Assembly (NCBI RefSeq): GCF_002752635.1
Contig: NZ_AYTW01000002.1
Span: 1-64,000, forward strand
Direction: 5' to 3'
Length of the DNA stretch: 64,000 bases
Source: Mesotoga sp. Brook.08.105.5.1
GTDB taxonomy: Bacteria > Thermotogota > Thermotogae > Petrotogales > Kosmotogaceae
Below are positions 1 through 64,000 of this stretch, in pieces. The position numbers and the translations under genes are program-made. Numbering within the stretch: position 1 is the first letter of the stretch; the number at the start of each line of letters is the position of its first letter. A model generated the notes under the pieces. The model did not search any database. It was not told where the DNA came from and saw only the letters and a list, made by a program, of their open reading frames with translations.

Positions 1-401
1 GAACATTCAGGCCGGTGAAATCAGAGGTCTTGAATGAGCACAAAATGCATAGCGAGTACTTCACGGTATCATCGGAAACGGCAAAGACGATAAATGACGC
101 GAGAGCAGAACGCAGGAGAATTGTCGCTGTGGGTACCACAACAGTTAGAACTCTTGAAAGCATTGCGACACGACACGGGGAACTCGTGGGAGACAGCGGC
201 CAGACGGATATATTCATCTTTCCACCTTACAGATTCCGGATAATCGACTCGCTTGTCACAAACTTCCATCTCCCGAAATCGACTCTCCTTATGCTCGTTG
301 CTGCTTTTGCAGGGAGAGAATTGATTTTCTCTGCTTATAAACAGGCTATCTCTATGAAATACAGATTCTTCTCCTTTGGAGATGCATGTTTTATTATGTG
401 A
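1..401 (+). CDS. queA: S-adenosylmethionine:tRNA ribosyltransferase-isomerase, C-terminal part
   Basis: QueA transfers and isomerises the ribosyl moiety of SAM onto 7-aminomethyl-7-deazaguanine in tRNA to give epoxyqueuosine. The gene enters from the left edge; the reading frame is open from base 3, beginning TFRPVKSE. The visible 3' third contains EHKMHSEYF, GTTTVRTLES and TNFHLPKSTLLMLVAAFAG, all typical of the QueA C-terminal half, and ends with the usual YRFFSFGDA tail and a TGA stop. The C-terminus therefore looks intact; the N-terminal two thirds lie outside the window. The next gene is convergent. Confidence 0.93.
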   Translation, partial: TFRPVKSEVLNEHKMHSEYFTVSSETAKTINDARAERRRIVAVGTTTVRTLESIATRHGELVGDSGQTDIFIFPPYRFRIIDSLVTNFHLPKSTLLMLVAAFAGRELIFSAYKQAISMKYRFFSFGDACFIM

Positions 402-442
402 GCTTCGGGTAGATCATGACAGTCGGCGTTCGTAGCTATCTC

Positions 443-1897
443 TTACTCGCCGAGTTGACCCTGTTCCTCTTCTTCGAGCATCGGTGAGAAGAAATGGATC
501 CACATCATCTTCAATATAATGCCAAACGGAACGGCAACAATCGCGCCAAAAAGCCCGAGCAACTGTCCTGCCACCACAATCATCAAAATGACTATTACTG
601 GATTGATTCTGTTGTAGCCCTTCATGAATACCAGGAAAAGGATGAAGGCCGCCGCGTGAACTATTACTAAAACGACAAGGAGTATCAGGACAAGAACGAG
701 ATTCTGTGTGGATACGGCTAGAAGAACGAGGGGCACAATTTCAAGTGGTACTCCCACTATGGGTATGAGATTAGTAAAAGCAGCCCAGAGCCCCATTAGG
801 AGGCTGTATTTCAATCCCATCGACTGAACCACAATGCCGACTACGACCCCCACAATCAATGATATCAGAACTACCGAGATCACGTACCTCTCAAGGTTCT
901 TGTACGTGTCTGAAAGGAAGTTGAGAGCAATATCGCGAATCCTCTTCGGATAGAGTTTTGGAGCGAACTCCTTAACTGTCAGAAAGTAGTAGCTTAGGTA
1001 GATCGCGCCCACTATCGTGAAGAAAAGAACGAACCCCGTGGTGGTTACGAAACTGGGTACCTTTTCCAGTATTCCCGGAAGGAATTTCATAAGGCTGTTC
1101 TGCACCTGAATGAGAAAATTTCTTACGCTTTCGTAAGTTGCCCTGCGTTTTGCCGGATCGATGTTCTTCGGCATGAAGTATTCCACTACATCTTTCCACA
1201 GTTCCTGTGACTGAACTATCATTGCATTCTCCATTACGATGGCAGAAAGCGACTCGGCCACTTCGGGATTCAGATAGTTTGCCACGATGCCATGAATCTC
1301 GTCAAATGAAGCTTGCTTATGCTTGCTACTGCTGACAATCACAAGATAGTCACTGCGCTCTTTGAGAGTCTCTTCGAGCAGAGCGAGATCCTGTTCCAAC
1401 CCCTCCGGGTTTGCAGGTATGGTCCTCATTACGTCAACGAAATAGTTCTTCAGATCTTTAGACAGTAGATCGAGCGAGTCGATCTCTTCATGAGAAAGCT
1501 GTGCGAGGAGGTCTTCGTCCGAAAGAAATCTGTCGATGTTCGCATTCACTTCGAAAGAGGTAATTTCAGCCTCCTGAACGGAAGGGAAGAAATCTCTGAC
1601 AATATTGTAGAATTTCGAGGCCTCCTTTGCGACAGGAGTCGTCAGGAAGACAATCAAAAGAGTTATTCCTGCGAACATAATAGTCAGTCCAATTCCCAAA
1701 GAGATTGAACGCTTGATTCTAAAATACTTCTGTGCGAACCTTGCCCAGGGTTCAAGTAAAAGAACAACTGTGAAAGTCGCAAAGAGAATAACGGCAGTTC
1801 TTAGTGAAACCGAGAATACCACAAAGCAAATTGCAAGATAGAATAATGTGAATACCGCTGCTTGAAAACGAGGTTTCTTCAGTACTTCACGTCCCAC
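443..1897 (-). CDS. AI-2E family (PerM/YdiK-like) membrane transporter with large soluble insert
   Basis: This is a polytopic membrane protein of the AI-2E transporter family, whose members have been linked to autoinducer-2 or Na+/H+ transport; the substrate here is unknown. About three hydrophobic segments lie in residues 14-88 and a second block of segments from about 284 to the C-terminus, including LIVGVVVGIVV, the NLIPIVGVPLE loop and a final GAIVAVPFGIILK helix typical of the family. Residues about 90-280 form a charged, mostly helical soluble region longer than I expect (484 aa against about 350 usual). Start GTG at 1897 sits 7 nt after a GGGGG motif and just past the asparaginase stop, so the two are probably co-transcribed. 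Confidence 0.85.
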   Translation of the reverse strand: MGREVLKKPRFQAAVFTLFYLAICFVVFSVSLRTAVILFATFTVVLLLEPWARFAQKYFRIKRSISLGIGLTIMFAGITLLIVFLTTPVAKEASKFYNIVRDFFPSVQEAEITSFEVNANIDRFLSDEDLLAQLSHEEIDSLDLLSKDLKNYFVDVMRTIPANPEGLEQDLALLEETLKERSDYLVIVSSSKHKQASFDEIHGIVANYLNPEVAESLSAIVMENAMIVQSQELWKDVVEYFMPKNIDPAKRRATYESVRNFLIQVQNSLMKFLPGILEKVPSFVTTTGFVLFFTIVGAIYLSYYFLTVKEFAPKLYPKRIRDIALNFLSDTYKNLERYVISVVLISLIVGVVVGIVVQSMGLKYSLLMGLWAAFTNLIPIVGVPLEIVPLVLLAVSTQNLVLVLILLVVLVIVHAAAFILFLVFMKGYNRINPVIVILMIVVAGQLLGLFGAIVAVPFGIILKMMWIHFFSPMLEEEEQGQLGE

Positions 1898-1898
1898 G

Positions 1899-2894
1899 TC
1901 ATGCCCCCTTCAAAGGGAGTTTAAAGAGTCTCTCGATTTCCGCCATTTCGCTTGTGATCCCCATTATAACTATCAGTTTGATTCTTGCTTTTATTGAGGA
2001 CAACTCCTGAGCAAAGATCGCGCCTAAATCGGCCAGACTCTTTCCTCCACCAACATATCCATAAACTCCAAGAACCCTTCCCTTGAAACACCTTGAAGTA
2101 ATGATAACAGGAAACTCTTTCGCTCTTATTAGGTATTCTACTACGTGATAGACTTCAACGGGTACGTTGCCTCTCCCAAATGTCTCAAGAACCAATCCTC
2201 TGAAGCCCAGCTCGGGCAGAATTCTGAGGATCGAGCCGTCATCGCCAGTGAAGGTCTTGACAAGGGCGACTTTCGGTTCAATCTTATCAACGTTAAAAAC
2301 CGCTCTAAGCAAAGGCTTTCTGAAAAAGATAACTGAATCTTCGTCAACTATTCCAAGCGGGCCATGACCAGGAGAGTCAAAGGTCGCAACGTTACTGGTG
2401 TAGGTCTTTGTTACCTCTCTGGCTGCGTGGATTTCGTCGTTCAGGCAGACCATGGTTCCCATTCCAACTGCGAGCGGATTGACAGCAACTCTGACAGATG
2501 AGAGCACATTTCTTGGGCCATCGGTTCCCATTTCGTCGATGTTCCTCATTGCTGCTGTGCAAATCACGGGTTTCTCGCTCCTTATTGTTAGATCGAGGAA
2601 GTAGGCCGTCTCCTCGAGAGTGTCCGTTCCGTGAGTAATGACTACTCCGCAAACTTCCTCCCTGTCTAAGAGTCCCTGCACCCTCTTTGAGAGGTTCCAC
2701 ATGGTCTCCGGGTTGATATAAGGGCTTGGGATGTTTGAAAACTCATGGTGCTCAACAAGAGCTACTTCTTTAAGCCCCTCGACATTGGCCACGTGTTTGT
2801 TTAACCCCTGAGCCGGAATCGAAGCCCTTGTAACAGGGTCGGTTACCATAGCGATAGTGCCGCCTGTAGTAACTAAAACGACTCTCTGCTTCAT
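1899..2894 (-). CDS. L-asparaginase (type I/AnsA-like)
   Basis: It hydrolyses L-asparagine to aspartate and ammonia, most likely in the cytoplasm because no signal peptide is seen. The N-terminus carries TTGGTIA with the expected nucleophilic Thr13, and HGTDT at residues 88-92 supplies the second catalytic Thr90/Asp91 pair. The 331-aa length suits the family. The ATG overlaps the stop of the upstream radical SAM gene by 4 nt, and an AGGAGG lies 9 nt before it, inside the upstream gene, so the two are translationally coupled. Glutaminase or related amidohydrolase activity cannot be excluded from sequence alone. Confidence 0.93.
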   Translation of the reverse strand: MKQRVVLVTTGGTIAMVTDPVTRASIPAQGLNKHVANVEGLKEVALVEHHEFSNIPSPYINPETMWNLSKRVQGLLDREEVCGVVITHGTDTLEETAYFLDLTIRSEKPVICTAAMRNIDEMGTDGPRNVLSSVRVAVNPLAVGMGTMVCLNDEIHAAREVTKTYTSNVATFDSPGHGPLGIVDEDSVIFFRKPLLRAVFNVDKIEPKVALVKTFTGDDGSILRILPELGFRGLVLETFGRGNVPVEVYHVVEYLIRAKEFPVIITSRCFKGRVLGVYGYVGGGKSLADLGAIFAQELSSIKARIKLIVIMGITSEMAEIERLFKLPLKGA

Positions 2895-4531
2895 ATTTGC
2901 TTTCCTCCTAGTTTTGTCCTAACCAACGATAGTGTCTTGTGCGTTTCGGGTCCCACAATCTCTACCAGTTCTTCTACCGTCTTGGGCCTCTTCATAACTA
3001 GCGATCTTGCCCTATCTTTTCCTATTCCGGGCAGATATTCGAGCTCTCTCTCACCAAGCTCATTCAGTTCAGTTCCAACGGGAAGGCCGGTTACAGATCT
3101 CATGCCGTGGTCAATAACCACAAAGTCGGTCTTCTCTTTAAAGCTTAGAGGAGTACCGACCAGAATTGGATAAGTACCCAGAGGTCTGCCAAAGTGAACC
3201 ATTCCATCGCTGTATTCCGGAAGGACGCCTCGTATAACTGCTCCAACAGGGAAGACTGCCCTTAGCATCGAAGTGTCTACTGATTCTCTTATACGTCGCT
3301 TGTGATTTTCGAACAATCTATGATCGATTTTCGGCCTCTTCATCTTGGCAATCGCTGTCCCCTGAAAGACCATTACCTGCCTTATATTTATTCTTCGTAC
3401 AAGTAGCCCCTTGTCTCTTATGCAGACCAGGTTTTCGTAGTCCACTTCGTAACTGTTTCTGCTATGTCCTGGAAGACCATAAAGCAAGTTGATACCCGGA
3501 AGCAGTTTCGGGACACCATCAACTCTTGTACCACCTACTTCATTGACCAGATCAATGGCGAACATTATGTCTTCCACGCTTCCTCCGAGGTTATTCCTCT
3601 CCCGAACTTCGTTGTCGAAGCTCTCCACGCCGAAAGAAATCGTGTCTCCTGCGGAATTATACCTGACTATCGATTCAAGCACGGATCTCGATTCGACGGG
3701 ATGGTTGGCAATGAAAATCGGATTTCCGTTGTCAATGTGAAGCACTTCGGGTTCCAGTATGTGTCTGGCTGATTTGAAAAGTTCTTCAATTAAACGTGTA
3801 TCGAGTTTGTCGCTATTCTTGTGGTAACCGTACGCGATCACGTTTGCACTCCTTCCGAACCTAACTGCCTTTACGCCGAGCCTCCTCAGCGCTTCAAATT
3901 CCGAGATAATCCCCTTTAGGTTTCTCCACTCAAAACCTCCGTAGAGAATAGATTCAGTGCAGAAAGAGCAATAGCCGTCACTTCTCTCGCAGCCTGAGGA
4001 TATGTCGATTTCAGCTATTACATCTGGATAAGAGGGATGAAGTACGATAATATTCGCTCCGGCCTCGTACAGCTTGTTCAGCAGCGAATAACGCGAACCG
4101 TCGTAATCTATGCCAAGCAGCTCAGCGAGCTCGAATTCGTCCCTGAAGAGATGATCTGCTCCTAGAAAGCGAGGAGCAAAGGCGGTTGTACCTCCTCTCA
4201 GAGTATAGCCAACAGACACTAAGGGACCGCTGACGATTTTCACCGGGTCCTTATTCGCTTCAAGAAGTCTCGATATTTCGGAGCTGGATACCGGGGTTCC
4301 TCCTAAGTACCTGCCTGAGGTCGTAACCCCCCCATATACTAGAAGAAAATCGTAGTCGTTTGGTCGGTTCCAATGGTTGCCACTTCTTACCTGATCTATA
4401 GTAAGGTAGTCTGTCTCAAATCTCTTAAGCAGAAAGGCGCCGGCCAAAGCTCTGATTCTTGGCGATATGTACGGCGGTACTCCGAAGGCCGCCGGTTCAT
4501 CGGTGTATCCGTCTATAATGAGAGCCTTCAT
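2891..4531 (-). CDS. Radical SAM protein with C-terminal helix-hairpin-helix (COG1031-like)
   Basis: The protein carries a radical SAM core. The [4Fe-4S] cysteines appear as C181-x6-C188-x2-C191 (around DGYCSFC), an expanded spacing instead of CxxxCxxC. Downstream are a GPLVSVGY-like N-terminal domain and YGLPGHS in the core. The last 60 residues contain LEYLPGIGKDRARSL, a helix-hairpin-helix nucleic-acid-binding motif. This architecture matches the uncharacterised COG1031 family; no substrate is known to me, though the HhH suggests RNA or DNA. The ATG at 4531 lies 6 nt after GGAGG; the longest frame begins at a TTG one codon earlier. It leads the operon with asparaginase and the AI-2E-like protein. 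Confidence 0.85.
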   Translation of the reverse strand: MKALIIDGYTDEPAAFGVPPYISPRIRALAGAFLLKRFETDYLTIDQVRSGNHWNRPNDYDFLLVYGGVTTSGRYLGGTPVSSSEISRLLEANKDPVKIVSGPLVSVGYTLRGGTTAFAPRFLGADHLFRDEFELAELLGIDYDGSRYSLLNKLYEAGANIIVLHPSYPDVIAEIDISSGCERSDGYCSFCTESILYGGFEWRNLKGIISEFEALRRLGVKAVRFGRSANVIAYGYHKNSDKLDTRLIEELFKSARHILEPEVLHIDNGNPIFIANHPVESRSVLESIVRYNSAGDTISFGVESFDNEVRERNNLGGSVEDIMFAIDLVNEVGGTRVDGVPKLLPGINLLYGLPGHSRNSYEVDYENLVCIRDKGLLVRRINIRQVMVFQGTAIAKMKRPKIDHRLFENHKRRIRESVDTSMLRAVFPVGAVIRGVLPEYSDGMVHFGRPLGTYPILVGTPLSFKEKTDFVVIDHGMRSVTGLPVGTELNELGERELEYLPGIGKDRARSLVMKRPKTVEELVEIVGPETHKTLSLVRTKLGGKQI

Positions 4532-4542
4532 CAATTACCTCC

Positions 4543-4564
4543 ATGTGCGTGCTATGTGCGTGCT
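4543..4564. repeat. 11-bp tandem duplication between divergent genes
   Basis: ATGTGCGTGCT occurs twice head to tail in the 82-bp gap between the radical SAM gene and clpX. It lies just upstream of a TATAAT at 4579-4584 that could serve clpX. It may be a regulatory site or simple slippage. Confidence 0.8.
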
Positions 4565-4613
4565 ATCCTATTACAGTGTATAATAAAAGCACCGATTAAT
4601 GGGAGGGAAAGTT

Positions 4614-5825
4614 TTGCCGTTTGAGAGATATTGTTCGTTCTGTGGAAGACCAGAACCGCAGGTAAAAAAGTTAATATCTGGAACGGAAGGGTACATATGC
4701 AATGAATGTGTCGAACTATTTCATGACATAATTCAGCAGGATCAGAAAGCAAGAAAGGCGCCCGGTAAGAAGCTCCCAACTCCTGCAGATATCAAGAAGG
4801 AGTTGGATTGCTATGTGATAGGCCAGGAGAACGCGAAGAAGACAATCTCAGTCTCCGTTTACAACCATTACAAGAGAGTCTTCAATGATGTAGATGATGT
4901 CGAGATTGAGAAGTCGAACATTATGCTAGTTGGCCCGACTGGCTCGGGGAAAACCCTCATAGCAAGGATCCTTGCACGTATTCTCGATGTGCCGTTTGCG
5001 ATTGCAGATGCGACACCTCTTACCGAAGCTGGATACGTTGGAGAAGATGTTGAAAACATAGTCCTAAGGCTGCTCCAGTCTTCGAACTATGATGTGGAGA
5101 AGGCACAACTCGGGATAATATACATAGACGAGATCGACAAGATAGCAAGAAAATCTCCCAATCCATCGATAACTAGAGATGTTTCTGGAGAGGGAGTACA
5201 GCAGGCTCTATTGAAAATCGTCGAAGGGACCGTTGCGAATGTCCCGCCGCAAGGCGGAAGAAAGCATCCTTACCAGGAATTCATAAAAGTAGATACGAGC
5301 AACATTCTGTTTATTGTAGGTGGTGCTTTCGACGGTCTAGACAGCATAATTAAGCAAAGGGTTCTAGACTCCTCCATGGGGTTCGGGGCAAAAGTCAAGG
5401 GGAAGAATCAACTTAGGCTTGGTGAGGTTCTCCAGCAGGTCGTTCCCGATGACTTGATTCAATACGGCTTGATTCCTGAGTTTGTGGGTAGGTTCCCCGT
5501 ATTGGCCGCTTTGAATGATCTCGATGTTGAGGATCTGAAGAGGATAATGAGCGAGCCGAGAAACGCTATCATTAAGCAATACCAGAAACTGCTTGGGCTT
5601 GATGGTGTCGAGCTGGAATTCTCCGAAGGTGCATTGACTGCGATCGCTGAAAGAGCTATGAAGAGAGGAACTGGCGCCAGAGCTCTTAAGAGCGTGATGG
5701 AGCAGGTAATGCTTGATATAATGTATGATATTCCAACAATGAACAACGTGGAGAAGGTTGTCATCAATGAAGACGTAATAGTCCATAACTCTTCTCCGGA
5801 GATAACTTCAAGAGAATCTGCCTGA
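4614..5825 (+). CDS. clpX: ATP-dependent Clp protease ATP-binding subunit ClpX
   Basis: ClpX is the AAA+ unfoldase that feeds tagged substrates to ClpP. The N-terminal zinc-binding domain has C7-x2-C10 and C29-x2-C32. Walker A GPTGSGKT spans residues 107-114, Walker B reads IIYIDEIDK, and the pore loop GYVGEDVEN follows. The C-terminal small domain is complete (403 aa). I choose TTG at 4614 because GGAGGG lies just 5' of it; the longest frame begins at an ATG (4599) that overlaps this ribosome site and has no Shine-Dalgarno of its own. No clpP is adjacent. The TGA overlaps the ATG of tsaD by one base. Confidence 0.97.
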
Positions 5826-6817
5826 TGAAGGTTCTTGCTCTTGAAAGTTCGTGTGATGAAACAGCGGTGGCCATCATTGAAGATGGCCATCTTCTCTCTT
5901 CTGTAGTCTCTTCTCAGATAGATGTTCACAGGAAATTCGGCGGGGTTGTGCCGGAAATCGCCGCGAGAAAGCATCTAGAAATAGTTGACAAGATTGTGTC
6001 CGCTTCACTCGATGAGGCGAATTTGAGTTTGGAAGAAATAGATGTCTTCGCCTCGACTATGGGTCCCGGGCTTGTGGGATCTCTGCTGGTCGGGTTGTCT
6101 TTTGCAAAAGGGATGGCCCTTGCAATGAACAAAAAGTTCATCGGTGTGAATCACTTGTTTGGTCATGTCTATGCGAATTTCCTGGAGTACCCTCAACTGA
6201 GACCGCCCTTCATGGTGCTTTTGGTATCGGGAGGTCACACCGAAATTCTCGTGCTTGAAGACTGGAATAGAATTGAGCTTGTAGGAAGGACAAGAGACGA
6301 TGCCGCAGGTGAGGCCCTTGATAAGATTGCGCGGCTGCTTGGGCTTGGTTATCCGGGCGGTCCTGCAATACAGGAGGCAGCACAGAAAGGAGAAGTCAAA
6401 TATCACTTTCCAAGGCCGCTTCAAGAGAAGGGTAATTTCGACTTTTCATTCAGTGGCATCAAAACTTCTGTCCTGTACTTCTTGAAGAAGAACCCGTCGG
6501 CCTCGGCTTATGATGTCGCGGCATCTGCTCAGGAAGCTATAGTCGATTCGTTGGTTACGAAGACATTCGGCGCGGCCGAAAGTAAGGGTCTGAAAGAAGT
6601 CGCCTTTGCCGGTGGGGTTGCATCGAATTCTCTCTTGAGAGAGAGAGCGAATGATCTGTCGGAAGAGTCGAAGATAAGAGCTTTCTTCCCACCGGTTAAT
6701 CTATGCACGGATAACGCGGCAATGATCGCGATGGTTGCGTATGAAAAAGCTAAGAGGGGATTGTTCTCCCCTCTTTCAACAAACGCAGTGCCTTACCTAA
6801 GCTTAGATGTCTTTTAA
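5825..6817 (+). CDS. tsaD: tRNA N6-threonylcarbamoyladenosine synthase subunit TsaD
   Basis: TsaD transfers threonylcarbamoyl to A37 of ANN-decoding tRNAs, together with TsaB and TsaE, neither of which is in this window. It has the N-terminal LALESSCDET motif, the metal-binding NHLFGH motif with His110 and His114, VSGGHTE, and the C-terminal FAGGVASNSLLRE and CTDNAAMIA blocks. The 330-aa length is normal. The start is coupled to the clpX stop. Confidence 0.97.
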   Translation: MKVLALESSCDETAVAIIEDGHLLSSVVSSQIDVHRKFGGVVPEIAARKHLEIVDKIVSASLDEANLSLEEIDVFASTMGPGLVGSLLVGLSFAKGMALAMNKKFIGVNHLFGHVYANFLEYPQLRPPFMVLLVSGGHTEILVLEDWNRIELVGRTRDDAAGEALDKIARLLGLGYPGGPAIQEAAQKGEVKYHFPRPLQEKGNFDFSFSGIKTSVLYFLKKNPSASAYDVAASAQEAIVDSLVTKTFGAAESKGLKEVAFAGGVASNSLLRERANDLSEESKIRAFFPPVNLCTDNAAMIAMVAYEKAKRGLFSPLSTNAVPYLSLDVF

Positions 6818-7051
6818 TTATTCTGATTTGCTAGTAGAAGTTGAAGGCTTCTTGCTGCTATCAGCAGTCGGAGACTTCTTTGAATCTGTGCTGTAGTAAC
6901 CTCCACCCTTAAAAACAACTCCCACGCTGTTCACCAGTTTCTTCAGATTGCCCCCGCATGCTGGGCAAACCGTAAGGGGTTCATCGGACATTTTCTGGAA
7001 GGCTTCGGTTTCTTCTCCACAGTCTTCACACTCATATCTGTAAAACGGCAT
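6818..7051 (-). CDS. FmdB-family zinc ribbon protein
   Basis: This small protein (77 aa) begins MPFYRYECEDCGEE and carries a second CPACGG pair, giving the four-cysteine zinc ribbon of the FmdB/CxxC_CxxC_SSSS family. The family was named for a regulator of formamidase genes, but the function of most members is unknown. The last third is a low-complexity Ser/Lys/Thr tail. The stop codon abuts that of tsaD with no visible terminator between the convergent genes. A CAGTCCCTCC complement gives GGAGG upstream of the ATG. Confidence 0.85.
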   Translation of the reverse strand: MPFYRYECEDCGEETEAFQKMSDEPLTVCPACGGNLKKLVNSVGVVFKGGGYYSTDSKKSPTADSSKKPSTSTSKSE

Positions 7052-7098
7052 GTCAGTCCCTCCTTCGCATCAAATTCTATTTATCAACTGTATCTATT

Positions 7099-7461
7099 CT
7101 ATTCCTCATCTGCCGAAGATGGAATCACACAGATGAATTCGAGATCTCCCTTTCCTGTGTTCTTGAACTGATGCTTCACTCCTGAAGGAACGAAGACGTA
7201 GCTCCCGGCAGATGCCTGGACCTCGCCCTGATTCGTAACAACTGTCGCTTCACCCGATACAATGAAGACTTCATGTTCCCACAAATGACTGTGATGAGGA
7301 CTATGACCTCCTTCTCCAACGGTGAACAACCTCATGACGAAGTTCTCGGCGCCTTTAGCCTTTCCAATCAATACTCTCTTGGAGACCTTCCTTACACTTT
7401 CATTGTCGAACAGCTGTGGTTCAACTTCATGCGCTTTGCCTATCAGAATTCGGTCTGACAC
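7099..7461 (-). CDS. Cupin-domain protein
   Basis: It is a single-domain cupin of about 120 residues. The metal motif 1 is visible as GGHSPHHSHLWEHEVFIVSG and motif 2 as PSGVKHQFKNTG, with HxH, Glu and a later His as likely ligands. The enzyme or sensor role is not predictable. I place the start at GTG 7461, preceded by AGGAGG, which overlaps the end of jag by 35 nt; the longest frame would begin 24 codons earlier, inside jag. It is the last gene of the rpmH-rnpA-yidD-yidC-jag transcription unit. RILIGKA and RVLIGKA occur twice near the N-terminus, an internal duplication. Confidence 0.8.
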   Translation of the reverse strand: MSDRILIGKAHEVEPQLFDNESVRKVSKRVLIGKAKGAENFVMRLFTVGEGGHSPHHSHLWEHEVFIVSGEATVVTNQGEVQASAGSYVFVPSGVKHQFKNTGKGDLEFICVIPSSADEE

Positions 7462-8134
7462 TTTCGTAGCGCCTCCTCTTTGGATCAGATTTTCTATCGT
7501 AAGAGTGTTTTCTCTCGCTGTATTCGACAACAACTTTCCTGTATGGCTCGAATCCTACGGAATAACTCTTGAGCTCTTCATACTGCGAGATAACTTCGTG
7601 AACGAGTCTGCGCTCAAAGGCTAACATTGGCTCCATTATGATCTTGTTTCTCTTGGAAAGAGCCGACTTTGCTGTCCTGTGAGCGATTTCTTCAACCAGT
7701 CTCTTCCTTTCAAGTCTGTAGTCCCCTATGTCGACAGTTACATTAACTTTGGTAGGAGCCATCCTGTTTGCATAGATATTCATAATATGCTGCAATGCGG
7801 CTACTGTCTTTCCGTGTTTTCCAATGAGCCTTGCCACTTCTTCGCCTTCTATTCGAACTCTGTAAGTTCTTCCGACGAGCTTCACTTCGGAAAAAGTCTC
7901 TTCGTCAAAGCTTTTGAGTATTCCCTTAAGGAAGTCGTGAAGTTTCCTTTCCCAGTGTTTGTCAAGAAGAGAGACTTCTATTACCGATTCCTTTGATCCG
8001 AAAATTCCTAGAAAACCCTTTGAGCCTTTCTCCTTGATAGTAACTTCCATTTCGTCTTCGTAGGCACCGAGATCAGCCTGAGACAGTCTTATCGCCTCTT
8101 CAACGGTCTCGGCTCTGTATTCAATTGGTTTCAT
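7427..8134 (-). CDS. jag: RNA-binding protein Jag/KhpB
   Basis: Jag (KhpB) is an RNA-binding protein that partners KhpA and influences cell elongation in Firmicutes. Residues 1-50 match the Jag_N domain (EYRAETVEEAI, GSKGFLGIFG). A KH domain follows with the GKHGK loop near residue 120, then an R3H-type region (RKRLVEEIAHRTA, EPMLAFERRLVH). The tail is rich in Arg, Lys and Ser. It lies directly downstream of yidC, the conserved placement. An AGGAGG lies 12 nt before the ATG. Confidence 0.93.
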   Translation of the reverse strand: MKPIEYRAETVEEAIRLSQADLGAYEDEMEVTIKEKGSKGFLGIFGSKESVIEVSLLDKHWERKLHDFLKGILKSFDEETFSEVKLVGRTYRVRIEGEEVARLIGKHGKTVAALQHIMNIYANRMAPTKVNVTVDIGDYRLERKRLVEEIAHRTAKSALSKRNKIIMEPMLAFERRLVHEVISQYEELKSYSVGFEPYRKVVVEYSERKHSYDRKSDPKRRRYESVRPNSDRQSA

Positions 8135-8166
8135 CTCGAACTAACACCTCCTGAGCTCATCTCTGT

Positions 8167-9513
8167 CTACTTCGCAGGTTTTTCTGGCAGACTGAGCATC
8201 TGCCTCAAAGTCAGCCCCTTTATTCCGTGACGTCTGTAAACAACCCAGCTAATCATTAGCTGTAGCACACTCTGGGTTGTCCAGTAGAGCAACAACCCTG
8301 ATGGGAACGTTGCAAATAGAATCGGGAAAATGATCTGCATAATTACTCCGGATCTTGCAGATCGCGCATCTTGAGCGGTCAGCAACGAACTATATATTCC
8401 CACAACGACCGTGATGATTATGAAGGGAATGTTCATGACAAAGTTGCCAACGGATAGATCCTTCCAGATCAAGAAACCCGGAGAATATGCCATCGCTTCA
8501 CTGAAGTACCGAATCGCGTTGTAGAGGAGAATCAGCACGGGTAACTGAAGAAGTATCGGGAGACAACCGGAAGCGGGATTGTATCCCTTTTCCTTGTAGA
8601 GTGCCATCATTGCTTCCTGCTGCTTTCTCGGGTCCTTGTACTTCTTTTTTATTCTATCAACATCCGGTTGCAGCATCCTCATCATCAGCATTGATTTCGT
8701 CTGAATATGATAAAGGGGATAGAGGATGAATCGCGTTACAATAGTGAAGATAATCAGCGCCCATCCGAAGTTCCCAGACCACTGGTAAAGCCAGAAGAGG
8801 AAGTAGACTATCCCATGGTAGATCCATGAGAAAATGGTCACCCCGCCAAAGTTTTGGAGATCTTTGACTATCGCTTCGTAGTGTTCTGGAAGGGCCTGCT
8901 TAATATGTATTAATCTCATTGGGCCTGCAAAAGATTCCAGAACCCCTCTTCCACTTTCAAGCTCGTATCTTTGGAACTTAAATGTCCCCTGGTTCGACGC
9001 TACTGCAAACAGCGTCTTCTGGCCGCTGAACTTGTCATATGTCATATAGTAAGAGGAATCGGGTCCCAACGTTTGATTTTGGTAAGATATGAACGGCAAA
9101 GCGACCTCTACTCTCTGGTTGAAATCGAACTGAACTTTGAAATCATAGTAAGGACTGTTGAGAATAATGAAAGACTTACTGCCCTGCTCGTAATTAAATG
9201 TCACAACTATGTTTCCGTCGATATCCTCCCTGTATGAAAATGAAGTTGGAAGAAGCTCGTTTCCTTCAGCATCGAATACGTTAAAGCCGTCTTTGCCAAG
9301 ACTTTCGTTGTAGACATAGAACTCGACTGTTTTGTTATCGGCATAACTCGTAACTCCAAGAGTCAACCCTCTCACTGTGTCGAGAGTAACCTTGAGCGTT
9401 TTACCTGAGACTATGAGTGTACTGGTTCCTTCCTGAGTAACGAGTTCTTTGCTCGATACAGTGAGCGTGCAAAGTGTCATGAAGATCAAAGTAAGAAGTA
9501 TCGCTCTTCTCAT
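8167..9513 (-). CDS. yidC: Membrane protein insertase YidC
   Basis: YidC inserts and folds inner-membrane proteins with or without SecYEG. The 448-aa form has an N-terminal signal-like segment (residues 4-20), a periplasmic domain to about residue 215, and then the conserved 60KD_IMP core. The core begins at [21 protein letters not shown], split here for length, and includes FILYPL with the family's conserved arginine just before it, and [15 protein letters not shown]. The periplasmic domain marks the Gram-negative-type protein and fits a diderm such as a Thermotogota member. The start overlaps the stop of yidD (ATGA), with GAGGAGG 8 nt upstream. Confidence 0.96.
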
Positions 9514-9752
9514 TTTCCGTGCCTCCTCAGTAGCGTGAAGTGATCTGGTACTTCATCGAAGCCCCCTGGATTGAAGGGATTGCATCGGAGTATTCTCCAT
9601 GTTCCGAGAACGAGCCCCTTGAAAGCTCCAAATCTCTCTATAGCTTCATATGTGTATGTTGAACACGTGGGATAAAACCTGCATCTTGGGCGGGTTCTAG
9701 GTGAGATCTTTCTTCTGTAGAAATCTATTAGAAACAATAGTATCTTTTTCAT
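9510..9752 (-). CDS. yidD: Membrane protein insertion efficiency factor YidD
   Basis: YidD is a small inner-membrane-associated protein thought to assist YidC-dependent insertion. The 80-residue product begins [18 protein letters not shown], has the conserved [16 protein letters not shown] segment, and ends with [13 protein letters not shown]. The ATG at 9752 is inside rnpA, giving a 56-nt overlap in another frame. The longer open frame starting at 9872 runs antisense to nothing and lacks family similarity upstream of this Met. It sits between rnpA and yidC as expected. Confidence 0.92.
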
Positions 9753-10125
9753 CGGACGTTTCTCCAATTTTCTCAGCGATTCGTTTGATAACGAGCATAA
9801 TGCCAGAGTACCCAACTTCTCTCTCTTTAAACAGGTCAGATAAATCCTTTCTAGCAATGAAAAGTATATCATACCCCGCGGGGAAGACTGATTTATTAGT
9901 CCTGTAAACCTCTTTCACCAATCTTCTGAGTCGGTTTCTCACGTGTGCCTTGCCGAATTTCCGTTTTATCGATATTCCAATACGAGAAAAAGGCAGACTA
10001 TTCTTAACATACAATACAACAAAAAAAGGGTCAACAATTGACTTTCCCTCTTTGAAGACTCTGTCGAAGTCTGCCTTTCTTCTTAGTCTTTCTGTTTTAC
10101 TAAGGGACTGATCTTTCAGATTCAC
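9697..10125 (-). CDS. rnpA: Ribonuclease P protein component
   Basis: RnpA is the protein subunit of RNase P, which matures tRNA 5' ends with the catalytic RNA. The protein opens with [20 protein letters not shown] and contains the RNR motif (Arg63-Asn64-Arg65) in [15 protein letters not shown]. At 142 aa it is slightly long, with a C-terminal extension that covers the start of yidD. The GTG start overlaps the rpmH stop by 4 nt (GTGA). The RNase P RNA gene itself is not in the window. Confidence 0.95.
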
Positions 10126-10256
10126 ACAGACAGTCTCTTTCTTCCCTTTCTTCGTCTATTTGCCAGCACTTTTCGGCCGCCAACCGTTCGGGATCTAACA
10201 AGAAAACCATGTGTTCTGTTCCTCTTAACTCTTGATGGTTGGTATGTTCTTTTCAT
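10122..10256 (-). CDS. rpmH: 50S ribosomal protein L34
   Basis: This 44-residue basic protein starts [18 protein letters not shown], includes [14 protein letters not shown], and ends KRLSV, the standard L34 sequence. It is a component of the large ribosomal subunit. The ATG at 10254-10256 is preceded by GGAGG at 9 nt spacing. It heads the rpmH-rnpA-yidD-yidC-jag cluster, with a perfect promoter about 40 bp upstream. The gene is short and easy to miss in automated open-frame lists. Confidence 0.97.
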
Positions 10257-10291
10257 TATAAACAACCTCCAGTGAATTCGTCACAGTGAAC

Positions 10292-10320
10292 ATTATACGG
10301 AGTGCGGCAGGGACTGTCAA
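10292..10320 (-). promoter_or_regulatory. Consensus sigma-70-type promoter of rpmH operon
   Basis: On the minus strand TTGACA (10315-10320) and TATAAT (10292-10297) are separated by exactly 17 bp, a perfect housekeeping promoter. The expected start of transcription is near 10285, about 30 nt before the rpmH ATG. Confidence 0.93.
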
Positions 10321-10386
10321 GGCGCCGATATGCCGGTGTCTTGCCGGACCGAAAGCAGAGTCACTGAAGGTACTGTTGATCGATAG

Positions 10387-10392
10387 TATAAT
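10387..10392 (+). promoter_or_regulatory. -10-like element upstream of recN
   Basis: A TATAAT lies 50 bp before the recN start in the divergent rpmH/recN gap. No good -35 hexamer is seen at 16-18 bp, so the call rests on the -10 box and its position. Confidence 0.5.
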
Positions 10393-10442
10393 AGATTGAT
10401 GTATGAGTTCCACTTGGACTATACACTAACTTGGAGGAAAAT

Positions 10443-12032
10443 ATGCTGCTGTCGCTGGCAGGAAGGGATTTTCTTACATTCAGGGAGTTCTATGTTGAGT
10501 TCTCTGAAGGAATGAACGCAATAACCGGTGAATCCGGGGCAGGGAAGACGATCTTTCTTAAGGCGCTCTTGACAGTGTTAGGATTCCCTCCCCAATGGGA
10601 TAACGTTAATGCCGGAAGTATTGAAGGAAACTTTGTGGTCGACGATTCTTTGAGCTCGAAACTGAGAGAAACGGGAATCGAGATTGAAGAAGACCACCTC
10701 CTTGTAACGGTAAGTTTCACAGGGCAACGGACGATTTACAGGATAAACGGGAGGATGGTGCCAAGGCAGATTGTTCAAACTGCCTTCAGCGACAGGGTAG
10801 AGGTTCACTCTCAGCACAGCAGTGTTAGTCTTCTGGACGAGTCTAAGCACCACGAGATTCTGGATCATGCGCTGAAAGGCGAAGAGAGCCTTACAAATTA
10901 CAGAGAGCTATATGGCGAGTTTTTAAAGGTCAAGCGCGAGTTCGAATCGTTCAGTGTAGACCCTGCTCACATAGAGAGAGAGAAGGACTTCTTGAGTTTC
11001 CAGATTAGCGAGATAGAAGAGGCTGGACTGCAGCCGGGCGAGGATGAAATCGTAGAGATGAAGTATACAAGATATAGAAACGCACAAGCCCTCTTAGATA
11101 CGTTTCATGAGCTGCGAGAGCTTCTTAAGGACGGCGATTTGTCTGTTTATAACTCGCTTAACGATGCACTTACTATAGTCGAGAGAATTGAAAGCTTTGG
11201 ATATGGTGAGTGGCGAGAAAATCTCCAGGTTGCACTAGAAGAGCTCGACTCTCTGTACTCGAAGGTCGAAGAGGAGAGAGGTTCCCTTGACATCGACGAT
11301 GAAGAGTTTACATCGATTGAGAACAGAATGACCTTAATCCAGGGGCTGAAGAGAAAATACGGTGATTCTGCAGATGCAGTACTCTCTAAGCTCGAGACGT
11401 TCAAAGAAGAGTTGAGGTCTCTGCAAGAGCTTGAGGAGAGAAAAGAGAGGCTGAAGAGGCGTGAAGAGGATCTGCTTGACAAATTGAAGAAGACCGGAGA
11501 GATTCTCGACCAAAAGAGATTGGCCAGGGCCAGGGAGATAGAAGAGCAAATAAGAGTTCATCTTGAAAGCCTTAGGATGAAAGGTGCAGAACTGAAGTTT
11601 CATTTGCGCCAGGAAGAGATACCGAGAAACTACGGTACTTCCAGAGTGACGATGATTGTGAAGACAAATCCCGGAATGGAATTTATGGAGATAGGTAAGG
11701 TGGCCTCCGGAGGAGAGCTCTCAAGGTTTTTACTGGCGCTTGAGTCTGCTTTGAGAGAGCAGCTGGATCTTAGAACGATTGTGTTTGACGAGGTTGACTC
11801 TGGTGTTGGGCAGAGGCTGGGAGCGGTAGTGGCGGACAAACTGCGAGAGATCTCGCAGGAGATACAGACTATAGTTATAACCCATCTTCCCCAAATCGCT
11901 CAGAATGCAGACAAGCACTTTGTCGTCAGAAAAGAGCAGTTCGGTTCCAACACCATTTCGAGTATAGAAGAGCTTCATGGCTGCTCTAAAGAAAGAGAGA
12001 TCGAGGAAATGAGCGGCCAGATTCCAGATTGA
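10443..12032 (+). CDS. recN: DNA repair protein RecN
   Basis: RecN is an SMC-like ATPase that helps organise DNA ends in double-strand break repair. Walker A GESGAGKT is at residues 29-36, the ABC signature reads ASGGELSRFLLALESAL, and Walker B reads TIVFDEVDSGVG. A long charged coiled coil fills residues about 150-370. At 529 aa it is slightly shorter than the usual 550. ATG 10443 follows GGAGG by 5 nt; the longest frame begins four codons earlier at a TTG that overlaps this site. Its end overlaps the region upstream of the next gene, starting a six-gene coupled operon. Confidence 0.95.
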   Translation: MLLSLAGRDFLTFREFYVEFSEGMNAITGESGAGKTIFLKALLTVLGFPPQWDNVNAGSIEGNFVVDDSLSSKLRETGIEIEEDHLLVTVSFTGQRTIYRINGRMVPRQIVQTAFSDRVEVHSQHSSVSLLDESKHHEILDHALKGEESLTNYRELYGEFLKVKREFESFSVDPAHIEREKDFLSFQISEIEEAGLQPGEDEIVEMKYTRYRNAQALLDTFHELRELLKDGDLSVYNSLNDALTIVERIESFGYGEWRENLQVALEELDSLYSKVEEERGSLDIDDEEFTSIENRMTLIQGLKRKYGDSADAVLSKLETFKEELRSLQELEERKERLKRREEDLLDKLKKTGEILDQKRLARAREIEEQIRVHLESLRMKGAELKFHLRQEEIPRNYGTSRVTMIVKTNPGMEFMEIGKVASGGELSRFLLALESALREQLDLRTIVFDEVDSGVGQRLGAVVADKLREISQEIQTIVITHLPQIAQNADKHFVVRKEQFGSNTISSIEELHGCSKEREIEEMSGQIPD

Positions 12033-12049
12033 GAAATGAGGTGCGTCTA

Positions 12050-12667
12050 GTGAATAGAGAAGAGCTAATAAACAGGATAGTTGAAGAAAAGGGAACGGAG
12101 GCGATTCCTGCTCTTCTTGACCTTCTGGTCAATGAAGACAGCGAAACTGCGCACATTTGCTTTGATGCGCTCTTGCAGATGGGAGAGGCAGTTGTTCCGC
12201 TTCTCATAGAGAAGATGCGAATAACGAATATCGACCCCGTCTCCAGGCTGTACCTTGCGGACCTCGCAGGTGAAATAGGCAACAGGAGAACCGTTACAAA
12301 CCTTTATGAGATGCTGAAAGATTTCAGTGACGAGAGGTCTCAAGTCGTTATCTACGAGGCTCTTGCGCGCCTGGGTGAAGGAGAGAAGGTAGTGGGTGTT
12401 CTCTCTTTGATGCTTAGTGAGAACAATGACTCCGAACTCCGGGACCAAGTCATAATGGCTCTAAGCAGCACTAATTCCTCAATGGCTGTCAAGGCGCTTG
12501 CTGAGTTGTATGGGAGAGAGACGACCGACAAGTCTACGAAGGCCTTCATTCTTGAAGCAATTCACTCAATTCTCTCAAGGAGGTATGAATTGAAGAACTA
12601 TCTCCAAAGCCTTCACAATGGTAGGGAGATCACTGAAAGGCTTTATCAATGGCAAAAAGAGAACTGA
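12050..12667 (+). CDS. HEAT-repeat-like helical protein
   Basis: The product (about 205 aa) is built of repeated amphipathic helix pairs such as AIPALLDLLVNEDSETA, VVPLLIEKM and VVGVLSLMLSENNDSELRDQ, resembling HEAT or PBS-lyase repeats that mediate protein-protein contact. No catalytic motif is seen. GTG 12050 is favoured because GAGGTG lies 6 nt before it; a TTG at 12029 overlapping the recN stop is the alternative. It sits between recN and murB and overlaps murB by 19 nt, so it is co-expressed, but its partner is unknown. Confidence 0.75.
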   Translation: MNREELINRIVEEKGTEAIPALLDLLVNEDSETAHICFDALLQMGEAVVPLLIEKMRITNIDPVSRLYLADLAGEIGNRRTVTNLYEMLKDFSDERSQVVIYEALARLGEGEKVVGVLSLMLSENNDSELRDQVIMALSSTNSSMAVKALAELYGRETTDKSTKAFILEAIHSILSRRYELKNYLQSLHNGREITERLYQWQKEN

Positions 12668-13566
12668 CAGACTGTTTTGATATCCTCTATTCTTTGGGGG
12701 CGGATGTAAGGCTTAATGAGCCTCTGAAGTGGCATACGACGATCAGGGTAGGAGGTCCTGCAAGAGTCTTTGTTCAGCCGTATTCTGTTGAGTCGCTTGC
12801 GGAAATCGTGAGCTTTCTGAAATCTGAGGCGATTGAATTCAGAATCATCGGAGGAGGTTCAAATATCATCTGTCCCGCCCGCTTTGAAGGAGTTGTAGTC
12901 TCGACCAAGAATCTGAACTTGATGAAGTCCGAAGGAGAGAGGGTCTTCGTTCAGGCCGGGACCAGTGTCAATACTCTAATCTGGCACTGTTTATCTGAGG
13001 GGTTGACTGGCCTTGAGTTTCTCACTGGACTGCCCGGTTCTGTTGGGGGGGCGATTCTCATGAACGCGGGTGCCTTCGGTGGTGAACTTGGAAATCGCGT
13101 TGCCAGAGTGACTTATCTAGATGAAAGCAACAGGGCAAGAGAAATCGACGGGAAGGCCGCTGGTTTTTCTTACAGAAGCAGTATTTTCAGATCCAGCAAG
13201 GAAATCATCCTCGGAGCCGAGTTCGCTCTTAGAAGAGGAGAGAAGCTTGAAATCAGTAGAAGGATGTCTGAGATCCTGGCGAAAAGGCTTGAGAAGCAGC
13301 CGCTTCAGTATCCCAGTGCAGGGAGCGTTTTTATGAGACCAAGGCCTGACTTCTATGTAGGTTCCTTCATCGAAAAGTTAGGTTTGAAGGGTTTTAGGGT
13401 CGGGGACGCTGAAGTATCGGAAAAGCACGCAGGGTTTATAGTTAATAAAGGAGACGCCAGCCAGGAAGACGTTTTGAGTTTAATTGAAGTGATCAAGCGA
13501 AAAGTAAGAGAGGCTGCTGGCGTCGATCTTGGAACAGAGATAGAAATCTGGAAGGAGGTTGGATAA
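12649..13566 (+). CDS. murB: UDP-N-acetylenolpyruvoylglucosamine reductase
   Basis: MurB reduces UDP-GlcNAc-enolpyruvate to UDP-MurNAc with NADPH and FAD in the cytoplasmic steps of peptidoglycan synthesis. The FAD-binding fold shows IIGGGSNIICP (residues 67-76) and GLPGSVGGAILMNAGAFGGE. SYRSS at 174-178 supplies the substrate-facing Tyr, and AGSVFMRP places the catalytic Ser at 226. The C-terminal Glu of TEIEIW closes the active site. The 305-aa length is typical of the short MurB type. Confidence 0.96.
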   Translation: MAKRELTDCFDILYSLGADVRLNEPLKWHTTIRVGGPARVFVQPYSVESLAEIVSFLKSEAIEFRIIGGGSNIICPARFEGVVVSTKNLNLMKSEGERVFVQAGTSVNTLIWHCLSEGLTGLEFLTGLPGSVGGAILMNAGAFGGELGNRVARVTYLDESNRAREIDGKAAGFSYRSSIFRSSKEIILGAEFALRRGEKLEISRRMSEILAKRLEKQPLQYPSAGSVFMRPRPDFYVGSFIEKLGLKGFRVGDAEVSEKHAGFIVNKGDASQEDVLSLIEVIKRKVREAAGVDLGTEIEIWKEVG

Positions 13567-14543
13567 TGGTTGACGTAAAAATTGAAGAACCTGAAGATAA
13601 TTTCACAGGCGGTGGAGGCCCTAAGAAAAGCTTTTTATGGTCCGGGCTTTTTGTGCTGCTGGTTATTGTCGCAATCGTTGCCGTGTATTTCTTGAGCGGG
13701 TTTTTCCTGGTTGGGCCCGATCAGGTCGGACTGATCAAGAGATTCGGAAAGTATACAAATACCGTCGGTCCAGGACTTGGATACCATCTGCCATTTCCGT
13801 TTGAGAGCGTAGTCGTTGTAGATACTTCGAATTTGAGAAAGCAGGAAATCGGTTTTAGAACCGTTAGAACAGGTACTTACCAGACCCTGGCAAATGAGTC
13901 TCTCATGCTCACCGGAGATGGAAACATCGTCTCGGTGGAAATGGTTATCCAGTATTATGTTGGGGATCCGGCAAAACTCGCCTTCAATATCGTGGATGAT
14001 GGCGACATCGTGAAGTTCACAACAGAGTCGGTGCTTAGGGAGGAAGTTGCTTCCAGCACTATAGACTCAATTCTCACAACCGAGAGAGACACAATCTCAA
14101 TTCGGACCGCAGAGAGAGTCCAGGCCGAACTTGAGAGGCTCGGTACAGGCATATTGGTGAAAAACGTGTTCCTGCAAGAGGTGGCGCCTCCAAAACAGGT
14201 TATCGCCGCATTCGACGATGTGAACAGTGCCAAGCAGGACAAAGAGAAACTCATATATGAGGCCGAGAAATACAAGAACGACCTCATTCCCAAGGCAGAA
14301 GGAGAGGCGGCTCAATTGACTAGAGTCGCGGAAGGCTACGCACAGGAGAGGATTCTCAATGCAGAAGGAGAGGCGGATAGATTCCTTGCGATTCTCCAGG
14401 AGTACGAAAAGGCTGCGGAGGTTACTCGAACCAGGATGTATCTGGAAACGCTTGCTAAAGTACTTGGAGAGGCCAGTAAGACCGTTGTTCTTGACCAGAG
14501 CAGCGTTCTTAAACTCCTTGATCTTGAAGGGAGCGAGAGATAA
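13566..14543 (+). CDS. hflK: SPFH/band 7 membrane protein HflK
   Basis: HflK and HflC form a membrane assembly that restrains the FtsH protease. A Gly-rich N-terminal tail precedes one membrane segment (residues about 23-48), after which comes the band 7 domain with GPDQVGLIKRFGKY and GPGLGYHLPFPFE. A helical region with repeated AEGEA motifs follows, typical of SPFH coiled coils. AGGAGG lies 7 nt before the ATG, which overlaps the murB stop (TAATG). No ftsH is in the window. Confidence 0.93.
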   Translation: MVDVKIEEPEDNFTGGGGPKKSFLWSGLFVLLVIVAIVAVYFLSGFFLVGPDQVGLIKRFGKYTNTVGPGLGYHLPFPFESVVVVDTSNLRKQEIGFRTVRTGTYQTLANESLMLTGDGNIVSVEMVIQYYVGDPAKLAFNIVDDGDIVKFTTESVLREEVASSTIDSILTTERDTISIRTAERVQAELERLGTGILVKNVFLQEVAPPKQVIAAFDDVNSAKQDKEKLIYEAEKYKNDLIPKAEGEAAQLTRVAEGYAQERILNAEGEADRFLAILQEYEKAAEVTRTRMYLETLAKVLGEASKTVVLDQSSVLKLLDLEGSER

Positions 14544-15400
14544 TGAAGTACAAATTCATCATTCCGATTGCTATTGTGGTAATAGTTGCGGCAGTTGTGC
14601 TGCCTAGCTTCTTCTTCATACTTGACGAGACTGAACAGGCCGTGGTCCTTCGATTTGGCGAAATACGCGAGTCAATTACTGAGGCCGGTCTTTACACCAA
14701 GACTCCGTTCATCGACTCTGTAAGGAAGTTCGACAAGCGAATTCAGATCTACGATGTTGATGCTGAGAGGATCTACTCTAGGGATAAAAAGACGATTCTT
14801 ACAGACACCTTCGCGCTATGGAGGATAGTAGATCCCAGGAGTTTCGTAGAGACAATGAAGTCAGAACAGATCGCACTCACACGGATAGACGACATTGTGT
14901 ACTCTCACGTAAGAAATACTTTTGGGAAACTTGATTACGATGACATCATCTCCGGCCAAAGAACAGATGTTCTCGACGAGATAACCAAACTTGCCGCAAA
15001 TGACATGAAGGACTTTGGGATCGAGATAATATCTGTACGTGTTAAGAGGGCCGACTTGCCCGACGAAAACAGAAATGCTGTCTTCGAAAGAATGAAGTCC
15101 GAGAGAATGCAGGAAGCTTCATTGATTAGAGCCGAAGGGAATAGAGAGGCTCAGAAGCTTAGGGCGGAGGCCGACAAAGAAGCGCAGATAATGATGGCGA
15201 CTGCACAGAAGGAAGCAGATATCATAATTGGGATGGGAGACGCTCAAGCTCTCACCATTTATGCAGATGCATACAACAGAGATCCGGATTTCTACGAGTT
15301 CATGAAGAGGCTGGAAGTCTACGAAGAGACACTTGCCGATGCCAATTACATTCTCGGACCTGCTATGGATTTCATAGATAAGTTTTCAAGAGGAGAGTAA
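14543..15400 (+). CDS. hflC: SPFH/band 7 membrane protein HflC
   Basis: It is the partner of HflK in the FtsH-modulating complex. An N-terminal membrane helix (residues about 4-27) is followed by DETEQAVVLRFGEI and GLYTKTPFIDSVRKFDKRI, characteristic of HflC, and a helical stretch with RAEADKEAQ-type repeats. The 285-aa length is normal. Its ATG overlaps the hflK TAA, and its own stop overlaps the next ATG, so hflK, hflC and the following gene are translated together. Confidence 0.93.
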   Translation: MKYKFIIPIAIVVIVAAVVLPSFFFILDETEQAVVLRFGEIRESITEAGLYTKTPFIDSVRKFDKRIQIYDVDAERIYSRDKKTILTDTFALWRIVDPRSFVETMKSEQIALTRIDDIVYSHVRNTFGKLDYDDIISGQRTDVLDEITKLAANDMKDFGIEIISVRVKRADLPDENRNAVFERMKSERMQEASLIRAEGNREAQKLRAEADKEAQIMMATAQKEADIIIGMGDAQALTIYADAYNRDPDFYEFMKRLEVYEETLADANYILGPAMDFIDKFSRGE

Positions 15401-16029
15401 TGGATTGTACGAAATCACTTCTCGAAACCGGAAGCAGTGAGATAAACATCAAGAAGTCAAAGTTCATCGGCTTCAGTAAGAGGTGTGAGAACGAGGATGA
15501 AGCAAAGTCACTAATAAAGGCTGTCTTACAGGATCACGCAGGTGCCGACCACTGTTGCTGGGCGTATCGTATTTCGCTTCCAGGAAGGGAAGTGGCTAAT
15601 TACTCCGACGGTGGAGAGCCTCACGGTTCTGCAGGGCAGCCAATACTTGGATCGATCTTTCGACTCGAGTTGACCGATGTTGCAGTGGCAGTCATAAGGT
15701 ACTTCGGAGGAGTTAAGCTGGGAATACGAGGACTGATAGACGCCTATGGTGAAACGGCCCTGAAGGCCTTGAGGGCAGGAAAGCCAGCTCTGTTTTGCCC
15801 GGGTGTTGAGCTAGCTGCCGAGATGAGCTACAGTCATTGGAACGACTTCAGCAGATTGTTCGTGGAAGGAAGAGACTTCTCCGTTCGAAATGTAGACTAC
15901 TCTGATAGAGTTATTTCAACGCTTGCGGTCAGAAAAGAGAATATCGATAGGGTCAGCTACTTCTTCAAAGAGAGAAGGATTCACTTCGAGATGGGAGAAG
16001 AGTTGAGTTTTGTGAGCCCGGTGGAATGA
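15400..16029 (+). CDS. YigZ/IMPACT family protein
   Basis: The N-terminal UPF0029 domain is recognised by NYSDGGEPHGSAGQPIL and VIRYFGGVKLGIRGL, and the C-terminal ~75 residues match the DUF1949 ferredoxin-like domain. The eukaryotic homologue IMPACT regulates the GCN2 kinase; the bacterial role is unclear, possibly nucleic-acid or ribosome related. It is last in the recN-murB-hflKC operon and convergent with mrdA, only 2 bp away. Confidence 0.9.
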   Translation: MDCTKSLLETGSSEINIKKSKFIGFSKRCENEDEAKSLIKAVLQDHAGADHCCWAYRISLPGREVANYSDGGEPHGSAGQPILGSIFRLELTDVAVAVIRYFGGVKLGIRGLIDAYGETALKALRAGKPALFCPGVELAAEMSYSHWNDFSRLFVEGRDFSVRNVDYSDRVISTLAVRKENIDRVSYFFKERRIHFEMGEELSFVSPVE

Positions 16030-16040
16030 TTCTACCGGGC
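16016..16040. terminator. Hairpin spanning the convergent stop codons of yigZ and mrdA
   Basis: GCCCGGT at 16016-16022 pairs with ACCGGGC at 16034-16040, and the inner GGAAT/ATTCT also pairs, leaving a tiny loop. Both stop codons lie inside the stem. There is no T tract on either side, so a bidirectional terminator is inferred from position only. Confidence 0.5.
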
Positions 16041-17702
16041 GTATTCTGTCACATAATAATCCATGATCTTTCTTGAGATTTGTGAAGCCAGACCCGATCC
16101 GTAGCCGCCTTCGTGAACGAACACCGTAACAACTATCTCCGGTTCATGGAGAGGCATGAAACCTGTAAACCAGGAGTGAGTCGGTTTCGAACCTCCTTGT
16201 TCCGCAGTACCGGTCTTTCCGGCGGCCGTCTCTTCAAAACCTCTGAATGCAGAGTATGCGGTTCCCGCATCGGCGGCACTTCCACCCTTGCTTATGACAT
16301 CTCCCATTGCATTGATGAGAAGATCCCAATCGCTGTCTTTCAGATTGATTGCTTCTCTGCTACTCTCTTTCTTTGAACCGATAAAGGGAATGATCTCGAT
16401 CCCTCTAGTTGCGATTTCGTTTGTCAACTTTGCCAGCTGCAGCGGAGTGATGCTGAGATAACCCTGGCCTATTGATATCTGAATCGTGTCGCCAGGGAAC
16501 CAGCTTTCCTCAAGCCTCTCACGTTTCCAGGTGGGGGAGGGCATCAAGCCGACTGACTCCTCGGGAAGATCGATTCCGGTAGGTTTAAAGACCTCCCACA
16601 GTTCTGCGTATCTGTTGATCGTGTTGATTCCCAGTTCTAGACCGAGCTGATAGAAATAAACGTTGCACGATACTGTTATAGCTTTGGCAAGATCGGTCTT
16701 TCCATGGCCGTAAAGGTTCCAATCTCTGTATACTCCCTGAACCACGCCTCGACTGTCTTTGTACTGAAAAATCCCTCCACAGTCGATCTCCTTTGTGCTG
16801 TCTTTCCCTTCTGCCAGAGCCACCATGGCAATGAACGGTTTGATCACAGAGCCTGGTGAGAAGGGGCTCAAAGCTCTATTTACCAGAGGTCTCGAAGGAT
16901 CGAGATTAAGGCGGTCCCAATCCCTGTTTGAAATCCCCGTTGTGAAAAACATGCTTTCAAAGCTTGGCACTGAAACGAGAGCGAGAACCTCTCCGTCGGT
17001 CTTCATTACAGCGGCTGCGCCGGTCTTTCCGGTTTCGTTTATGAGGTTATAGATATATTCACTCATTTTAGAATCTATTGTGATCTTCAGATCATCTCCC
17101 GGCAAAGGGGGTATTTCACCTTCGAGGCTAATCTGTCTTCCTAAAGCATCGACACGAATGAGCTGTTCACCGGGAGTTCCTCTGAGGAGTTCGTTGTATT
17201 GCTTCTCTATTCCCATAACCGGTTCCCCATCAGACTTTATGTAACCCACTACGTGAGAGATTCCAGGATTATCCTGGTAGTGCCTTATGATCCTTTCCGA
17301 GACTTCCAACTCGGGAAAGTCATTCAGTCTCTCTGCGACCGAAGCTGGTAGGACTGTCTCAACGCTGCCATAAACCTCGAGACGCCGAATCAGCTTTTCC
17401 ATTTTCTCTCTGTTTTCTGAAGCGTCAACCATCATCCTCTTCAGGTCTTCAGGAAGAAAGACGACTTTCTTCGTAATCCTGTAATAAGGTGCGTCCCAAG
17501 CAAGAGGGATTCCGTTGCGATCAATAATCATGCCTCTGGGAGGAAGGATGGAAATGGATCTACGGCTTATACTCTCTACCTGTTTCGCATACTTCTCTTG
17601 GTTGACTATCTGGTAATCGTAGAGCTTAAATACAAACAATCCCATCACTATAAGGAAAAGCACGAAGAAGAGGTCAAACCTCTTGGCACTCTTAGTCTTC
17701 AA
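16032..17702 (-). CDS. mrdA: Penicillin-binding protein 2 (elongation transpeptidase)
   Basis: PBP2 cross-links peptidoglycan in the elongasome with RodA and MreBCD. One N-terminal membrane anchor (residues about 10-28) precedes the PBP dimerisation domain (PPRGMIIDRNG at 54-64). In the transpeptidase domain the SxxK motif is S285-V-I-K288, SxN is S345-C-N347, and KTG is K496-T-G498. The 556-aa length is somewhat short for PBP2 but complete. The start overlaps mreD by 11 nt, giving the order mreB-mreC-mreD-mrdA; rodA is not adjacent downstream. Confidence 0.95.
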   Translation of the reverse strand: MKTKSAKRFDLFFVLFLIVMGLFVFKLYDYQIVNQEKYAKQVESISRRSISILPPRGMIIDRNGIPLAWDAPYYRITKKVVFLPEDLKRMMVDASENREKMEKLIRRLEVYGSVETVLPASVAERLNDFPELEVSERIIRHYQDNPGISHVVGYIKSDGEPVMGIEKQYNELLRGTPGEQLIRVDALGRQISLEGEIPPLPGDDLKITIDSKMSEYIYNLINETGKTGAAAVMKTDGEVLALVSVPSFESMFFTTGISNRDWDRLNLDPSRPLVNRALSPFSPGSVIKPFIAMVALAEGKDSTKEIDCGGIFQYKDSRGVVQGVYRDWNLYGHGKTDLAKAITVSCNVYFYQLGLELGINTINRYAELWEVFKPTGIDLPEESVGLMPSPTWKRERLEESWFPGDTIQISIGQGYLSITPLQLAKLTNEIATRGIEIIPFIGSKKESSREAINLKDSDWDLLINAMGDVISKGGSAADAGTAYSAFRGFEETAAGKTGTAEQGGSKPTHSWFTGFMPLHEPEIVVTVFVHEGGYGSGLASQISRKIMDYYVTEYAR

Positions 17703-18081
17703 TGCTCAACCTCCTCAGGATGCAGAATGTTGCCAGAAAAGGAACCAGGACACCAAAGCTCGTACCCGAAAAAAACACTCCAGCAAGACCAATAGCTGCC
17801 GATGTAAGCGCTCCGAAACTGAGCGTCCGATATCTCCCGTGAATCGCCAACGCCGATAATGTAACGATCAATGAGAGCACTATAACCATGCTGATTCCAG
17901 ACAGAGCCATCCCCACTATCCATGAAATGACCAGCGCAAGAGAGAGAACAAAAGCGATGTTTCTGGTTGGAAGGAAGACGAGCAATGTCAAATATGCAGG
18001 ATATAGAGGTATTAGATCTCCAAATCCGAGATCAAAGTACAGAGCAGGGACTATCAGTAATAACCAGGTCATTCCTGCCAC
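17692..18081 (-). CDS. mreD: Rod shape-determining protein MreD
   Basis: This short integral membrane protein has four to five hydrophobic segments in 129 residues and little conserved sequence, as is usual for MreD. Identification rests mainly on its place between mreC and mrdA, with overlaps of 13 and 11 nt. It is shorter than typical MreD (about 160 aa), so it may be a compact or divergent version. Confidence 0.8.
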   Translation of the reverse strand: MAGMTWLLLIVPALYFDLGFGDLIPLYPAYLTLLVFLPTRNIAFVLSLALVISWIVGMALSGISMVIVLSLIVTLSALAIHGRYRTLSFGALTSAAIGLAGVFFSGTSFGVLVPFLATFCILRRLSIED

Positions 18082-18767
18082 TCCAGATAGACGAAGTAAT
18101 CACCAAAAACATTTGGAGTATTTACAAGATAGTCGCTTCCGTGGAGTCCGGCGATTTCGCCAATTAGATCAATCTTCATGTTCTTGTAGTACCCATAACC
18201 CTGGACCGTCGAAGCGATTCTTACTTGATCACCGCTCTCCAGATAATAGGGGTCGAAAGTAGAGAAGTACAGCTTACCTCCACTCGAGTAGACAGCTCCT
18301 TCAACTGTTCTGTTATCCCTCTGTACTACGGCGGAAATCCTCACACCAGGAGCCGTTAATGGTGAGACCATAACATATCCGTCATGCGAGCTCTTCACCA
18401 CACCATAGATGGTCGAAGAAAAGACCGAAACAACAGGAACTCCCTGAGCCGCGCTTCTATCAGTAGTCATGATGGCGGTGTTGTTTCGCTCAAAGCTGAA
18501 GAATGCGACTCTCATTGGCAGAGGATAAGGAAACCTGCTGCTGAAAGATTCAGCATACCTGTTCAGGTCTCTGATGACTCGATCGATACTCCTGAGTTGA
18601 AATACCGATCTGAAGAAGTTCTCTATGTCTACTCTAATATTTATCAGCGGCATGGCAAGGGTTTCAAGCAAATCACTCATCTTTCTGTTCACTCCAGATA
18701 CTTCTGAAAGTGTCAGAAGGATGAGAAAGATCATAAGAATCACTACTGCCGCCTCGGCGAACTTCAC
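18069..18767 (-). CDS. mreC: Rod shape-determining protein MreC
   Basis: MreC is a membrane-anchored periplasmic scaffold that links MreB filaments to PBP2. An N-terminal anchor (residues about 5-22) is followed by a short coiled coil and two beta domains containing IYGVVKSSHDGYVMVSP and GRTV-like turns. At 232 aa it is shorter than the usual 270-330, chiefly because the coiled coil is brief. It follows mreB by 14 nt. Confidence 0.9.
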   Translation of the reverse strand: MKFAEAAVVILMIFLILLTLSEVSGVNRKMSDLLETLAMPLINIRVDIENFFRSVFQLRSIDRVIRDLNRYAESFSSRFPYPLPMRVAFFSFERNNTAIMTTDRSAAQGVPVVSVFSSTIYGVVKSSHDGYVMVSPLTAPGVRISAVVQRDNRTVEGAVYSSGGKLYFSTFDPYYLESGDQVRIASTVQGYGYYKNMKIDLIGEIAGLHGSDYLVNTPNVFGDYFVYLEWQE

Positions 18768-18781
18768 CTGCGAAGCTCCTC

Positions 18782-19801
18782 CTATCTAAGGTTGCCTTTT
18801 TCGAGTCGTTCAAGAATGGGGACTCTCTCAAGAACCTGACCGGCGCCTCTGGCTACACAGGTTAGGGGGTCTTCGGCAACAACAACCGTGATTCCAGTCT
18901 CACCCTGTATTAGTTCCTTCATGCCATTGAGGAGCGACCCTCCGCCCGCAATGACTATACCGCTCTGAACAATATCCGAGATGAGTTCTGGAGGCGTGTT
19001 TTCAACAGTGAGTTTAACCGCCTCGACGATTCTCGCCACCGGTTCTACAATGGCTTCGCGTACTTCTGCGCCTGAAACGGAGATCTTTCTCGGCAATCCG
19101 GAATTGAGATCGAGACCTACGATTTCCGAATAAGAGCTATCGGCCTCTTCTGCCTCAACAACATTACCAACCTCCATCTTTATTCTCTCGGCAGTCTTTT
19201 CGCCAATCAAGAGCCGGTATTTCTCCTTGATATACTGGACAATATACTCATCCATCTCATCTCCGGCAACCCTTATAGACTGGCTCAAAACGATACTCCC
19301 AAGAGATATTACGGCGATTTCGGTTGTGCCGCCGCCGATATCGACAATCATATTTCCTGTCGGCTCTTCAACATTCAACCCGGCGCCTATTGAACTTGCC
19401 ATCGGCTCTTCAATGAGAAAGACCTTCTTGGCTCCCGCTTCAATACCGGCATCGACGATCGCCTTTCTTTCGACTTCGGTCGCACCCGAAGGAACTCCGA
19501 CAACTATTCTGGGTTTGACGAAGCGCCGTCTGCCAGTTGCTCTGCCCATGAAATACTTCAACATTGCGAGAGCGATATCATAATCGGCAATAACTCCGTC
19601 TTTCAACGGGCGGGTCGCCACAATGCTTGCAGGTGTCTTTCCCACCATTCTCTTTGCCTCCAGGCCTACCTGAAGGATCTTGCCTGAATTCACGTCAATA
19701 GCAACAACCGAAGGTTCATTTGTTACCACACCCTGTCCCTTCACATAAACCAGGGTGTTGGCAGTTCCCAAATCAATACCCATGTCTTGCCTTAAGAACA
19801 T
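18782..19801 (-). CDS. mreB: Rod shape-determining protein MreB
   Basis: MreB is the bacterial actin that guides lateral wall synthesis. The actin-fold nucleotide motifs are clear: [17 protein letters not shown] at the N-terminus, [19 protein letters not shown] for phosphate 2, and [14 protein letters not shown] for the adenosine motif. [13 protein letters not shown] is also diagnostic. The 339-aa length is standard. It is first in the mreBCD-mrdA operon, with GGAGGC upstream and an extended -10 element at 19838-19846. Confidence 0.98.
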
Positions 19802-19837
19802 TCGAAGGCCTCCTGTCGGGGAAAGTCTTTACTCTTA

Positions 19838-19846
19838 ATTCTACCA
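19838..19846 (-). promoter_or_regulatory. Extended -10 promoter upstream of mreB
   Basis: On the minus strand TGGTAGAAT (TGn plus a -10 hexamer) lies about 37 bp upstream of the mreB ATG. A convincing -35 box is absent, as is common for extended -10 promoters. Confidence 0.55.
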
Positions 19847-20035
19847 TCAGGATGCGACCCAATGACGAAGAGTGCAGAAAACAGGCAATTTCGTTTATTG
19901 AGCCCTCAGATAAGGCATTCCGCAAGTTTGACTATGCTTTAATCAAAGTGATAGAATCCATTTGGCCTAATTAGAAAAGTAATTGTGACAAAAGCTTTGA
20001 AGTCTCTATAAGCTTTGAATAGTGTGAATTAATCA

Positions 20036-20063
20036 TTGTAGTGTTCCAGATCGGTGAGATAAT
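20036..20063 (+). promoter_or_regulatory. Probable promoter of speE
   Basis: TTGTAG (20036-20041), a 16-bp spacer and GATAAT (20058-20063) preceded by TGA form a promoter about 27 bp before the speE ATG. Just upstream, AAGCTTTGAA occurs twice (19992 and 20010), 18 bp apart, which could be an operator or chance. Confidence 0.55.
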
Positions 20064-20089
20064 TGTGATGATAACGCGGAGGTGAAGGA

Positions 20090-20965
20090 ATGGAAGATAG
20101 AGAGTTGAGGACTTTGAATCATCTAATGTACATGGAATACTATACGGGAGGGAATGCAGGTCTTTTCATGAAAATGAAGCGACTTGTATATTCTTACCAG
20201 AGTCCCTTTCAGAGAATAGATATCTTCGAACACCCTGAGTTTGGCATGGTCCTGGTTTTGGACGGGATAACAATGTTCACTGAAGCCGATGAATTCATGT
20301 ACCATGAGATGCTGGTTCACGTACCTCTCTTCACGCATCCCGATCCGAAAAGAGTGTTGATCATTGGAGGCGGCGATGGGGGAAGTCTGAGGGAGGTTCT
20401 GAAGCATCCTTCCGTTGAGGAGGCAATTCTCTGCGAGGTCGATCCCTATGTAATTGACGCGGCGAAACTCTATCTCAAGGAGATGTCGGTCGAACTTGAC
20501 AATCCCAAGGCATCAATAATAAACGAAAACGGAGCCGACTTCGTGAGAAGGAACAAGGACTACTTCGACGTAATAATAGTTGATTCAACCGATCCCACGG
20601 CCGGCGAGGGTGGCCATCTTTTCACAAAGGAATTCTACGCTAATTGTTACAAAGCCCTTAGAAAGGATGGAGTCTTCTGTGCAGAGACCGAGGATCCCTT
20701 CTACGACAAGGGATGGGTGGCGATAGCCTACAACAGAATCTCTTCAGTCTTCCCGATTTCGAAGATGTATACGAGTTTCATGACCACTTATCCTTCAGGG
20801 ATGTGGACATATACTATTGGATCTAAGGAAGCGGATCCGAGAGAAGATTTCGACGAAGAGAGAGTGCTTGATTTCGGAGCACCTTTGAGATACTACAATA
20901 CGGAGATTCACAGGGCTTCGTTTGCTCTTCCGACGTTTCTTAAAGAGCTGACCGGTCAATTTTAA
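20090..20965 (+). CDS. speE: Polyamine aminopropyltransferase (spermidine synthase)
   Basis: SpeE transfers the aminopropyl group of decarboxylated SAM to putrescine or a related amine. The SAM-binding loop GGGDGG is at residues 93-98 and the catalytic-region DSTDP at 165-169; TEADEFMYHEML precedes them. The 291-aa length is normal. In thermophilic relatives such enzymes can act on longer or branched amines, so the exact acceptor is uncertain. GGAGGTGA lies 5 nt upstream of the ATG. It stands alone, without speD or speA nearby. Confidence 0.94.
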   Translation: MEDRELRTLNHLMYMEYYTGGNAGLFMKMKRLVYSYQSPFQRIDIFEHPEFGMVLVLDGITMFTEADEFMYHEMLVHVPLFTHPDPKRVLIIGGGDGGSLREVLKHPSVEEAILCEVDPYVIDAAKLYLKEMSVELDNPKASIINENGADFVRRNKDYFDVIIVDSTDPTAGEGGHLFTKEFYANCYKALRKDGVFCAETEDPFYDKGWVAIAYNRISSVFPISKMYTSFMTTYPSGMWTYTIGSKEADPREDFDEERVLDFGAPLRYYNTEIHRASFALPTFLKELTGQF

Positions 20966-21014
20966 GTGTTAACTCGTTAAGGCCTTGGTGATAGACTAAA
21001 CCAGATTATTTATA

Positions 21015-21040
21015 GACGAGATGGCTCGTCCAGCCTTTTT
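21015..21040 (+). terminator. Possible terminator of speE
   Basis: GACGAG and CTCGTC form a 6-bp stem with loop ATGG, followed by CAGCCTTTTT. A second small hairpin CCAGC...GCTGG overlaps the T run. The stem is weak, so this is a modest call. Confidence 0.45.
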
Positions 21041-21094
21041 GCTGGATATGTTTTCATTCTTTTCTGTTCAATTCAACTTGCTTAACCTACGCCG

Positions 21095-21103
21095 TGATAG
21101 AAT
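21095..21103 (+). promoter_or_regulatory. Extended -10 promoter of lepA operon
   Basis: TGATAGAAT matches an extended -10 element 29 bp upstream of the lepA ATG. The -35 region is poor. It could drive the long plus-strand run that begins with lepA. Confidence 0.5.
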
Positions 21104-21131
21104 CATCCTTGACCGGCAGGAGGGAGTTCTA

Positions 21132-22946
21132 ATGTATAACAGAGATCGTATAAGAAACATATCGATTATTGCTCACATCGACCACGGCAAAACGACACTT
21201 GTCGATAGATTTCTCGACATAACCGATATAGTGGACAGAAGACATAAGCAGGATCAATTCATGGATTCGATGGACATAGAAAGGGAGAGAGGCATAACTA
21301 TTAAGTCGAAGCCGGTTAAGCTCAACTATAAGGCTGATGACGGAATTACTTATGAGATAAATATCATCGACACGCCGGGTCATGTCGACTTCAACTATGA
21401 AGTCTCGAGAAGCCTTGCGGCTTGCGAGGGAGCAATTCTTCTGGTAGATGCTTCTCAGGGAGTTGAGGCTCAGACCGTGGGGAACACGTACCTGGCTATC
21501 GAGAATGATCTGGAACTCATACCGGTTTTGAACAAAATCGATATCCCTAACGCAAATATAGAAGAGACGCTGGCAGAGATAATCGACCTCATCGGCTATT
21601 CTTCGGACGATTGCCTTCAGGCAAGCGCGAAGACAGGTCAGGGAGTGAGGGAGATACTGGAAGCGGTAGTCAGCAGAGTCAAGCCTCCTTCCGGCAAGCT
21701 TGAAGCCCCATTGAAAGCTCTAATCTTTGATGCCATTTACGATAAGTATAGAGGAGTAGTAGTTCATGTCAGAGTTTTCGAGGGAAGCGTCAAGGCCGGA
21801 GACAAGATAATGATGATGTCTTCGGGAGAGACCTTCGAAGTTGTAGAAGTCGGATACTTTCTGCCTCAAATGGAGAAGACAGACTCTCTAGATGCCGGCG
21901 AAGTAGGCTACATCATTGCCGTCATAAAGGACGTTTCGAGTGCGAAAATCGGCGATACGATAACCTCGGCCAGCAACCCCACCGCGAAAGCGATGCCGGG
22001 ATACAAAGAGGCGAAGCCGATGGTCTACGCCGGAATGTTCCCCGGGATGCCGGAGTACTACGATGAACTGAGAAAGGCGCTGGACAAGTTCAAATTAAAC
22101 GATGCAGCACTCGTCTTCGAGCCAGAAAACTCTCCGGCACTTGGTTTTGGATTTAGGGTTGGCTTTCTTGGACTGCTTCACATGGATGTAGTGAGGGAGA
22201 GGCTTGAAAGAGAGTTCGACATCACCTGCATTCTGACCGCTCCAAACGTTGTCTATAGAGTTACGATGCAGAACGGGGATGTTGAGGAGATAACGAATCC
22301 CGCAAGTTTCCCCGAGCCGGGAGAGTTTCTGAAGGTTGAAGAACCGTTCGTAGATCTTTCTATTATCACCCCCTCCGAGTATATGGGGAACCTCATCGGT
22401 TTCATAACTTCAGAGAAAAGAGGGGAGTTCAATGCGGTGGAGAATGCCGGAAAGAACCGTGTCGTTCTGAGATTCGAAGCCCCGCTCTCTGAAATCATGT
22501 TTGATTTCTTTGACAGGATGAAGGCTATTTCTAGGGGATATGCATCGATGGATTACGAGATCCTCGGCTATAGAGAATCTGATCTGGTGAAAGTGACAAT
22601 CCTGGTCAACAGAGAAACCGTTGACTCACTATCGTTCATCGTCCATGTCGATAAGGAGTATCCAATTGCAAAGAAGGTTGTCGACAAGCTGAGCGAATTA
22701 ATACCTCAGCACCAGTTTCAGATTCCCATACAGGCGAAATCAAGAGGTAGGATAATCGCGAGGAGTGACATAAAGGCCTTACGAAAAGACGTGCTGGCGA
22801 AGTGTTATGGAGGGGACCTGACGAGGAAGATGAAGCTCCTTGAGAAGCAGAAAGAGGGGAAAAAGCGGATGAGAGAGATTGGGCAGGTATCGATTCCGCA
22901 AAACGCTTTCCTCGCTATTCTAAGGATTGGCGAAGAAGAGCGATGA
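21132..22946 (+). CDS. lepA: Elongation factor 4 (LepA)
   Basis: LepA is a ribosome-binding translational GTPase that affects back-translocation or initiation under stress. The G motifs are AHIDHGKTTL (G1), RGITIKS (G2), DTPGHVDF (G3) and NKIDIP (G4). The diagnostic LepA C-terminal domain is present: IIARSDIKALRKDVLAK followed by CYGGDLTRKMKLLEKQKEGK. ATG 21132 follows AGGAGG by 8 nt; the open frame extends 37 codons further upstream with no family similarity. The product is 604 aa. Confidence 0.96.
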   Translation: MYNRDRIRNISIIAHIDHGKTTLVDRFLDITDIVDRRHKQDQFMDSMDIERERGITIKSKPVKLNYKADDGITYEINIIDTPGHVDFNYEVSRSLAACEGAILLVDASQGVEAQTVGNTYLAIENDLELIPVLNKIDIPNANIEETLAEIIDLIGYSSDDCLQASAKTGQGVREILEAVVSRVKPPSGKLEAPLKALIFDAIYDKYRGVVVHVRVFEGSVKAGDKIMMMSSGETFEVVEVGYFLPQMEKTDSLDAGEVGYIIAVIKDVSSAKIGDTITSASNPTAKAMPGYKEAKPMVYAGMFPGMPEYYDELRKALDKFKLNDAALVFEPENSPALGFGFRVGFLGLLHMDVVRERLEREFDITCILTAPNVVYRVTMQNGDVEEITNPASFPEPGEFLKVEEPFVDLSIITPSEYMGNLIGFITSEKRGEFNAVENAGKNRVVLRFEAPLSEIMFDFFDRMKAISRGYASMDYEILGYRESDLVKVTILVNRETVDSLSFIVHVDKEYPIAKKVVDKLSELIPQHQFQIPIQAKSRGRIIARSDIKALRKDVLAKCYGGDLTRKMKLLEKQKEGKKRMREIGQVSIPQNAFLAILRIGEEER

Positions 22947-22956
22947 GGTGAAGCGA

Positions 22957-23808
22957 ATGATAAAGCTTGGAGCACACATGTCTACATCGAAGGGCTTTGA
23001 CAGAGTCCCAAAAGAAACTGTTTCGATAGGCGGTAACGCCTTCCAGATATTTCCTCACAGTCCCAGAATGTGGAGAGCATCGCTTCCAAAAGAGGAGATG
23101 TCGAATAGCTTTAAAGATGAAATGAAAAGGGAATCGCTGGATCCCTTTGATTCTATGGTACATTCGGGTTATCTGATCAACATCGCCTCTCCTAACGAGG
23201 AAGTTTGGGGAAAATCCGTTGCTTTGCTTTCCCTTGAAATGAAAATAACCGCTTCCCTCGGTCTGAAGTATTTGAACTTCCATCCCGGGAGCCACCTTGG
23301 AGATGGTCTCGAGGAGGGAATTGCGAGGATTTTGAAAGGTATAGAGATTGTACTAGGCGAGAACCAGGAAAATGATGTCATGCTGCTGCTCGAGAACGTT
23401 GCAGCGAAAGGCAATCACATAGGCAGCAGCTTTGAGGAACTCAAGTCAATTATTGACGGAACCGTACAGCCAGAGAGAATCGGAATAACGTATGATACTT
23501 GTCACGGGTTTGATTCGGGTTTCGAGATAAGAAACAAGGAAGGTATCTCGAGACTAATCGACAAGATTGATTCTACGGTGGGCTACGAAAAACTGAAGAT
23601 GATACATCTTAACGATAGCAAGTTTCCTCTAGGTGCCGGCAAAGACAGACACGAGATGATCGGTGAAGGCCATATCGGAAAAAACGATGGTTTCAGAGAA
23701 TTTCTTTCCAATGAGAGAATTCAGGAAAAACCTTGGCTTCTGGAGACGCCTGGGGACGATGAGGATCACGCTTCTGAAATTGAGTATATTAAGAGACTAC
23801 TCGGATAG
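22957..23808 (+). CDS. nfo: Endonuclease IV (AP endonuclease)
   Basis: Nfo cleaves the phosphodiester 5' of abasic sites in base-excision repair, using three zinc ions. The TIM barrel carries LGAHMSTSKGF, NFHPGSHLGD, LLENVAAKGNHIG and DTCHGFDSGF, plus GAGKDRHEMIGEGHIG, giving the usual His/Asp/Glu ligands. I prefer ATG 22957, 6 nt after GAGGTG, giving 283 aa; the longest frame starts inside lepA. It follows lepA by 10 nt. Confidence 0.95.
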   Translation: MIKLGAHMSTSKGFDRVPKETVSIGGNAFQIFPHSPRMWRASLPKEEMSNSFKDEMKRESLDPFDSMVHSGYLINIASPNEEVWGKSVALLSLEMKITASLGLKYLNFHPGSHLGDGLEEGIARILKGIEIVLGENQENDVMLLLENVAAKGNHIGSSFEELKSIIDGTVQPERIGITYDTCHGFDSGFEIRNKEGISRLIDKIDSTVGYEKLKMIHLNDSKFPLGAGKDRHEMIGEGHIGKNDGFREFLSNERIQEKPWLLETPGDDEDHASEIEYIKRLLG

Positions 23809-23824
23809 TGGAGGACTGTAATCG

Positions 23825-25408
23825 ATGAAGAAGAAGTTCGTTGTGGTTACCGGAGGTGTAATAAGCGGAATTGGCAAGGGGATACTCTCTGCCTCCATCG
23901 CGCGTGTAATGAAGGAATGTGGGGTAGAGGTTAACACCCTCAAGATCGATCCCTATCTAAATCTTGACGCCGGAACGATGAATCCTAATCAGCATGGTGA
24001 AGTCTTCGTCACAGAAGACGGATACGAGGCAGATCTCGATCTTGGACACTACGAGAGATTTCTCGGAAAGAACATGAGAAGAGAAAATAATATGACCGCG
24101 GGCCAGGTATTCAAGACAATAATCGATAAAGAGAGAGATGGAGAATTTCTCGGGGCGACCGTACAGATGGTTCCTCACGTTACAGACGAAATAAAGTCAC
24201 GAATCAAGAGTGTTCCCGGTGAACTCATAATGATAGAAATCGGTGGTACCGTCGGTGACATTGAAGGTGAGATCTTCCTTGAAGCCGTTCGCGAACTATC
24301 GGTCGAAGAAGGTCCTGAGAACTTCCTCTTTATTCATGTAACATATGTTCCTTACCTCAGAGTGACCAACGAATTCAAGACCAAGCCTACTCAACAGTCT
24401 GTCCAGCTTCTCAGAAGAATTGGCATTCAACCTCAGATGATCGCTGTCAGGTCAGAAAAGCCTATTGAGGAGAATGAGCTTGGAAAGATCGCTCTCTTCG
24501 GTGGAGTTGATCGACAGATGGTCTACAATCTGCCCGACTCCGAAAACGTCTATGATGTTCCTTTTATAGTCTACTCGTACGGGATTCACAGAAAGATTGC
24601 CGCCTGGCTCAGTATAGAAATTGAGGAAAGGTTTGATTGGAATTATCCCAGATCATTCCTTCCAGCAAGAATCGCGCTGATCGGAAAATATCTGGGCACC
24701 GATGATGCTTACAAGAGCATTTCGGAAAGCATCACGCTTTGTGGGGCAAGCAAACCTGAAGTTATCGACTCGCAGTGTTTTGAGGACATGACGGAAGAGC
24801 AAATAAAATCTGAGCTTAGGAAGTACGATGGGATAATCATCCCCGGCGGTTTCGGAAAGAGGGGAATAGAAGGGAAGATCTCAGTAATAAAGGCTGCCAG
24901 AGAAGAAGATACTCCAATTCTTGGAATATGTCTTGGGATGCAGCTTATGGTTATCGAGTTTGCAAGGAACGTCGCCGAATATGAGGGAGCCAATTCTACG
25001 GAGTTCGATCCGTCGACCCCTTATCCCGTAATTGACATTATGGAAGAGCAAAAGAAAATCATGAAACTCGGCGGAACCATGAGACTTGGTGCCCAAGAGA
25101 CTCCTATTGAGAAAAACACGGTCCTTTTTGAAGCTTATAACGAACCGTTAGTCTATGAAAGGCACAGGCATAGATACGAAGTCAACCTTGATCGCTTCCC
25201 CGAGCTCTTCAGAATGCCCGGAGAAATCGATGTAAAGAAACTATCAATATCCTCAAAAGCGACTTTCGTGGAGGCCATCGAGCTTCCCGAAAAGAATTTT
25301 TTTGTCGGAATTCAGTATCATCCCGAGTTTAGATCGAAAGTGGGCAAGCCTAATCCGGTGTTCGAACTCTTCGTCAAGCGTGTCATAGAGAAGCGAAGGA
25401 ATCAATAG
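23825..25408 (+). CDS. pyrG: CTP synthase
   Basis: PyrG aminates UTP to CTP using glutamine and ATP. The amidoligase domain spans residues about 1-265 with VVTGGVISGIGKGILSASI and EIGGTVGDIE. The class I glutamine amidotransferase domain follows with GICLGMQLM (nucleophile Cys369) and GIQYHPEFRSK (His/Glu). The 527-aa length is normal. The TAG overlaps the GTG start of folP by one base. Confidence 0.97.
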   Translation: MKKKFVVVTGGVISGIGKGILSASIARVMKECGVEVNTLKIDPYLNLDAGTMNPNQHGEVFVTEDGYEADLDLGHYERFLGKNMRRENNMTAGQVFKTIIDKERDGEFLGATVQMVPHVTDEIKSRIKSVPGELIMIEIGGTVGDIEGEIFLEAVRELSVEEGPENFLFIHVTYVPYLRVTNEFKTKPTQQSVQLLRRIGIQPQMIAVRSEKPIEENELGKIALFGGVDRQMVYNLPDSENVYDVPFIVYSYGIHRKIAAWLSIEIEERFDWNYPRSFLPARIALIGKYLGTDDAYKSISESITLCGASKPEVIDSQCFEDMTEEQIKSELRKYDGIIIPGGFGKRGIEGKISVIKAAREEDTPILGICLGMQLMVIEFARNVAEYEGANSTEFDPSTPYPVIDIMEEQKKIMKLGGTMRLGAQETPIEKNTVLFEAYNEPLVYERHRHRYEVNLDRFPELFRMPGEIDVKKLSISSKATFVEAIELPEKNFFVGIQYHPEFRSKVGKPNPVFELFVKRVIEKRRNQ

Positions 25409-26253
25409 TGATCTTCTGCGGTGGAAGAAAGCTCGATCTCTCCAGCCCCGTTATTATGGGGGTACTCAATGTGACTCCAGATTCTTTCTTCCCGGGCAGC
25501 AGGTACCAAGGCGGAGTTACTGCCGTAGAAGCCGCGATAAGGATGCTAGATTGGGGAGCTTCGATAATCGATATAGGTGGAGAGTCTTCAAGGCCGGGCG
25601 CGGAGAAGGTAAGTATCGGCGAAGAGATTTCCAGAGTAGTCCCGGTCATAAGGCGGCTGCGCAACAGGAGGCCGGATGCCGTTATTTCTGTAGACACTTA
25701 CAACAGCGAAACTGCCCGACTCGCACTTTCTGAAGGAGCAGACATAGTAAATGATATTAAGGGGCTTAGTTCAGAGGAGATGATCCACGTCATCTCGGAG
25801 AACAATGCGGCAGTAATAATTATGCATATGAGAGGAGACCCTGCTACTATGAGCGCGATGACCGATTACCGCGATGTGGTCGGAGAGGTTTCGGCGTGGC
25901 TGGTTGAAAGAGCAGACCGCGCAATTAGAGCGGGGATAAGTAGAGAGAGGATAATCCTCGATCCGGGGATAGGTTTTGCCAAGAATGCGGAGCAGAGCAT
26001 CGAGATACTGAGAAACATCTCTAAGTTCAAGCAACTGGGGTTCCCTCTTCTTGTAGGGCATTCAAGAAAAAGTTTCATCTCCAAGATTACGGGGACACAG
26101 GTAGAAGAAAGATTGGAAGAGACGCTTTCAATCTCAACTTACCTGTATCTGAAAGGGGTCGAAATAATTCGCATCCATGATGTTCAGGAGCACGGTCGAA
26201 TCTTTGGTATACTTAAGATGCTAAACCCATGCATAGCAAATGGGAGGGGATGA
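25408..26253 (+). CDS. folP: Dihydropteroate synthase
   Basis: FolP condenses p-aminobenzoate with hydroxymethyl-dihydropterin pyrophosphate in folate synthesis. The TIM-barrel motifs are VIMGVLNVTPDSFF, IIDIGGESSRPGAEKVS, ISVDTYNSETARLAL, IIMHMRGDP and GHSRKSFI. The length of 281 aa is usual. It begins with GTG overlapping the pyrG stop. No other folate genes are nearby. Confidence 0.96.
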   Translation: MIFCGGRKLDLSSPVIMGVLNVTPDSFFPGSRYQGGVTAVEAAIRMLDWGASIIDIGGESSRPGAEKVSIGEEISRVVPVIRRLRNRRPDAVISVDTYNSETARLALSEGADIVNDIKGLSSEEMIHVISENNAAVIIMHMRGDPATMSAMTDYRDVVGEVSAWLVERADRAIRAGISRERIILDPGIGFAKNAEQSIEILRNISKFKQLGFPLLVGHSRKSFISKITGTQVEERLEETLSISTYLYLKGVEIIRIHDVQEHGRIFGILKMLNPCIANGRG

Positions 26254-26254
26254 T

Positions 26255-27583
26255 TTGCCTTACGCTAAGCGTTCGAAGAAGTATTGGAAGGAGACTTGGC
26301 AAGCGTATCTTTTTCTATTGCCTTCGATAGTGATCTTGAGTGTGTTTGTCTTTTGGCCGATCGGCTTCTCTCTTGTTCTGAGTTTCTTCAAATGGGATTA
26401 TACTTCAACTACCCGGTACTTCATAGGTCTTGACAACTATAAGGAGCTTTTCAGACTTACATATCCCGTTCAGTTGAGTTTTGTCAACTCGTTGATAAAC
26501 ACGGCAGTCTACGTCGTTATTGTTCTTGTGGTGATTCAGATTCTCTATCATCTGTTCGGGCTAATGAGCAAATACGAAAAAACAAAGAAAGGCCACTCGC
26601 TTTTGTACGGGTTGTTCGCTGTTGCGCTAATCGGCTATATCCTGCTGCGCAACTTATCGAGTGATCTTTCCGCTGCAGGACTGTTCGCTGGACTTGGATT
26701 GATGGGTTTGGGGCTCTTTGTGCTTCTCCGAAGGAGAAGAAGCATTCAGAGCATTAAGATGAGGTCCAGCCAGTGGTCTACGATGATTCTCTTCGTTGCC
26801 CTATATTACGTACTGGCCTATGTAGTATTGAAGCAAAGCGCGGACTTTGTTCAGTACTTCACTCTTGCAAAAGAGAGCTCGGACTTTCTGAAATCTATCT
26901 ACAACACCGTCTATTACGTCTTGCTTTCCGTGCCTACTCAGATAGGTCTTGCTCTGATCATCGCGATGCTCCTCAACAAAAACATCAAGCTTCGTTCTCT
27001 GTTCAGGACTGCCTACTTCATACCCTTTGTCACGTCAGTAGTAGCCGTGTCTCTGGTATGGCAGTGGATGTTCAATGACCAGTTCGGGTTACTGAACTAT
27101 GTTCTCTCGATCTTCAATCTGCCGAGGATCGCCTGGCTTAAGGAAGAAGTGTGGACCATTCCGACTATCGCCATAGTCTCGGTTTGGCAGCACGTTGGCT
27201 ACACCACTGTAATCTTCCTTGCCGGTCTTCAGAATATAGATAGATCGTATTATGAGGCTGCAGATGTCGATGGAGCAAGCGGCATGCAGAAGTTCAAATT
27301 CATCACGTGGCCGCTTCTTTCGGGTACGACGTTCTTCATTATGATAATAACGATGATAGGTGCATTCAAGGTCTTCTCGCAGATTTTCATACTATACCAG
27401 GGACTGCCCGGACCTGTCAACAAGAGTGGGTTGACACTTGTCTACTATGTATTTGATGCCTTCTACAATCAGCAGAGAATGGGAGTCGCAAGCGCAGCTG
27501 CCTACATACTATTCGTGATAATCCTGATTCTTACTATGGTACAGATGTACGTAGGCAAGAAGCGCGTTCACTATGAGGGTTGA
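26255..27583 (+). CDS. malF: ABC sugar transporter permease, MalF type
   Basis: It is one of two membrane subunits of a carbohydrate ABC importer. The N-terminus has a membrane helix (LFLLPSIVILSVFVFWPIGFS region) typical of MalF/UgpA permeases, and the permease core ends with the EAA loop (SYYEAADVDGASGMQKFKFI). Residues about 85-215 contain four extra hydrophobic segments, as in long MalF proteins. TTG 26255 is 6 nt after GGAGGG; an in-frame ATG at 26240 overlaps this site. It is followed by malG; no binding protein gene (malE) is nearby. The sugar is unknown. Confidence 0.88.
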   Translation: MPYAKRSKKYWKETWQAYLFLLPSIVILSVFVFWPIGFSLVLSFFKWDYTSTTRYFIGLDNYKELFRLTYPVQLSFVNSLINTAVYVVIVLVVIQILYHLFGLMSKYEKTKKGHSLLYGLFAVALIGYILLRNLSSDLSAAGLFAGLGLMGLGLFVLLRRRRSIQSIKMRSSQWSTMILFVALYYVLAYVVLKQSADFVQYFTLAKESSDFLKSIYNTVYYVLLSVPTQIGLALIIAMLLNKNIKLRSLFRTAYFIPFVTSVVAVSLVWQWMFNDQFGLLNYVLSIFNLPRIAWLKEEVWTIPTIAIVSVWQHVGYTTVIFLAGLQNIDRSYYEAADVDGASGMQKFKFITWPLLSGTTFFIMIITMIGAFKVFSQIFILYQGLPGPVNKSGLTLVYYVFDAFYNQQRMGVASAAAYILFVIILILTMVQMYVGKKRVHYEG

Positions 27584-27592
27584 GGTGCGCAG

Positions 27593-30004
27593 ATGACCAC
27601 ATCATCGACTAAGATAATCTCGAAAATCCTTCTCTATGTAGTTATTATTGGGGGAGCATTCCTGATGCTCGTTCCATTTGCATGGATGGTTGCCACGTCG
27701 TTCAAAGCTCCCAGCGAGGTTTCTAGCTGGCCGCCTGTTTGGACCACGAAAAATGCAGCAAACTCCTTCACCTTTAAGACTCAGATTAAGCAGAAGAGCA
27801 CCAGCGCCTCTGTCGATCTTGCGACGCTGAGTCTTAGCGAATTCAGGAACTTCGCGGCGTTGATGGAAGAGTCAGTTAGTTTTGATACCCTTTCTGTTAA
27901 TTTGAACGATGACCCCATAAGGAGAGGCGAAATAGAGATCCAGCTGCTTGGCAGAGATGGCGCTCCTGCAAACTACGCATCGCAAGTTGATGAACAGCTC
28001 TTTGCCGAATTGGTCGACAGATATAGCGCGATCAAGGATAACGTACCGGATGCTCATGCAAAGTCATTAAGAGATCTACCGGTAGAAGATGCAGGGAGAT
28101 TTCTTGACGGATTCTTCAACACAGCTGTCTATAGTGATGGTGGGTTTGTGAAGAGAGTAGTCCTGGTTAGCTCTCTAAGAGCGCAGTACTCAAGAGCGAT
28201 CGAAAGGCTATCTCAAAGCGTTGAGACTGCGATGAAGGAACTGCCAATAGATACCGATGCAACCAAAGAGATGAAGGCAAGAATCCGCGAAGAGTCGGCT
28301 GTACTCCTTGAAGGGCCTGTTGCTGCTCTTGCGAAGTCAATGGAGTCACTTGAGTCTTACAGAACCGGTACAACAGGAGTCACCGAACTGAGCGAACTAA
28401 AAAGGATCGTGGCCGATCTTAGAAGCAGCACAGATGAAATTCGGAAGGCTGTCTCCGAGATTATCGCTTTGTCTGAAGAAGTCTCTGCTGGAGACGCTCG
28501 GATGTCCCTTTCTGTACGCCAGCTGGAGCGTTCATTGGAAAGCATCCCTGATGGGCTGGTACAATGGTCGGATTTGCTTGACCTTTACTCCGACATAAAA
28601 GTCTTTTACAACGAATCTCAGAACGCCAATCTTTCAGGTTCTTCAATTGTGGGTAGAATTAGAACCGATGCTGAGGTCCATGCGTTGCTTTCGCAATTCA
28701 TAGAGAGTTGGAATGTTGAGCGGGAGCTGAAGGATTATCTGCTTTCCGCAATTAATCCATCCAATGTTCGAAGTGCAGTTACGATCTTTTTGGACTACCT
28801 CGACAGGGATTTCAAGAACAGCCTTTCGCAGTACTTCACGAATACTCAAACACCGCTAGAGGTCGTCAACGACGCAATGAACTTCTTGAGGACATCACTA
28901 CTTGTTGCCGCTAATCCGGAGCTTGACAGGAAGGTCAGAAGCGCAATGGATCAGAACACAACTTATGCTGATCTTGTGGCCCTTTTGAGAGAAGTGGCCT
29001 CATCTGCCGGTCAAACGATAGGGGTCGGAGGAATAGTAGCCAACCTTGACAGACAGGCGAACATAAGTGGTCAAGAACCGTTCGCTGATTTCATCAGACG
29101 TAGATGGAAAGAGACTTCTATGGTCGGTACTTTCTCGAAGGTACATTCCGACATTTTCAGCGAGCTTGACCTTTCAATCAAGCCGGTCGAGGTTGAGAGG
29201 GTCTATTACAGGGGAATAATCTCTCCTTCCGGAGCGAAGTCCTTTGACATAAAGCTTGCGGGAATACACGCAGTCTGGCTTAAAGACGATGTTCCGGCCG
29301 GCAAGGCGAATTTCACATTTGCTGAAACGTTCAAGAACTTCTTCCAGAATTACGTTTCGGCTTGGAATGCGGCTCCGTTTGGCAGGTACTACTTCAACAC
29401 TGTGTTTGTGGCGATGGTTACGACTTTTGTAGAGATAATCTTTGCGGCGATGGCCGCATTCGCCTTTGCGAAGATGGATTTCTTCGGCAAGAATCTGTTG
29501 TTCACGCTCTTTTTGGCAACGATGATGGTTCCTGGCGAGGTCCTGTTGGTCCCGAACTATATCACGCTTACGGCGCTCGGTTGGGTGGACTCGTACTATG
29601 CTCTAATCGTTCCGTGGGTTGTCTCCGTCTTTGCGATATTCCTTCTGAGGCAGCATTTCATGACGATTCCTAATGAACTCTACGATGCGGCTATGATAGA
29701 TGGACTCTCAAAGTGGCGTTTTCTCTGGACGATTCTCGTTCCGCTCTCAAAGCCGGCGGTGATTACTGGTGCGCTACTGAAATTCGTTGGAAGCTGGAAT
29801 TCTTTCCTCTGGGTTCTTATTGTTACAAAAAGTCCGGAGATTAGAACTTTACCTGTCGGGCTTCAGAATTTCAGCTCGGCTACCGGAAGCGACTATCACC
29901 TTTTGATGGCCGCTGCCACTTTCTCGATAATTCCTGTTGTAATTCTCTTCTTGATTACGCAGAAGTACTTCATTGCCGGAATTGCCAGGAGTGGTCTCAA
30001 ATAA
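27593..30004 (+). CDS. malG: ABC sugar transporter permease, MalG type, with ~540-residue insert
   Basis: The second permease subunit starts with a membrane helix (residues about 9-33) and the family's TSFKAPSEVSSWPP segment. A large, mostly helical, membrane-free region follows from about residue 55 to 590. The normal five-helix core then resumes with FGRYYFNTVFVAM and the EAA loop NELYDAAMIDGLSKWRFLW, ending at GIARSGLK. Typical MalG is about 280-300 aa, this one 803. I recall that Thermotoga MalG proteins are also very long, but cannot verify it here. By topology the insert should be extracytoplasmic and might contact the binding protein. Confidence 0.88.
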   Translation: MTTSSTKIISKILLYVVIIGGAFLMLVPFAWMVATSFKAPSEVSSWPPVWTTKNAANSFTFKTQIKQKSTSASVDLATLSLSEFRNFAALMEESVSFDTLSVNLNDDPIRRGEIEIQLLGRDGAPANYASQVDEQLFAELVDRYSAIKDNVPDAHAKSLRDLPVEDAGRFLDGFFNTAVYSDGGFVKRVVLVSSLRAQYSRAIERLSQSVETAMKELPIDTDATKEMKARIREESAVLLEGPVAALAKSMESLESYRTGTTGVTELSELKRIVADLRSSTDEIRKAVSEIIALSEEVSAGDARMSLSVRQLERSLESIPDGLVQWSDLLDLYSDIKVFYNESQNANLSGSSIVGRIRTDAEVHALLSQFIESWNVERELKDYLLSAINPSNVRSAVTIFLDYLDRDFKNSLSQYFTNTQTPLEVVNDAMNFLRTSLLVAANPELDRKVRSAMDQNTTYADLVALLREVASSAGQTIGVGGIVANLDRQANISGQEPFADFIRRRWKETSMVGTFSKVHSDIFSELDLSIKPVEVERVYYRGIISPSGAKSFDIKLAGIHAVWLKDDVPAGKANFTFAETFKNFFQNYVSAWNAAPFGRYYFNTVFVAMVTTFVEIIFAAMAAFAFAKMDFFGKNLLFTLFLATMMVPGEVLLVPNYITLTALGWVDSYYALIVPWVVSVFAIFLLRQHFMTIPNELYDAAMIDGLSKWRFLWTILVPLSKPAVITGALLKFVGSWNSFLWVLIVTKSPEIRTLPVGLQNFSSATGSDYHLLMAAATFSIIPVVILFLITQKYFIAGIARSGLK

Positions 30005-30039
30005 AGAGCAAGAAGGATAAGTCAAGATTCCCGCTCGGG

Positions 30040-30243
30040 TTGTTCTTGTTCATGGCTCTTCTCTTATCGCTCCTGGCGATAACGAATGTCAACGCTTACC
30101 TTAGCTACAAACAGGCTCAAAGAAGACTGGAGAATCTCCAGAAAGAGTATGATGCACTCGAGAAAGAGATAAGAATCAAGGAATCTGAACTTGATCTGCT
30201 TAGAGAGTTGATTCCTGGCATCAACGGTGGAGGCAACAGATGA
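30040..30243 (+). CDS. Small membrane-anchored coiled-coil protein (FtsB/DivIC-like shape)
   Basis: A hydrophobic segment (residues about 2-18) precedes a heptad-rich helix (QAQRRLENLQKEYDALEKEI and onward). This is the shape of septum-formation initiator proteins, but at 67 aa no family can be assigned. TTG 30040 is the first standard start; no strong Shine-Dalgarno is seen, and the frame stays open upstream to the malG stop, so the true start is uncertain. Its stop overlaps the next gene by 4 nt. Confidence 0.55.
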   Translation: MFLFMALLLSLLAITNVNAYLSYKQAQRRLENLQKEYDALEKEIRIKESELDLLRELIPGINGGGNR

Positions 30244-31022
30244 AATTCGTTGTTACGACTTCATACAAACCGACGAAAGAAGTAGTATCTTCTGCGAGAG
30301 GGCTGGCCGAAGAACTGGGTGTCAAATATGTTTCAAGAAGCCGGCTTAAGGAATTTGAGAGCGAGCATTCGCTCGACTTCTACTATGTTTTCGATAAGAA
30401 TGGCCAGTTAACCATTAGAAATAGGGAGACGGTTTTCTTCTTCCACCCCGGAATGTCAAAGGTAAGATTCAAAAACATGAGAATTCAGGACTCCGACTAT
30501 TTGATAAAGAGCATGGATCTCTCCGGAAGTGAAACTGTGTTGGATACAACGTTTGGTCTCGGAAATGAAGCGCTTCTTATCGCGCACTATCTGCCTGAAG
30601 GCAAAGTGATAGGCCTGGAGGCGTCCGAACACATATACAGGATCGTTTCTCACGGTCTTCGCAACTACCCCTATGCAGATGAATGGTTAATAGAGGCTTC
30701 GAGAAGGATAGAGCTTCACAATAGAGATTTACGAGACTTTGTGAAAGGCTGTGAAGACAATGCCTACGATATAGTCTATTGTGATCCTATGTTTGACAGC
30801 CCGCAGATGAGGTCTCATTCGATTAACCCTCTAAGGCCATTTGCGATGTATGAAAGGATAAATAGATCGGACGTTGATGAAATGATCAGGATTTCATCAA
30901 AGAGGTTTATTATCAAAAGCAGAACACGAGACAGCCTCTTCGAAGAGCTCGATCTCGAGTTCGACAGGCTCTGGGGCAGCAAAAAGAGCGGAGTCCTGTA
31001 CGGGGTTATTGATAAAAAATGA
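30240..31022 (+). CDS. Class I SAM-dependent methyltransferase (RsmJ/YpiP-like)
   Basis: A THUMP-free N-terminal part (FVVTTSYKPTKEVVSSARGL) precedes a Rossmann methyltransferase fold. The SAM loop is VLDTTFGLGNEALLIAH, the acidic residue of motif II lies in GKVIGLEAS, and the catalytic-type motif is DIVYCDPMFDSP, resembling the DPPF/Y of nucleic-acid amino- or guanine methylases such as RsmJ. An rRNA or tRNA target is likely but not proven. It overlaps miaA by 4 nt, which fits an RNA-modification role. Confidence 0.78.
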   Translation: MKFVVTTSYKPTKEVVSSARGLAEELGVKYVSRSRLKEFESEHSLDFYYVFDKNGQLTIRNRETVFFFHPGMSKVRFKNMRIQDSDYLIKSMDLSGSETVLDTTFGLGNEALLIAHYLPEGKVIGLEASEHIYRIVSHGLRNYPYADEWLIEASRRIELHNRDLRDFVKGCEDNAYDIVYCDPMFDSPQMRSHSINPLRPFAMYERINRSDVDEMIRISSKRFIIKSRTRDSLFEELDLEFDRLWGSKKSGVLYGVIDKK

Positions 31023-31939
31023 TACCAATTCTCCTCGGACCGACCGCTGTGGGAAAGACATCGCTTCTTCTGGATTTGGCTCAGAGACTACCGATAGAAA
31101 TTGTATCCGTTGATTCGCGTCAGATCTACCGTTTCATGAATATCGGCACGGCCAAGCCGACCGAGAGTGAACAAGCCGTCCTTAAGCACTGGCTGATCGA
31201 CATACGTGATCCCGATGAAGACTTTGATGTGATGGAGTTCAAAAACCTTGCTCTGGAAAGTGTTGCGGACATAACTGCTAGAGGGAAGATCCCGATTCTC
31301 GCCGGTGGAACTGGCCTTTACGCCGAGGTCCTTATGAAGGGTTTGGTGGACGTTCCCCCTAGAGATGAAACGGTGCGAGAGGCCCTTCTTCAGATAGAAT
31401 CCGAAAACAAAGGATCGCTGAGGAAGATCCTGGAAAGAGTCGACAAGAATGCCTTTGAAAGATTCCACGAGAACGATCTCAAGAGAACTATAAGGTATCT
31501 TGAGGTTTTCTTCAAAACGGGAAGACCGCTAACTGAGTTGCAGAACGAGAGAGATCACAATCGTGACTTTTGTCTTGTCATTCTCGAAAGGGATAGGAGC
31601 GAGCTCCATGCCAGAATAGAGAGTCGTCTACATGAGATGATTCGCGCAGGCCTTGCCGATGAGACCGAGAGCCTTCTGTCAAAAGGCTATGGGCCCGAGC
31701 TCAACGCATTTAAGACAATAGGTTACGCCGAAATGGTACAATATATTAGGTGTGGTGTATCCCTCACGGATACTATCGAGCGGATTCTTGTGAACACAAG
31801 AAGATACGCTCGTCGTCAGATTATATGGTTTAGAAGATATTCTGAAGCTCTGAGAATTGACCTGTCCAGTCTAGAAGGTGAGGCTGCTCGGGTTTTAGAA
31901 AATACGGTTCTCTCAATTTGGGGGGGTAAGAATGGCTGA
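31019..31939 (+). CDS. miaA: tRNA dimethylallyltransferase
   Basis: MiaA adds a dimethylallyl group to A37 of UNN-decoding tRNAs. The P-loop is LLGPTAVGKTSL at the N-terminus; VDSRQIYRFMNIGTAKP and ILAGGTGLYAEVL are family signatures, as is LKRTIRYLEVF. The length of 306 aa is typical. The 3' end overlaps hfq by 8 nt, and the miaA-hfq-hflX order is the same as in Escherichia coli. Confidence 0.97.
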   Translation: MIPILLGPTAVGKTSLLLDLAQRLPIEIVSVDSRQIYRFMNIGTAKPTESEQAVLKHWLIDIRDPDEDFDVMEFKNLALESVADITARGKIPILAGGTGLYAEVLMKGLVDVPPRDETVREALLQIESENKGSLRKILERVDKNAFERFHENDLKRTIRYLEVFFKTGRPLTELQNERDHNRDFCLVILERDRSELHARIESRLHEMIRAGLADETESLLSKGYGPELNAFKTIGYAEMVQYIRCGVSLTDTIERILVNTRRYARRQIIWFRRYSEALRIDLSSLEGEAARVLENTVLSIWGGKNG

Positions 31940-32174
31940 AAAGTTCAATTTGCAGGATCGTTTCCTGAATCTTCTTAGGGTTAACAGGATCGAAGTGAAG
32001 ATGTACCTTGAAGGGGGATTCCAGACGAAGGGTTTGGTCAAGTCGTTCGACAATTTCACGGTGCTGCTTGAGGACGGTCAGGAGCAGACTCTGGTCTACA
32101 AGCATGCAATCAAGATGATGGTTCCCCAGAAGTACGTGAAATTGACGAATACTACTGGCAAGAAGGAGGACTGA
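31932..32174 (+). CDS. hfq: RNA chaperone Hfq
   Basis: Hfq is a hexameric Sm-like ring that promotes small RNA-mRNA pairing. The 80-residue protein carries FNLQDRFLNLLRVNRIEVKM, the Sm1 core (GGFQTKGLVKSFDNFTVLL) and the Sm2 YKHAIKMMVP. There is almost no C-terminal tail. A G-run precedes the ATG. Its stop overlaps the region where translation of hflX must begin. Confidence 0.97.
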   Translation: MAEKFNLQDRFLNLLRVNRIEVKMYLEGGFQTKGLVKSFDNFTVLLEDGQEQTLVYKHAIKMMVPQKYVKLTNTTGKKED

Positions 32175-32181
32175 AGCGAGC

Positions 32182-33429
32182 ATAGACACTTTACTTGTCG
32201 CTGTTTTTTCGTCTGAAGAGCAGAATATCAAGTCAGAAATACTGGGCGAGCTTAACGAGCTCGCTCGGACTGCTGGGTACGAAATCGTTGAGACGGTGGT
32301 CCAGAACCTCGATTACCCTGATCCCCGTCACTATCTGGGCAAAGGCAAGGTGGATTTTGCGAGGAGAACACTGGAAGCTTTTGGTGCAGTCCTCATTATC
32401 ACCCGTCATGAGCTGTCTCCATCTCAGGCAATGAACCTGGAGAAGCTTCTTGGAGTCCCCGTAATGGATAGGACGCAACTTATCCTGAAGATCTTTGGGG
32501 ACCACGCATCGACCAAGGAAGGGAAACTCGAAGTTGAGATGGCCAGTCTTAAGTATCAGTTGCCGAGGCTGAAAGGCTTCGGAAGGATACTTTCGCAGAC
32601 TGGAGCGGGAATAGGAACAAGAGGGCCCGGAGAGAAGAAGCTTGAAACGGACAGGCGGCAGGCGCAGGAGAGAATCTCTCGGCTTCGCAAAGACATAGAA
32701 GAGATGGGCAGGCAGAGAGAGATCTCGAGGAAGAAAAGACTCGTTTCGTCGATCCCGCTGGTTTCCTTTGTAGGATATACGAATGTTGGGAAGTCGTCGC
32801 TGGTATCTGAAATCAGCAGTGAAGACCTTCTTGTAGAGAACAAATTGTTCGCGACTCTTGATACTCGAGTCAGGAGAGCTAGACTACCTGCAGGAATGCA
32901 GGTTCTCATTTCAGATACCGTTGGATTCATTAGAGAACTGCCACACGAATTGATGGAGAGTTTCAGATCGACGTTAGATGAAGTCAAATACTCGGATCTT
33001 CTGGCTGTAGTTTCCGATGCCTCTGACATGGCAGTCAAAGAGAAATATGAAATCGTCGATCGTACCCTGCGGGATATCGGCGCCGGTGAAATCAAGAGGA
33101 TCCATGTCTTGAATAAGATCGATCTATGCACGAACGAGAGACTTGCGGAGCTCGGGACGATCTTTCCAGAAGCCGTGATGGTTAGTGCTCTGAAGAGTTA
33201 CAATATCGAAGGTATATTGAGCGAGATATCAACGCGGCTATACGGTAAGAGATCTCGGAGAAAACTTAGACTTAAACCTACCGAGTTTTCGAGCTTCATG
33301 AGGTTCAGGGGTTCGGTCGAAATTCTGTCTGAGAACTACGAAAAGGATCTTATTGAGGTTGAGTATGTGTCCTCCGATGAGATAAATAAAAGGCTCATTT
33401 CTTCTATTTGTGAGGAGGGAAGGAAATGA
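32182..33429 (+). CDS. hflX: GTPase HflX (non-canonical start)
   Basis: HflX is a ribosome-splitting GTPase. The N-terminal HflX domain is seen from LLVAVFSSEEQN through NLDYPDPRHYLGKGKV, the glycine-rich linker is GAGIGTRGPGEKKLETDRR, and the G domain has GYTNVGKSSL, DTVGFIRELPHELMESF and NKIDLC. The first standard start in frame is GTG at 32296, which would remove 38 codons of conserved domain. In-frame codons upstream include ATA at 32182, 12 nt after AAGGAGG, but no ATG, GTG or TTG before a stop inside hfq. I give the ATA as the likeliest start; a sequence error is the alternative. Confidence 0.9.
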   Translation: MDTLLVAVFSSEEQNIKSEILGELNELARTAGYEIVETVVQNLDYPDPRHYLGKGKVDFARRTLEAFGAVLIITRHELSPSQAMNLEKLLGVPVMDRTQLILKIFGDHASTKEGKLEVEMASLKYQLPRLKGFGRILSQTGAGIGTRGPGEKKLETDRRQAQERISRLRKDIEEMGRQREISRKKRLVSSIPLVSFVGYTNVGKSSLVSEISSEDLLVENKLFATLDTRVRRARLPAGMQVLISDTVGFIRELPHELMESFRSTLDEVKYSDLLAVVSDASDMAVKEKYEIVDRTLRDIGAGEIKRIHVLNKIDLCTNERLAELGTIFPEAVMVSALKSYNIEGILSEISTRLYGKRSRRKLRLKPTEFSSFMRFRGSVEILSENYEKDLIEVEYVSSDEINKRLISSICEEGRK

Positions 33430-34439
33430 AGAGATTATTGTCGGTCACAGCGGTGCTCTTATTTGTAGGTGTGCTGTTTTCTGCGACTTTGCTGTTTCCG
33501 CTGAAGAGGGCTCCAGAAGTAACAGGTTACTTTGGCGAGTATCGTGGCAACTCAAGAAACATCAATTATCCCGAGCACTTCCATATGGGAATGGATTACT
33601 CTACGGGAAGCATCGTTGGATTAGATCTCCTTTCTCCGGACAACTCGTATGTTCACCAGATATACTTAAATCATCCCATATACGGGATCGGTATAGCTCT
33701 GATGCTTCCAGAGGTTACGAACATTCTCACAAACGAGAAAGGAATCAATGTCATATTCGCTCACGTTAACGAGATTGGAGACACTTCCTCTCTCACCGGA
33801 AGAAAACTCAACGATCTTTATCATCAATTGATCTCCGAGTTTGGAGATCAATATATCGAAGTAACCTTCGACCCGAGAGAGCTTCCGTTTAGAAAAAGCG
33901 ATGTTGTTGCGAAATCCGGAAACAGTGGAAATGTGGCGCCTCATCTTCATCTCGAAGTAAGAGATTCAACTATGAAGACGATAATCAATCCCGGATTCTA
34001 TTTTGACACAGGGAATCCGACATCTGCGGTTGAGATTCTAGACATAAGGGCAGGCGGAAAGACCTATTCTTTCGCACAGGGAAAGCCAACGATTGAAATG
34101 ACCTCCAGCACCCCTCTGGATCTCCATGCCAAGGTGCAACTGAGGCATCCGGTCAGCCCGAAGACGATCGAGCTTTATGTTGAAAACAATCTCGTGTATC
34201 AGATTGACTTCGTTTCTTTCGATTTGGACGAAGCAGACAGGGTCCACGAAATATACTCTTCGCCATCGACAGAGTCTGACTACTGGTTTAACCTTAACTC
34301 CAGGATATCTCTCAGTTTGCTTCCGATAAACATCTGGGACGACATAGACTGGACGAATCCAAGAGATGCCAGGGTAGTAGTTCGTGATCACTGGGGCAAC
34401 GAGGCTTCGAAGGACTTCAGAATAGTCATGAGGAGGTAG
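33426..34439 (+). CDS. Exported M23-family peptidase-like protein
   Basis: A signal peptide (residues 1-20) precedes an M23/LytM-like domain. HMGMDY supplies the first His and Asp zinc ligands, FAHVNE a further His, and HLHLEVRD the final HxH pair. It probably cuts peptidoglycan cross-bridges or is a scaffold for amidases. A beta-rich C-terminal domain (residues about 200-337) is of unknown function. GAGGAGGGAAGG precedes the ATG, which overlaps the hflX stop by 4 nt. Confidence 0.85.
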   Translation: MKRLLSVTAVLLFVGVLFSATLLFPLKRAPEVTGYFGEYRGNSRNINYPEHFHMGMDYSTGSIVGLDLLSPDNSYVHQIYLNHPIYGIGIALMLPEVTNILTNEKGINVIFAHVNEIGDTSSLTGRKLNDLYHQLISEFGDQYIEVTFDPRELPFRKSDVVAKSGNSGNVAPHLHLEVRDSTMKTIINPGFYFDTGNPTSAVEILDIRAGGKTYSFAQGKPTIEMTSSTPLDLHAKVQLRHPVSPKTIELYVENNLVYQIDFVSFDLDEADRVHEIYSSPSTESDYWFNLNSRISLSLLPINIWDDIDWTNPRDARVVVRDHWGNEASKDFRIVMRR

Positions 34440-34445
34440 TTTCGG

Positions 34446-34751
34446 ATGTTTTTCAAGAAGAAGCCGCGTGACATAAGCAAGAATCCGTTTTACGACAGCG
34501 GAAACACAATTATCGTACATTTTGAATGCAACAAGTGCGGGGAGAAGTTTAGAAGCCACTTGAGAAAGTACTACGATGTGAGCGTCAATTACGGAAAGGG
34601 AAAGGGAGCCTATAGACTGGATAAAGAATTTGTTGGCAGCAAGTGTCAGAACAAGATCCAGATCACTGCCGATTTCAGCAGAGCATTCAGGCCCTTGTCC
34701 TTCGAGATAATTGGTGGTAGATTCTTATCCGAGGAAGAATATGGAGAATAG
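34446..34751 (+). CDS. Small hypothetical protein with Cys-x2-Cys motif
   Basis: A 101-residue basic protein with FECNKCGEKF in the middle and a third Cys in GSKCQNKI. It could bind a metal, but only three cysteines are evident. I do not recognise the family. It lies between the M23-like gene and metK, all on the same strand with short gaps. Confidence 0.65.
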   Translation: MFFKKKPRDISKNPFYDSGNTIIVHFECNKCGEKFRSHLRKYYDVSVNYGKGKGAYRLDKEFVGSKCQNKIQITADFSRAFRPLSFEIIGGRFLSEEEYGE

Positions 34752-34773
34752 ATTCAGTTTATAGGAGGCAGTC

Positions 34774-35955
34774 ATGAAGACTTGGTTGTTCACCAGTGAA
34801 AGCGTTACCGAAGGCCATCCCGACAAAATGGCAGATCAGATTTCAGATTCGATACTCGATGCGATGTTGACTCAGGATGAAGATTCTAGAGTCGCGGTTG
34901 AGACTCTTCTGGCAACGGGTGTTGCAGTAGTTGCCGGAGAAGTAAGCACAAAGGCTTACGTAGATATTCCCAGGGTAGTAAGGGATACAATTCTCGATAT
35001 CGGTTATAACAGGGCAAAGTTCGGCTTTGACGGAGAGACCTGTGCAGTTCTTACAAGTATCGATGAGCAGTCGCCGGATATTGCACTTGGAGTGAATAAG
35101 TCCTTTGAGGCGAAAAAGAATGATACAGATAGATATGCGCTTATCGGCGCGGGGGACCAGGGTATGATGTTCGGCTATGCAACGAATGAAACTGCCGAGA
35201 TGATGCCGTTGCCGATAGTCCTTGCCCACAGGCTGGCCCGTAGGCTCAGCAAAGTGAGAAAGGATCAATCTGTTCGTGGTTTTAGACCCGACGGAAAGAC
35301 CCAGGTCACAGTTAAGTATCAGGATGGCAAGCCCGTTGGCGTAACTGCGATAGTTGTATCGACCCAGCATGATCCTGACTTGACTGCAGAGGAGATCGAA
35401 AGACTCGTAGTTGACAACGTAATTGCTCCTGAAATAGACCACGAGCTACTTCTTGAAGGGGTGGAAATCTTCGTGAACCCGACGGGCAGATTCGTCAGGG
35501 GAGGTCCTTCTGCAGATACGGGATTGACTGGCAGGAAGATCATCGTCGATACTTACGGAGGCTGGACACCTCACGGTGGAGGAGCCTTCAGTGGAAAGGA
35601 TCCTACGAAGGTAGATAGGTCTGCTCACTACATGGCGAGATATGCTGCCAAGAATATCGTGGCAGCCGGCCTTGCAGATCGAGTCACTCTTCAGCTTGCC
35701 TATGCGATAGGTGTTGCTAAACCCGTATCCTTCATGATCGATGCCCACGATACAGAGAAGGTCGACCTCGAGAAGCTCAGAAAGGCGGTCCTTAAGGTCT
35801 TTGATTTCAGACCTGCAGCAATAATCGATCGTCTCAACCTGAAGCGCCCTATCTACAGACAGACAGCTTCATACGGTCATTTTGGAAGGATCGACGTCGA
35901 GCTTCCGTGGGAAGAAACAAACGCCGTCGACCAATTGAAGAAAGCATTAGATTGA
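34774..35955 (+). CDS. metK: S-adenosylmethionine synthetase
   Basis: MetK makes SAM from methionine and ATP. The signatures are [32 protein letters not shown] and [19 protein letters not shown]. The length of 393 aa is usual. AGGAGG lies in the 22-bp gap before the ATG. No SAM-responsive riboswitch is visible upstream, and the gap is too short to hold one. Confidence 0.98.
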
Positions 35956-35999
35956 TGATAGAATAAACAGGTAAATCTCGAAAGGAGGAGAAGTGATAA

Positions 36000-36278
36000 G
36001 TGCCTAATAATGCATCAGCAAAGAAGAGAGTAAAGCAGACGGCCAAGAGAACCGTAATGAACAGGGCCGTCAGGACAAAATTCAGAAATGCTTCCAAGAA
36101 GCTGTACAAGGCTATGGAACAGGGCGAAGATCCACAGTCCGTTTCTTCCATGCTTAGCGAAGTATATTCTACTCTCGACAAGGCGGCGAAGTCAGGAACT
36201 ATTCATAAGAATACGGCTTCACGTAAAAAGGCAAGATTGACCGCCAGAGTCAAGACTTATGTCGAAGCGAGAGGTTAA
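36000..36278 (+). CDS. rpsT: 30S ribosomal protein S20
   Basis: S20 binds 16S rRNA. The sequence starts MPNNASAKKRVKQTAKRTVMN and has the C-terminal SGTIHKNTASRKKARLTARV block, both diagnostic; the former is quoted to its first 20 residues or so. A GTG start at 36000 is preceded by AAAGGAGGAG. The product is 92 aa. A strong terminator follows at once. Confidence 0.96.
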   Translation: MPNNASAKKRVKQTAKRTVMNRAVRTKFRNASKKLYKAMEQGEDPQSVSSMLSEVYSTLDKAAKSGTIHKNTASRKKARLTARVKTYVEARG

Positions 36279-36295
36279 TTGAACCGAAAAATAAG

Positions 36296-36322
36296 AAAAG
36301 GTGGCCTGAGCCACCTTTTTTT
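36296..36322. terminator. Bidirectional rho-independent terminator
   Basis: AAAAGGTGGC and GCCACCTTTT flank a CTGA loop, with a T run (36316-36322) on the plus strand and an A run on the other side. It ends rpsT on the plus strand and malK on the minus strand. Confidence 0.93.
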
Positions 36323-36330
36323 CATGATAA

Positions 36331-37470
36331 CTAAATGTTGTCAGGGGTAGCTTCCTGGTGAGTACCGGCGAGGACGTTCTCCTCGGTTTCAGGATCAAAC
36401 AGGTGCATCATAGACATATCGAAGACCAGATCCATTTTGTCGCCTGCAGACGCTCTGCTCTTCGGATCAACCTTTGCGACGATTTCGTCCCCGTGAATAT
36501 TGGCGTGGATTAGAGTTTCGCTTCCAAGGGGTTCGACAACATCTACATTGCCCTTCACCGTGAATTCGTCTTTTGGCGCAACCGCATACATCTTGTCGTA
36601 GATGTCTTCCGGTCTTATACCGAAAGTCGTTTCTTTGCCGACAAGGTGCCCGAGCCTCTCGACCTTGTCTTCAGGAACGAGAAGCTTCATGTCTTCCTTT
36701 ACTACCCAGACTTTTCCACCTTCAGATACAAGCTTCGCGCTGATGAAGTTCATTGCGGGAGTGCCGATGAATCCAGCAACGAACTTGTTCTTCGGCTCGA
36801 AGTAAACTGAATAAGGATCGCCGATCTGCTGAATTATTCCGTCTTTCATAATTACGATCTTGTCGGCCATTGTCATTGCTTCAACCTGGTCATGAGTAAC
36901 GTAGATAATCGTTGCTTGAAGGTTCTGGTGAAGCCTCTTCAGTTCGGCTCTCATCTGTACCCTCAGCTTGGCGTCAAGGTTGGAGAGAGGTTCGTCGAAG
37001 AGGAAGACTTTTGGGTTTCTAACAATCGCTCTACCGACTGCGACCCTCTGTCTCTGACCACCGGAAAGCTGCTTTGGCTTTCTATCCAGCAACTGCTCTA
37101 TTCCAAGAATACGTGCCGCTTCTGTTACCCTCTTCTCGATCTCCGGCTTTGGAGTCTTTCTCAACTTAAGTCCAAAAGCCATGTTTTCGTAAACAGACAT
37201 GTGTGGATAAAGCGCGTAGTTCTGAAAGACCATGGCGATGTCTCTATCCTTAGGTTCGACATCGTTAACAACTCTTCCACCGATCTTGATTGTTCCTTCC
37301 GTAATCTCCTCAAGGCCCGCGATCATTCTGAGTGTCGTCGTCTTTCCACAGCCTGAGGGACCGAGTAGAACCAGAAACTCCTTGTCCTGTACTTCGAGAT
37401 TCGCATCGAGAACGGCCTTGAATCCGTTCGGATAAGTCTTTGCTACCTTCTCGAGGATAACTTCTGCCAT
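36331..37470 (-). CDS. malK: Sugar ABC transporter ATP-binding protein (MalK/UgpC family)
   Basis: This ATPase powers carbohydrate ABC importers and is often shared by several permease pairs. Walker A is GPSGCGKTT, the Q-loop FQNYALYPHMSVYENM, the signature LSGGQRQRVAVGRA, and Walker B FLFDEPLSNLDAKLR. The last 130 residues form the MalK-type regulatory OB-fold domain (GIRPEDIYDK). At 379 aa it is complete. It is 6 kb from malFG, so partnership with them is plausible but unproven. Confidence 0.94.
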   Translation of the reverse strand: MAEVILEKVAKTYPNGFKAVLDANLEVQDKEFLVLLGPSGCGKTTTLRMIAGLEEITEGTIKIGGRVVNDVEPKDRDIAMVFQNYALYPHMSVYENMAFGLKLRKTPKPEIEKRVTEAARILGIEQLLDRKPKQLSGGQRQRVAVGRAIVRNPKVFLFDEPLSNLDAKLRVQMRAELKRLHQNLQATIIYVTHDQVEAMTMADKIVIMKDGIIQQIGDPYSVYFEPKNKFVAGFIGTPAMNFISAKLVSEGGKVWVVKEDMKLLVPEDKVERLGHLVGKETTFGIRPEDIYDKMYAVAPKDEFTVKGNVDVVEPLGSETLIHANIHGDEIVAKVDPKSRASAGDKMDLVFDMSMMHLFDPETEENVLAGTHQEATPDNI

Positions 37471-37482
37471 CTTGCACCTCCG

Positions 37483-37743
37483 TCAATCATCATCAACCTG
37501 AACGATAAGATCCTTTATCTCGACATCCATAGCTTCATCGCCAGCGTCCATTAAGTACAGATCGTAAACCCGTTCGAGAAATCTGCTGAGGAGTACGTAC
37601 TTGTCGTAGTCCATCATAACTGCCTTTGGAAGCCCGTTTTTTGTTATAATTATATCGGCTTTCTCACAGTCGTCAACAACCTTTGAAAAGTGAGCTTTTG
37701 CTTCGGCCAGAGAATAAAATGAGAGCTCGTGTAATTTTGACAA
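37483..37743 (-). CDS. Phd/YefM-family antitoxin-like protein, no toxin beside it
   Basis: The 86-residue product shows the Phd/YefM fold pattern: FYSLAEAKAHFSKVVDDCEK, then IITKNGLPKAVMMDYDKY. Phd antitoxins bind their own promoter and neutralise a partner toxin. TTG 37743 is 5-6 nt after GAGGTGG and close to a good promoter. No toxin-like gene follows; the next gene downstream is malK. It may be an orphan regulator or a domesticated antitoxin. Confidence 0.82.
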   Translation of the reverse strand: MSKLHELSFYSLAEAKAHFSKVVDDCEKADIIITKNGLPKAVMMDYDKYVLLSRFLERVYDLYLMDAGDEAMDVEIKDLIVQVDDD

Positions 37744-37761
37744 GAGAACCACCTCGGGACC

Positions 37762-37791
37762 ATTATACAGTATGACCACAATTATAGTCAA
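37762..37791 (-). promoter_or_regulatory. Promoter of the Phd-like gene
   Basis: On the minus strand TTGACT (37786-37791) and TATAAT (37762-37767) are separated by 18 bp. The TATAAT lies about 20 bp from the TTG start, leaving a very short leader. The nqr operon begins 24 bp on the other side, so the two share this gap. Confidence 0.8.
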
Positions 37792-37814
37792 GCTTTTTTT
37801 CGGAGGTGCCAGAG

Positions 37815-38738
37815 ATGGCGAAAAAGTTCTTCCAGAAACAGCCGATGATGAGAAAGGTTATCTATGCTCTACTTCCAATCTTGGTATTCTCCATTGGAAA
37901 TTTCGGCTGGGTAGTCTTCTCCACGGTTCTGCTTTCGGTTCTGGTTTCAGTCCTATGCGAATGGCTCTTTGAAAGGAAAAAGGGAAAATCGGTGAGCGAG
38001 GCTTCTATAGTCACCGGTATTTTGATGGGTCTGGTCCTTCCTCCTGCAGTACCGTTCTGGATCGTCATAGTTGCCAGTTCTTTTGCAATTGTTTTTGCGA
38101 AAATGGCATTCGGGGGCTTTGCCAAAAACCTGTACAATCCGGCTCTTGTTGGCAGAGCCTTTGTCTACGTGAGTTTTCCGGCTGCAGTTCAGCAGAGCTG
38201 GACGCCGGCCGTCCAGTCATGGGGACAGGGCTTCAGTAGATGGATCAGCTCCGACGTTATTACTATGGCCACCCCTATGAATGTCATCAGGAGTGGAGAA
38301 GAGGTTAGCGCATGGAGAATGATCTTCGGGAACATCTCCGGCACTGCGGGAGAGACTGCGAAGTGGCTGATTGCTGCGGCGGCCGTTTACCTGATACTAA
38401 CCAAGACCGCGTCGTGGAAGATCATAGTCTCCACTCTCGTTTCGGCCTTCGCGATGTCGGGAATACTCTTCTTATTCGGACTTTCAAGCATAAACCCTGT
38501 CTACTCAATAATCGGGGGTAGCATTCTGTTCGGAGCTGTGTTCATGGCAACTGATCCTATCAGTGCTCCTAAGAAGGATACAGCAAAGTGGATATATGGA
38601 GTTATTATCGGGTCTCTAGCCATAGTAATCGGCACATTCTCACTTTTTGGTGCCGGTCTGATGTTTGCGGTGCTTATCGCAAACACATTCGCATCTCTTC
38701 TTGACTATCTGGTGACCCCAAAGAAGGTGAAAGCATGA
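37815..38738 (+). CDS. nqrB: NQR-type NADH dehydrogenase subunit B (RnfD homologue)
   Basis: NqrB/RnfD is a polytopic subunit that carries covalently bound FMN and takes part in sodium translocation. Residues 62-120 have SIVTGILMGLVLPPAVPFW and GGFAKNLYNPALVGRAF, family signatures. A SGAT-like flavin site appears as MATP with Thr153. At 307 aa it lacks the longer N-terminus of classical NqrB and is nearer RnfD in size. ATG 37815 follows GGAGG by 8 nt. It is the first gene of the operon, with no nqrA or rnfC upstream. Confidence 0.9.
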   Translation: MAKKFFQKQPMMRKVIYALLPILVFSIGNFGWVVFSTVLLSVLVSVLCEWLFERKKGKSVSEASIVTGILMGLVLPPAVPFWIVIVASSFAIVFAKMAFGGFAKNLYNPALVGRAFVYVSFPAAVQQSWTPAVQSWGQGFSRWISSDVITMATPMNVIRSGEEVSAWRMIFGNISGTAGETAKWLIAAAAVYLILTKTASWKIIVSTLVSAFAMSGILFLFGLSSINPVYSIIGGSILFGAVFMATDPISAPKKDTAKWIYGVIIGSLAIVIGTFSLFGAGLMFAVLIANTFASLLDYLVTPKKVKA

Positions 38739-39355
38739 GTGAAAAGCTCTACTCTGTAGTATTCACTTTCATTCTTACAACCGTATTCGTTATCTGTCTT
38801 GCAGGAATCAACGCAATTGCTTCAGACACTATTGAAAGGAACGAACAGCTTGAATTTCGTCGTTCTTTGATCTATGTTTTCAATATTGTAGAGGATGCGC
38901 GTTCTCTGCCGGGTGAAGAAGTGCAAAAACTCTATCTGGATAGAATACAGGAGATCGACGGTGAGCAGACCGTCTACATTGCTGATAATGAAGGAAAGAG
39001 AGAAATCGCATTTACAGTTCAAAGCGCAGGTCTATGGGGAACTATAACGGCCCTTGTCGCAGTTGATGAGAGTGGTTCTAGAATAGTTGGGATTGATTTT
39101 GTGAACCACTCAGAGACCCCAGGACTGGGCGGGAGAATCGACGAAACAGCTTTCAAGGAACAGTTCAGGGGAGAACGGATATCATCGAGTTCTTCTGCCC
39201 GAATCGCCGTAGTGTCTGGACAGGATACTGGTTCGAAAGACGACTCAAAGGTAGATGCGATTACTGGAGCAACAAGGACTTCGGAGTCGATTCAAACTCT
39301 GCTTAATAAGGCAATCAACGATGTATTTCCTGCAGTTCTTGAGGCGGTGAATTAG
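38735..39355 (+). CDS. nqrC: NQR-type NADH dehydrogenase subunit C (RnfG homologue)
   Basis: NqrC has one N-terminal membrane helix (residues about 6-28) and a periplasmic FMN-binding domain. VNHSETPGLGGRI and the SGAT-type flavinylation site DAITGATRT (residues 174-182) are present. The covalent FMN is added by an ApbE flavin transferase, which is not in this window. It overlaps nqrB by 4 nt. Confidence 0.92.
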   Translation: MSEKLYSVVFTFILTTVFVICLAGINAIASDTIERNEQLEFRRSLIYVFNIVEDARSLPGEEVQKLYLDRIQEIDGEQTVYIADNEGKREIAFTVQSAGLWGTITALVAVDESGSRIVGIDFVNHSETPGLGGRIDETAFKEQFRGERISSSSSARIAVVSGQDTGSKDDSKVDAITGATRTSESIQTLLNKAINDVFPAVLEAVN

Positions 39356-39357
39356 AA

Positions 39358-39957
39358 ATGGCTGAATCAAAAAAGTCGGTTTTTCTTACAAATATCTGGA
39401 AAGACAACCCCGTCATTGTTCAGATATTGGGAATCTGCTCGGCTCTGGCTGTAACAAACAACCTCACAAACACTCTAATAATGGGCATCGGCCTTATCTT
39501 CACCACCGCTTTCTCCTCGTTTACAATCTCGGCTTTGAGAAGGCATATCCCAAAGAACGTCCGTATGATGGTGCAGGTTCTGATAATAGCCACCTACGTC
39601 ATAATTCTCGATATTGTCTTGAAGGCCTATCTGCCTTCTATAAGCAAAGCACTTGGTCCTTATGTGGGCCTTATAATAACCAACTGCATTATCATGGGTC
39701 GTGCAGAGGCTTTCGCACAGTCGCATGGGCCTGTGCTCTCTTTCATAGATGGAATCTCTGCGGGAATAGGTTATTCGTTGATCCTGCTTGCCGTGGCTTT
39801 TGTGAGAGAACTGCTGGGCTTCGGTACTCTGTTCGGATTGAGAGTCATGCCTGAAGGCTTCACTCCATGGGTAATAATGATAATGGCACCCAGTGCCTTC
39901 TTCATATTAGGTGCGATAATCTGGATCGCAAGGACTCCGATCGTGAAGAAGAAGTGA
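39358..39957 (+). CDS. nqrD: NQR-type NADH dehydrogenase subunit D (RnfE homologue)
   Basis: This integral membrane subunit has six hydrophobic segments in 199 residues. DNPVIVQILGICSALAVT and VGLIITNCIIMGRAEAFA are closer to NqrD than to RnfE as I recall them. NqrD and NqrE together hold an iron centre in the membrane. It follows nqrC by 2 nt. Confidence 0.92.
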   Translation: MAESKKSVFLTNIWKDNPVIVQILGICSALAVTNNLTNTLIMGIGLIFTTAFSSFTISALRRHIPKNVRMMVQVLIIATYVIILDIVLKAYLPSISKALGPYVGLIITNCIIMGRAEAFAQSHGPVLSFIDGISAGIGYSLILLAVAFVRELLGFGTLFGLRVMPEGFTPWVIMIMAPSAFFILGAIIWIARTPIVKKK

Positions 39958-39972
39958 GGGGGGGAGATGTAG

Positions 39973-40566
39973 ATGGGAGTTCCACTTAATCCTTTTGTGA
40001 TAATGATCGCTGCAGCTCTTACTAGCAACATGGTTCTTAGCAACTTTCTGGGGATGTGCTCGTTCATTTCGGTATCGAAGGACATAAAGACGGCCAATGG
40101 TCTTGGCATGGCGGTAACCTTTGTTCTTACCTTGACATCTGTGCTCAATTACATAGTGTATTACTACATTCTTGTCCCGCTGAATTTAGTCTATCTAAGG
40201 TACATAGTGTTCATTATTGTCATTGCCGCATTCGTTCAGTTTCTGGAGATGGTCATAGACAGATTCTCTCCAACACTCTACATGAATCTCGGGATCTTTC
40301 TGCCTTTAATTACAGTGAATTGTGCGATCCTTGGGGGCGTACTGTTCATGATTATCAGAGAGTACAGCCTGATTCAGTCGTTATTCTTCGGTTTCGGCTC
40401 TGGAGCCGGCTGGTGGCTTGCGATAGTTGCTCTGTCTGCAATGCGAATGAGACTTAGAGAGAAGGACCTGCCTCCTCAGTTAGTGGGCCCGGGAATAACA
40501 ATGATTATCATCGGCATCATGGCCCTGGCCTTTATGGGTTTCTCGGGCATGCTGCCCGTCCAGTAA
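39973..40566 (+). CDS. nqrE: NQR-type NADH dehydrogenase subunit E (RnfA homologue)
   Basis: The partner of NqrD, with six hydrophobic segments. LSNFLGMCSFISVSKDIKTA, GIFLPLITVNCAILGGVLFM and FGSGAGWWLAIVALSAMR are NqrE/RnfA signatures, with the conserved Cys residues (LGMC and VNCA) that bind the intramembrane iron centre. GGGGGAG lies just upstream. Confidence 0.93.
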   Translation: MGVPLNPFVIMIAAALTSNMVLSNFLGMCSFISVSKDIKTANGLGMAVTFVLTLTSVLNYIVYYYILVPLNLVYLRYIVFIIVIAAFVQFLEMVIDRFSPTLYMNLGIFLPLITVNCAILGGVLFMIIREYSLIQSLFFGFGSGAGWWLAIVALSAMRMRLREKDLPPQLVGPGITMIIIGIMALAFMGFSGMLPVQ

Positions 40567-40579
40567 GGTGGTGTTTGGT

Positions 40580-41680
40580 TTGCAGATAATCGTCACGGCT
40601 CTGGTCGTTGGAGGGATCTCCGCAGTACTCGCTGCCGTTCTTACAATTGCAGACGCTCTTGTGAACAATTATGGAGAAGTAAGTATCACTATCAACGACT
40701 CGAAGAGTCACAAGGTGAAGGGCGGATCTACTCTTCTTTCGACTCTTGCTGGAGAAAAGATCTTCATTCCATCTGCCTGTGGGGGAAAGGGCAGCTGCGG
40801 TCTCTGTAAGGTTAAAGTGAAGACGGACGTTGGGCCTATACTTCCCACTGAACTTCCTTATCTTTCGCCTAAGGAGAAGAAGGACAATGTAAGGCTTTCG
40901 TGCCAGATCAAAGTTAAGGGTGATATGTCAATCGAGATTCCCGAAGAGTTGTTCAATATTCGCGAATATGTGGCGACAGTCTCTTCTATAGAAGACGTTA
41001 CTCACGACATTAAGGAAGTCTTTTTCAGTATTCAAGATGAGATAAGTTTCAGAGCTGGTCAGTACGTCCAGCTGGTTGTCCCTGCCTATGGGGATACAAG
41101 AGAAGAGACCATGAGAGCCTACTCGATGTCCTCCCAGCCGTCCGTGAAGAATGGAGTGGAACTCCTTATAAGACTGGTTCCAAATGGAATTGTAACCACT
41201 TACGTCCACAAACTGCTCAATGTGGGTGACAGGATTAAAATCCTCGGACCATTCGGAGATTTCTTTCTAAGAGATACCGATTCAGATATAATATTCATTG
41301 CCGGCGGTTCTGGAATGGCTCCGATCAAGTCAATCTTGTTGGATATGATGGAAAAGGGAGTTGAGAGAAAGGCGTATTATTTCTTTGGAGCAAGAAGTAA
41401 GAGCGATCTTTTCTACCTTGAAGAGATGAAGGAAATCGAAAGCAAGATGCCAAATTTTCACTTCATTCCTGCGCTGTCCGATCCGCAGCAGGAAGACAAC
41501 TGGCAAGGCGAGATAGGTCTCATTACTGATGTTGTCGACAGATATCTTTCCGAACAGGGTGATGATGTTGCAAGAGAAGGGTATCTCTGCGGCAGTCCCG
41601 GAATGATAAACGCCTGCATAGATGTTTTGACGAAGCACAAAATCACTGAAGAAAAGATCTACTACGACAAATTTGGATAG
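40580..41680 (+). CDS. nqrF: NADH dehydrogenase subunit F (NqrF), NADH-oxidising
   Basis: NqrF takes electrons from NADH. An N-terminal membrane helix (residues 1-25) is followed by a plant-type [2Fe-2S] ferredoxin domain with Cys67, Cys73, Cys76 and Cys108 (SACGGKGSCGLC). A ferredoxin-NADP reductase-like module then has RAYSMSSQP for FAD and IFIAGGSGMAPIKSIL for NADH. It marks the complex as NQR, because Rnf uses RnfB and RnfC instead. TTG 40580 lies 8 nt after AAGGTGG; two GTG codons upstream overlap this site. Confidence 0.93.
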   Translation: MQIIVTALVVGGISAVLAAVLTIADALVNNYGEVSITINDSKSHKVKGGSTLLSTLAGEKIFIPSACGGKGSCGLCKVKVKTDVGPILPTELPYLSPKEKKDNVRLSCQIKVKGDMSIEIPEELFNIREYVATVSSIEDVTHDIKEVFFSIQDEISFRAGQYVQLVVPAYGDTREETMRAYSMSSQPSVKNGVELLIRLVPNGIVTTYVHKLLNVGDRIKILGPFGDFFLRDTDSDIIFIAGGSGMAPIKSILLDMMEKGVERKAYYFFGARSKSDLFYLEEMKEIESKMPNFHFIPALSDPQQEDNWQGEIGLITDVVDRYLSEQGDDVAREGYLCGSPGMINACIDVLTKHKITEEKIYYDKFG

Positions 41681-41696
41681 TTTTGGAGGTGAGATT

Positions 41697-42155
41697 GTGA
41701 AACAGACTCCGGACTTCGATAAGATCCAGGAAAATATGAGAGCCGGCAGTATTACCGGCCCGGGTTTTCTTGGTCACGACGAAAGAAACCTGGTAGATAT
41801 TATTAGTGAGGATCAGGCGAAGGTAAAGGAACTGGGTTTGACAAACGAGATAATCGCGAACAAACTGGAAATGTTCATGAAGCAAGGCGAGAGAGGATTC
41901 GGTTCGCCTGTAAAGGTCGATGACCGATTCGTTGTAATCGTTGAGGAGAGCCGTGGCTACATACCCTGCCCCTTTCGTCACGGTCATCTTTCAAAGAAAG
42001 CCAACATCAATGTCAGGAACATAGCTCGAAAGGAAGAAGTCGACTACTCACCTATTTCAATCCATCTGATTAGAGAACATGGCTTTTATCAAGGGAAGGG
42101 GTCGCCTTACAGGCTTGATCCAGCAAAGGTTGCAAAGATTCTAGAACTTATCTGA
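41697..42155 (+). CDS. Unassigned protein at the end of the nqr operon
   Basis: A soluble 152-residue protein with no signal or membrane segment. Conserved-looking stretches are GPGFLGHDERNLVDII, SRGYIPCPFRHGHLSKK and HLIREHGFYQGKGSPYRL. The CPFRHGH cluster (Cys, His) might bind metal. I do not recognise the family. GTG 41697 lies 7 nt after GGAGG. It starts 16 bp after nqrF and is presumably co-transcribed. Confidence 0.75.
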   Translation: MKQTPDFDKIQENMRAGSITGPGFLGHDERNLVDIISEDQAKVKELGLTNEIIANKLEMFMKQGERGFGSPVKVDDRFVVIVEESRGYIPCPFRHGHLSKKANINVRNIARKEEVDYSPISIHLIREHGFYQGKGSPYRLDPAKVAKILELI

Positions 42156-42173
42156 ATGATGGGAGCAGCGAAA

Positions 42174-42776
42174 GTGAAAGGCGCTAAGGTGAAGCGTTAT
42201 AGAAACAGGGCGTTGTTCACAGTCGTCTTTGTGTTGGGACTGATTGCATTTGCTTCTTACTACGCATTTGGTCACAGGAAAGATGTTGTTGTGCCCAGAG
42301 ATGAGATTATGCTTGACGATCTTGTTTTCAATCGAAGTATCTTCACTTTTCTCGGTGAAGCGCCATTTCCGCCAGATCAGGGACTTGCGAATGGGGTTTC
42401 CGTTAAGCAGGAAAGCGGAGAAAGCATCAGAGTGTTCTACCCTCCGTATGACAACTCGGTGCGCTGCCTGCAACTGGATCTCAGTTCAAGAGTGATAAAC
42501 GTCTATGTCTGGAAAATGGAATCGGTTGAATCTGCAAAAGACACATGGGAGACGCTCTTCCTTGTAGAAGGATCGGTTCTGACTAGAGATTTAGGAAGGA
42601 TTAAGAAGTCAGATTACTACTACGCCAAAATAGTCAGGTTCGGAGGTAAAGATCAGTCCTTGCTATGGCAAAAAGGTAAATGGGTTATCCTTGCGAAGAG
42701 TCCGGGTTTTACGCTCAACGAGAAGGAAGAGATGCAGATTCTTACGGAGTTGTTTGATCCTAGTATAAGAAGCTAG
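42174..42776 (+). CDS. Unassigned membrane-anchored protein after the nqr operon
   Basis: A basic N-terminus and one membrane helix (residues about 16-36) lead into a ~160-residue domain expected outside the cytoplasm. It has mixed alpha/beta character with FYPPYDNSVRCLQLD and IVRFGGKDQSLLWQKGKW. No family recognised. GTG 42174 follows GGGAG by 8 nt; an ATG pair at 42156 directly after the previous stop is the alternative. The 3' end overlaps the convergent DUF523 gene by 17 bp. Confidence 0.7.
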   Translation: MKGAKVKRYRNRALFTVVFVLGLIAFASYYAFGHRKDVVVPRDEIMLDDLVFNRSIFTFLGEAPFPPDQGLANGVSVKQESGESIRVFYPPYDNSVRCLQLDLSSRVINVYVWKMESVESAKDTWETLFLVEGSVLTRDLGRIKKSDYYYAKIVRFGGKDQSLLWQKGKWVILAKSPGFTLNEKEEMQILTELFDPSIRS

Positions 42777-43212
42777 TTTCTTCCTCGGAATAGACTTCGA
42801 TGCCGTTCTTCATGAGCAGTTCTGCCGTTATTCCCATTCCGTCAATCATCACTCCGCTGAAGGTTCCGTCGTAGATACCTCTACAACCACAAGAAGGACT
42901 TCTCGATTTGAGAACTGCAATACTTGAACCTGAGAGTTTTGCAATCTTCAGAACCTCTTCGGCCCCCTTCTCATAGTTGCTCGTGACATCGTTTCCAAAT
43001 TGATCTAGGACTATCTTGCTTGCCAGCCAGTCCTTTGAGGTAGTAACCTCCGCACGAGGCCTAGGCGTGGGGAGTCCGCCAAGCTGCTCGGGGCACACAG
43101 GCAAAAAAACAAACCTGTCGACCAGCTCTAGAAGCTTGAAAGACAGGTTGTTATCTCCGCGATATGTGCAATTAACTCCGATCAGGCACGCACTAACCAG
43201 TATCTTTGTCAT
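42760..43212 (-). CDS. DUF523 family protein
   Basis: A 150-residue protein with the family hallmarks ILVSACLIGVNCTYRG, VCPEQLGGLPTPRP, AVLKSRSPSCGCRGIYDG and a conserved GITAELL end. It has several conserved cysteines, suggesting metal or sulfur chemistry, but its function is not known. It is the last gene of the eleven-gene minus-strand operon, overlapping its upstream neighbour by 4 nt. Confidence 0.9.
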   Translation of the reverse strand: MTKILVSACLIGVNCTYRGDNNLSFKLLELVDRFVFLPVCPEQLGGLPTPRPRAEVTTSKDWLASKIVLDQFGNDVTSNYEKGAEEVLKIAKLSGSSIAVLKSRSPSCGCRGIYDGTFSGVMIDGMGITAELLMKNGIEVYSEEETSFLY

Positions 43213-44057
43213 TTACCACCGGCAGCGGTGCCGTCATCCTCTCTTCTAATGACGTACATGAGGTCACGTGTTGGAAGCATTGAAAGTGGATTCATCGTGT
43301 TGGTCTTCGGATCTCTGACTTCGAAATGTACGTGAGGACCAGTCGAGACCCCTGTGCTTCCGACCCGGCCGATCAACGAACCGGTATCCACTCTTTGGCC
43401 TACATAAACACTGATCCTGCTCATGTGGCCATAGCGGGTTACGTAACCGTTGTCGTGCTGTATTTCGACCATATTTCCATAACCGCCGTTCACTCCGGCA
43501 AAGACTACTGTTCCCCTCGAAGCTGCGAAGATCGGCGTTCCTTCCGGAGCCGCAATGTCAAGCCCCGAATGGAATGAGGGTTGCCCGCTTACAGGATGTG
43601 TTCTCCAACCGTAATCAGAAGATATTACTCCATAAATGGGCCATCTGAAAGGGGTGCTCTGAGGAATGTACTGATACAGGTTGACCAAAGACATGGGAAT
43701 AAAAACTCTTTGACCGGGATTGATTACAGAATCCGGCCTGAGATTATTTGCTGCAATCAATTCATCGACAGGAGAGAAAAACAACTTTGCGATGTAATCG
43801 AAGGTGTCACCAGACTGAACCTCGTAGATCAAACCGTCCGGTTGAGGTATCTTAAGCGTGTCCCCTGCTTTAATGCTGTTTGCACTTTTGATATTGTTGA
43901 AGTCAATAATAGTTGAGATGCTGACACTCAGATCTCTCGAAATAGTATGAATCGAGTCTCCCGGCCTAACCACGTATGTAACGAGGAAATACGCAAAACT
44001 GCGAGTCATTAATAGCAAAAACGATAATAAGAATAACAGAATGACCCGACGGTTCAT
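43209..44057 (-). CDS. LysM-M23 murein endopeptidase
   Basis: An N-terminal signal segment (residues 1-25) is followed by two LysM peptidoglycan-binding repeats (VRPGDSIHTISRDLSVS and VQSGDTFDYIAKLFFSP), then an M23 metallopeptidase domain. Zinc ligands are in HSGLDIAAPEG, with GPHVHFEVRD supplying the last His pair. It should cut cross-linked murein in the cell envelope, so it is a likely division or elongation hydrolase. It overlaps dgkA by 4 nt. Confidence 0.92.
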   Translation of the reverse strand: MNRRVILLFLLSFLLLMTRSFAYFLVTYVVRPGDSIHTISRDLSVSISTIIDFNNIKSANSIKAGDTLKIPQPDGLIYEVQSGDTFDYIAKLFFSPVDELIAANNLRPDSVINPGQRVFIPMSLVNLYQYIPQSTPFRWPIYGVISSDYGWRTHPVSGQPSFHSGLDIAAPEGTPIFAASRGTVVFAGVNGGYGNMVEIQHDNGYVTRYGHMSRISVYVGQRVDTGSLIGRVGSTGVSTGPHVHFEVRDPKTNTMNPLSMLPTRDLMYVIRREDDGTAAGGK

Positions 44058-44485
44058 TCCCTGCCACCTCCAAATAGCCCCAAAGAAAAGAAGACAACCA
44101 GAATTATTATACCAAAAAGCAGTCCAACGGCAAAATGCAGACCGAAAATTGATTGTAAAATAATTGATAACCCAATCAAAACAGATACCGCGCTCCCGAG
44201 TAGAACGACAGCAGCCGCTGTATCCTTAAGCACACGCACTCTTTCATCATAGTAGGGCCTCAATATGTCTGCTATCTTCTCGACCAGGGTATTGATTCCT
44301 TCGAGAAGCAGAACCATAAACGTACAGAAGAGAAGCCAGTAATAATCACCCTTATCCAGTCCGATCAGTGCGCCGACAGTCAAGATCACTGCCCCGATTA
44401 CAAGCTGGATTCTGAAGTTTCTCTCTCTTAGAAGGTGCTTGATTCCATTTGTTGCGTTGCCAAGACTCTTGACAAACTTCTTCAT
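44054..44485 (-). CDS. dgkA: Diacylglycerol/undecaprenol kinase (DgkA family)
   Basis: A small integral membrane kinase with GIKHLLRERNFRIQLVIGA, LLLEGINTLVEKIAD and ERVRVLKDTAAAVVLLGS, the conserved Glu/Asn/Lys/Asp signature of DgkA. In bacteria outside the proteobacteria it often phosphorylates undecaprenol. At 143 aa it has an extra hydrophobic C-terminal tail. Its start overlaps the previous gene by 4 nt. Confidence 0.88.
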   Translation of the reverse strand: MKKFVKSLGNATNGIKHLLRERNFRIQLVIGAVILTVGALIGLDKGDYYWLLFCTFMVLLLEGINTLVEKIADILRPYYDERVRVLKDTAAAVVLLGSAVSVLIGLSIILQSIFGLHFAVGLLFGIIILVVFFSLGLFGGGRE

Positions 44486-45093
44486 TCAAATCCCCGGCCG
44501 ACAGAATCTATTCTTTCTCTTCTAATACTATACGATTTCTCTATTAGTGAGTAACCGAAATCAATCGCCTGGGAATTCATCTCCACGTACTTTGCTTTTA
44601 TGTGTTTTGCCATGGCATCTTTCAACGACTGAGTTGTGACGAAGTTTCCTGCTCTGGCAATCAACCCTAGACCGACCATATTGGCCGGCAGAGTACTTCC
44701 AAACTTGTTCTCAGTGAGTTCTGTCACTGGCTTCGATATGATCTTTCTCGTCATTCTGATTCCTTCTTTTGGAATAGACTTGACGAGAGTGGAGTCGACA
44801 ATAAGGACGCCGTTCATGTGAATGAGAGGGACATGAGCATTTACAGCGGTTTGGTGCATAGAGTAAATCAGTTCAAAGGAATGAGCCTTGGGGTAATCTA
44901 TGGGCTCAGTGTTGAAGAGAACATCGCAGTAAGAGAGTCCTCCTCTCACCTGGGCTCCGAAAGACTGGGTCTGCACTACCCAACTTCCCTGTATCAAAAG
45001 GGCCTCTGCGAGAATTATCCCCATCAAAACATTTCCCTGGCCTCCAATACCGGAAATCCTTACCGAATGAGGTTGAGAGAATGCGTGCTTCAT
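44482..45093 (-). CDS. 2-oxoacid:ferredoxin oxidoreductase, gamma subunit
   Basis: The gamma subunit holds VRISGIGGQGNVLMGIILAE, the family signature, and FGAQVRGGLSYCDV. It works with alpha and beta subunits to decarboxylate 2-oxoacids to acyl-CoA with reduction of ferredoxin. Its product is 203 aa. It overlaps the beta gene by 4 nt. There is no alpha subunit gene beside it, and the delta ferredoxin subunit is also absent. Confidence 0.9.
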   Translation of the reverse strand: MKHAFSQPHSVRISGIGGQGNVLMGIILAEALLIQGSWVVQTQSFGAQVRGGLSYCDVLFNTEPIDYPKAHSFELIYSMHQTAVNAHVPLIHMNGVLIVDSTLVKSIPKEGIRMTRKIISKPVTELTENKFGSTLPANMVGLGLIARAGNFVTTQSLKDAMAKHIKAKYVEMNSQAIDFGYSLIEKSYSIRRERIDSVGRGFE

Positions 45094-45926
45094 GCTTTCT
45101 CACCTCTCTCCGCTGCGATTATCTGCTCGCTCTTTGCCTTGTATCTGTCGCTGTATGTTTCCGCTTCTATATTCACAAACTCACCTGCAACGATCTTATC
45201 TTTCAGCTCTTCGGGAGTCATTGTTTTTGATTTGGCTATTTGAACCGTGTTTTTCTTGAAGTATGCAAGCATGTCTTCGGGTTTCGACATTGCGTTGTAC
45301 CTGCCATAGTACGTATGGCAGTTGGTCATGATCTCTACTATCCCCATGCCTTTATGGTTGAGGGCCTTCTGAATGAACTGAACCATTTGAGCATAGTGAA
45401 ATACTGTCGTTCTGGCAACATACGTTGCGCCTGAAGAGACTGCCAGATTAACTATGTCAAACGAGTTTTCAACGTTCCCATATGGTGAAGTCGATGCTAT
45501 CTTCTCGTAAGGAGTAGTAGGAGAGTATTGCCCACCGGTCATACCGTAGATATTGTTGTTGAATATTATTGCAGTGAGATCCATGTTTCTCCTGCAGGCA
45601 TGAATGAAGTGATTCCCTCCTATGGCGACCATATCACCGTCTCCACCCATAACTACCACATTGAATTCCGGTCGGGCAAGCTTCACTCCAGTAGCGAATG
45701 CTACTGCTCTTCCATGAAGAGTGTGCATCGTATTGAAGTTCAGGTAGCCCGTAACCCTTGAAGAACATCCGATTCCCGAGATGACGGCAACTCTGTCGGG
45801 ATCAAGTTCTTCCTTATCGACAGCTTCTATGAAAGCCTTCATAATAACGCCGTTTCCGCAACCCGGGCACCAAACATGAGGCATCCTGTCCTGCCTTAAG
45901 TACTTCATTAACCTTGCGATAGCCAT
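45090..45926 (-). CDS. 2-oxoacid:ferredoxin oxidoreductase, beta subunit (KorB-like)
   Basis: The beta subunit binds thiamine diphosphate and a [4Fe-4S] cluster. WCPGCGNGVIMKAF supplies two cysteines, GIGCSS another, and VVMGGDGDMVAIGGNHF with FNNNIYGMTGGQ is the TPP-binding region. NCHTYYGRYN is typical of 2-oxoglutarate-type enzymes, but substrate assignment needs the alpha subunit. It lies between dCMP deaminase and the gamma subunit. Confidence 0.92.
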   Translation of the reverse strand: MAIARLMKYLRQDRMPHVWCPGCGNGVIMKAFIEAVDKEELDPDRVAVISGIGCSSRVTGYLNFNTMHTLHGRAVAFATGVKLARPEFNVVVMGGDGDMVAIGGNHFIHACRRNMDLTAIIFNNNIYGMTGGQYSPTTPYEKIASTSPYGNVENSFDIVNLAVSSGATYVARTTVFHYAQMVQFIQKALNHKGMGIVEIMTNCHTYYGRYNAMSKPEDMLAYFKKNTVQIAKSKTMTPEELKDKIVAGEFVNIEAETYSDRYKAKSEQIIAAERGEKA

Positions 45927-45939
45927 GATTTCCTCCCAT

Positions 45940-46443
45940 TCACTTTGTGAAATGCGTCATTGTGACACCTGTTTTTTCGAACATAAACTCAGTAAGTGGA
46001 TCCGGGTAACCTTCGGAGAAGACAACCTTTATTATCCCCGCATTGATTATTAGTCTGGCGCAGATGGAGCAAGGACGATGAGTAACGTATATAGTGGATC
46101 CATTAGTCGAGATTCCGAATTTCGCCGCTTGAGACAGTGCGTTTTGTTCAGCATGAGCGGCGTAACATATCTCCTGATTCTGGCCGGAAGGTATTCCCAG
46201 AGCATCCCTTATGCACTCTATCTCATCGCAATGAGGGAAACCCGAAGGCGGTTGATTATAGCCGGTCGAAAGAATCCTATTCTCCCTCACTATCAGAGCG
46301 CCCACTTTTCTATGATGGCAGCTGGATCGCTCTCTAACCTGGTATGCGAGTCTCATGAAGTAAGAGTCCCAGCTTTCGGTCTCATTACTGCGTTCGTGAA
46401 TAGAGAACCTCTTCAGATAGTCGGAAAGCTCTTCCACGGTCAT
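45940..46443 (-). CDS. dCMP/cytidine deaminase family protein
   Basis: The zinc motif HAEQNA and the PCSICARLI pair are those of deoxycytidylate deaminases, which turn dCMP into dUMP for thymidylate synthesis. It also carries VRERSSCHHRKVGALIVREN, the common N-terminal block; I quote only its core. The size of 167 aa suits dCMP deaminase. ATG overlaps the ferritin-like gene's stop by one base. Confidence 0.9.
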   Translation of the reverse strand: MTVEELSDYLKRFSIHERSNETESWDSYFMRLAYQVRERSSCHHRKVGALIVRENRILSTGYNQPPSGFPHCDEIECIRDALGIPSGQNQEICYAAHAEQNALSQAAKFGISTNGSTIYVTHRPCSICARLIINAGIIKVVFSEGYPDPLTEFMFEKTGVTMTHFTK

Positions 46444-46892
46444 TATCTCAGTCCTTCCAGAAGTTCAACATGGTTCTTCTCTTCGCTGATTACCTTTTCG
46501 AGAGCTTCGACAGTATCGGCCTTTGAGTTCTTCAAAAGACTCTCGTAGAACGCTATGCTTTTCTTTTCCACTTCTATTGCATGTTCAATAGCCTTTTTAT
46601 AGTCTGAGCGACTCATCGCGTCCTTCAATTCGTCAGAAAACACACTTGCCTCGGTTAAGGCCGCCATGTACTGACGTGCATCGTCCCAGTTTATAAGTTC
46701 TATGGCCTCCTCTTCAAATCTCCTGAGAAGAGTTCGAAAGGTATCGGCGTGACTTCTTTCCTGAGAAGAGAGGAACCTAAAGACCGAGCCCTGCCGGTCG
46801 TTATGCGCGCTCTCCGCCAGTTCTCTGTAAAAGTTCTCTCCTTCAGTTTCGATTCTTAATGCAACCTCGAGTACTTCATGTGGAGAAAGCAA
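46443..46892 (-). CDS. Ferritin-like/rubrerythrin-type diiron protein
   Basis: The 149-residue helical protein has two pairs of diiron ligand motifs, ETEGENFYREL with SSQERSHADTF, and EVEKKSIAFYES with SEEKNHVELLEGL (ExxH). It lacks the rubredoxin domain of a true rubrerythrin. Proteins of this type protect anaerobes against peroxide or store iron. TTG start at 46892, 9 nt after GGAGG; the start overlaps hemW by 17 nt. Confidence 0.82.
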   Translation of the reverse strand: MLSPHEVLEVALRIETEGENFYRELAESAHNDRQGSVFRFLSSQERSHADTFRTLLRRFEEEAIELINWDDARQYMAALTEASVFSDELKDAMSRSDYKKAIEHAIEVEKKSIAFYESLLKNSKADTVEALEKVISEEKNHVELLEGLR

Positions 46893-48015
46893 TCTCGATC
46901 TCCTCCTTTATATCCAGGAGCTGCTGTAACACTCTTCTGGAGACATCCATCCCGAAGTCGTTCAACTTAATTGTACCTTCGTCAGATGAGATATAATCTC
47001 CAATACGGGTTTTTATCTTTGAAACCAGGAGAGAAAGAAGCTCCCGAGAGTACACCAGATCAGACAGATCCACTCCTTCTGCCAACCTCAGTCCCATAAA
47101 GAGAGTTTCAAACAACTCCTGAACAGCATCGTTTTCTGCGAACTCGGCGATCGGTTTTATCTTCTGGTTGACCAAACTGCTGTAAAGTTGAAGGTCTTCG
47201 GTATTGACGTATCTCTTGCGATCCAGATGACCGCCGGCAGAAACCCCGAAACCCAGATACTCCTCGTTTCGCCAGTACTTCAGATTATGAAGACATTCAC
47301 TACCATCTTTTGCCCAGGATGATATCTCATATCTCTTGTATCCCATGCTGGCCAAAGATTCAAGAACCATGTCGTGATGTTCTGCAATTGCTTCGGAATC
47401 GGGCAACTCAATGATAGCATCGTGTACCCGCCTCATCAATTCAGTTTCGTGATCTGAATCAAAGATATAGTATGAGATGTGATCGGGGGAAACCTCTTTG
47501 ATCAGCTCTAAATTGGCAATCACGTTTTCTCTGTTTTCACCGGGTAACCCGAGAATGAAATCGAGATTCAGATTATCGAAAGTATCTCTGCTCAAGAACA
47601 ACCTGCCCATAAGATCGGCGGGAACGGGTCTATCGCAACGCTCCAGTATACTCCGCTCGGATGACTGGACTCCCACTGAAAGCCTGGTGAAGCCAGTAGA
47701 TCTCCATGCCAGGAGATGCTCTTTATCGAGCTCCCACGGGTTGGCCTCTATGGTAGCCTCGGACACATCTGTACCCAATGAAAGATTGATATGCGATACG
47801 ATTTCCTCCATTAGGTCAATAGGATACAGCGAAGGTGATCCGCCTCCGAAGTACAAGGTATCGACGATTCCCGGGACCTCATACATCTCGATCTCCTTCT
47901 TCAACGAATCATGATAGGCCTCGACCGATTCCCTGTCGAATTGGATTGTGCAGAAATCGCAATAAGAGCATTTTCTAGCACAGAAAGGAATATGCACATA
48001 CGCTCCCACACCCAT
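46876..48015 (-). CDS. hemW: HemW/coproporphyrinogen-III-oxidase-like radical SAM protein
   Basis: YVHIPFCARKCSYCDFCT carries the radical SAM CxxxCxxC plus the extra Cys seen in HemW. GGGSPSLYP and SVGVQSSERSIL are family motifs, as is a LKYWRNEEYLGFGVSAGGH stretch near the C-terminal part. HemW proteins are thought to be heme chaperones, whereas true HemN enzymes have an extra arginine. At 379 aa it is complete. Overlaps its neighbours on both sides. Confidence 0.9.
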   Translation of the reverse strand: MGVGAYVHIPFCARKCSYCDFCTIQFDRESVEAYHDSLKKEIEMYEVPGIVDTLYFGGGSPSLYPIDLMEEIVSHINLSLGTDVSEATIEANPWELDKEHLLAWRSTGFTRLSVGVQSSERSILERCDRPVPADLMGRLFLSRDTFDNLNLDFILGLPGENRENVIANLELIKEVSPDHISYYIFDSDHETELMRRVHDAIIELPDSEAIAEHHDMVLESLASMGYKRYEISSWAKDGSECLHNLKYWRNEEYLGFGVSAGGHLDRKRYVNTEDLQLYSSLVNQKIKPIAEFAENDAVQELFETLFMGLRLAEGVDLSDLVYSRELLSLLVSKIKTRIGDYISSDEGTIKLNDFGMDVSRRVLQQLLDIKEEIEIAFST

Positions 48016-48836
48016 CAGAATACAAGCCTCATGAAAATCCCGTTAAGATTGAAGTTTGTGACTGAGATACCCGCAAAGACCGAATCGTCGCTCCCAAGCT
48101 TCGAGATAAGCATCTGTGCATCGATCCCTCGCATGCTTACCATGACTGTCGGCGAAAGCATTAGTCTCAGGTCGCCAGCCGGGACTATGAAATTCCCGGC
48201 GAAAGCCACGCCGAGATCGAAGGAAAGATAGTTCATCCCTATCCCTATACCGTAACCGACCTCTCCGAGCGAGTCGTTAGTCTTGAGATCCACAGTGGCG
48301 ACAACGTTACTCTCTGCATTCTTTATCCTTAGGCTTCGCTCATATTCCTTTGCATAAAGATACAAACCTATATCGTTGAACGAAAAGGAGTCCTCCCCAT
48401 GGAGGAATACGCTGAGGCCTCCATTGAGCTGACCCAGCGGCAGACGTACCCAGTTCCTCGCCAGATACTTCATCTTACCCACCGTTGAAAGCTCGAGTTC
48501 AAGAGTAGTGTGAGAAAAGATGGGGATCTGATTTGTGTTGGTGACGTACCTTACACCCATGAAAAGCCCCTCGTTGCTGGCAAGCAGCGATCCTCTGAAA
48601 AGACCGTCTTTGGTCTTCAGCTTAAGAAATCCGGTGGAGTATTCCTCCCAAGTGTCCACATAAGTTACCCCAACGTAGGGGATTCCCGAGGCCAAAGCTA
48701 GTGTCAGATAAATATCTTCATATGCCCGTATGTCCGCAGAAACGCTCCACCCAGCATTGTTCAGCTTGATCTGAATTTCGGAGAAGATCAGAACTCCCAG
48801 AAAAACAACTAAGAACAGGCAAAGTCTCTTCTTCAA
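48015..48836 (-). CDS. Exported beta-rich protein of unknown function
   Basis: A clear signal peptide (residues 1-20, KKRLCLFLVVFLGVLIFSE) is followed by alternating short beta segments and a final IFMRLVF ending in Phe. This suggests an outer-membrane or toga beta-barrel-like protein, but no family is recognised. TTG at 48836 overlaps the gatB stop by 4 nt (TTGA). It is embedded in a housekeeping operon. Confidence 0.75.
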   Translation of the reverse strand: MKKRLCLFLVVFLGVLIFSEIQIKLNNAGWSVSADIRAYEDIYLTLALASGIPYVGVTYVDTWEEYSTGFLKLKTKDGLFRGSLLASNEGLFMGVRYVTNTNQIPIFSHTTLELELSTVGKMKYLARNWVRLPLGQLNGGLSVFLHGEDSFSFNDIGLYLYAKEYERSLRIKNAESNVVATVDLKTNDSLGEVGYGIGIGMNYLSFDLGVAFAGNFIVPAGDLRLMLSPTVMVSMRGIDAQMLISKLGSDDSVFAGISVTNFNLNGIFMRLVF

Positions 48837-50275
48837 TCTCTAAGCAGCCTCCTTGCGATTTCATTTGCCTTGGACGGGTTTGCCTTTCCTTTGGTCGCTT
48901 TCATGACCGCTCCCACGAAGTATCCAAGGACTCCCTCCTTACCGTCTCTAAACTGCTGAACGGCTGCAGGGTTGTCATTCATGGCCTTTCTAACTGCATC
49001 TTCGATCACGGTGTCATCGTCTATCTGTTGAAGTCCCTTTTCTCTAACCAATTGAGTCGGTGACTTTCCGTTCTCCACGATCACTGGAAAAATGTCTTTT
49101 GCTATCTTGTTTGAGATCTTGCCCTGCTCAATTAGATCGAAAAGCTCCTTGAAGTTCTCCGGACTTACCTTCACCTCTTCCAGGGAAAGTTGCCTATCGT
49201 TCATAAGCCTCATAACCTCGCCCATAATCCAGTTTGAACTCTCTTTGGGCTTTCCGGTGGCCTGCGCAACCTCTTCAAAATAAGAAGAGATTTCACTATC
49301 TGAAGCAAGAACGGAGGCGTCATAGCCGGGAAGCGAGTATTGCTCCATGAATCTCTCTACTTTCTCCCATGGAAGCTCCGGAAGACTTCTCTCAATTCTC
49401 TCTATAAGATCATCGCTGATGATAAGCTCTGGGAGATCAGGTTCGGGGAAATAACGGTAATCGTTCTCTTCCTCCTTTGATCTCATAGAATATGTTTCCT
49501 TTGAAGAGAAATTCCAGGACCTGGTTTCTTTTGCGACATCGACTCCTGAAGCCAACGCCTTGGAAATCCTCTCCTGTTCAAATTCCAGTGCCTTCTCAAC
49601 GAACTTGAAGGAGTTGATGTTCTTGACTTCTACCCTGTTAGAGCTTCTCCCACTCTCGTCAACCATCGAGATGTTCGCATCGCAGCGCAATGCGCCCTTC
49701 TCCATGTCTCCAGAACACACACCCAGGGCCCTTAGCGTATCTCTGAGGAGTTCCATGAAGATGCGGGCCTCGACCGGACTCTTTAGATCTGGTTCTGTAA
49801 CAATTTCAATTAGCGGAACCCCGCACCTATTTAGATCCAGATAACTTCCCGACGATCCGGTTATTGATTCCGTTCCCTGATGAACCATCTTGCCCGCGTC
49901 TTCTTCTATGTGAATCCTGCGGATCCTAATTCTTCGCTTCTCTTCGCCGTTTACGAGATACAGGTAACCGTTCTCGGCTATCGGGAAAAAATATTGAGTA
50001 ATCTGATAACCCTTCGGCAGATCCGGGTAAAAGTAATTCTTTCTGTCAAAGACCGACCGCCTGTTGATGGTGCAGTTCATAGCGATTCCGGCCATTACGG
50101 CGAACTCGACTACCCGTTCGTTTAACACCGGTAAAGTGCCGGGTTGACCTGTGCAGACAGGGCAAATAACAGTATTCGGTTCAAGATCGAAAACATCGGC
50201 CCGACAGCTACAGAATGCTTTGGTCTCGGTTTTGAGCTGAGCATGGATTTCCAGCCCGATCACAGTCTTATACAT
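48833..50275 (-). CDS. gatB: Aspartyl/glutamyl-tRNA amidotransferase subunit B
   Basis: GatB phosphorylates the mis-acylated Glu-tRNA(Gln) or Asp-tRNA(Asn) so that it can be amidated with ammonia from GatA. YKTVIGLEIHAQLKTETKAF is the family opening (quoted at 20 residues), and KNYFYPDLPKGYQITQY and LDLNRCGVPLIEIVTEPD follow. The C-terminal YqeY-like tail is complete. ATG at 50275 overlaps the gatA TAA and follows AAGGTGGG by 7 nt; the product is 480 aa. Confidence 0.96.
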   Translation of the reverse strand: MYKTVIGLEIHAQLKTETKAFCSCRADVFDLEPNTVICPVCTGQPGTLPVLNERVVEFAVMAGIAMNCTINRRSVFDRKNYFYPDLPKGYQITQYFFPIAENGYLYLVNGEEKRRIRIRRIHIEEDAGKMVHQGTESITGSSGSYLDLNRCGVPLIEIVTEPDLKSPVEARIFMELLRDTLRALGVCSGDMEKGALRCDANISMVDESGRSSNRVEVKNINSFKFVEKALEFEQERISKALASGVDVAKETRSWNFSSKETYSMRSKEEENDYRYFPEPDLPELIISDDLIERIERSLPELPWEKVERFMEQYSLPGYDASVLASDSEISSYFEEVAQATGKPKESSNWIMGEVMRLMNDRQLSLEEVKVSPENFKELFDLIEQGKISNKIAKDIFPVIVENGKSPTQLVREKGLQQIDDDTVIEDAVRKAMNDNPAAVQQFRDGKEGVLGYFVGAVMKATKGKANPSKANEIARRLLRD

Positions 50276-51678
50276 TATTTCGCCCACCTTTCAGGGATCT
50301 TCGCCAGTCCGTTTTCATAAGAGGGAGAGAGATCCTCAATCCCCCCGGCAGCATTCAGTAGTGAGACATCACTGAACCTCTTCCCTGTGAGAAGCAGACC
50401 GACAGGCAAACCGTCAACCAGGCCTATAGGAACTGAGATCGACGGAAGCCCTGCTACATTTGCGGGTATAGTATATATATCCATAAGATAGTAGGCGAGG
50501 GGATCGGTTATCTCGCCAAGTCTCGGAGCAATGACTGGCGAAGAGGGATTTACAATGTAATCATATTCATTGAGTACTCGGTTGAGTTCACCGGCCATGA
50601 TCCTTCTTGTTTTCAACGCTTTTCTGTAGTACGCGTCATAATAGGTAGCGCTGAGAGTGAAAGTTCCAAGAAGAATCCTCCTTTTCACTTCTTCTCCGAA
50701 ACCGCTGTCTCTGTTCTTGTTTATGAGACTTTCATAGTCTTCTGCGGGACTTCTCGACCCAAATCTGATTCCGTCATAACGGGCGAGATTCGAGCTTGCC
50801 TCGGCCGGAGCGATCAAGTAATATGTGGCGACAGCATACTCGACACTAGGAATCGAAATCTCCTCTACTTTTGCACCGGCGCTCCTCATAGCTTCCATCA
50901 TTGACAGGAATCTCTCTTTGACTCCCGAATCCAAACCCGGGTAGTTAAGCATCTCTGAAGGTGCAGCAAACTTCAGCCCCTTAACATCGCTTTCAATAGA
51001 GACATTGAAGTCTAGATTCCTCCTTAGAGTATTTGAATCCTTCGGATCGTGGCCTGCAATCATCGCCATCACTTCTGCGGCGTCTTGTGCACAGCGCGTC
51101 AATGGCCCGATCTGATCCAGCGATGAGGCAAATGCAACCAATCCGTATCTCGACACAAGGCCATAAGTCGGTTTAAAACCAACGATTCCGCACATGGAAG
51201 CCGGCTGTCTTACCGACCCTCCGGTATCACTTCCCAATGCAAATGGGGCAAGACCCGCAGCAACTGCTGCTGCGCTTCCACCACTGCTGCCTCCAGGAAT
51301 TCGGTCGAGATCCCAGGGATTTCTGGAAGGTCCAAACGCGGAGTTCTCAGTTGAGGAACCCATTGCGAATTCATCCATATTGGTCTTGCCGAGTATTATT
51401 CCGCCTTTATTGTTCAGCTTGCTGGTAACAGTGGCATCATAAGGAGACTCATAGTTTTCGAGTATTCTACTCGCACAGGTTGTTCGAGTCCCTAGCGCCA
51501 GAATATTATCCTTTAGAGCATAAGGAAACCCTTCCTTTTGCGAATCGGAAGGGTTGCTCACCTGAAGAAATGCATTCAGTTTGTCGTTGTATCTATCAAT
51601 TCTCTCTCTATAAAACTCAAAAGAACCTCTTAAGGACATGATCTCTGAAAGCCTTAGATTCAGGGGATTCTTCGTCAC
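50275..51678 (-). CDS. gatA: Aspartyl/glutamyl-tRNA amidotransferase subunit A
   Basis: GatA is the amidase that releases ammonia from glutamine. The Ser-cisSer-Lys catalytic triad is visible as Lys56 (ALKDNI), Ser131 (GGSSGGSAAA) and Ser155 (SDTGGSVR) using the start below. The mid-domain GIVGFKPTYGLVSRYG is also diagnostic. GTG 51678 lies 8 nt after GGAGG; the GTG three codons earlier overlaps that site. The gatC gene is not in the neighbourhood. It heads the eleven-gene operon. Confidence 0.95.
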   Translation of the reverse strand: MTKNPLNLRLSEIMSLRGSFEFYRERIDRYNDKLNAFLQVSNPSDSQKEGFPYALKDNILALGTRTTCASRILENYESPYDATVTSKLNNKGGIILGKTNMDEFAMGSSTENSAFGPSRNPWDLDRIPGGSSGGSAAAVAAGLAPFALGSDTGGSVRQPASMCGIVGFKPTYGLVSRYGLVAFASSLDQIGPLTRCAQDAAEVMAMIAGHDPKDSNTLRRNLDFNVSIESDVKGLKFAAPSEMLNYPGLDSGVKERFLSMMEAMRSAGAKVEEISIPSVEYAVATYYLIAPAEASSNLARYDGIRFGSRSPAEDYESLINKNRDSGFGEEVKRRILLGTFTLSATYYDAYYRKALKTRRIMAGELNRVLNEYDYIVNPSSPVIAPRLGEITDPLAYYLMDIYTIPANVAGLPSISVPIGLVDGLPVGLLLTGKRFSDVSLLNAAGGIEDLSPSYENGLAKIPERWAK

Positions 51679-51687
51679 GAAAGCCAC

Positions 51688-51967
51688 CTCCAGATATTCA
51701 GGACAATTCTAACATTTTCAGAGCACTTCTAACAGCAGAAAACGACCGAAATTGATTAAAAGGCCCATTTATGAATCTAATGCCCTCTGCCATGGTGAGA
51801 CTTTAGCAGCCACAAAATGTTCGCAAGGTTGTGGTTGGACTGTATGAGACAAATAAAAGAGAAGCCCTTCGTTCAGAGCGAGGAACTTTTATTCGTCCTA
51901 TGATGCGCTGTAAGCTGAAAGATCAGTTGCAAGTTCTCAGTTCCAAGTTGCAAGCTGTTGAGCAAAA
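51688..51967. other. Intergenic DNA upstream of gatA
   Basis: The gatA leader and promoter are followed by DNA with no open frame of note. From about 51930 it contains short copies of TTGCAAGTT/CAGTTCCAAGTTGCAAG type that recur near 58070-58170, so the repeat-rich region starts here. Confidence 0.6.
51706..51714 (-). promoter_or_regulatory. Extended -10 promoter of the gatA operon
   Basis: On the minus strand TGTTAGAAT (TGn plus -10) lies about 28 bp upstream of the gatA start. The -35 region is weak. Confidence 0.5.
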
Positions 51968-52280
51968 ACATCACATCCCGTCATGCTGAACTTGTTTCAA
52001 AATACTGCTCTCAAGGTTTTTCGAACCTGCAAGTTGCAAGTTATAAGAGCAAAAGCCAATACACTCTATAAGTCTTTTGAAATGCTCTTCTCGGTGGACG
52101 GTGGACCATTGACGGACAACGTTGTCTTCGTCAGCGACCAGCGGGTTCATGTTCTTAAACGCACAGCGGTTCTTACATTCGAGATCCCGATCAGTTTCAT
52201 ATCGGGATGACAGTCCTTCACGTCATCCTGAAGTGCTCCTGTTCAGGATCTGGGCTTGGGTCTGAGCGAAGGACGGTTCT
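51968..52280. repeat. Mosaic of dispersed REP-like repeats (52 kb copy)
   Basis: Three blocks lie side by side. Block A (51974-52032) contains GTCATGCTGAACTTGTTTCA and recurs at 60771 and 61140. Block C (about 52141-52210) contains GCGGTTCTTACATTCGAGAT and recurs near 61031. Block B (52211-52260) is an exact 50-bp match to 60891-60940. Their order here is A-C-B, but A-B-C at 60.8 kb. A further block at 52094-52143 recurs inverted at 57761-57810. Small open frames in these blocks are repeat artefacts. Confidence 0.85.
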
Positions 52281-52337
52281 CCACTTGTAACTGATCTTAG
52301 ATCGAGATTCTGAATCAGGTTCAGACGAGATGTGCTT

Positions 52338-52848
52338 GACCAAGAACGAAGAACCTGGACGCGAAGCGTCGGAACGAAGAACCGTTCTTCACGAAGGACG
52401 GTTCTTCAAAGCCATCAGCGGGTCCTTGCTCATAAGCGTACTGCGATTTTTAGGAGCGGGATTCTGAATCATTTTGGAATGACGACTGGCTACTCCCTCT
52501 ACCCTCATTCTATACTCTCTGCTTTCTCTCTTGTGACAATACACGAGAATGACGGAATCCTAGACGAAGAACGAAGAACCTGGACGCGAAGCGTCGGAAC
52601 GAAGAACTGTTCTTCACGAAGGACGGTTCTTCAAAGCCATCAGCGGGTCCTTGCTCCTAAGCGTACTGCGATTTTTAGGAGCAGGATTCTGAATCATTTT
52701 GGAATGACGACTTGCTACTCCCTCTACCCTCATTCTATACTCTCTACTTTCTCTCTTATGACAATACACGAGAATGACGGAATCCTAGACGAAGAACCAA
52801 GAACCTGGACGCGAAGCGTCGGAACGAAGAACCGTTCTTCACGAAGAA
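52338..52848. repeat. 225-bp tandem repeat, about 2.3 copies
   Basis: GAACCTGGACGCGAAGCGTC begins at 52351, 52576 and 52801, an exact 225-bp spacing. Copies 1 and 2 differ at roughly seven bases; copy 3 is cut off near 52848. Because 225 is a multiple of three, an open frame reads through as a repeated peptide, but no start or Shine-Dalgarno supports it. A partial fourth copy is at 58172-58210. Confidence 0.93.
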
Positions 52849-52917
52849 CAGGTCCTTGCTCAACGAAGAACTCTCACTCTTTTCCAATACTCAACCCGCC
52901 GCGTACCTTGATGGCCC

Positions 52918-53358
52918 TTATGTTTCTGGAGGACCGACATTGATCGTCAGCCAGTAATCTCCAATAGCTTTCGCAACGATCAGGAATTCGTCAAAATCGA
53001 TCGGTTTGACAAGATAGGAGTTCACTCCGCAGTCATAGCAAATTGCCCTGTCTCTTTCTTCACGAGAAGATGTAAGGACGACGACAGGGATCCTTCTTGT
53101 GAGTTCGGAATGCTTTATTTCGTGAAGAACTTCATGTCCAGAAATCCCGGGTAATTTGAGATCCAGCAAGACAAGATCAGGCACAGGGAATGCCTCTCTA
53201 TCTTCGTATCGCCCTCTGCCAAACACATAGTCGAGAGCCATTTCACCGCTCTTTACAATCTCGACTCGGTTCGTAAGTCCTACCTGTCTGAAGGAGTCAA
53301 GTGTCAGTTCGACGTCCATCTGGTTATCCTGGACGAGCAGTATCAAAGCTTCTTTCAA
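52918..53358 (-). CDS. Single-domain response regulator (Rcp1-like)
   Basis: A receiver-only protein of 146 aa. The phospho-acceptor is Asp66 (LVLLDLKLPG), with Thr96 and Lys118 (LVKPIDF) in switch positions. The first acidic pocket reads LLVQDN, with Asp11 but Gln in place of the usual second acid. The GRGRYEDREAFPVPDL insert resembles regulators paired with phytochrome-type kinases. It overlaps the kinase gene upstream by 4 nt and is its likely partner. Confidence 0.88.
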   Translation of the reverse strand: MKEALILLVQDNQMDVELTLDSFRQVGLTNRVEIVKSGEMALDYVFGRGRYEDREAFPVPDLVLLDLKLPGISGHEVLHEIKHSELTRRIPVVVLTSSREERDRAICYDCGVNSYLVKPIDFDEFLIVAKAIGDYWLTINVGPPET

Positions 53359-55436
53359 AGCCTGGCCTCCTTAATCTTCACTATGAACTTTGCTCCTTCT
53401 CCCGGCACTGATTGCACAGAAACGTCCCCACCCATCAAAGTGATCGACTTCTTCACAATAGCCAGACCTATACCGCTTCCCGGGAAGTCTTCGCTAGAAT
53501 GGAGCCTCTGGAATATGTTGAAGATCCTCTTATGGAATTTCTGACTTATTCCTATTCCATTATCTTCAACAATCAGGTGTACCCATTCTCCTCTTCTTTC
53601 AGAGTATATCTTCACTGCGGCTCGTTCTTCTGGTTTGTGATAGGTCAAGGAGTTTTGAAGAAGGTTGATAACCGCCCTTTTCATTAGCGTGCGATCTACA
53701 TAGACATTTGGCATCTCAGAGGCGGTCTGCACCGAAGCATACTCCTCTTCAATTCTACTTGACAGTGTAGAAACGCATTCATCAACTATTTCCTTCAAAG
53801 AATGGATCTCTAGGTTAAGGGGAGATCTACCTACTTTTGAGTACTCAAGAAGGCCCGTTATCAGCTCCGACATATCCTCCCCGGCCTTGAGTATGAACCC
53901 CAGATAGCGAGTGCCTTCTTCAGGAATAAGTTCCGAGTAACGATCCGAGATTATCTTAGAAAAGCCATTAATTGCTCTCAGGTGAGCTTTCAGATCATGG
54001 GCCATTGAGTAAGTAAAGGCCTCAAGCTCCTTGTTTACCTCCTCAAGCTCTTTCGTTCTGCACCAAACTCTCCGTTCAAGTTCTTGAAGTGTTAACTCGC
54101 GCTTCGTCACATCTTCAAACACAGCAACTATTTCATCCGGCCTGTTACGGTAAACGAAGTTCTCAACTCTTAGATCCAGTTTACCGTCACGGTAGTTCAT
54201 TACTGGATGATGCTTGGAGCGTCCGGTCTTCCAAACCTCAATCATCGTGTCATACAACCCGAGTTCAACTACTTTCGGGAAGACCCCCCGCACACTTCTT
54301 CCAAGGATCTCTTCTTTCGTGACCCCGGTTATCTTGCATCCGGCGGGGTTCATATCGAGAAATACCACATCTTCTCCTGAGTTAGTAACCTTGTATATGG
54401 CAATGCCAGCATTCATGTTCATGTACAGCCTTCTGAAACGGAGTTCACTTTCCTTGAGAGCGGCTTCTGCTTTGTGCTGTGCGGTTACGTCTTCAAGGAT
54501 TCCAAGCATTCCCTCGAGATCTCCCTTTTCATTCCTTATCGGAGCACTGAATAACTTCACCACAACTTCACTGCCATCCTTTCTGAACCTTACAAATCGC
54601 TTTCCGTGAACCGATAGACCTCTCAAAGTCTCTTCGTTGATTCTAGCGTGTTCTTCTCTCATGTTTTCCGGAATGTAGGGCAGGGGTTTGCCTATTACCT
54701 CCGAACTCTTCCAGCCAAAGATCTTTTCAGCCGCCTCGTTCCAGCTTCTTACTCTGTATTCGAGATCAAGACTCACGATGGCTATCGGAGAATTCTTAAC
54801 GATTGTTGCCAGTCTTTTGCTTGTAGCCGCCAGCACTCTCTCCGCTATCTCTCCGCGCCGCTTGGCTGATTGCGCTGTCATAGCCCACCCAACTACCGTA
54901 GTTGCTGCTGGATAGATAAGCATAACCGGCAGTGCGGCAACGGCGTAAAAAGTCTCTCGGCTTGGCGATGGGAGAAGAAGCATGCATAACAACATAAAAA
55001 CATGTACGAGGATTCCAAATAGGTACAACTCAACAATCGAGTGGCGTGTCCTTCTCTCTTTCAAAAAGTGTCGCCAAAGGAGACCGACAGAAACCGAGCT
55101 GATAATACTACTTATGCCGGCGAGCGTACCCCCTCCTCCCATGAACATTCTCATAGCAATGCTCATGGAAGCCGCGATCAAAGAAGGCACGAGACCGAAG
55201 TAGAGGCCTATAAGCCCAAGGACAACGGATCTTGTATCGAAAACTACTCCAGGAGCTAGCTGCCATGAGTTGAGCATTACGGCAAGAGTGATCATACCGA
55301 GAAACAAAGCTGAGATCACTTGACTTGAGAATTGTCTGCTCGGCGAAGATCGGGCATAGAAGAGCCCATAAACAACCGCAAGAGTTATGAGTAACGCTGC
55401 GTTATTTATCAAAGCTATAAGTGCTTCTCTTCCCAT
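53355..55436 (-). CDS. Membrane PAS-PAS histidine kinase with 5TM (LytS-type) sensor
   Basis: The N-terminal ~190 residues match the 5TMR-LYT sensor module (DTRSVVLGLIGLYFGLVP, MRMFMGGGGTLAG). Two PAS domains follow (residues about 210-320 and 335-445), then a short coiled coil. The dimerisation helix contains the phospho-acceptor His480 in TYSMAHDLKAHLRAINGF, and the HATPase domain has NLLQNSLTY, EDNGIGI and GSGIGLAIVKK. The 693-aa kinase passes phosphate to the overlapping response regulator. AGGAGG lies 7 nt before the ATG. Confidence 0.9.
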   Translation of the reverse strand: MGREALIALINNAALLITLAVVYGLFYARSSPSRQFSSQVISALFLGMITLAVMLNSWQLAPGVVFDTRSVVLGLIGLYFGLVPSLIAASMSIAMRMFMGGGGTLAGISSIISSVSVGLLWRHFLKERRTRHSIVELYLFGILVHVFMLLCMLLLPSPSRETFYAVAALPVMLIYPAATTVVGWAMTAQSAKRRGEIAERVLAATSKRLATIVKNSPIAIVSLDLEYRVRSWNEAAEKIFGWKSSEVIGKPLPYIPENMREEHARINEETLRGLSVHGKRFVRFRKDGSEVVVKLFSAPIRNEKGDLEGMLGILEDVTAQHKAEAALKESELRFRRLYMNMNAGIAIYKVTNSGEDVVFLDMNPAGCKITGVTKEEILGRSVRGVFPKVVELGLYDTMIEVWKTGRSKHHPVMNYRDGKLDLRVENFVYRNRPDEIVAVFEDVTKRELTLQELERRVWCRTKELEEVNKELEAFTYSMAHDLKAHLRAINGFSKIISDRYSELIPEEGTRYLGFILKAGEDMSELITGLLEYSKVGRSPLNLEIHSLKEIVDECVSTLSSRIEEEYASVQTASEMPNVYVDRTLMKRAVINLLQNSLTYHKPEERAAVKIYSERRGEWVHLIVEDNGIGISQKFHKRIFNIFQRLHSSEDFPGSGIGLAIVKKSITLMGGDVSVQSVPGEGAKFIVKIKEARL

Positions 55437-55478
55437 AGAAAATCCTCCTGCCAGTCTGCCTTAATTACTTCTACAAGA

Positions 55479-55484
55479 ATTATA
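55479..55484 (-). promoter_or_regulatory. -10-like element upstream of the histidine kinase
   Basis: A TATAAT on the minus strand lies about 43 bp before the kinase ATG. No strong -35 box is visible. Confidence 0.4.
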
Positions 55485-55591
55485 GTCTTCGCTCCTGTTG
55501 AATAAGCACCACAGAAAGACAATGCCCGATGATTTCTGTTGGGTTTCTGATCAATGAGTGTTGTTCGTACTTCTTAAGGAAGGTTCTTTCG

Positions 55592-55600
55592 TGCTATCAT
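55592..55600 (+). promoter_or_regulatory. Extended -10 promoter of the HD-GYP gene
   Basis: TGCTATCAT (TGn plus -10) lies 22 bp before the ATG at 55623, leaving a short leader with AGGAGG. No clear -35 box. Confidence 0.4.
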
Positions 55601-55622
55601 CAAGTGGTTTCAGGAGGTGTCT

Positions 55623-57023
55623 ATGGTTCGAACAATATCTGATCAAGAGCCTTCTTCTCCAGTAGTGAGTATACTTTTTGTAGAGGATTTAGTAAGTGAT
55701 GCCGAACTGGCAAAGCTGGAAATAACTAGAGGGCTGGCGGATTGGGATTTAAGTCTGCGTTTTCTTACCACGGACAATTGGGAAGGATTTCTAGACGCTA
55801 TTAGCACTTTTAAGCCCACTCTGATAGTCTCAGACTTCATGATGCCCGGCTTCAGTGGTATGGAAGTGATAGAACTAACGCTCGAACACGCTCCGAATAT
55901 TCCGGTAATTATCCTGACAGGTTCTATTAATGAGGAGACTGCAGTCGAATGCATGAAGGCCGGTGCAACAGATTACGTCATTAAGGAGCACATCTCAAGG
56001 CTTCCCTTTGCTGTTAAAGACGCCATTAGAAGAAAAAAGGAAGAGGAGCTTAGAACTTCTGCCGAAAGGGCTCTCGAAGAAAGTGAAAGAAAGTTCAGAC
56101 TAATCGCCGAAAAGGCCAGCGACCTGATATACAGAATAGAGCTTTATCCCGAACAGAAGTTTTCGTACGTCAGCCCATCATCTACAAAGCTTACGGGTTA
56201 CACTCCAGAGGATCACTATGCCAATCCAAATCTTGGCTTCGAGTTGGTTCATCCAGATGATCGTGAAAAGTTGAGAGATTTGCTGGAGCATGTAGATCGT
56301 TCTCCAGTAGTACTTAGGTGGATCAAAAAAAATGGCGAAGTAGTCTGGGCAGAACAGCTTAATGTTCCAGTTTACGATAATGACGGAAGGCTGATCGCTA
56401 TAGAGGGGATTGCAAGAGATGTAACTGAGCGCCAGAAGGCAAACGAAGCTCTGAAGCGAGCCTTCAATTCTGTAGTCAGTGTTCTCTCTGATATGCTGAA
56501 CCTTAAGGATCCATACACTCAGTTTCATGAGAAGAATGTTGCGAAGTTGGCCTTAGAAATAGCAGAAAGAATGGGTCTTGACGAGTTTGCTATTGAGTCT
56601 ATAAGAGTTGCTTCGATGGTTCACGATATTGGGAAGATAAATATTCCAACAGAGATTCTATCCAAACCAGGAAAACTGAGCGATATCGAGTTCGAGATGA
56701 TCAAGAAGCATCCCGAAACCGCATATGAAATCCTTCGAAAGGTCGACCTACCCTGGCCCGTTGCAGATATTGTCTACCAACATCATGAGCGGCTGGACGG
56801 TTCAGGCTATCCTAGACATTTGAAGAGTGACGAGATTTTGCTAGAAGCCAAAATCATTATCGTTGCAGATGTGATTGAGGCGATGAGTTCTCACAGGCCA
56901 TACAGGGCGGCGCTTGGCTTTGAAGCTGCGATAGAAGAGATCAAAAAGAACGCAGGAGTTCTCTACGACGCTGAGATCGTCCAGATTTGTACTTCCATCC
57001 TTGAAGAAGGCTTCAGATTCTGA
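55623..57023 (+). CDS. REC-PAS-HD-GYP response regulator (c-di-GMP phosphodiesterase type)
   Basis: An N-terminal receiver domain has Asp71 in LIVSDFMMPGFSG and ATDYVIKEH. A PAS domain (about 150-270) with YVSPSSTKLTGYT follows, then an HD-GYP domain with VHDIGKINIP (HD) and YQHHERLDGSGYPRHL (HH and GYP). HD-GYP proteins break c-di-GMP to GMP or pGpG. ATG 55623 follows AGGAGG by 5 nt. It is divergent from the kinase-regulator pair, so the genes may belong to one pathway. Confidence 0.9.
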   Translation: MVRTISDQEPSSPVVSILFVEDLVSDAELAKLEITRGLADWDLSLRFLTTDNWEGFLDAISTFKPTLIVSDFMMPGFSGMEVIELTLEHAPNIPVIILTGSINEETAVECMKAGATDYVIKEHISRLPFAVKDAIRRKKEEELRTSAERALEESERKFRLIAEKASDLIYRIELYPEQKFSYVSPSSTKLTGYTPEDHYANPNLGFELVHPDDREKLRDLLEHVDRSPVVLRWIKKNGEVVWAEQLNVPVYDNDGRLIAIEGIARDVTERQKANEALKRAFNSVVSVLSDMLNLKDPYTQFHEKNVAKLALEIAERMGLDEFAIESIRVASMVHDIGKINIPTEILSKPGKLSDIEFEMIKKHPETAYEILRKVDLPWPVADIVYQHHERLDGSGYPRHLKSDEILLEAKIIIVADVIEAMSSHRPYRAALGFEAAIEEIKKNAGVLYDAEIVQICTSILEEGFRF

Positions 57024-57154
57024 TTCGTGCTCCGATCACGGACTAAGTCTCCGATTTGGCAGCCAGCTCGTCGTACACTGAAGCGGAATCTCGCTTGAGT
57101 CACTTAGCTGAACTCACTGCCAACCTCCTATACAAATAAGAGCGAAAAAATAAG

Positions 57155-57175
57155 AACCGCCCATGATGGGCGGTT
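57155..57175. terminator. Perfect palindrome downstream of the HD-GYP gene
   Basis: AACCGCCCAT and ATGGGCGGTT flank a single G, a 10-bp perfect stem 130 bp after the HD-GYP stop. The plus strand lacks a T tract; the minus strand has CTTATTTTTT after the stem. It may be a terminator for DNA read from the right. Confidence 0.55.
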
Positions 57176-57760
57176 AAGAATAGGAAGTGTTTACGCGAAA
57201 ATAATAGGCATTGAATTATAATAACACAAGCTTCTGAATAAACTCATTAATCGACCGGAACATACGATTAACTCTTCGATAAGAAATGATGATTATTGTC
57301 CTTGATACTGCCGTGTTCGCTCCAGTGACTGATTCTACTCACACCTCTTTTGCGATTGAGTAATCCCTTTTGGTGCGCTGATATACGAATAATGAAGTCT
57401 AAATCTAACTCAAAGGGAGGTGTTCTTAATCTTCTTCAATTTGATTTTGAATAGATTCTATTTTGATGCATTAACTCTCTCTTGAGTAGATTTAATTATG
57501 ATGCATTACGATCCTGAATACTCCCAGGATGCTCATCCATCCTTAGCTGCCACTAAGGATGTGGTTGAAAACTTGAATGTCACTTGATTAGTAGACTTTT
57601 CCTTATTAATTATGATAAGGTCCCTATTTGTTCTAAGATCCGCTGTGCGCTTAAGAACAAGAACCCGCTGATCGCTGTGAAATACGGTTCGCCGTTGACC
57701 GTTCAAGATCATGAACCCGTTCACCGAAAAGGCCGCTGTACGCTTAAAAGCGGAGAACTC

Positions 57761-57810
57761 GCTGGTCGCTGACGAAGACAACGTTGTCTGTCAACGGTCC
57801 GCCGTCCACC
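57761..57810 (-). repeat. Inverted copy of the 52094-52143 repeat block
   Basis: The reverse complement matches 52094-52143 at nearly all of 50 positions (GACGAAGACAACGTTGTCTG core). A related, shorter copy in direct orientation lies at 58877-58912. The blocks belong to the dispersed repeat family of this region. Confidence 0.8.
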
Positions 57811-57944
57811 GAAATCGTCGTCAACAACAATCGAGAAAGAGCATTGTCGAGACTTTCGCTACGCTCACGAGAAGACGAGAACTCTCTCCTGTTTCTCGTC
57901 CTCTCTCCTCATCTCGTACTCTCGATGCTCTTCTTTGAAACAGA

Positions 57945-57986
57945 CACCCTCCGCCACTTTGTGGCCCTCCTCCCTCAAGGGAGGAC
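57945..57986. repeat. Double-hairpin REP-like palindromic element
   Basis: GCCAC-TTT-GTGGC (57953-57965) is directly followed by TCCTCCCT..AGGGAGGA (57968-57985), two adjacent stems preceded by CACCCTCC. This arrangement resembles interspersed palindromic repeats that I recall from many bacterial genomes. Confidence 0.7.
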
Positions 57987-58364
57987 TTAAGATCATCATC
58001 CAAAGAGCTTGATAGGTCTTGAAGCTCTGCTCGGAGAACGGAGAACCGTTAACGTATAACCGTTCTTGCAACTTGCATCATGGAACTTGCAACTCTCGGT
58101 CTTGGAGAACGGTGAACCGATAACGGACAACCATTTTCTTATTCAACTTGCATCTTGCAACTTGGAACTGATGAGCAGGAACCTGGACGCGAAGCGTGGG
58201 AACGAGGAACTGCTCTTGTTCCTAAAAATGGAGTCCCTATTTGTACTACAGCCTTGCAGATTTTATCGCCCTGATGAAGATTTGAAGAGGTCTCTTCGAA
58301 TAGTAGACTTTGGCGAATTTTTCATCCTTCAGGCATTCCTTTTTGAGAGAGTCGAAAGTCTGCA

Positions 58365-58571
58365 TCACTTTTCACCTTCAAGAAGCGTCTTTATCGGGTC
58401 TTCCGAGTCATCTAGAATGTCGTCTTCGAATGTCAGCAGGTCGTCTTTAAGCTGAAGCATCTCCTCGTCCTTCGAAGCAGAGAGGAGTTCAATAATCTCA
58501 TCGAATACCTTCTTCCTTTCGCTTGCGTCGATCTCCTCGAGCATCTTCCATACTCTGTCGAACATGATCAC
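58365..58571 (-). CDS. Small acidic hypothetical protein
   Basis: The 68-residue product is very acidic in its second half (KDDLLTFEDDILDDSEDP) with helices such as VWKMLEEIDASERKKVFDEI. GTG 58571 lies 6 nt after GGGGGTG; an ATG two codons on is possible. I recognise no family. Its size and charge recall small antitoxins, but no toxin is adjacent, and it stands alone amid repeats. Confidence 0.55.
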   Translation of the reverse strand: MIMFDRVWKMLEEIDASERKKVFDEIIELLSASKDEEMLQLKDDLLTFEDDILDDSEDPIKTLLEGEK

Positions 58572-58916
58572 TGTAATCACCCCCGGTGCCTTTTGTCTCA
58601 ATGCTGAAGGTTAATCAAGATTGGAGTCTGACCATATTTTATATTAGCTCGACCATGTATCGATAATATGTATCTCAAATGTGGCAGTCTGTGCATTGCA
58701 CGCGATAACACGCTTGTTATTGAATTTTTTTTCCTCGAAGCGACGCTCTCGAGAATGTTCTTTCCCGACTGTTAATATCGAAGAAACGTGATGCTGAAAG
58801 AAGTTCAGACGGAACTTGAGTTTTTTGCTCTATGGCTTGCAACTTTCATCTTGGCACTTGCAACTGATCTATTTCGAGGACGGTGGACCGATGACGGACA
58901 ACGTTGTTTTCACGTG
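58572..58916. other. Non-coding stretch with a lone TGGAGTCTGACC
   Basis: No gene is seen. TGGAGTCTGACC at 58622-58633 is the tail motif shared with the larger repeats at 58917 and 60429, but here without the rest of the unit. The 58877-58912 stretch belongs to the 52-kb repeat family. Confidence 0.6.
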
Positions 58917-59071
58917 AACCATAGTGGTTTATTCTCTTAGAATGTGGGTGCCCCCGTAGGCGGAGCAGTAGAAAGGGTGTGCTTAATTTCTCTTTTCTGT
59001 CCTTAGAAACACTCTCACAGACTTTTACCGTCGATTTCACCTTCATGCGAAAATGGAGTCTGACCCTATTT
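58917..59071 (+). repeat. ~150-bp repeat ending in TGGAGTCTGACC (left copy)
   Basis: Shares an ordered series of blocks with 60429-60576: a CCATnG start, GGGTG, a GCGTAG/GGCGGAGCAG stretch, a T-rich middle, CTCACAG, TTTTnCC, TCGATTTC, and the final AATGGAGTCTGACCCT. Both copies are in the same orientation, and higBA lies exactly between them. It overlaps the last codons of higA by 6 nt. Confidence 0.8.
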
Positions 59072-59506
59072 AGAGCTATTCATTGTTTCAATGCTCTGCT
59101 TGCCTGCACCATCCACCACTTGTTCGTATATAGATACAAGACCTTCAATAAGCTCTGATTCCCCCATTCCAGTCTTTTCGACGAGTTTTTCAAGTGCTTC
59201 CTTCGCCTTAGAGTTAAGCTCTACAACAGAATCCGCTTTCGGTGTGATGCGCAGTTTTCCTCCAAGAGCATTGACGAGTGTTTGCATAGTTTTGAATGAA
59301 AGATTCTGTTTGCCAGCTTCGATGCGTGAAAGAGTAGGCACAGCTATACCTGTAAGATTACTTAGATCCTTTTGTGTCAGACCTTTTTCGATGCGCAAAT
59401 CAGTAAGCGCGTTTACAAAATCAAATAACGGACCGAATTCTTCCTGGGCTTTCTGGTACCCCTCATTCTTCTCAAGTCTCTTGAGAAGTTGCTCAAATGT
59501 TGCCAT
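59066..59506 (-). CDS. higA: HigA-type antitoxin (XRE-family HTH)
   Basis: It has a ~35-residue N-terminal helix, then an HTH_XRE domain (KGLTQKDLSNLTGIAVPTLS, recognition helix in RIEAGKQNLSFKTM). A longer C-terminal tail of about 50 residues has two helices. HigA binds HigB and represses its own promoter. ATG 59506 lies 11 nt after AGGAGG; a GTG three codons earlier abuts the site too closely. The gene follows the toxin after 24 bp, the usual higBA order. Confidence 0.85.
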   Translation of the reverse strand: MATFEQLLKRLEKNEGYQKAQEEFGPLFDFVNALTDLRIEKGLTQKDLSNLTGIAVPTLSRIEAGKQNLSFKTMQTLVNALGGKLRITPKADSVVELNSKAKEALEKLVEKTGMGESELIEGLVSIYEQVVDGAGKQSIETMNSSK

Positions 59507-59530
59507 ATTACTCACACCCTCCTAATGACA

Positions 59531-59926
59531 TCAAAACCTAGAAATGTATCGCCTGTATCTTTGTTTTGCCGTATCTATATCTCTATTCTGCTCTGCCTTA
59601 CTTCCTTTAAAACCTGCACAAACAAATACTAGGGTCTTAGTCTGCCCATGAGCGCCAAAATAGATGCGTATTTGCTTCTTAAGGAGCGTCGATTTGTCCC
59701 TGTACTCAAAGATGTCGAATGATGCTATTCCTTTTAAATGCTGGTCGTAACACTCCTGGGTGACTCCTTTTCCCTCTGCCAGTCTCTTTATGAACAAGTT
59801 CAGTATTCTTGCGGCCGTCGCACTATCCTTTTCATAGAGGGTATCAATGAAATCACCGACATAATCGTTGCTGCGTTCTTCATCGAAAAAATAGACTGAG
59901 TAATTCTTCCATCTAACAAGTTCCAT
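59531..59926 (-). CDS. higB: HigB-type toxin (RelE/ParE superfamily, gp49-like)
   Basis: A 131-aa basic protein: ELVRWKNYSVYFFDEERSND, then DQHLKGIASFDIFEYRD, KQIRIYFGAH, and the typical C-terminal FKGSKAEQNRDIDTAKQRY. Members of this group cleave mRNA on the ribosome. ATG 59926 follows GGAGG by about 4 nt. The same frame stays open for some 90 codons upstream but includes the promoter and no proper start, so I exclude it. Confidence 0.85.
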   Translation of the reverse strand: MELVRWKNYSVYFFDEERSNDYVGDFIDTLYEKDSATAARILNLFIKRLAEGKGVTQECYDQHLKGIASFDIFEYRDKSTLLKKQIRIYFGAHGQTKTLVFVCAGFKGSKAEQNRDIDTAKQRYRRYISRF

Positions 59927-59942
59927 AACTCCTCCACCAGAC

Positions 59943-59977
59943 ATGTTAATGTTAGCATATATGTTAACATAAGTCAA
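59943..59977 (-). promoter_or_regulatory. higBA promoter with overlapping palindromic operator
   Basis: On the minus strand TTGACT (59972-59977), a 17-bp spacer and TAACAT (59949-59954) form a promoter. The spacer and -10 contain the perfect palindrome ATGTTAACAT (59961-59970) and further TAACAT half-sites at 59949 and 59943. Binding by HigA there would block transcription, the usual autoregulation of such modules. Confidence 0.75.
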
Positions 59978-60231
59978 ATCTTCGCTATTGTCTGGATAAT
60001 GCCTTCGGCAAAAGTACAGCAGTTCTTTCCTGACTATAAGAACGAACAATAGCATGCGGCAAAGAGGATGTTGCTCATTAGTTTTCAAAGCAACTCTATT
60101 CGAAGTAGGGTCTTGAAGTCTGTAAATGTCTTCAGAATCGTGCTCAGTGTCTTTCAGTTTGTTCCACCAGCTTCTTCCCGCCGGTGTAGATCCCCAAGAT
60201 GTAATTATGCCCTTAAGTCATCAGAAGGCTT

Positions 60232-60339
60232 TCACGACTTAAAGCCGTTCCTTCCTAGAAAGTCTTCCACTGCTGTAGTCGAGAAAATCAAGAAATCTTT
60301 GATATCTTCCCAACTTCTTCTATGTTTTTTTGCGTTCAC
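60232..60339 (-). pseudogene. Possible remnant of a small gene upstream of higBA
   Basis: A 35-codon open frame from GTG 60339 reads RRSWEDIKDFLIFSTTAVED and more, with protein-like composition. Downstream, in another frame, the DNA between 60089 and 60220 is open and also protein-like (SWGSTPAGRSWWNKLKDTEH). Together they suggest a decayed gene broken by a stop and a frameshift. The match to any family is unknown, so this is tentative. Confidence 0.3.
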
Positions 60340-60428
60340 TTCCTTAGCTTATCGAGGGCGAAGTCATGAGCTCGATAATCAAATCATCTAAAGATAATGC
60401 AATGAAAAAACCCGCGTCTGCCAGAAAA
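60340..60428. other. Short non-coding gap before the right repeat
   Basis: Contains no gene. The stretch leads directly into the right-hand copy of the TGGAGTCTGACC repeat. Confidence 0.5.
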
Positions 60429-60576
60429 GCCATGGAGTGATCTCTCTGCATGGGGGTGTCTTCGTGGGCGTAGCAGGAAAAAGGCTCCGTTTTTTCTTTT
60501 TGTGTATAAGTAGCCCCTCACAGTTTTTTGCCTTCGATTTCTCGTTTAGTGTGAAAAATGGAGTCTGACCCTTTTT
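60429..60576 (+). repeat. ~150-bp repeat ending in TGGAGTCTGACC (right copy)
   Basis: The partner of the 58917-59071 copy, in the same orientation and with TGGAGTCTGACC at 60559-60570. The two copies enclose higBA and the remnant gene, 1.36 kb between them. Overall identity is imperfect but the block order is the same. Confidence 0.8.
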
Positions 60577-60745
60577 AATATGAACCGCTTTCCGCTGATG
60601 AAAAACCACGTTGACCGTCATCGGTTCTCCGCTCTCCGAGGAAAACTCGTTCTTCGTTCCAGAGCGAGGACCTGTTCTTCGTTCTTGGTTAAGCCAAGAA
60701 GAAGAAGATCGAAAACAAAATTCAGCATCCGACTCTGAAATGATT

Positions 60746-61080
60746 GCCTTAGGTTATTTGGAGAACATCGCATCCCGTCATGCTGAACTTGTTTCAAAAT
60801 ACTGCTCTCAAGGTTTTTCAAACCTGCAACCACCTACCTGCAACCTCGGTACTTCAAAACCAGATCCCGTGCAATTACATCACGGGAAGACAGTCCTTCA
60901 CGTCATCCTGAAGTGCTCCTGTTCAGGATCTGGGCTTGGGTGTCAGCGAAGGACGGGTCCATGATCTGGGACGAGTCACGAAGGACGGTTCTCCACAGCG
61001 ATCAGCGGGTTCCCCGCTTTTAAGCGCACAGCGGTTCTTACATTCGAGATCCCGATCAGTTTCATATCGGGATGACAAAG
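60746..61080. repeat. Mosaic of dispersed repeats (60.8 kb copy)
   Basis: Carries block A (60771-60830), block B (60891-60940, exact 50-bp match to 52211-52260) and block C (about 61016-61077), in a different order from the 52 kb copy. It starts with GCCTTAGGTTATTTGGAGAA, which is repeated at 61115. Confidence 0.85.
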
Positions 61081-61114
61081 TAAGGGATTGACATAAGGAG
61101 TACTCGGGATGCAG

Positions 61115-61245
61115 GCCTTAGATTATTTGGAGAACATCGCATCCCGTCATTCTGAACTTGTTTCAAAATACCGCTCTCAAGGTTTTTGGAACCTGCAACC
61201 TCGGTACTTCAAGACCAGATCCCGTGCAGACCCATCACGGGATGA
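61115..61245. repeat. Third copy of repeat block A
   Basis: From GCCTTAGATTATTTGGAGAA the sequence matches 60746-60892 with a few changes, including GTTTCAAAATACCGCTCTCA, and ends in a TCCCGTGC..CACGGGA hairpin. After it, 61246-61461 holds more short REP-like fragments and no gene. Confidence 0.8.
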
Positions 61246-61461
61246 CGGTGTGGGGATATTACGGCATGACACTGAACAGAGCCCCCAAACAGGAGCCCTG
61301 AACAGGTGCATATCAGGGCAGGCTCATTGGGGCAGGCTCTACAGGATGACAAAGTGAGTGGCTCTGATCATATTGCTTCAATTTGCTTCTTGAGGATTGT
61401 GTCAAGCTCTTGCTCTATGCTCCTGAGCTACCACCCGCGAGATCCACGATTAAGGCGATCT

Positions 61462-63558
61462 TTATTGGTGATTGTATTTCTCCAGGAATTTAATTGCATC
61501 TTCTTCGTCCAGTGGTTTGCTGATCAAATGTCCCTGTATTCTATCGCAACCCCATTTCTCCAGATACTCTTTCTGCCTTTCGTGTTCTACCCCTTCAGCT
61601 ATAGTACAATGACCTAGCTTATGTGCCATCGAAATGATGTCACTGGTGATGGCATCATCGCTCTCGAGATACTGCAGCCTTTCTATGAAGGATTTGTCTA
61701 TCTTGAGACAGTTCACGTTTAGATCTCTTTCCCGTGCAAAAGAGGAGTATCCGATCCCGAAGTCGTCTATGGCTGTATGAATCCCTATATCACTCAGTTT
61801 GCCAAGAATACGGTTTATTTTTTCGTGATTCGAGGCAAATACCGACTCGGTGATCTCGAGTCCAACATTTTTAGGAAGGACCTGAGTTTGCTCTATCATC
61901 TCAAGAAGGCTATCTGTGAAACCGTCCCTCAATAACTGGATGGCTGAGACATTGATTGAAACCCCGATCGATCCATAACCACTTCTCTTCAGCTTATTCA
62001 AGAAACCGAGTGCCTGGAGAATAATCTTCCTGCCGATCGGAACGACAAGATTTGTTTTCTCGGCTATCGGGATGAATTCCAGAGGCGGCACCGGGCCAAG
62101 TCCTTCAATACTCAATCTCGCCAGAGCTTCAAAACTGCTTATCTTATTAGACTTCAGATCAAGAATCGGCTGGAATTGCACGAAGAGCCCAAAATCCTTC
62201 TCGTCTGTCGAGATTTTCGCCAGTTCTAAGGTTATCTGCTGTTCTCGAACCATTTGTTTCTCAATTTCTTCGTTATAGAAACAGATTCCAATGTTTCTAT
62301 CATATATGTTGAAAGCCTTCTCAGATGTGACTAGAAGCCTTCTCAGTAGGAGATCGACATCCTTCTCATCGCCTTCACCGATTTCAATTACTCCAATACC
62401 ACCTTTAATCCTTTCCATCAGAAGGACAGGCTCCAGTTGCTTTGCAACTTCTATGGAAAATTTCGTCAGTTCGTTCTTGTCTTTATAGCCCTTCAAGTAG
62501 AATACGAATTGATTCTCGTATGTGTTGAAAAGCAGGCGCCTATCTGTGCAGAACTGCCTCAGCATATCTGCAATCTTCTTTATAAAGTCCTGAGTGTATT
62601 GAAATCCATAAGTAGATGTCAGTGACTGCACTGTACTTAAATCCACGCTCACTAAGGCTCTTTTCACCCGCAGTCTGTTCTCATCATCTCCTTCCAGAAG
62701 AGTTTTCAGGTAGTTGCGGTTATATAGGCCAGTCCAGCTATCGTGTTCAGAGCTATATCTGAGTGTATTCTCGAACTCCTTACGGCTGGATATATCCTTA
62801 AGAAGGGCAATATGGCCGCTTTCACTCTCGCCCGGCAGATGGAAGGACGCCACTGTCATTTCAACCCATACAGAAGAACCATCTGGCCTGACAAACCTCT
62901 TCTCCATTGTATAGCTCTGGATTTCACCTGATTTCAGCTTTCTATAATTCTCTAGATCCTTCTCCAGATCGTCTGGATGAGTAATACTTGCCCAGCCAAG
63001 CTCAATCAACTCCTCTTTCGTTCTACCGGTAATTTGCTCGAATGCTGAGTTGATCTGTGTTTCTGGATCCACATTCTTATCTTGGGGACCGCTAGCGTAG
63101 GAAATCGAAATTCCAATCGGTGCCCGGCTAAAGATTGTGTTGAACACTGACTTTAGCTCGACTTGCTTCTGTTCTTCCAGCTGCCGACTTCTGAGCAATT
63201 CAAGATGGATATTGACTCGAACCTTCAAAGCATTCATACTAATAGGCTTCCTTATGTAGTCCACAGCACCAAGTTCCAGACCTTTGCTTTCGTCTTCCAG
63301 TTCTTCATAGTTTGTCAGTATTATTGTTCGTACTCTCTTATAGCGATCATCCGCCTTCAGCGCCGCTAGAACCTCGAATCCATTCATTCTGGGCATATTA
63401 AGGTCGAGTATGATCAGCTGAATCTCTTCGTGCTCATCTATTCTCTGCATTGCTTCCACGCCATCACTAGCTGTCAGGAGATCGTACTCGCTCAACATCT
63501 TCTCAATCATAAGGCGATCAGCCGCCGAGTCATCGACAACCAAGATTTTCACAGGCAT
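61462..63558 (-). CDS. REC-PAS-degenerate GGDEF-EAL protein (c-di-GMP phosphodiesterase)
   Basis: A receiver domain (phospho-acceptor Asp52 in ILDLNMPRMNG, Lys104) is followed by a PAS domain (about 135-260), a GGDEF-like domain and an EAL domain. Where GGDEF should be, residues 346-350 read TYENQ, so cyclase activity is improbable. The EAL domain keeps FEALARL (Glu477), SINVSA, Glu568, AIDDFGIGYSSF (Asp598/599), KIDKSFI (Lys619) and AEGVE (Glu655), so hydrolysis of c-di-GMP to pGpG is expected. ATG 63558 lies 7 nt after GGGAG. Confidence 0.9.
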   Translation of the reverse strand: MPVKILVVDDSAADRLMIEKMLSEYDLLTASDGVEAMQRIDEHEEIQLIILDLNMPRMNGFEVLAALKADDRYKRVRTIILTNYEELEDESKGLELGAVDYIRKPISMNALKVRVNIHLELLRSRQLEEQKQVELKSVFNTIFSRAPIGISISYASGPQDKNVDPETQINSAFEQITGRTKEELIELGWASITHPDDLEKDLENYRKLKSGEIQSYTMEKRFVRPDGSSVWVEMTVASFHLPGESESGHIALLKDISSRKEFENTLRYSSEHDSWTGLYNRNYLKTLLEGDDENRLRVKRALVSVDLSTVQSLTSTYGFQYTQDFIKKIADMLRQFCTDRRLLFNTYENQFVFYLKGYKDKNELTKFSIEVAKQLEPVLLMERIKGGIGVIEIGEGDEKDVDLLLRRLLVTSEKAFNIYDRNIGICFYNEEIEKQMVREQQITLELAKISTDEKDFGLFVQFQPILDLKSNKISSFEALARLSIEGLGPVPPLEFIPIAEKTNLVVPIGRKIILQALGFLNKLKRSGYGSIGVSINVSAIQLLRDGFTDSLLEMIEQTQVLPKNVGLEITESVFASNHEKINRILGKLSDIGIHTAIDDFGIGYSSFARERDLNVNCLKIDKSFIERLQYLESDDAITSDIISMAHKLGHCTIAEGVEHERQKEYLEKWGCDRIQGHLISKPLDEEDAIKFLEKYNHQ

Positions 63559-63892
63559 AAATCATCTCCCTTAAGCAATAAACTAACCTCAAATCACAAA
63601 AAAAGGAGGCTTGAAGAACTACCTCCCTTACTACGCTCTCATTGAATGAGATCCATACATTGGAATGCATCGAAGAGCACATTGTAAATGGTTGGTCCAA
63701 GTTTCCGCTCGCAATGAATAACACGCGGGTCTCTTCGTGGGTCGTTTCTCCTAATTCCCGAAGACCAGCAAAAAGAGGGACGAGTTCTGCATTGAGAAAG
63801 GGCACCGTCTGTACTTCAAACAGGCTGATGGTCTCGAAAAAACAACCCTTCTTGAATCGATTACCTACTTCGTTTTGTCCGTTATCTTCCAT
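63530..63892 (-). CDS. Hypothetical protein overlapping the EAL gene start
   Basis: A 120-residue frame begins at ATG 63892, 7 nt after AGGAG. Its N-terminal half reads well (SLFEVQTVPFLNAELVPLF, TRVLFIASGNLDQPF) but no family is recognised. It overlaps the REC-PAS-EAL gene by 29 nt, so it might be co-transcribed with it. An opposing frame (63642-63935) has no Shine-Dalgarno. I am only moderately sure that it is a gene. Confidence 0.45.
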   Translation of the reverse strand: MEDNGQNEVGNRFKKGCFFETISLFEVQTVPFLNAELVPLFAGLRELGETTHEETRVLFIASGNLDQPFTMCSSMHSNVWISFNESVVREVVLQASFFCDLRLVYCLREMIYACENLGCR

Positions 63893-63975
63893 GTCTTTCT
63901 CCTGGCAGTCATATAACAGAATCGCTAGTATCTGAATAATAGCATATGTTCTTTGTTTCACAGTGCCAAGAGAAT

Positions 63976-63987
63976 TGGAGTCTGACC
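63976..63987 (+). repeat. TGGAGTCTGACC motif at the window edge
   Basis: The fourth exact copy of the 12-bp motif in the right-hand region, again on the plus strand and followed by CTGTTCA. Whether a longer repeat unit accompanies it is cut off by the window end. Confidence 0.75.
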
Positions 63988-64000
63988 CTGTTCATTCGGA

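Follow-up and report, generated by a model that had tools for sequence, protein, structure and literature searches.

The window, i.e. the whole 64,000-nucleotide stretch of Mesotoga sp. Brook.08.105.5.1 DNA that was analysed, contains miaA, hfq and hflX in this order (Table 1). The reading frame of hflX was open from a TGA inside hfq to the stop codon at 33427–33429, and no ATG, GTG or TTG was found in this frame of the window sequence between that TGA and GTG 32296, which is codon 39 when counted from ATA 32182. This ATA lies 7 nt past the hfq stop. The protein read from ATA matched TIGR03156 (HflX) over residues 4–352 with 398.7 bits against a curated cut-off of 216.75, and it contained the N-terminal, middle and GTPase domains of HflX (PF13167, PF16360 and PF01926), which placed it in the HflX family. 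Because the profile match starts at residue 4, aligned with profile position 3, most of the 38 codons before GTG 32296 belong to the conserved HflX domain. The preliminary description, which had noted a textbook HflX N-terminal domain from 32182 onwards and no standard start codon ahead of GTG 32296, was therefore correct on both points. No RNA structure beyond chance was detected at the hfq–hflX junction of the window (z = +0.83).

Table 1. Genes and sequence features at the hfq–hflX junction (positions in the window).
Feature	Position	Strand	Remarks
miaA, tRNA dimethylallyltransferase	31019..31939	+	upstream gene of cluster; TIGR00174, 296.1 bits
hfq, RNA chaperone	31932..32174	+	directly upstream of hflX; TIGR02383, 87.8 bits; stop TGA 32172-32174
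TGA inside hfq, last hflX-frame stop before the start	32143..32145	+	reading-frame scan
AAGGAGG, putative Shine-Dalgarno (SD) sequence	32163..32169	+	12 nt before ATA
ATA, proposed hflX start codon	32182..32184	+	ATA in 10/10 Mesotoga genomes
hflX, ribosome-splitting GTPase	32182..33429	+	415 codons from ATA plus stop; TIGR03156, PF13167, PF16360, PF01926
GTG, first standard in-frame start codon of hflX	32296..32298	+	start here deletes 38 codons; GTG in only 3/10 Mesotoga

Among 103 genomes of the phylum, 88 had an hflX match at E ≤ 1e-40 and 15 had none. The hflX junctions of all 88 genomes were compared and 87 were scored; G035 was dropped because its HflX open frame stops short of the conserved N-terminus, and records L038–L040 were left out as copies of G005, G008 and G003. 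In a strict test, we searched for any in-frame ATG, GTG or TTG from the upstream stop up to and including the residue that aligns with Leu4 of the window protein. It was found that no standard codon was present in any of the 17 genomes of the window's family, Kosmotogaceae, which represent five genera. Since it is common to all 17 genomes, the absence of a standard start is neither a matter of chance nor local. The apparent hflX starts in the family were ATA in 13 genomes (all 10 Mesotoga, G010, G012 and G014), ATT in three (G011, G015 and G016) and CTG in one (G013). Every one of them was preceded by an SD (GGAGG or GAGGGG), at a distance of 7–9 nt in the seven genomes outside Mesotoga and of 12 nt in the 10 Mesotoga, a spacing that is long, though counted as workable. 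The next standard codon after the anchor position of the alignment was as far as 116 codons inside the gene (G011). In the HflX tree (87 rows), the 17 family genomes formed one clade (100/99) with long branches within.

The codons ahead of GTG 32296 were also compared among the 10 Mesotoga. Over codons 2–38, variable sites were observed at 16, 12 and 33 of the 37 first, second and third codon positions, respectively; the prevalence of third positions indicated that this stretch is coding. Synonymous variation in hflX was 0.18 in codons 1–14 compared with 0.47 overall, which lends little weight to the argument, because values at the 3' end were equally low or lower (0.18 and 0.11 in codons 393–420) and variation was also reduced in codons 113–126 (0.27).

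Outside the family, a standard hflX start was available in 63 of 70 genomes and absent in seven, although start assignments there were made by eye and are less certain. The genomes lacking a standard codon in the strict test belonged to families f2 (4 of 11), f11 (2 of 13) and f10 (1 of 19), and none was found among the 27 genomes of f3, f4, f5, f8 and f9; in all 10 genomes of f5, a TTG precedes the first conserved residue by four codons. No hflX match at E ≤ 1e-40 was obtained in 9 of the 21 genomes of f2. In genera g36 and g37, which are probably Thermotoga, CTG was observed in all eight genomes (G092–G099), 9 nt after AGGAGG or GGGAGG or, in G092, 6 nt after AGGTGG. No standard codon was found up to the first conserved HflX residue in G098 and G099, and the only one in G092, G093 and G095 was a GTG at that residue itself. 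In G094, G096 and G097 there was also an ATG directly abutting the SD, which is likely too close to work well. The CTG of these two genera may, however, be retained merely as a coding leucine. Further, less sure candidates were G028 (ATA), G030 (ATT or another codon), G036 and G037 (ATC or ATA; near-identical in HflX and counted as one lineage) and G082 (ATC or another codon).

When other genes of the family were subjected to the same strict test, none lacked a standard start (frr 0/14, era 0/16, obg 0/15, hpf 0/17 and smpB 0/15; 0/77 in sum). The infC gene, which encodes IF3 and is the classic gene with a near-cognate start, lacked one in 13 of 16 family genomes, with ATC or ATA behind an SD; the infC genes of G010, G012 and G014 failed the test through an in-frame GTG or ATG within the SD region, and no infC match was found in G006. 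An infC gene was present in 99 phylum genomes; 30 of these loci (two from the family) were read by eye, and all 30 showed ATT, ATC or ATA after an SD-like stretch, while the strict test was passed by only 10 of them.

To put hflX against a background, frames were scored for the conservation that lies ahead of their first standard codon. In the window, hflX obtained the top score among the 62 frames having homologues among five relatives; for 48 of these, a homologue was present in G011 or G012, the genomes that set the score. One of the top three frames was the antisense of hfq, so this list includes spurious frames. In 490 kb of G001, the same score was computed for 246 genes for which stretches of G011 or G012 contained a homologue. 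An earlier screen by longest local alignment had over-called, as alignments ran into the overlapping upstream gene, and it was replaced. Ten genes scored at least 20, and hflX of G001 ranked sixth of 246 with a score of 27; it was only sixth because in G001 an ATG stands at codon 16. Besides hflX, the nine genes with scores of at least 20 and two with 19 were read singly. One more of them looked near-cognate, an amino-acid ABC transporter permease named by resemblance (L209, G001:C1:953194-953883, minus strand), whose conserved N-terminus has no standard start in G011 and whose apparent start is ATA in G001 and ATC in G011. On inspection by eye, the remaining high scorers were put down to conserved leaders that do not code, to overlaps between genes or to a usable standard start in the gene. 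Near-cognate starts may thus occur at roughly 1% of the background genes (3 of 246, hflX included), a rough guess, because the screen misses short cases: the G001 copy of the small gene read from ATA 30001 of the window lies in the same stretch and was outside the top 40. A near-cognate start would therefore not be unique to hflX, which stands out in that its start is fixed family-wide. It should be noted that it is not unusual for chance alone to place a near-cognate codon somewhere in such a short stretch; what carries the case is the absent standard codon together with the conservation.

Taken at the level of sequence, the junction combines no usable standard codon, an SD and a codon class conserved over five genera, as known for near-cognate starts, and we consider it likely (probability of about 0.8) that hflX is translated by near-cognate initiation at AUA 32182. 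AUA initiation was among the possibilities raised in the preliminary description, and the comparison of the junction in related genomes favoured it, with ATA conserved throughout Mesotoga and ATA, ATT or CTG at the matching place in the other seven family genomes. The normal initiator tRNA would read AUA 32182, guided by the AAGGAGG close to the hfq stop, and ribosomes that have just completed hfq would probably help hflX to start. It was observed that hfq lies directly upstream of hflX in all 17 family genomes, with the hflX start −4 to 7 nt from the hfq stop in 16 of them, the few-nucleotide proximity typical of coupled pairs, and 20 nt from it in G013. Coupling of hflX to hfq translation is thus plausible from the gene arrangement. 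The weak start codon would in addition limit HflX and keep its output low.

Several other explanations have to be considered. A sequencing or assembly error hiding an ATG might be suspected in a draft genome of 61 contigs, but the same ATA recurs in all 10 Mesotoga. With the arrangement present in independent genomes, the missing base considered in the preliminary description is refuted and the chance of such an error is negligible. That hflX is an extension of hfq made by programmed frameshifting or stop read-through would agree with the window hflX frame being open 12 codons back into hfq, and with hfq and hflX of G011 lying in one frame across the hfq stop. A fusion of this kind needs a path free of hflX-frame stops between the shift site and hflX, however, and five of the 17 genomes have an in-frame stop shortly ahead of the hflX start: a TAG two codons before ATA in four Mesotoga (G002, G004, G008 and G009) and a TAA directly before CTG in G013. 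Moreover, the hfq frame relative to that of hflX varies (13, 3 and 1 genomes), and visual inspection of the window junction revealed no slippery site. Frameshifting from hfq was therefore rejected as a common mechanism, and we regard this explanation as highly improbable, so that of the coupling or frameshifting from hfq previously suggested only the coupling stands as plausible. HflX might instead start at an internal standard codon and be a shorter protein. Such codons exist, namely GTG 32296 in the window and, in six of the nine remaining Mesotoga (G001, G002, G004, G005, G008 and G009), an ATG at codon 16, but they are not shared: the position is codon 16 in six Mesotoga and codon 39 in three, while in G006 and G011 the first standard codon comes no earlier than anchor + 48 and anchor + 116, respectively. 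As the family profile is matched from position 3 and codons 2–38 vary as coding sequence, an internal start seems unlikely.

A closer competitor holds that AUA is used, but through translational coupling only, restarting ribosomes tolerating a near-cognate codon with no regulation by IF3. It shares the AUA start with the explanation preferred here, so that the odds of the two overlap. The adjoining hfq in all 17 genomes and the short distance in 16 of them speak for it, as does the window's other ATA candidate (30001), which likewise overlaps the stop of the preceding gene. On the other hand, the CTG of G013 has its own SD and lies 20 nt past the hfq stop, and coupling alone leaves the absence of a standard codon in all 17 genomes unexplained. 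We consider coupling alone possible, if rather doubtful.

The explanation preferred here, near-cognate initiation at AUA, can be extended to a role for IF3. If IF3 rejects such codons, it would set the HflX level, and a shortage of free IF3 would raise HflX, in parallel to infC. HflX and IF3 might then form a small start-codon regulon in the phylum, one that is fixed in all 17 Kosmotogaceae genomes and perhaps arose anew in g36/g37 and a few other lineages; we put this forward tentatively, at somewhat less than even odds. Both genes would keep codons rejected by IF3, and the anti-association factor would increase along with the ribosome splitter whenever IF3 is short relative to 30S subunits. 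According to the available part of PMC9067457, HflX acts under stress to split ribosomes that have stalled, after which IF3 holds the subunits apart. This keeping apart of subunits after HflX splitting is a possible reason for co-control. Control of the start by IF3, if real, would be a rare example of this factor acting in trans on another ribosome factor, and ribosome splitting would be tied directly to subunit balance.

Near-cognate starts of comparable kind have been described elsewhere. In Staphylococcus aureus, the accessible part of PMC13009471 describes AUA starts with extended SD sequences mapped by ribosome profiling for infC and ccpN, and an AUA start for citZ. The S. aureus genes ccpN, cvfC1 and citZ resemble hflX in their AUA or AUU start and, for ccpN and cvfC1, in the extended SD and clade conservation; they differ in that ribosome profiling and reporters were used there, on other genes in another phylum, whereas hflX was assigned from sequence alone (PMC13009471). 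Likewise, infC shares with hflX the codon class behind a strong SD and a product acting on ribosomal subunits, but E. coli infC is controlled by its own product (PMC13009471), whereas the putative control of hflX by IF3 would act in trans. In Streptomyces, as given in the accessible part of PMC5472188, IF3 represses the non-canonical start of sigR, a stress-response gene with a start conserved in the genus and an extensive SD; the codon is GTC rather than AUA, and the repression by IF3 was shown by experiment there, whereas for hflX it is inferred. The window's gene order agrees with that of the E. coli amiB-mutL-miaA-hfq-hflX operon (PMC9067457), and in E. coli, Listeria and Bacillales HflX is a ribosome-splitting factor raised under translation stress (PMC9067457, PMC8632094). 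Regulation of hflX is ascribed there to heat-shock promoters or to leader/uORF attenuation, as with the Listeria rli80 leader (PMC9067457) and the Bacillales uORFC-6-1 motif, the latter another tie between HflX and ribosome stalling (PMC8632094). No mention of a near-cognate hflX start was found in the available parts of these two papers, nor was a report of one found in the accessible literature (including PMC10618245, PMC9067457, PMC7157823 and PMC8632094), and the available main text of a T. maritima study (PMC3636130) mentions neither hflX nor infC.

The hflX gene of E. coli starts with ATG. The hflX of Kosmotogaceae would join a known kind, the genes with near-cognate starts, for hflX with no earlier report in the accessible sources, and would add a natural, family-wide example of near-cognate initiation. 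Start prediction leans heavily on ATG, GTG and TTG (PMC5472188, available part), and hflX is therefore probably cut short in annotations of the family.

Some further features were observed during the screens. The second of the 62 window frames was a small gene (30001–30243, plus strand) for an FtsL/DivIC-like membrane protein, named by resemblance. Its first standard start is TTG 30040, but the frame continues back as a basic tail ahead of the membrane helix as far as ATA 30001. This codon overlaps the stop of the ABC permease and has AGGAG upstream; ATA was also present in G001, G007, G009 and G012, and G011 had ATA followed immediately by ATG. The preceding ORF (27593–30004, plus strand; 803 aa) is ABC-permease-like, with a permease domain apparently split by a long insert after the first membrane helix. 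In G001, the gene at L189 (G001:C1:873510-874499, plus strand) was preceded by a conserved leader that is apparently non-coding and contains a palindromic stretch, and this leader is common to G011.
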